Source: Oscillospiraceae bacterium (GTDB taxonomy: Bacteria > Bacillota > Clostridia > Oscillospirales > Ruminococcaceae). Taken from it: DNA of 15,436 bases. Below the pieces are notes generated by a model. That model saw only the letters and a list, made by a program, of their open reading frames with translations. It was not told the origin of the DNA and ran no database searches. A program made the position numbers and the translations under genes. The stretch covers positions 1-15,436 of the forward strand of contig JAITVF010000046.1 of the NCBI GenBank assembly GCA_031285945.1. Direction: 5' to 3'. Below, one piece after another: positions 1-15,436 of the stretch. How positions within the stretch are numbered: position 1 is the first letter of the stretch; each line of letters starts with the position of its first letter.

Positions 1-398
1 TCCGAGGCGTACTGGGTGGCGCAGAGCCCCAGCCCGTTCAGGCCCAGGGAGTAGCCGTAATCCTCGCCGTCAAATTTTCCGCCGGCGTATAGCTCGCAGA
101 AGATTAGCTCCCAGTTGTATTTTTGCTCGTTCTGGTTCCAGTCAACCGGTATGCCTCTGGCAAAATCCTGAACCTGAACCGAGTTATCGAGAAAACGGGT
201 AACGACGATCTTGTTACCGTAGCCCGATCTCGCCTCATCGACCGAGTTGGAAAGAATCTCGAATATGGAGTGCTGGCAGCCCTCCAGCCCGTCGGAGCCG
301 AAAATAACCCCCGGGCGCTTGCGCACCCGGTCGGCCCCCTTGAGCGACGAAATTGACTCGTTTGTGTAGCCCTTGTCGCGTTTGGGTTTAACGGTCAT
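1..398 (-). CDS. GyrB/ParE-type DNA topoisomerase subunit B (N-terminal part, runs off the left edge)
   Basis: This is the first 132 codons of a type II topoisomerase ATPase subunit, which hydrolyses ATP to clamp DNA together with an A subunit. The N terminus shows the GHKL ATPase pattern: a VRKRPG segment near residue 25, the N-box EILSNSVDEA near residues 47-56 with the Mg-binding Asn, a DFARGIPVD motif (usually D-x-GRGIP), and a GGKF...GLNGLG lid-like segment near residues 108-128. The sequence is clearly more divergent than housekeeping GyrB and resembles the second GyrB/ParE-like paralogue seen in Clostridia; that placement is from memory. The ATG at 398 has a GGAGG site about 11 bases upstream and overlaps the preceding 113-codon gene by 11 bp, so the two are probably co-translated. 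The rest of the protein, and presumably the matching A subunit, lie beyond the left edge. Confidence 0.9.
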   Translation of the reverse strand, partial: MTVKPKRDKGYTNESISSLKGADRVRKRPGVIFGSDGLEGCQHSIFEILSNSVDEARSGYGNKIVVTRFLDNSVQVQDFARGIPVDWNQNEQKYNWELIFCELYAGGKFDGEDYGYSLGLNGLGLCATQYAS

Positions 399-729
399 AG
401 GCGCACTCTACCTCCGTCCGCGATTCGCCCTTACAGGGCGCGAGATAATTAACGGCTATATTGATTATGCCCGCGAGCTCGCCGAATTCCTCGAGCCAGC
501 CGCTGGCCAGAGCTATCTCCCTAACGGGCCCCTCGGGGCCGAAGAGCGCGCGTATTTCCCTTAGCGCCGCCTCGTCCTCGGTTAAAAAACCCAGCTGGCG
601 TATGATCCTAGCCGCCTCTTTTGGCGACGAGAAGCCCGACCAGGTAGCGTCGGCCCCGGGCCTGTCGATAAGGGCGACGGCGCGCCGCAGCTGGGCGGAC
701 AAAATGTAACCGGCTTCATCTTTTCTCAT
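388..729 (-). CDS. Unrecognised 113-residue protein between the PHP-like gene and the topoisomerase gene
   Basis: I do not recognise a family. The product is acidic and mostly helical in character, with no signal peptide, membrane segment or metal-binding cluster. Its middle (GFLTEDEAALREIRALFGPEG, roughly residues 47-67) looks like two helices broken by a glycine-rich turn. The ATG lies 2 bp after the stop of the upstream PHP-like gene, with an AAGGA site inside that gene's last codons. Its own end overlaps the topoisomerase start by 11 bp. This tight packing is the main argument that it is real, since reading frames on the opposite strand are also open here. The context suggests co-expression with the topoisomerase, but no function can be stated. 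Confidence 0.75.
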   Translation of the reverse strand: MRKDEAGYILSAQLRRAVALIDRPGADATWSGFSSPKEAARIIRQLGFLTEDEAALREIRALFGPEGPVREIALASGWLEEFGELAGIINIAVNYLAPCKGESRTEVECAYDR

Positions 730-731
730 GA

Positions 732-1541
732 TTATATTATCCTTAGCAGCTGTGGCTTTCTTGCTCGAAAAAACGCGAAGGAGCCGTAGCCCGCCTCTAA
801 AAGTATATTCATTCCCGACTGGACCCCCGCCCCAAGATCCTCGGCGCGGCAGGCTCCGGAGCCTATGGTTACGAGCTCACCGCCCAGCTCCTTATATCGC
901 TTTATAATCTTGAGGGGCGGAATAATCTCCCCCAAAGGCGAAGGGTGGTCAGACATGTTAAGCATAAGGCCCTTGCCCTTTTCTGTAAGAATACTCAAGG
1001 CCCCCGCTATACGCTCCTCAAAATATACAGGGTCAAAAGGGATTCCCTGTGTGGCGGCCCATTCAAGGGGACGGGTCAGGCCGGTAAGTACGTCGAAGCC
1101 GCCCCACCCGCAAAGGGCGTCCAGCTCGTCGAAACAGCGCCTGAGCAGCGCCTGAGCCTCTTCCCCGGCGGGAATTCCCTCGCCCGGGTCAAAATGGCAG
1201 GCCGCCGAAACAAGGTCGTAGGGGCAGAGCGCCGCTGCCTCTTGGGCCTCGCTGTAATTTTCGGGGCGAACAGAAAGCTCGACCCCCCTTGTGAGGATCA
1301 TACGGCGGCGAAAGCCTGCGCCGGCCCTCGCTACGTCCATAACCGTCTGGGCTATCCGCGTTTTGCAGTCAAGCTCACGGTAGAGCCCGCAGTCTATATA
1401 ATCCAAAAGAGCAATCCCCGTAATACCCGCCATTTCAGCCTGCTCGGCCAGGTAGACCACGGCGTGCTGCCCGCCCGGCGAGTTGTTGGGCCTTACATGA
1501 CTGTCGAAAAAATTGCGAAACAGTTTCGTCACCCCCGGCAT
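732..1541 (-). CDS. PHP-domain (histidinol-phosphatase-like) protein with degraded metal-binding motifs
   Basis: The 269-residue product has the layout of a HisK-type PHP phosphoesterase, a TIM-barrel-like hydrolase that normally uses three metals. The N-terminal segment FDSHVRPNNSPGG (residues 12-24) lines up with the usual DxHxHTxxS motif but keeps only the first His. GVEL (about 86-89) matches the G-[IV]-E metal motif, and ACHF (about 114-117) matches the SxHF motif. The later motifs have lost their ligands: the usual D-[IV]-[LI]-x-H reads DVLTGL, and the usual GSDAH reads GSGAC. It is therefore probably a non-catalytic or functionally altered member. The ATG at 1541 has only a weak ribosome site; a GTG three codons later is an alternative. 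It heads an operon with the 113-codon gene and the topoisomerase gene. Confidence 0.8.
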   Translation of the reverse strand: MPGVTKLFRNFFDSHVRPNNSPGGQHAVVYLAEQAEMAGITGIALLDYIDCGLYRELDCKTRIAQTVMDVARAGAGFRRRMILTRGVELSVRPENYSEAQEAAALCPYDLVSAACHFDPGEGIPAGEEAQALLRRCFDELDALCGWGGFDVLTGLTRPLEWAATQGIPFDPVYFEERIAGALSILTEKGKGLMLNMSDHPSPLGEIIPPLKIIKRYKELGGELVTIGSGACRAEDLGAGVQSGMNILLEAGYGSFAFFRARKPQLLRII

Positions 1542-1573
1542 TGCGTTCTTGCCCGTAATCTGCGCTCAACTAT

Positions 1574-1603
1574 AATATAGCACAGATAGGGTTATGTTGT
1601 ACA
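1574..1603 (-). promoter_or_regulatory. Candidate sigma-A-type promoter of the PHP-topoisomerase operon
   Basis: On the minus strand TGTACA (1598-1603) is followed after 18 bp by TATATT (1574-1579), about 33 bp upstream of the ATG at 1541. The -10 is good and the -35 is weak (4 of 6). It lies back to back with the tRNA-Sec promoter. Confidence 0.4.
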
Positions 1604-1618
1604 CCGCAATGGATAATG

Positions 1619-1647
1619 TTGCATTTTGTCTGTTCCTGTGGTACACT
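1619..1647 (+). promoter_or_regulatory. Promoter of the tRNA-Sec gene
   Basis: TTGCAT (1619-1624), a 17-bp spacer and TACACT (1642-1647). The predicted start, near 1654, is only a few bases before the mature tRNA 5' end at 1660, as expected for a stand-alone tRNA gene. Confidence 0.5.
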
Positions 1648-1659
1648 AAATTCTGTCGT

Positions 1660-1755
1660 GGGGGCAGATGGGTGCTGGTGTGCCCGCTGGTCTTCAAAAC
1701 CAGGCAGAGTGGTTAGCCCCGCTCAGGTGGGTTCGATTCCTACATGCTCCCGCCA
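1660..1755 (+). tRNA. selC: tRNA-Sec (anticodon TCA), selenocysteine tRNA
   Basis: This is a 96-nt tRNA with encoded CCA. It has an 8-bp-type acceptor stem (1660-1667 with 1744-1751, including one G-T wobble and a G1667/A1744 mismatch at the inner end) and a 6-bp D stem with a four-base TGGT loop (GGGTGC with GTGCCC). The anticodon stem is CTGGT/ACCAG, with loop CTTCAAA giving anticodon TCA at 1694-1696. A long variable arm has a 6-bp stem, and the T arm has loop TTCGATT. The long D stem, long variable arm, extended acceptor and UCA anticodon together mark tRNA-Sec. It is charged with serine, converted to selenocysteine using selenophosphate, and delivered to UGA by SelB. The convergent neighbour selD makes the selenophosphate. 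SelA and SelB are not in the window. Confidence 0.95.
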
Positions 1756-1793
1756 AAACCGGCCGCTTTCCAAAACGGATGGCGGCCGGTTTT
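1755..1793. terminator. Shared bidirectional terminator between tRNA-Sec and selD
   Basis: A perfect 12-bp stem, AAAACCGGCCGC (1755-1766) and GCGGCCGGTTTT (1782-1793), with a 15-base loop. The flanking A and T runs make it work in either direction. It starts at the last base of the tRNA CCA and ends 30 bp from the selD stop, so it can end both convergent transcripts. Confidence 0.85.
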
Positions 1794-1823
1794 ACTTGGC
1801 AGGTTACGTGCGTTGCCCGCGGC

Positions 1824-2864
1824 TCATACAAGCTCCGCCGCAAAATCACCGCGCGCTTTTACCCGCCCGATTATTCTAGCGGCGGGAGTGTTTTTTTCCA
1901 TCCGGCTCAGTAGCCGTTCCGCCTCGCTCTCGGGGACGCTGAGCAAAAGCCCCCCGGAGGTCTGGGGATCAAAGACAATATCCTCGAGATACGCGGGTAC
2001 GCCTTCTCCGACGCTTAAGGCGTCCTTAAGATATTCGCGGTTGCGGTAGGCGCCGCCGGGAATTATGCCGTCCTTCGCGAGCTTTTCCGCATATGGAAGA
2101 AGGGGCAGCGCCTTCGCCTCTATCACAAGGGTCACCCCGCTCGCGTCGGCAAGCTCCCTGGCGTGGCCCGCAAGGCCAAAGCCGGTAATGTCGGTGCAGC
2201 CGTTTACGGTGCCATGCGCCGCCGCGTCCCGGGCGTGCTTATTCAGGGAGGCCATAGCCTCGACTGAGGGCGCGAACTGCTCGGGCGTCAAAAGCCCTCC
2301 CTTGGCGCCGGTTACCGTTATACCGCTTCCCAGCGGCTTTGTCAGTATAAGAATATCGCCCGCCTTCGCCCCCGCGTTGGACCAGATACGGGCGGGGTGA
2401 GCGAGACCCGTTACACACAGGCCGTACTTGGGCTCGGGGTCGTCTATCGAGTGGCCGCCCGCTATTACCGCGCCCGCCTCCGCCACCTTGCTCTGGCCGC
2501 CCTCCATAATTCCGCGCAGCGTTTCCATTGAGAGGCAGGCGGGAAAACAAAGAAGGTTGAGGGCGAGCCTTGGCTCCGCGCCCATGGCGTAGATATCCGA
2601 AAGGGCATTGGCCGCGGCAATCTGCCCGTAGCTGTAAGGGTCGTCCACCACCGGCGGGAAGAAATCCACCGTTTGAATCAGCACAAGCTCGTCCGAGAGC
2701 CTGTAAACGCAGGCGTCGTCCGAAAGGTCGAAGCCGACCAGCAAATCGGGGTCTCGCCGCTGCTTTGAGAGCCCCCCCAGCAGTTCCGTAAGGACACCCG
2801 GTCCTATTTTGGACGCTCAGCCCGCGCCCTTTGTCAGCTGAGTAAGCCTAAGCTCTTCGCTCAC
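1824..2864 (-). CDS. selD: Selenophosphate synthetase SelD, a selenocysteine-containing form (in-frame UGA at codon 16)
   Basis: SelD makes selenophosphate from selenide and ATP in the cytosol, the selenium donor for tRNA-Sec. From the GTG at 2864 the frame reads through one TGA (2817-2819), where the protein would read KGAG-Sec-ASKIGPG. This is exactly the SelD active-site position that holds Cys or Sec, followed by the conserved Lys at residue 19. Downstream come the SDDACVY nucleotide-binding segment, TVDFFPP, and NALSDIYAMGAEP (about residues 87-99), all standard for SelD. The full length is 346 residues including Sec, matching the usual size near 347. A GAGG site lies six bases before the GTG; another in-frame GTG at 2876 is less well placed. 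Automatic calling would start at an internal TTG (2744) and lose the active site. The gene converges with tRNA-Sec and diverges from a LysR regulator. Confidence 0.95.
2791..2805 (-). promoter_or_regulatory. Candidate bacterial SECIS hairpin of selD
   Basis: Just after the Sec codon the mRNA can form AGGAC-CGGGU-GUCCU, a 5-bp stem with a G/U-containing five-base loop. The loop lies about 20-24 nt from the first base of the UGA. Bacterial SECIS elements lie inside the coding region at about this distance and present G and U in the apical loop to SelB. The same GGAC can instead pair with an upstream GUCC (loop AAAAUA), which would be an alternative fold. The position is strong evidence; the exact fold is inferred by eye. 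Confidence 0.6.
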
Positions 2865-2901
2865 CGCGCCCCTCACCCCTTTCTGTTATGCAAGTATCTC
2901 T

Positions 2902-2930
2902 ATTCTACACCGGACCCGCCCTCTTTACAA
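2902..2930 (-). promoter_or_regulatory. selD promoter
   Basis: On the minus strand TTGTAA (2925-2930), a 17-bp spacer and TAGAAT (2902-2907). It matches 4 of 6 and 5 of 6 consensus bases and lies about 38 bp upstream of the GTG start. Confidence 0.65.
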
Positions 2931-2962
2931 GCCGGTAAAAGTGAATGAAGTGTCCTATCGCG

Positions 2963-2990
2963 TTGGTTATTATTAAAGATTATTTATTTT
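2963..2990 (+). promoter_or_regulatory. Candidate promoter of the LysR gene
   Basis: TTGGTT (2963-2968), a 16-bp spacer and TATTTT (2985-2990) on the plus strand. If it is used, transcription would begin inside the inverted repeat that follows, so the hairpin would sit at the extreme 5' end of the mRNA. The match is moderate only. Confidence 0.3.
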
Positions 2991-3025
2991 GAAGTGTTTC
3001 CCCGCCGGAGGCGGGGAAACACTTC
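2991..3025. repeat. Perfect 16-bp inverted repeat between selD and the LysR gene
   Basis: Arms GAAGTGTTTCCCCGCC (2991-3006) and its exact complement (3010-3025) flank a GGA loop. It lies between two divergent genes and so cannot be a terminator of either. It has no T tail. The GC core CCCCGCC/GGCGGGG is shared with palindromes at 4014, 6826 and 14966. Confidence 0.85.
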
Positions 3026-3079
3026 GCAGAAATAAGCCACACAGTTAAGACACTCCCAAAGCGAAAGGAGGCCCGCTTC

Positions 3080-3976
3080 TTGGATTTTAAGCAGCTGGAG
3101 GCCTTTGTTCAGGTGGTTCGCCTTAAAAGCTTTTCTCTTGCGGCGCAGGCCCTGTTTCTGACCCAGCCTACCGTAAGCACACATATTTCGGGGCTTGAAA
3201 AGGAGATTGGGGTAAAGCTAATAAACCGTACGCCGAGAGAGGCCCTGCCGACGGCGGCTGGCGAAACCCTTTATGAATACGCGGTCGAAATTCTTATGCT
3301 CTGCGAGCGGGCCGCCGCCCACGCCGCCGGCAAGAAGGAGGAACGCGTTATCGTTATAGCCGCATCCACGCTGCCCTGCAAGCACCTGCTGCCGGGAATG
3401 ATGAGCGCGTTTCGGGCCTCGAGCCCCGGAGCTTCCTTTTCAGTGGTAGCCGGTGACAGCCTTGGCGTGGTTCGCGCGGTATCCCGCGGGGAGGCGGACA
3501 TGGGGATGACCGGAACAAAAATCGAGACCCCGGGCTGCCGATTTGTCCCCTGGCTGGACGATTGCCTTGTAGCGGCCATTCCCGACTCCGCCCCCTACGG
3601 CCACTTAAAGGACGGGGCGGACGCCGGGGAGCTTGCGGGGCTTCCCTTTATCATACGCGAATCGGGCTCGGGCACCCGCAGGGAAACAGAGGATTACCTG
3701 CGCTCGCGGGGGATTGATCCCGGCTCCCTCAGCGTAGCGGCCTGCCTGGGTGATCCCGACGCGGTTTTAGAGTCTGTGAGCATGGGGCTGGGTGTATCGA
3801 TCGTATCAAGGCTCTCGGCCACGGGGTACGAGAAGGCGGGCGCGGTAAGGGTTCTGTCTTTGGGCGGGGGACCCCTTTTGCGCAGGCTATGGCTCTGCCG
3901 CCACGCAAAAAGGCGCCTGAGCCCCGAGGCCGAGGCTTTTTGGCAATACGCCCTGGAGCATCGGCCTCTCTTCTAA
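3080..3976 (+). CDS. LysR-family regulator of the selenium-metabolism-associated type
   Basis: The 298-residue product is a LysR transcription factor. An N-terminal winged helix-turn-helix (about residues 1-60: MDFKQLEAF, then SLAAQALFLTQPTVSTHISGLE) is followed by a periplasmic-binding-protein-like effector domain (about 90-298). The HTH resembles the LysR subgroup annotated as selenium-metabolism-associated. It lies divergent from selD, so control of selD and nearby selenium genes is a reasonable inference. The effector is unknown. The start is a TTG at 3080 with an AAAGGAGG site (3064-3071) eight bases upstream, which decides the start clearly. The 3' end is unusual: the first base of the 104-bp repeat element at 3976 is the last base of the TAA stop. 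Confidence 0.9.
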   Translation: MDFKQLEAFVQVVRLKSFSLAAQALFLTQPTVSTHISGLEKEIGVKLINRTPREALPTAAGETLYEYAVEILMLCERAAAHAAGKKEERVIVIAASTLPCKHLLPGMMSAFRASSPGASFSVVAGDSLGVVRAVSRGEADMGMTGTKIETPGCRFVPWLDDCLVAAIPDSAPYGHLKDGADAGELAGLPFIIRESGSGTRRETEDYLRSRGIDPGSLSVAACLGDPDAVLESVSMGLGVSIVSRLSATGYEKAGAVRVLSLGGGPLLRRLWLCRHAKRRLSPEAEAFWQYALEHRPLF

Positions 3977-4079
3977 TACTAATCCGCAAATAAAATGCTC
4001 TTATAATATTACTCTATTACTTCCCCCGCCAGAGACGGGGGAAGTAATAGAAAGAAGTATTATAAATGCAGAATAGTAT
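3976..4079 (+). repeat. 104-bp palindromic intergenic repeat, copy 1
   Basis: Begins ATACTAATCCGCAAATAAAA and ends GAATAGTAT. The ends are imperfect inverted repeats (ATACTA/TAGTAT), and the centre is a 17-bp hairpin (4014-4030 with 4034-4050, loop AGA) with one mismatch. Copy 2 at 14928-15031 has the same length, with about nine substitutions by my count. It immediately abuts the LysR stop codon. No transposase is present, and no clear target duplication is seen. Confidence 0.85.
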
Positions 4080-4093
4080 GACAATTCTGCGAA

Positions 4094-4108
4094 TTTGCCG
4101 TGGGCAAA
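4094..4108. repeat. Small hairpin between the LysR and sortase genes
   Basis: TTTGCC-GTG-GGCAAA is a perfect 6-bp stem with a three-base loop. It lies in the 80-bp gap after the 104-bp repeat. Without a T tail its role is unclear. I see nothing else in this gap. Confidence 0.35.
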
Positions 4109-4162
4109 GAGGATATCCGCCGGCGACGGGCAGGTGTTTTTTAAATTTCTATTTTCTAGGGC

Positions 4163-5017
4163 TTACGGATCCTTGGGGTAGGGGTTTTTCTCGAGGGACG
4201 CGGCGTCCTTGAGGGGCTCGTCGCTTCCCGCCAGCCTTGCGGCGACCACATATCGGTACTTGTTGGGATATTCCTGGTTAAATACGTAGGTGCAGGTCGA
4301 AAGGGTAAGGATTTTGTCGGCGGCCGTCACGTCTACATCGTAGATGTATTCGCTCCGCTTTGTCATTTCGGTGAGAAGGGCCGCGAACTCGCTGTTTACC
4401 GGATCGGGTGTGTTATAGTAAAGGTCGGTGGTGGCGTAGTACACCGCGAACACCTCCCACACAAGATCCTCCTCCCCTACCGAAAAGCGGATGTAGGGGG
4501 TTGCCCGCGCGAAATCCTCGTCCAGAAATTTTTTAAGCTGGCTGAAATAAGGCGCTTCCGGGTCGTCGTACAGGTCCAGGCTGTGGCCGTATATCACGGT
4601 ATTGCGCGAAAGCCCCTCGGCCCCGCCCTCAAAGCTGCATCTGAAGTCGGCGTAATAACAGCCCTCCTTCTGGTAATCCTTGTTGAAGTTGCGCCTGAGG
4701 TAGAATTCGTTCGGGTCATCGGGGTACCAGAGCACCACGTCGTCCACCGTGGTGCCGGGCACCCGAAGATATCCCACGGTATCGGAGTTTATGGCGCGCT
4801 TTTCCTCGATAATCTCCAAAAAGCTTTGGCGTTCGCCGTCGGCGGCTCCGCCCGGGCGGCTGTTCAGGGGATTTTCCAGGCCAGCCTGCCGGGAGGAGGC
4901 ATAGCTTGCGCCGGGGGGAGGGGCCTGGTCTGCCGTGCAGGAGCAAAGTCCGGTTATCATGATAACCGAAAGGATTACTGCCATATGCCTTTTAGCCGTA
5001 AGCTTTTCTGTGGACAA
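4163..5017 (-). CDS. Class B sortase with a lipoprotein-type signal
   Basis: Sortases are surface transpeptidases that cleave a sorting motif and attach proteins to peptidoglycan or pilin subunits. The catalytic residues are visible: His in TVIYGHS (about residue 145), Cys in LTLSTCTY (about 242) and Arg in YRYVVAARL (about 255), in the class B order with the long insert before the Cys. The N terminus is a basic stretch, a short hydrophobic segment and LCSC (Cys about 27), which looks like a lipobox rather than the usual uncleaved membrane anchor. A Ser/Pro/Gly-rich linker follows. Several starts are possible. The TTG at 5017 has GGAGG nine bases upstream; the TTG at 5026 sits directly on GGAGG and is unlikely; an ATG at 4984 is the third option. 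No sortase substrate is in the window. Confidence 0.88.
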   Translation of the reverse strand: MSTEKLTAKRHMAVILSVIMITGLCSCTADQAPPPGASYASSRQAGLENPLNSRPGGAADGERQSFLEIIEEKRAINSDTVGYLRVPGTTVDDVVLWYPDDPNEFYLRRNFNKDYQKEGCYYADFRCSFEGGAEGLSRNTVIYGHSLDLYDDPEAPYFSQLKKFLDEDFARATPYIRFSVGEEDLVWEVFAVYYATTDLYYNTPDPVNSEFAALLTEMTKRSEYIYDVDVTAADKILTLSTCTYVFNQEYPNKYRYVVAARLAGSDEPLKDAASLEKNPYPKDP

Positions 5018-5232
5018 GCGGATCAACCTCCAACATATGAACGGGATTCTGTCAGTATAATAACATAAAACGCGCGGCTTTTTCGCCCCCTCCGGGCAAA
5101 ATACGTGGGAATTTTTAGGATTTTTGTGGAAAACTTCGTGGATATTGTTAAAAAACGTGATTTTAATGGCGTTTTTTGTCGAATTTTACTTGTTTTTGAT
5201 GGGAGTCTCGTGTTTTTTGCCGTGCCATTTCC
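5018..5232. other. Intergenic region between the sortase and MATE genes
   Basis: An AT-rich divergent region. On the minus strand a TATACT element lies about 35-40 bp upstream of the sortase start, without a convincing -35. Three sequences resembling DnaA boxes (consensus TTATCCACA) lie at 5009-5017, 5125-5133 and 5137-5145, all in the same orientation. An open frame beginning near 5124 has no ribosome site and turns into low-complexity Arg/Ala/Gly residues, so I do not call it a gene. Confidence 0.4.
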
Positions 5233-5261
5233 TTGACATGCTTTTTATTATCTTTTATAAT
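5233..5261 (+). promoter_or_regulatory. Consensus sigma-A promoter of the MATE gene
   Basis: TTGACA (5233-5238), exactly 17 bp, TATAAT (5256-5261): perfect consensus at both boxes. The predicted start is near 5268, which gives a leader of about 130 nt before the ATG at 5401. Confidence 0.9.
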
Positions 5262-5270
5262 AAAGCAGCC

Positions 5271-5370
5271 GGGCTGCGGGCGGGCCGCGCAAAAGGCGCG
5301 CAAAGCGATCGCGCCCCGGCCGGTCGAAACGCCGGTTACCCGGTAAGGGCGGGGGCCGTTATTTTTTTGC
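5271..5370 (+). promoter_or_regulatory. GC-rich structured leader of the MATE gene, possible attenuator
   Basis: The leader can form GCAGC-CGG-GCTGC near 5271, GGCGCG/CGCGCC (5295-5300 with 5310-5315) and CCGGC/GCCGG (5316-5320 with 5331-5335). It then ends in GGCCG (5354-5358) followed by TTA and seven T (5362-5368). CGGCC (5317-5321), or GCCCC (5313-5317) with GGGGC (5352-5356), could pair to give a terminator that excludes the earlier stems. It does not match any riboswitch class I can recall in detail. This was folded by eye only. Confidence 0.35.
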
Positions 5371-5400
5371 GCCGCCGCCGGCAGAAAGGGATTTTACCTG

Positions 5401-6786
5401 ATGAGCGAAGTTAAAGCGTACGCCAATCCGTTGGGCCATGAGCCGATCGCACGGCTTATTTTGCGTTACGCGCTGCCCAGCGTCGCCTCTATGCTGGTTA
5501 CCTCACTTTACAATATCGTGGATCAGCTTTATATAGCAAGGGGCGTCGGCTTTTTGGGCAACGCCGCCACCACCGTCACCTTTCCCCTGGTGACCGTTTC
5601 CCTGGCGCTTGCGCTGCTTATAGGGATTGGATCCGCCGCGCTGCTCAGCCTTGAGCTGGGCCGGGGCAACCGCGACTGCGGCGGCAAAATAATAGGCAAC
5701 GTTTTTATTCTCGCGGCTCTTTCTGGTATTGCCATTATGGCGATAACCCTTATATTTCAGGAACCCATCCTGCGGGCTCTGGGCGCTACCGACGCGATTA
5801 TGCCCCACGCCAAGGACTACTCGTTTTACATAGCCACGGGCTTTCCCTTTGTTGTGATGGGCGCGGGCGTTTCTAATATCATACGCGCCGACGGAAGCCC
5901 CAGATACTCTATGCTCAGCATGGTTAGCGGCGCAATCCTTAACATCATACTCGACCCCATATTCATCTTTACCCTTGGCATGGGTACAAGGGGCGCGGCC
6001 CTCGCGACCGCCATCTCTCAGGCCGTATCCTGCCTGGTCGCCTGGTATTACATATTTTTTAAGGCCCGCTTTGTCCGGCTGAGCCTCAGGGATATCCGGC
6101 TGGAGCTTTCCCTTATCCCGCGCCAGCTCGGCCTTGGGTCCGCAAGCTGCATTAACCAGTTCTCGATGACGGTGGTAAACGTAGTCCTAAACAACACGCT
6201 GCGGGTCTACGGCGCGGGAACCGACCTTGGGGCCGACATCCCCATAGCCGCCATGGGGATCGTGATGAAGATAAACGCCATATTCATATCCGTTATCCTG
6301 GGCGTTGTTATAGGCGCTCAGCCCATACTTGGCTACAATTACGGGGCACAGAATTTTGAGCGGGTTAAAAAGACCTTCCGCATGGATATGGCTATCACCT
6401 TTACAGTTTCTCTTCTCGCGAGCATATTGTTTGTGACGGCGCCGCAGTTTTTCGTTAGCTTTTTCCGGGACGAAAACCCCGCCTTCAATGAGTTTGCCGC
6501 AAAAGCCATGCGGATATTCCTCTGCTGCGTTTTTGCGGCGGGGGTTACGATACCTTCGGCCAACTATTTTCAGGCGGTGGGCAAGCCGGCAAAGTCCATG
6601 GTGCTCAATATGACCCGCCAGCTCATCTTTCTGGTTCCATCGATCGTTATACTTCCGGCCTTTATAGGGCTTGACGGCGTTCTGTGGGCGATGCCGGTAA
6701 CCGATCTACTGGCCCTTGGCGTGACCGCTTACTTTATAATCCGCGAAATGAAGAGCCTTGGCGTCCGCCCGGCAATCGACCAATAG
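5401..6786 (+). CDS. MATE-family multidrug/cation exporter
   Basis: The 461-residue integral membrane protein has about twelve hydrophobic segments and the internal two-fold layout of the MATE (multi antimicrobial extrusion) family, which exports drugs or toxic organic cations by Na+ or H+ antiport. The N-terminal pattern NPLG...PIARLILRYALPSVASMLVTSLYN...VDQLYI, with a following GVGFLGNAATTVTFP, is typical of the clostridial MepA/DinF-like branch. The second half carries a matching amphipathic and membrane pattern (IAAMGIVMKINAIFISVILGV... GAQPILGYNYGA near residues 280-315). The ATG has AAAGGGA nine bases upstream. It is transcribed alone from a consensus promoter through a structured leader. 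The substrate cannot be told from sequence. Confidence 0.93.
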   Translation: MSEVKAYANPLGHEPIARLILRYALPSVASMLVTSLYNIVDQLYIARGVGFLGNAATTVTFPLVTVSLALALLIGIGSAALLSLELGRGNRDCGGKIIGNVFILAALSGIAIMAITLIFQEPILRALGATDAIMPHAKDYSFYIATGFPFVVMGAGVSNIIRADGSPRYSMLSMVSGAILNIILDPIFIFTLGMGTRGAALATAISQAVSCLVAWYYIFFKARFVRLSLRDIRLELSLIPRQLGLGSASCINQFSMTVVNVVLNNTLRVYGAGTDLGADIPIAAMGIVMKINAIFISVILGVVIGAQPILGYNYGAQNFERVKKTFRMDMAITFTVSLLASILFVTAPQFFVSFFRDENPAFNEFAAKAMRIFLCCVFAAGVTIPSANYFQAVGKPAKSMVLNMTRQLIFLVPSIVILPAFIGLDGVLWAMPVTDLLALGVTAYFIIREMKSLGVRPAIDQ

Positions 6787-6825
6787 CGTAAGATATGCCC
6801 GACCCATGCTTTTTATTTGAACGCA

Positions 6826-6852
6826 TTTTCCCTCGCCTTTGGCGGGGGAAAA
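6826..6852. repeat. GC-core hairpin after the MATE gene
   Basis: TTTTCCCTCGCC (6826-6837), loop TTT, GGCGGGGGAAAA (6841-6852): a 12-bp stem with one G-T wobble. It may end the MATE transcript, but no T run follows on the plus strand. It shares its core with the palindromes at 2991, 4014 and 14966. Confidence 0.6.
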
Positions 6853-6937
6853 ACAATTATTGGGATTTTATCATGTATTATTTTACCTCTTATGGCGCAA
6901 ACTAGAAACTGTAATTATACTATTGGAGGAAAATATC

Positions 6938-7924
6938 GTGAATATTACAAAGAGAATTATTGCCTGTCTTCTGGGCCTTTGTATTTTGGTGAGCGCGGCG
7001 GGTTGCGGGCCCCTGGAGCGGAGGGGAAATTCCGGCGCGGAATCCTCTTCGCCAGATTCCGTACCAGCCGTCGACCTTGACCCGCCCGAGGTTCCCGAGG
7101 TATCCGATTCGAGCGAGCAGGCGGCTTCGCCCACCGCGCCCGACTCTTCCGCCCCGCCTGAGGATGAGAGCGCAGCCGAGGTTATGGGCAGGGAATTCGC
7201 GAGTGTGGCCAATCTTTCTACCGCTCTGGTTGAGTGGGGCTCGGGCGGGCCGACAGACCAAGACGGCCGCCCAGAGGGCGCCCTGGCCTACCAGGAGAAA
7301 TACGGCAAATACGACGCTTATTTTTATATCCCCGGCTCAGACCTGCTCTGGCTCACCTTTGACGAGGGGTATGAAAACGGATTCACCCCCGCTATACTCG
7401 ACACCCTTAAGGAAAAGCGTGTAAAGGCGATATTTTTTGTAACCATGCACTTCGCCACGGGGCAGCCCGAGCTTGTCCGGCGCATGATTGACGAGGGGCA
7501 TATCGTAGGCAATCACTCCACCGCCCATAAGCCGTACCCCTCCCTGCCCGTGGCCGAGGCCGCCGAGGATCTTAAGGAGCTTCACGATTACGTTAAAGAG
7601 ACCTACGGTTACGAGATGGAGTACTTTCGCTTTCCCGAGGGAAAGTTTTCGGAGCAGTCACTCGCCATGGTTCAGGAGCAGGGCTACAAGTCGCTCTTCT
7701 GGAGCTTTGCCTACGTCGACTATTATGCGGACAATCAGCCCCTAACCCTCGACGCCATGGATAAGGTAACCGGCAAATCCCATCCCGGGGCGCTCTATCT
7801 ACTCCACGCCATATCCGCAACCAACTCCGAGATCCTTACCGAGGCCATCGACGTTCTGCGGGGCCAGGGCTATGAGTTCGCCGACTGGTCAAGCCCTCCG
7901 CCAAAGGCCGATACCGCTTCTTAA
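6938..7924 (+). CDS. Lipoprotein polysaccharide deacetylase of the PdaA (delta-lactam) type
   Basis: This 328-residue protein has a lipobox ending AAGC (Cys 23), then a Ser/Pro/Glu-rich linker, then a carbohydrate-esterase-4 NodB domain (about 135-320). Motifs are LTFDEGYEN (about 139-147, catalytic Asp first), GNHSTAH (about 191-197, two zinc-binding His), FRFPEG (about 230-235) and LLHAIS (about 288-293). The wording of motif 1 and the flanking YENGFTPAILDTL match PdaA-like enzymes, which remove acetyl groups from muramic acid or similar peptidoglycan sugars. Motif 3 has PEG where PdaA usually has PRG. A GTG at 6938 with GGAGGA seven bases upstream is the clear start. It faces the outer side of the membrane. 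Confidence 0.9.
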   Translation: MNITKRIIACLLGLCILVSAAGCGPLERRGNSGAESSSPDSVPAVDLDPPEVPEVSDSSEQAASPTAPDSSAPPEDESAAEVMGREFASVANLSTALVEWGSGGPTDQDGRPEGALAYQEKYGKYDAYFYIPGSDLLWLTFDEGYENGFTPAILDTLKEKRVKAIFFVTMHFATGQPELVRRMIDEGHIVGNHSTAHKPYPSLPVAEAAEDLKELHDYVKETYGYEMEYFRFPEGKFSEQSLAMVQEQGYKSLFWSFAYVDYYADNQPLTLDAMDKVTGKSHPGALYLLHAISATNSEILTEAIDVLRGQGYEFADWSSPPPKADTAS

Positions 7925-7930
7925 CCCCTA

Positions 7931-8074
7931 ATACTACTCCGTGAAAAAAATCCTCGCAAGTCTTGAAACGATTTTAATCGTGGAGTAGTATGAATTACCA
8001 CAACTGGCCGGCGCCGTACGAGTAGGCGCCGGCGCGTATTATGTAACAGAAGCATTTTACTCGCGGGTTAGTAT
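7931..8074. repeat. Composite palindromic element, diverged relative of the 104-bp repeat
   Basis: Left part: a 61-bp palindrome, ATACTACTCC (7931-7940) to GGAGTAGTAT (7982-7991). Then comes a 9-bp perfect hairpin GCCGGCGCC / GGCGCCGGC around 8009-8035. The right end is GCATTTTACTCGCGGGTTAGTAT, given here in two pieces (GCATTTTACT, then CGCGGGTTAGTAT). Reverse-complemented, that right end matches about 20 of the first 23 bases of the 104-bp repeat. The plan of ATACTA ends around a GC-rich hairpin is therefore the same. Confidence 0.6.
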
Positions 8075-8158
8075 TATATCTATATTTTTCAGACATCAGT
8101 ATTATACGCGTATTCTTATACTCACGGTAACTCATCGCAGATTTCGCGGTAAATAGGC

Positions 8159-8187
8159 TTGCTTTGTCATGGGTTAAAAAGTATACT
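8159..8187 (+). promoter_or_regulatory. Candidate promoter of the lipoprotein-dlt block
   Basis: TTGCTT (8159-8164), a 17-bp spacer and TATACT (8182-8187). The -10 matches 5 of 6 and the -35 is weak. A transcript from here would carry the 8206-8303 repeat in its leader. The region 8075-8158 is AT-rich with recurrent AGTATTATA words but no gene. Confidence 0.4.
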
Positions 8188-8205
8188 TACAGTAAACGGA
8201 TAACT

Positions 8206-8303
8206 TAACGCGCCAAAATAACAGGTGCGAGCCGGATGGCCCATAGCCCCTATAGCGATTGCAAATAAGTCCTTTGCTACTCATTTATTACAATCGCTAT
8301 AGG
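8206..8303 (+). repeat. Second intergenic hairpin family, short copy
   Basis: The words GCGCCAAAATAAC and GCGAGCCGGATGGCC are followed by a perfect 13-bp stem, CCTATAGCGATTG (8249-8261) and its complement (8291-8303), with a 29-base loop. The same words in the same order recur at 15044-15208 with about 75 bp more between them. It lies 40 bp before the lipoprotein start. Confidence 0.75.
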
Positions 8304-8342
8304 CTCGGCTGCTTGCGACTACACATCCGCCGGAGTGAAGAT

Positions 8343-9308
8343 ATGGGATATGCCTTTTACTGTAAAGCTGCCGCCCTTGCCATTGCGGCCGCCATGCTAC
8401 TCTGCGGCTGCCGGGAGCGCTCCTCTGATTCTTCTTCCTCCGCGCCGGCCGGCGGGGAGCTTTCCTCCGAAACGGCTTCGGCTTCTTCCCCGCCGCCGGC
8501 CGAGGCTTCGCCCGCCGCTGAGGAAAGCGCGCCACTTTCCCCCGAGGGCGGCGAAGGGGCGCCAAACGCTTATATCGCGGGCGTCGCGGCCGAGGTCACC
8601 GCCAGGATTACAACGCCGGGTATGACCGAATTTGAAAGGGCAAAAGCCGCCTTCGACTATATTGTCGAGACCACTACGCTGGCGGATCCCGTGGGGCTTG
8701 AGCTCTGGCGGGTTCGCGGCGGGGAGGGCGACTCCCTTCCCACCTTTGCCGAAAACCGTTCCCTGAGCGTGCTTCTTTACAATATAGGCATGTGCGAGGA
8801 TTACGCCGCCGCCCTTACCGTTTTGCTGCGGGCTATGGGACTTGAGGCCGAATACCTGCCGGGGCTTACCTGGTCCACCGAGGGCTTTCTGGTGGACCAC
8901 TCGTGGACGGTGGCCAAAATTGACGGAGTGTGGTATCATTTGGATACGCAGCTCGAGGACAACGTATCCCGCCACGGCGCAATCAACTACCGCTACTTTA
9001 TGCGGGGCGACTCAACTCTCTCGGCCTCCCACCGCTGGGGGCAAAACCTTATAGATTCGGGCCTTCTTACCGAAGGGCAGAATGGGGAAATAAAGGCGGG
9101 CTTTATCCCTCCGGCCTGCCCGCGGGACTACGAAACCCCGGCCAGAAGGCGGCTAGCGTCCGCTCACCCGCCCGACACGGCGGCGATCAGGGCGGCGGTG
9201 GAAGCGGAAATCCGGGAGTATGAGGAAAAAAACGGCCCTCTTGCGCCAATGGAGCTCAACACAATCCCGCCGCTTTTCGGCCTCGCGGGGTATGGGCCGG
9301 AGGATTAG
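8343..9308 (+). CDS. Secreted lipoprotein with a transglutaminase-like domain
   Basis: The 321-residue product starts with a signal peptide and lipobox (LLCGC, Cys 23), followed by a long Ser/Ala/Pro/Glu linker (to about residue 72). The transglutaminase-like papain-fold core shows the catalytic triad in order: Cys in NIGMCEDYA (about 151), His in VDHSWT (about 186) and Asp in YHLDT (about 201). Bacterial members act as proteases, amidases or cross-linkers at the cell surface; the substrate is unknown. The ATG at 8343 has GGAG seven bases upstream. A longer in-frame reading from TTG at 8259 would begin inside a repeat and has no ribosome site, so I reject it. It lies 56 bp before a small lipoprotein gene and the dlt genes on the same strand. 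Confidence 0.85.
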   Translation: MGYAFYCKAAALAIAAAMLLCGCRERSSDSSSSAPAGGELSSETASASSPPPAEASPAAEESAPLSPEGGEGAPNAYIAGVAAEVTARITTPGMTEFERAKAAFDYIVETTTLADPVGLELWRVRGGEGDSLPTFAENRSLSVLLYNIGMCEDYAAALTVLLRAMGLEAEYLPGLTWSTEGFLVDHSWTVAKIDGVWYHLDTQLEDNVSRHGAINYRYFMRGDSTLSASHRWGQNLIDSGLLTEGQNGEIKAGFIPPACPRDYETPARRRLASAHPPDTAAIRAAVEAEIREYEEKNGPLAPMELNTIPPLFGLAGYGPED

Positions 9309-9364
9309 CCGCTTTCTGATTCAGGCTGATATAAAGACCAATCGTTGCGCATGGAGGTGCCGTT

Positions 9365-9874
9365 ATGATTAAACGCGCCATATTTGTGTTTTTGATCGCT
9401 GCGCTCATTCTACTGGCCGGGTGCGCCGGGGGCTCGGGCGGAGGATTCTCGGAGAAGGATTTTTACCTGAGCATCGCGGGCGCCGACTACCGGTGCGGCG
9501 AAGGGATCGACCGCGCGGTCGAGGGGCTGGGCCCCGAATACGGCTACGCCGAGGGGCTTTCGTGCGCTTACGACAGCGTGGATAAAACCTATAGCTTTGA
9601 TTCCGCCACTTTTTACACAAACCCCATGCCGGATGGCGACCTGATAAGCGAAATCTACTCGCAAAGCCCCGAGGCCAAAACCTCGGGGGGGATTTCGCCG
9701 GGAGCCTCTAAAGAAGAGGTTCTCGCGGCCCACGGAGAAGGGGCGGACGATCTGGGCAATCTTATTGTCTACCGCGTCCCTGACAGGGAAGGCGCGCGTG
9801 GCAGAGGCTCCCTCTGCTTCGAGATAGAAAACGATCTGGTTATCGCAATTTTTATAACAACAGAACCCATGTAG
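9365..9874 (+). CDS. Small lipoprotein of unknown function preceding dltA
   Basis: This is a 169-residue protein with an N-terminal signal peptide and lipobox LLAGC (Cys 20), and a Gly/Ser spacer. I cannot assign a family. A segment near residues 110-125 (ISPGASKEEVLAAHGEG) has the GxxxxEVxxxxG form found in BamE/SmpA-like and other small alpha-beta lipoproteins; this is a weak resemblance. The ATG has GGAGG seven bases upstream. The dltA ribosome site AGGAG overlaps its stop codon, and dltA starts 11 bp later. This argues that it is the cotranscribed gene just before dltA and may act in envelope D-alanylation or its sensing, which is inference from position. Confidence 0.8.
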   Translation: MIKRAIFVFLIAALILLAGCAGGSGGGFSEKDFYLSIAGADYRCGEGIDRAVEGLGPEYGYAEGLSCAYDSVDKTYSFDSATFYTNPMPDGDLISEIYSQSPEAKTSGGISPGASKEEVLAAHGEGADDLGNLIVYRVPDREGARGRGSLCFEIENDLVIAIFITTEPM

Positions 9875-9885
9875 GAGCAAACGCG

Positions 9886-11409
9886 ATGTTTATACTTGAC
9901 AGGATAGCGCAGCTTAAAAAAACCGACAGAATCGCGCTTATAAACAGGGAAGAGCGCCTGAGCTACGCCGGGCTCGACGAAAGGTCCGAGGCCTTCGCGG
10001 CCTGGCTGCTTAAAAATCCGGAGGGAGCCCGCGGCCCCGTGGTAATCTGCGGCGGGAAGGAGACCGACTTCCTCCCCTGCGTTTTTGGCGCGCTTAAGGC
10101 GGGGCTCCCCTATGTGCCGGTGGACGCTGTGAATCCCCCGGAGCGTATAAGGGAGATTATCTCGGACGCGGGCTCGGGCGTTACTGTGGATTTTTCGGGG
10201 CTTCTTTCGGGAGACTGTGACGTTATCTCCCCAGGAGAGCTTTCGGATATACTGCAAAGCCCCCCCGTCGCGGACGTTCCGCCCGGGCTGCGCGTTTCGG
10301 GTGAGGATATAGCGTGCATCCTCTTTACCTCGGGGAGCATGGGCAGACCCAGGGGGGTTCCCGTCAGCGCCGACAATCTCATGAGCTTTGCGGGGGGGTT
10401 CTCTCCCTTATTGGGTGAGGGGGATGGCGGCGTCATTTTAAACCAGGTCTCTTACGCATTCGACGTTTCGGGCTGCTCGCTTTACGGCGGCATATCACGG
10501 GGGATGACCCTTTTTACCGTAGACCGCGAGATGGTCGCAAATCCCGGAGTGCTCTTCCACTGGCTGGCCCGTTCGGGGCTCACCGCCTGGGTATCCACCC
10601 CATCATTCGCGGAAATCTGCATGAGCGCCGATACCTTCCGCCAGCCCCTGCTGCCTTTACTCGAACGCTTTATTTTTTGCGGCGAGGTTTTAACTCACAG
10701 CCTCTGCGACCAGCTGGCCGCGAGATTCCCTAACGCTCAGGTCATAAACACCTACGGGCCCACCGAGGCGACCGTTCTTGTAACCGAGGTTACCGTTACC
10801 CAGGAAATGCGGGACGACTCCCGGCCTATACCCATAGGCCACCCCACTAAGGGAACTCAGCTCCGCGTGGCGGAGGAGGGAAGCCTCGTGCCCCTTGAGG
10901 ACGGGTGCCAGGGCGAGCTGCTTATCCTGGGCGGGAACGTTGCTCCCGGCTATTACCGCCAGCCCGGGCTCACCGCGGAGCGCTTCTTCCACGACCAAGC
11001 CACAGGCCTCAGGGGCTACCGCACCGGGGATATATGCTGCCGCGAAAATGGCCTCTTCTACTTCCTGGGCCGGGCCGACAGCCAGATTAAGCTTGGCGGG
11101 TACCGGATCGAGCTCGAGGATATCGAGCATAATCTCGCTCTGGTAAAAAATGTTTCCAGGGCGGCCGTTATCCCCGTTGTAGAAAAGGGGAAGGCGCGGT
11201 ATCTGGTGGCCTTTATCCTGCTTGAGGAGGAAGACGGCCTCTCCCCCCTTACGCGCGCCATCAGCATAAAAAAGCAGGCGGCGGAATTTTTGCCCGCATA
11301 CATGATCCCCCGCAAGATAATCGCGATTGATTCCTTCCCCTTAGGCGTGAGCGGCAAGACCGACAAAAAATCCCTCGCCGCCCTTCTCGATAAGGGCTCC
11401 GCGCCATGA
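9886..11409 (+). CDS. dltA: D-alanine--carrier protein ligase DltA
   Basis: A cytosolic ANL-superfamily adenylating enzyme of 507 residues, matching the usual DltA size. It activates D-alanine with ATP and loads it on the phosphopantetheine arm of DltC. Motifs in order are ILFTSGSMGRPRGV (about 145-158; the P-loop-like A3 motif, with Met for the usual Thr and Arg for Lys), FCGEVL (about 264-269; this Cys is typical of DltA), NTYGPTEAT (288-296), YRTGD (378-382), GGYRIELEDIE (404-414) and SGKTDKKSL (489-497) with the catalytic A10 Lys 491. The ATG has AGGAG eight bases upstream. Its stop overlaps the dltB start as ATGA. D-alanine as substrate is inferred from DltB, DltC and DltD next to it. 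Confidence 0.93.
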   Translation: MFILDRIAQLKKTDRIALINREERLSYAGLDERSEAFAAWLLKNPEGARGPVVICGGKETDFLPCVFGALKAGLPYVPVDAVNPPERIREIISDAGSGVTVDFSGLLSGDCDVISPGELSDILQSPPVADVPPGLRVSGEDIACILFTSGSMGRPRGVPVSADNLMSFAGGFSPLLGEGDGGVILNQVSYAFDVSGCSLYGGISRGMTLFTVDREMVANPGVLFHWLARSGLTAWVSTPSFAEICMSADTFRQPLLPLLERFIFCGEVLTHSLCDQLAARFPNAQVINTYGPTEATVLVTEVTVTQEMRDDSRPIPIGHPTKGTQLRVAEEGSLVPLEDGCQGELLILGGNVAPGYYRQPGLTAERFFHDQATGLRGYRTGDICCRENGLFYFLGRADSQIKLGGYRIELEDIEHNLALVKNVSRAAVIPVVEKGKARYLVAFILLEEEDGLSPLTRAISIKKQAAEFLPAYMIPRKIIAIDSFPLGVSGKTDKKSLAALLDKGSAP

Positions 11410-12539
11410 CGCCGTTTTCGGGGCTTTTGTTTTTCTACCTCCTAGGGCTTCTTCTCCTCCCCGCCGTCGTCTTGGGGCTTCTTGAGAAACCCTTAAAGCA
11501 CTACGGGCTGCTATTTACGGTTGTTATGCTCGCAATTGTTTTTGGAATAAACGGACAGCTCCACCTGCTTATCGTATTTTACCTGTGGCAGGCAGGGCTT
11601 TGCCTTATATGTTCCCGGCTCAAAAGCCCTTCGCGGGCGTTATCCGCTCTTGCCGTTCTATTGTCGCTGCTGCCTCTTATTTTAATCCGGCTCGCCGTTT
11701 TTTTTCCTTCGCTCGGTATGTTCGGGCTTATGGGGGTGAGCTATATGACCTTTCGCGCCTTACAGATCATTCTGGAGGCCCGGTCAGGCAGGCTCAGGCG
11801 CATTCCGATTTTTACTTTGAGCTATTTTTTGCTGTTCTTCCCCGCCGTAAGCTCGGGGCCTATCGACCGCTACCGGCGCTTTGAGGACGATATTTCCGCT
11901 TTTCTCAACCAGGAAGAATACCTGCGGCTTTTGCGCCGCGGGGTTTTTAAGCTCATGTGGGGCGCTTTTTTCGCTCTGGGGCTCAGCACCCTCTTGTGGA
12001 ACCTGTGGCTTTCGCCCTTGCCGGATAAAGGTTTTTTGCCCGCTGTCTCTTACATGTACGGCTATACTTTTTACCTTTTTTTTAACTTTTCGGGGTACAG
12101 CTCAATGGCGATCGGGGCTTCGTATATCTTGGGGGTAAGGCTGCCCGAAAATTTTAACATGCCCTTTTTGAGCCTTGATATTAAGGACTTTTGGTCGCGG
12201 TGGCACATGAGCCTTTCAGCCTTTTTGCGCGACTATGTCTACACCCGCTTTGTTCGCTCCTGCCTTAAAAATAAGCGCTTCAAAAATCCCAGAACGGCCT
12301 CGTACGCGGGTTATTTCATCAACATGGCTATAATGGGCGGATGGCATGGCTTTACCCTGAGGTATCTTATATACGGGCTCTATCACGGCCTGCTTGTATC
12401 GGCCAACGAGGCGCTCGAACGTGGCTGGAAGGGCTTTCGCCCCTTTCGCCAAAAGTGGTGGGGGCAGGTAATAATGGCGCTCGCAACCTTTCACCTCGTA
12501 AGCCTCGGGCTGCTGATTTTTTCGGGCAGGCTTATCTGA
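11406..12539 (+). CDS. dltB: MBOAT-family D-alanyl transfer protein DltB
   Basis: This 377-residue polytopic membrane protein is a membrane-bound O-acyltransferase that takes D-alanine from DltC at the inner face and passes it through the membrane. The MBOAT signature is clear: FWSRWHMSLSAFLRDY (about 262-277) and GGWHGFTLRYLIYGLYHG (about 311-328). The two histidines, 267 and 314, are 47 residues apart, the same spacing as the two key His of characterised DltB proteins, and His 314 is the expected catalytic one. SGPIDRYRRFE (150-160) is also typical. The start overlaps the dltA stop by 4 bp (ATGA), giving translational coupling. dltC follows after 23 bp. Confidence 0.93.
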   Translation: MTPFSGLLFFYLLGLLLLPAVVLGLLEKPLKHYGLLFTVVMLAIVFGINGQLHLLIVFYLWQAGLCLICSRLKSPSRALSALAVLLSLLPLILIRLAVFFPSLGMFGLMGVSYMTFRALQIILEARSGRLRRIPIFTLSYFLLFFPAVSSGPIDRYRRFEDDISAFLNQEEYLRLLRRGVFKLMWGAFFALGLSTLLWNLWLSPLPDKGFLPAVSYMYGYTFYLFFNFSGYSSMAIGASYILGVRLPENFNMPFLSLDIKDFWSRWHMSLSAFLRDYVYTRFVRSCLKNKRFKNPRTASYAGYFINMAIMGGWHGFTLRYLIYGLYHGLLVSANEALERGWKGFRPFRQKWWGQVIMALATFHLVSLGLLIFSGRLI

Positions 12540-12562
12540 CGCCGCTATACGGGAGGACAATT

Positions 12563-12805
12563 ATGAAAATAGAAAACGAAATCATGGCCATATTAAATGA
12601 ACTCACCGGCGCGGAAGCCGGCGAGCTCGAGCCCGCACTCGATCTTTTTGAAACCGGGCTTTTGGATTCCTTTGGAGTAGTTTCGCTCTTTGTGGAAATT
12701 GAGGAGCGCCTGGGCGTATCGGTGGCGGCCGAAACCATTTTGCGCGACGAAATTTCCACGCCGGAAAAAATTGTCCGGCGGGTTAAAAGGGCGGCGGAAT
12801 GCTGA
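12563..12805 (+). CDS. dltC: D-alanyl carrier protein DltC
   Basis: An 80-residue acyl-carrier-type four-helix protein. Ser 36 in FETGLLDSFG is the 4'-phosphopantetheine attachment site; the DSF form is normal for DltC. The size fits the family (about 78-80). It is charged by DltA and hands D-alanine to DltB. The ATG at 12563 with GGGAGGA just upstream sets the start; a longer in-frame reading beginning at 12341 runs through dltB in another frame and is not credible. Its last codons overlap the dltD start by 7 bp. Confidence 0.93.
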   Translation: MKIENEIMAILNELTGAEAGELEPALDLFETGLLDSFGVVSLFVEIEERLGVSVAAETILRDEISTPEKIVRRVKRAAEC

Positions 12806-14001
12806 GGCGCTTTTTTATTGGCGCCGCCGCTCTTGTAATATTAAGCTCAGTTCTTTTGCGGGGGGTATATTTATATCTTTCTTATTCCATGCCTCCCTAC
12901 CGCGGCTCGGTGGGGAGTGAGAACCACAATCAGAAGATTACCGGCCTCTATCTAGTAAAGGAATCGGCCAAAAGGGAAAACAGCCTTATTATTTACGGCT
13001 CGAGCGAGCTGCGCACCTTAGAGATTTCCACACATCCGGCCAACTTTTTTAAGGGGGGGCGCAGCGGCTTTCAGGTAAATCTGGTGGGCAGAGGCTCCTG
13101 CCAGGCCCTGATTCACGCAATTTCGATCGCGGCCTCGGGCGATTCGCTGACCGGCAAAAGGGTCGCTCTTATAACCTCCCCCCAGTCCTACGCCGAAGAA
13201 GGAATAGCTCCCGACATGTTTATGGCCAATTTTTCCCCTCAGCAATATCTTGAGCTTATTGCGGCGGAGGATATCCCGGCCGAGATGAAGGAATATATCT
13301 CGGCGCGGGTAGAGACCCTGTTTTTCCGCTACGAAAATATGGCGGGCGTATCCCCGCCCGACCCGGCCATTAAAGCGCTTGCCTCCCACGCGGCGTCCCC
13401 CACGCCGCTGAGCTCGGCGCTGGACGTTATCCTGACCCCTTACTACGCGCTGAGCCGCGGGCTTTTTGACATGAAGGACCTCACCCTTTCGGCAAGGATT
13501 ATTAAATCGGCCGAGGAAGACGCGCCGCGGCAGCCTCCGGAGGAAATAGACTGGGCCGCCGAGGAAGAAACGGCGATTCGGGAGGCGGAGGCGATGACCT
13601 CCAGCAACGGGTTTGGCATCCTTGACGGCTATTATGCCGCTAATATAGGCGAAAGGCTTTCGCGCCTTGAAAACCGGGATAAGAATCTGAGCTATTCGGT
13701 CTCTGAGGAATACGGCGACCTGCGGCTTCTATTTGAGGTTTGCCGAGAAAAGGGAATAGAGCCGCTTTTTATACACGTGCCCTTGCACGGCGCCTGGAGC
13801 GACTACACAGGCTTTTTAACCGAGCGGCGGGAGGAATACTACCGAAACGTTAACGAGATCGCCAAGGAATACGGTATCGAAGTTTTGGACCTGACCGGGC
13901 GCGAGTACGATGAATACTTCCTCTGCGACGTTATGCATCTTGGCTGGAGGGGGTGGCTTGAGGTTGATCGCGCGCTTATCGAATATTATTACGGCGGTTA
14001 A
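12799..14001 (+). CDS. dltD: D-alanyl transferase DltD
   Basis: This 400-residue protein has one N-terminal membrane helix (about 5-28) and an extracellular SGNH-like esterase domain. The catalytic elements are Ser in IYGSSEL (68/69) near the start, and Asp 377 with His 380 in CDVMHLGWRGW near the end. The D-x-x-H spacing is that of known DltD. It is thought to finish transfer of D-alanine onto teichoic acid outside the membrane. The ATG overlaps dltC by 7 bp. The 3' end is also used by a second reading frame: a dltX-like gene probably starts inside its last 44 bases. Confidence 0.92.
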   Translation: MLRRFFIGAAALVILSSVLLRGVYLYLSYSMPPYRGSVGSENHNQKITGLYLVKESAKRENSLIIYGSSELRTLEISTHPANFFKGGRSGFQVNLVGRGSCQALIHAISIAASGDSLTGKRVALITSPQSYAEEGIAPDMFMANFSPQQYLELIAAEDIPAEMKEYISARVETLFFRYENMAGVSPPDPAIKALASHAASPTPLSSALDVILTPYYALSRGLFDMKDLTLSARIIKSAEEDAPRQPPEEIDWAAEEETAIREAEAMTSSNGFGILDGYYAANIGERLSRLENRDKNLSYSVSEEYGDLRLLFEVCREKGIEPLFIHVPLHGAWSDYTGFLTERREEYYRNVNEIAKEYGIEVLDLTGREYDEYFLCDVMHLGWRGWLEVDRALIEYYYGG

Positions 14002-14125
14002 GAAGTTTGTTTTTGGCGGGGCTTTGCCGCGTATGTGCTGCTATATCATAATTCTGCTCTTTTTGCTGGCGCTTTGGCTTCTTACAGAGCAAGCCGATAT
14101 TCCTTTTGTTTATAACGAGTTTTAA
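13958..14125 (+). CDS. dltX: DltX-like microprotein (C-terminal FVYNEF) at the end of the dlt operon
   Basis: The frame ending at 14125 encodes a basic N-terminal stretch (VKKF... ALPR), one membrane segment (MCCYIIILLFLLALWLL) and the terminus ADIPFVYNEF. A single-pass peptide of about 50 residues ending in F-[IVL]-Y-N-E-F is the DltX signature; its C-terminal Tyr motif is needed for D-alanylation and is thought to carry the alanyl group between DltB and DltD. The best start is the TTG at 13958, with GGAGG (13946-13950) seven bases upstream. This gives 55 residues and a 44-bp overlap with dltD. An ATG at 14033 would leave only 30 residues, and an ATG at 13910 has no ribosome site. In Bacilli dltX usually precedes dltA, so this position is unusual. 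The gene is firm, the exact start less so. Confidence 0.8.
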   Translation: MRLIARLSNIITAVKKFVFGGALPRMCCYIIILLFLLALWLLTEQADIPFVYNEF

Positions 14126-14177
14126 CGCCGCTCATATCTTTTAATTCTTTCAACATTGCGCCTATTCTCTCTGCATT
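14126..14177 (-). pseudogene. Possible short coding remnant between dltX and the MITE
   Basis: On the minus strand these bases read NAERIGAMLKELKDMSGV, a plausible amphipathic helix, entering directly from the MITE end. There is no start or complete domain. It could be the tail of a gene cut by the element, or chance. Confidence 0.2.
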
Positions 14178-14341
14178 AGGGCTTGTTTGATAAATGTTCC
14201 AGTTCGTGCTTTTGCCTAAAATTTTGGTAGATTTTATGTGAGGAGGACGCCGCTTGGCCGACGCCAAGCAAGGACGACGAGCAGGTAAGCCGCAAAATTT
14301 GGCAAAATGACGAACATGGGTTATTCATCAAACAAACCCTA
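14177..14341. mobile_element. MITE-like element with about 40-bp terminal inverted repeats
   Basis: The left end, AGGGCTTGTTTGATAAAT followed by GTTCGTG and TTTTGCC, is matched by the complement of the right end, AGGGTTTGTTTGATGAAT then GTTCGTC and TTTTGCC. A TA lies on each side of GGG...CCC (14177-14178 and 14340-14341), which could be a TA target duplication as made by IS630/mariner-type transposases. The centre has no transposase but carries a 7-bp hairpin, GCTTGGC-CGAC-GCCAAGC (about 14251-14268). The right end overlaps the stop codon of the isochorismatase-like gene. Confidence 0.8.
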
Positions 14342-14830
14342 ACCTAACAGGCCATTCAAATCAATAACCTTGCTGCCTTTACTTTCATAATAGCGCAGCA
14401 TTTCGGGCAGCTTCTTCTTGTCGTAACTGGTAATGCAATCGGACAGGACGGTAACGCCATAATCTGCTTTGCGTAAGTTGAAGCAGGTTGATTTAACACA
14501 GGCGGCGGCGTCCGCTCCCTCTATATAGAAATCGCCTATCTCGTTTTTGCTGATAAAGTCCGCAAATTCCTCGCTGGTTAACGCGCTACCTTTGAATTTT
14601 GTGAAAACATTTTGCGATACGATTTTCAAATCTGGCGCCAATTCAGCCCCGTGTGTACCCGGCTTAAAAGTTCTAGTGCCTGCTGATAAATTTTCATGCC
14701 GTATATAAACAACGTGGATATCGCCGGCAACAGCCCATTCAATCGCTTTATTGATATTGCCGATAATCTCCTTGTAATTCTTTGTAATGTCATTTTGAAT
14801 ATCAATCACGACTAAGGCTTTTTTCTGCAT
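14339..14830 (-). CDS. Isochorismatase-fold cysteine hydrolase
   Basis: A 163-residue cytosolic protein of the isochorismatase/nicotinamidase superfamily, which hydrolyses amide or ether bonds with an Asp-Lys-Cys triad. The N-terminal VVIDIQND holds the Asp (about residue 10), VFTKFKGSAL holds the Lys (about 76-78), and GADAAACVKSTC holds the nucleophile Cys (about 109). The substrate is not predictable. The ATG at 14830 with GAGGAGG eight bases upstream sets the start; the open frame continues 37 codons further up without support. The base composition is visibly more AT-rich than the dlt genes, with many AAA, AAT and ATT codons. It lies between a MITE and a palindromic repeat, so recent acquisition is likely. 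Its TAG stop lies in the MITE terminal repeat. Confidence 0.9.
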   Translation of the reverse strand: MQKKALVVIDIQNDITKNYKEIIGNINKAIEWAVAGDIHVVYIRHENLSAGTRTFKPGTHGAELAPDLKIVSQNVFTKFKGSALTSEEFADFISKNEIGDFYIEGADAAACVKSTCFNLRKADYGVTVLSDCITSYDKKKLPEMLRYYESKGSKVIDLNGLLG

Positions 14831-14880
14831 GATGTTTCCTCCTCGATTTTGAGCTTCTATATCCAACATCATAGCGCATG

Positions 14881-14906
14881 AAACAAGACAACAGTATGTC
14901 TTGTTT
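14881..14906. promoter_or_regulatory. Perfect 10-bp inverted repeat upstream of the hydrolase gene, candidate operator
   Basis: AAACAAGACA (14881-14890) and TGTCTTGTTT (14897-14906) with a six-base spacer. It lies 50-75 bp upstream of the ATG; a TATGAT -10-like box on the minus strand follows it. The size and spacing suit a dimeric TetR- or MarR-type repressor, but no regulator gene is in sight. Confidence 0.5.
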
Positions 14907-14927
14907 ATTAGACCTGTCTGAGAATTT

Positions 14928-15031
14928 ATACTAATCCGCAAATAAAACGCTTTTATAATATTACTCTATTGCTTCCCCCGCCAGAGGCGGGGGAAGCAAT
15001 AGAAAGAAGTATTTTAAATGCGCAATAGCAT
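14928..15031 (+). repeat. 104-bp palindromic intergenic repeat, copy 2
   Basis: Same orientation and same length as copy 1 (3976-4079), about 91 percent identical by eye. The central hairpin (14966-14982 with 14986-15002, loop AGA) is perfect here over 17 bp. Relative to copy 1, the pair A4019-T4045 is replaced by G-C, and the mismatch at 4029/4035 is repaired. Confidence 0.85.
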
Positions 15032-15043
15032 AAGAAGCTGCAA

Positions 15044-15208
15044 ATAGAGCAATGCGCCAAAATAACCGGAAATTCGATGCCGTATGGCGCGCATTGCTCT
15101 ATCGGCCATATCCGGCGGTTGCCACCCGCAGGTGGCGAGCCGGATGGCCATGCTCGCTATAGCAATTGTAGATAAGACCTTTTCCGCTCATTTCTTACAA
15201 TTGCTATA
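15044..15208 (+). repeat. Second intergenic hairpin family, long copy with three consecutive hairpins
   Basis: Hairpin a: ATAGAGCAATGCG (15044-15056) pairs with 15090-15102. Hairpin b: GGCCAT..CCGGC (15104-15116) pairs with GCCGGATGGCC (15139-15149), enclosing GCCACC-CGCA-GGTGGC (15121-15136). Hairpin c: TATAGCAATTGTA (15158-15170) pairs with 15196-15208. The short copy at 8206-8303 keeps the outer words and hairpin c but lacks most of a and b. Confidence 0.75.
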
Positions 15209-15271
15209 ATCTATTTGTAGTATTATATTCTAATTTTAGGGGCGGTTTTATGCGTTCGCCTTGGGTAAAAC

Positions 15272-15304
15272 AATGGGAAGCAGGGCAACTCCCCGCTTCC
15301 CATT
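15272..15304 (-). terminator. Probable terminator of a minus-strand gene entering from the right
   Basis: A perfect 10-bp stem, AATGGGAAGC (15272-15281) with GCTTCCCATT (15295-15304), extended by GGG/CCC inside. On the minus strand the stem is followed by GTTTTA. Nothing on the plus strand nearby needs a terminator. The stretch 15209-15271 holds no gene that I can see. Confidence 0.55.
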
Positions 15305-15306
15305 CT

Positions 15307-15436
15307 TTATAATACATCTGTGATTATGGTAATCTCTAAGCTCCGCCCCGTCTGGCCGTTCAGCAGTGCGTTGCAATCGCCTGAAATCAAAATTTACTCA
15401 ATAAGTGGCCAGGGTTCCGTACCCGGCGGTTTCGTA
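15307..15436 (-). pseudogene. Possible 3' end of a minus-strand gene, frame interrupted
   Basis: A minus-strand frame ends at 15307, two bases before the terminator stem, with a protein-like tail (GDCNALLNGQTGRSLEITII). It is preceded in the same frame by a TAA at 15394-15396, and the other two frames also stop nearby. It could be a decayed gene, a frameshift, or chance; only 130 bases are visible and no family is recognised. Confidence 0.2.

Follow-up and report, generated by a model that had tools for sequence, protein, structure and literature searches.

A short gene overlapping the end of dltD very probably encodes the DltX acyl shuttle of an Oscillospiraceae dlt operon

We are highly confident that positions 13964-14125 of the Oscillospiraceae DNA analysed here (the window, 15,436 nucleotides at full length) constitute a real DltX gene, the last of an operon with the order A-B-C-D-X, whose product would act as a single-helix carrier by the acyl-shuttle mechanism. 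A preliminary description, made from the letters alone, had pointed to a frame behind dltD that encodes a single-pass peptide ending FVYNEF and had read it as a dltX-like gene at the 3' end of the operon. Both the frame and the order, dltA to dltD and then X, hold up. The established genes of the operon are as follows.

9886..11409, + strand: dltA, D-alanine:carrier ligase, overlapping dltB by 4 nt (best families NF003417 and TIGR01734)
11406..12539, + strand: dltB, MBOAT acyltransferase without a fused shuttle tail (TIGR04091, 414.9 bits, cut-off 375)
12563..12805, + strand: dltC, D-alanyl carrier protein, overlapping the start of dltD (TIGR01688, 57.6 bits, cut-off 52.35)
12799..14001, + strand: dltD, SGNH-type D-alanyl transferase of 400 aa (TIGR04092, 295.9 bits, cut-off 150; PF04914, 294 bits)

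All four lie on the + strand and overlap or almost do so. The dltA product scores under the cut-offs of its best families (NF003417, 430.2 bits, cut-off 476; TIGR01734, 417.7 bits, cut-off 559.85), and the TIGR01688 match covers residues 79-149 of a longer dltC frame. Promoter and terminator scans of 9600-15436 returned counts near shuffle level (6 vs 4.6; 11 vs 9.8). The features assigned to dltX itself are listed below.

13964..14125, + strand: dltX in its most likely extent, 53 aa and a stop codon from a TTG start (start conservation, codon constraint, pN/pS)
13958..14125, + strand: dltX, alternative extent of 55 aa from the TTG first proposed, which is also the start of database protein P0001
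13946..13953, + strand: GGAGGGGG, possible ribosome-binding site within dltD (sequence; over-used GGG codon)
14033..14086, + strand: predicted transmembrane helix of DltX (hydropathy peak; helix 20-40 of the AlphaFold2 model)
14105..14122, + strand: FVYNEF acyl-shuttle motif with the Tyr codon at 14111-14113 (F, Y and F kept in relatives)

The dltX frame is +1 relative to dltD and, counted from 13964, overlaps it with its first 38 nt; dltD stops at 13999-14001, dltX with TAA at 14123-14125. The encoded peptide (...LIARLSNIITAVKKFVFGGALPRMCCYIIILLFLLALWLLTEQADIPFVYNEF) has the size and helix features of DltX, namely 53 aa and one hydropathy peak. Among all window frames of at least 12 aa, it is the only one with an F-x-Y-x-x-F end, while three further matches to a looser motif pattern are frames of 16-32 aa that lack F-x-Y-x-x-F. 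An AlphaFold2 model of modest confidence (pLDDT 73.7, pTM 0.39), used for helix placement only, has helices at residues 2-17 and 20-40 followed by a loose tail. Around the helix, the charge is +4 on the N side and -3 on the C side, and the N side is the more positive one in 27/27 relatives, the row of L012 being unreliable as its helix window enters the tail. This charge distribution suggests an N terminus inside and a tail outside.

As to the start of the gene, the preliminary description had chosen the TTG at 13958 with GGAGG (13946-13950) seven bases upstream. The sequence reads as it had said, but the conserved start is the TTG at 13964: 24 of 27 relatives have TTG at the aligned codon, with ATG one codon later in two of the others and GTG two codons later in the third, vs 16 of 27 for the codon aligned to 13958, which is a stop codon in L026. 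The TTG at 13964 arises from the dltD codons GTT-GAT. The valine codon that creates it is GTT in 23/24 cases, where 3.4 would be expected from gene-wide usage, and holds rank 1 of 214 columns for constraint. For the CTT that makes TTG 13958, the corresponding values are 17/25, 4.1 expected and rank 36 of 214. Start 13964 is hence most likely, and the GTT constraint supports both this start and selection on dual coding, while additional use of 13958 would remain compatible with it. In the putative ribosome-binding stretch, a dltD glycine codon is GGG in 20/26 (6.9 expected, rank 13 of 214). Since GGAGGGGG also encodes the mostly conserved G-W-K/R-G-W of DltD, it is by itself weak evidence for ribosome binding. 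Database protein P0001 from this contig has 55 aa and starts at 13958, and 33 of the 49 protein clusters found with A2, an alignment of 25 DltX peptides, are 53 aa long. With its start inside dltD, X is probably translated in a manner coupled to DltD; in four relatives (L072, L074, L077 and L079), X begins past the dltD stop.

The dltX frame evolves like coding sequence, as judged from codon and selection tests on 27 loci (median pairwise DltD identity 0.56), left from 30 after thinning at 90% DltD identity. The set was defined without L019 and L045 (partial dltD), L011 and L027 (no dltD end), the distant L041-L044 and the class and phylum loci. In the 34 pairs with at least 70% nucleotide identity, pN/pS of the dltX frame is 0.29 vs 1.18 and 1.71 for the other + frames, which is the comparison of synonymous and non-synonymous change that had been proposed as a check. 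The minus-strand frames of the same pairs give 1.03, 0.46 and 1.56, and we read the 0.46 as an echo of shared third positions. More distant pairs show the same direction, with 0.41 vs 1.37 and 1.30 (31 pairs) and 0.63 vs 1.06 and 1.15 (286 pairs). Codon-position entropies in dltX are 1.13, 0.95 and 1.52, so that the third position is the most variable. The X frames were found with the pattern [FLIM]xYxxF, so that in these 27-locus tests the pattern itself accounts in part for the constant Y, the constant last F and the stop-free frame; the first F of the tail is nevertheless F in 27/27 relatives, although the pattern let this position vary.

The figures for presence that are less biased by the pattern are 7/7 and 34/35. 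Among 61 genomes including the own one, dltD occurs in seven, and an X frame, sought with a looser pattern, stands at 7/7 dltD ends, with the tails FVYNEF, FVYNAF, FVYSAF or FIYNNF at DltD identities to the window of 48-65%. The A2 profile matched exactly these seven genomes with E 4.2e-17 or better and none of the 54 others. Three weak matches (E 0.001-0.004) lie outside the dltD genomes; one is the C terminus of a 491-aa MBOAT frame ending DFVYFQF, and the other two are frames without the motif at their ends. The second figure comes from a scan of 37 named loci, most of whose titles read Oscillospiraceae, Anaerotruncus-like or uncultured Clostridia. X is present in 34 of them, among them L040 and L045 (titled Anaerotruncus colihominis); 33 have it directly behind dltD, and Paenibacillus tyrfis has it before dltA. 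Of the remaining three, L011 and L027 stop inside dltD, and the distant L043 (Family XIII) has no X frame in its available sequence, a contig that starts inside dltB and does not cover the region before dltA. A readable dltD end is found in 35 named loci, 34 of which carry X; the terminal-motif frame expected behind dltD in relatives thus stands there in 33/35. In 28 loci known to have X, the 40-260 nt behind the stop codon contain an F-x-Y-x-x-F frame at 27/27 scored dltD ends (one further dltD end was unrecognised by the script) vs 1/443 ends of other ORFs of at least 200 aa, and this sole match belongs to an MBOAT gene that has the motif fused to it. In most loci, the tail was found 124 nt past the dltD stop. 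In A2, the F, Y and F of the motif are the only invariant residues (25/25), at an identity to the window peptide of 19-52%. Two tails from the same phylum, YIYNDF in L097 and YIYNAF in L096, were missed by the strict pattern and placed via PF12459 matches.

That the peptide is very probably the acyl shuttle DltX of this operon is argued by the motif kept in relatives, the coding-type evolution, the co-occurrence with dltD and a DltB without a tail, all of which are evident from the sequence; of the tests applied, only that against the Pfam cut-off fell short. PF12459 (Pfam DltX) aligns over the last 27 of its 43 positions with E 0.008 and 16.1 bits, below the gathering cut-off of 25, and NCBIfam gave no match for the frame. 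This cut-off is reached by 1/23 dlt-bearing relatives inside the class vs 10/10 dlt genomes outside it, so the failure seems to be the fault of the cut-off rather than of the family. The own genome assembly, which comprises 1.56 Mb on 224 contigs at 77% completeness, was searched with PF12459 for a second, canonical DltX; the dltX frame was the only match, and its pN/pS of 0.29 gives no sign of frame decay. A profile search of solved structures found no DltX chain; its one match is an antenna complex subunit (E 0.07) whose alignment does not include the tail. The window DltB matches DltB of PDB 6BUG over residues 2-376 and ends IFSGRLI, and the shuttle motif occurs in 0/25 DltB C-termini examined, the window included. 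With such a tailless DltB, a separate X is what the Dlt machine would need. The conserved DltB histidines H267 and H314, to which a catalytic role is ascribed, are invariant in the sequences compared. Another MBOAT of this assembly, L108, does have the motif at its C terminus (NPFLYFKF), and the genome thus seems to combine a fused with a separate shuttle. In five relatives (L025, L033, L035, L037 and L038), a frame of 465-478 aa that ends with an F-I-Y-x-x-F tail also starts about 3.3-3.7 kb past the dltD stop; a Pfam check for MBOAT covered those of L033 and L025.

The shuttle mechanism was reportedly first described in a Nature Microbiology paper of 2023. According to the available part of PMC12148441, DltB moves D-Ala from DltC onto an invariant Tyr near the DltX C terminus, from where it passes to DltD; the motif is given there as FXYXXF, fused to the chain in other MBOATs. 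The accessible text of PMC5541007 reports that D-alanylation in Bacillus thuringiensis requires DltX. By extension, the single helix of the 53-aa DltX of the window would cross the membrane from an N terminus on the inside to the F-V-Y-N-E-F tail on the outside. DltA would charge DltC with D-alanine, as work on DltX and PatA elsewhere suggests, and DltB would transfer the D-alanine to the tyrosine of the DltX tail. The loaded tail could then swing over to DltD, whose serine would hand the D-alanine to a cell-envelope polymer. For this gene we infer expression, topology, acyl transfer and translational coupling from sequence features and from these precedents. With regard to the polymer, a search for LtaS-type enzymes (PF00884) gave no match in the own genome, which is 77% complete, nor in the dlt-bearing G001, G005 and G036; PF00884 proteins are present in G002, G042 and G047.

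The product resembles the DltX of Bacilli (PF12459; for B. thuringiensis see PMC5541007, as far as its available text goes) in its length of about 50 aa, its one helix, the conserved tail Tyr and its encoding together with dltABCD. It differs from this DltX in scoring below the Pfam cut-off, in its TTG start inside dltD, in its position after dltD and in a diverged N-terminal part. With fused MBOAT tails such as that of PatA (PMC12148441, in the part available), it shares the C-terminal F-x-Y-x-x-F after the last membrane helix, yet there the motif is part of the MBOAT chain, whereas here it sits on a separate peptide next to a DltB without a tail. A named precedent in position is P0043 from an Oscillospiraceae MAG (L042), which bears the DltX name and the PF12459 label and likewise follows dltD directly in an A-B-C-D-X operon; it has an ATG start, however, and is distant, its DltD being a 30% match to the query.

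Three other readings of the frame have to be weighed against a DltX gene. Conceivably, a conserved dltD could keep the overlapping frame open by chance, with hydrophobic codons downstream that mimic a membrane helix. Openness is indeed partly forced over the 38 nt inside dltD, and the Pfam score is weak; the tail, however, lies beyond dltD and recurs in 34 of the 35 named loci whose dltD end is readable, the pN/pS is 0.29, and just one of 443 other ORF ends is followed by a comparable frame. As far as sequence allows, such a chance opening is already refuted, and we regard it as extremely improbable. Alternatively, ribosomal frameshifting in the overlap might append the X sequence to DltD as a C-terminal extension, without any separate protein. 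This would agree with the +1 frame of X, with its overlap with dltD in most loci and with the C. difficile entry P0061 (partial, 83 aa, from a 292-base contig), which reads DltD straight into DltX in one frame that may stem from a sequencing slip or represent a natural variant. It is difficult to reconcile with a start codon that is kept as TTG in 24/27 relatives and as ATG or GTG 1-2 codons on in the other three, with an X that starts beyond the dltD stop in four relatives and with five loci in which X stands apart before dltA. Moreover, the DltD catalytic domain is expected outside, which would leave an X fused to it starting from the wrong membrane side. We therefore consider frameshifting very unlikely.

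The third reading retains a separate protein and assigns it another role, that of a small membrane protein of the Dlt complex that has borrowed the motif and regulates or scaffolds DltB-DltD without carrying acyl groups. The diversity outside the motif (19-52% identity to the window peptide in A2) would fit such a protein, but the only residues invariant in A2 are precisely the three of the shuttle motif (as described in the available part of PMC12148441), and no other carrier of the motif was found in the window. Hence, a purely structural or regulatory function also appears to be very improbable, although a scaffold role in addition to the shuttle would be compatible with the data. The reading as the DltX shuttle gene is thus retained in what follows.

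Beyond this locus, dltD was found in 18 of 391 genomes of a class sample and in 12 of 398 genomes of a phylum sample, two of the latter (the own genome and G061) being shared with the class set. Together with the named loci, 66 distinct loci including the window can be compared, and 63 have X, in 61 directly after D or before A. The orders among these 61 are A-B-C-D-X (31), D-X-A-B-C (11), X-A-B-C-D (5) and partial or C-first versions of the cycle (14), C-D-X-A-B also being seen. The tally omits L002-L005, L007 and L008 as duplicates of named loci and includes four A-B-D-X loci whose dltC, sought by tblastn with the window DltC, was undetected and may still be present; the orders of L094-L103 were read by eye. 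As far as can be read from these arrangements, almost every order seen can be obtained by rotating a single cycle; L070 and L071, in which X lies upstream of dltD, break it. Locus L096 (genome G567, X tail YIYNAF) has three dltD copies in the order C-D-X-A-B-D-D.

Two statements of the preliminary description on gene order need to be qualified. It had held that dltX precedes dltA in Bacilli, which may not be universal, as 6/10 genomes of the same phylum outside the class have X right after dltD. It had further proposed that dlt operons of Clostridia may carry dltX at the other end; this applies to operons of the Oscillospiraceae type, but in 11/18 class-sample loci X lies between dltD and dltA (D-X-A-B-C). 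The usual DltX site just upstream of dltA is not used here and occurs as X-A-B-C-D in 5/63 X-bearing loci; in some other loci, X is right before dltA yet also after dltD. It is quite likely, in our view, that a dlt operon without DltX may not exist. The "four-gene" operons of Clostridia, dltDABC of C. difficile among them, would then include a DltX that has gone unrecognised, either between dltD and dltA or behind dltD. Phylum-wide, there would be a single conserved cycle, A-B-C-D-X, opened at varying positions, and the link of the X start to the dltD end would ensure joint production of DltD and its shuttle.

Apparently, the same little-noticed gene stands beside dltD in many Clostridia, including Clostridioides difficile. 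The C. difficile protein P0053 (ACTPEO_09780) resembles the window peptide in its single helix and its tail FIYNGF, and it shares 98% identity with the X that L066 has at its dltD/dltA junction, from which we infer that P0053 adjoins dltD in C. difficile as well. It differs in being a "hypothetical protein" of 48 aa without a DltX label and, going by L066, in the order D-X-A-B-C. The accessible portion of a 2023 study (PMC10642750) describes the C. difficile dlt operon as four genes and a deletion "from dltD to dltC", and dltX appears 0 times in its main text. An X located between D and A would be lost in such a deletion as well, and the result therefore has no separate bearing on X.

The DltX family as such is already known, and one database entry (P0043) already names X after dltD; what is under-recognised is the position and distribution of DltX in Clostridia. 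The preliminary description had assumed that genes of this kind are usually missed, which is correct for their labels rather than for their prediction: collections of predicted proteins do hold X, and a search of them with the A2 alignment found 49 clusters, of which 3 carry the Pfam DltX label and 1 the DltX name. A single-sequence protein search returned the window's own protein only. A profile of the D-X-A-B-C type matched 105 protein clusters, with neither a DltX name nor PF12459 in the name parts listed. This suggests that searches miss DltX through the shortness of the gene, its start inside dltD and a Pfam cut-off rarely reached by members from Clostridia. In the part of PMC5541007 available, DltX is likewise placed mostly immediately upstream of dltA and described as a small ORF often missed in annotation. 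Among the matches listed from the openly licensed literature, each available in part, no description of DltX in C. difficile or after dltD was found. Only two of these matches (PMC12148441 and PMC7609970) contain both DltX and Clostridioides difficile, and in the accessible text of PMC7609970, DltX occurs in the reference list. The string dltABCDX in the available part of PMC10269926 is a gene list for Enterococcus faecium and not a gene order; it is also printed in PMC13251936 on S. aureus.

In the D-alanylation of teichoic acids, a pathway behind resistance to cationic peptides, DltX is regarded as the covalent intermediate, and operons described as DltX-free would need another mechanism. 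A DltX beside dltD in genomes of the Oscillospiraceae and Clostridium types would remove this puzzle of the missing DltX, and it provides a named candidate dltX gene for C. difficile.

Two other parts of the window deserve mention. On the 3' side of the dlt operon, a stretch free of long ORFs contains inverted repeats at 14965-15003 (18 bp, 100%), 15044-15102 (14 bp, 100%) and 15268-15308 (18 bp, 89%). Far upstream, a tRNA-SeC gene at 1660-1755 on the + strand (ARAGORN; Rfam RF01852) faces a selD-like gene with AIRS domains that extends from 1824 to about 2900 on the - strand. Upstream, the selD-like frame continues past an in-frame TGA (2817-2819, context GAGUASK), so that SelD probably contains selenocysteine.
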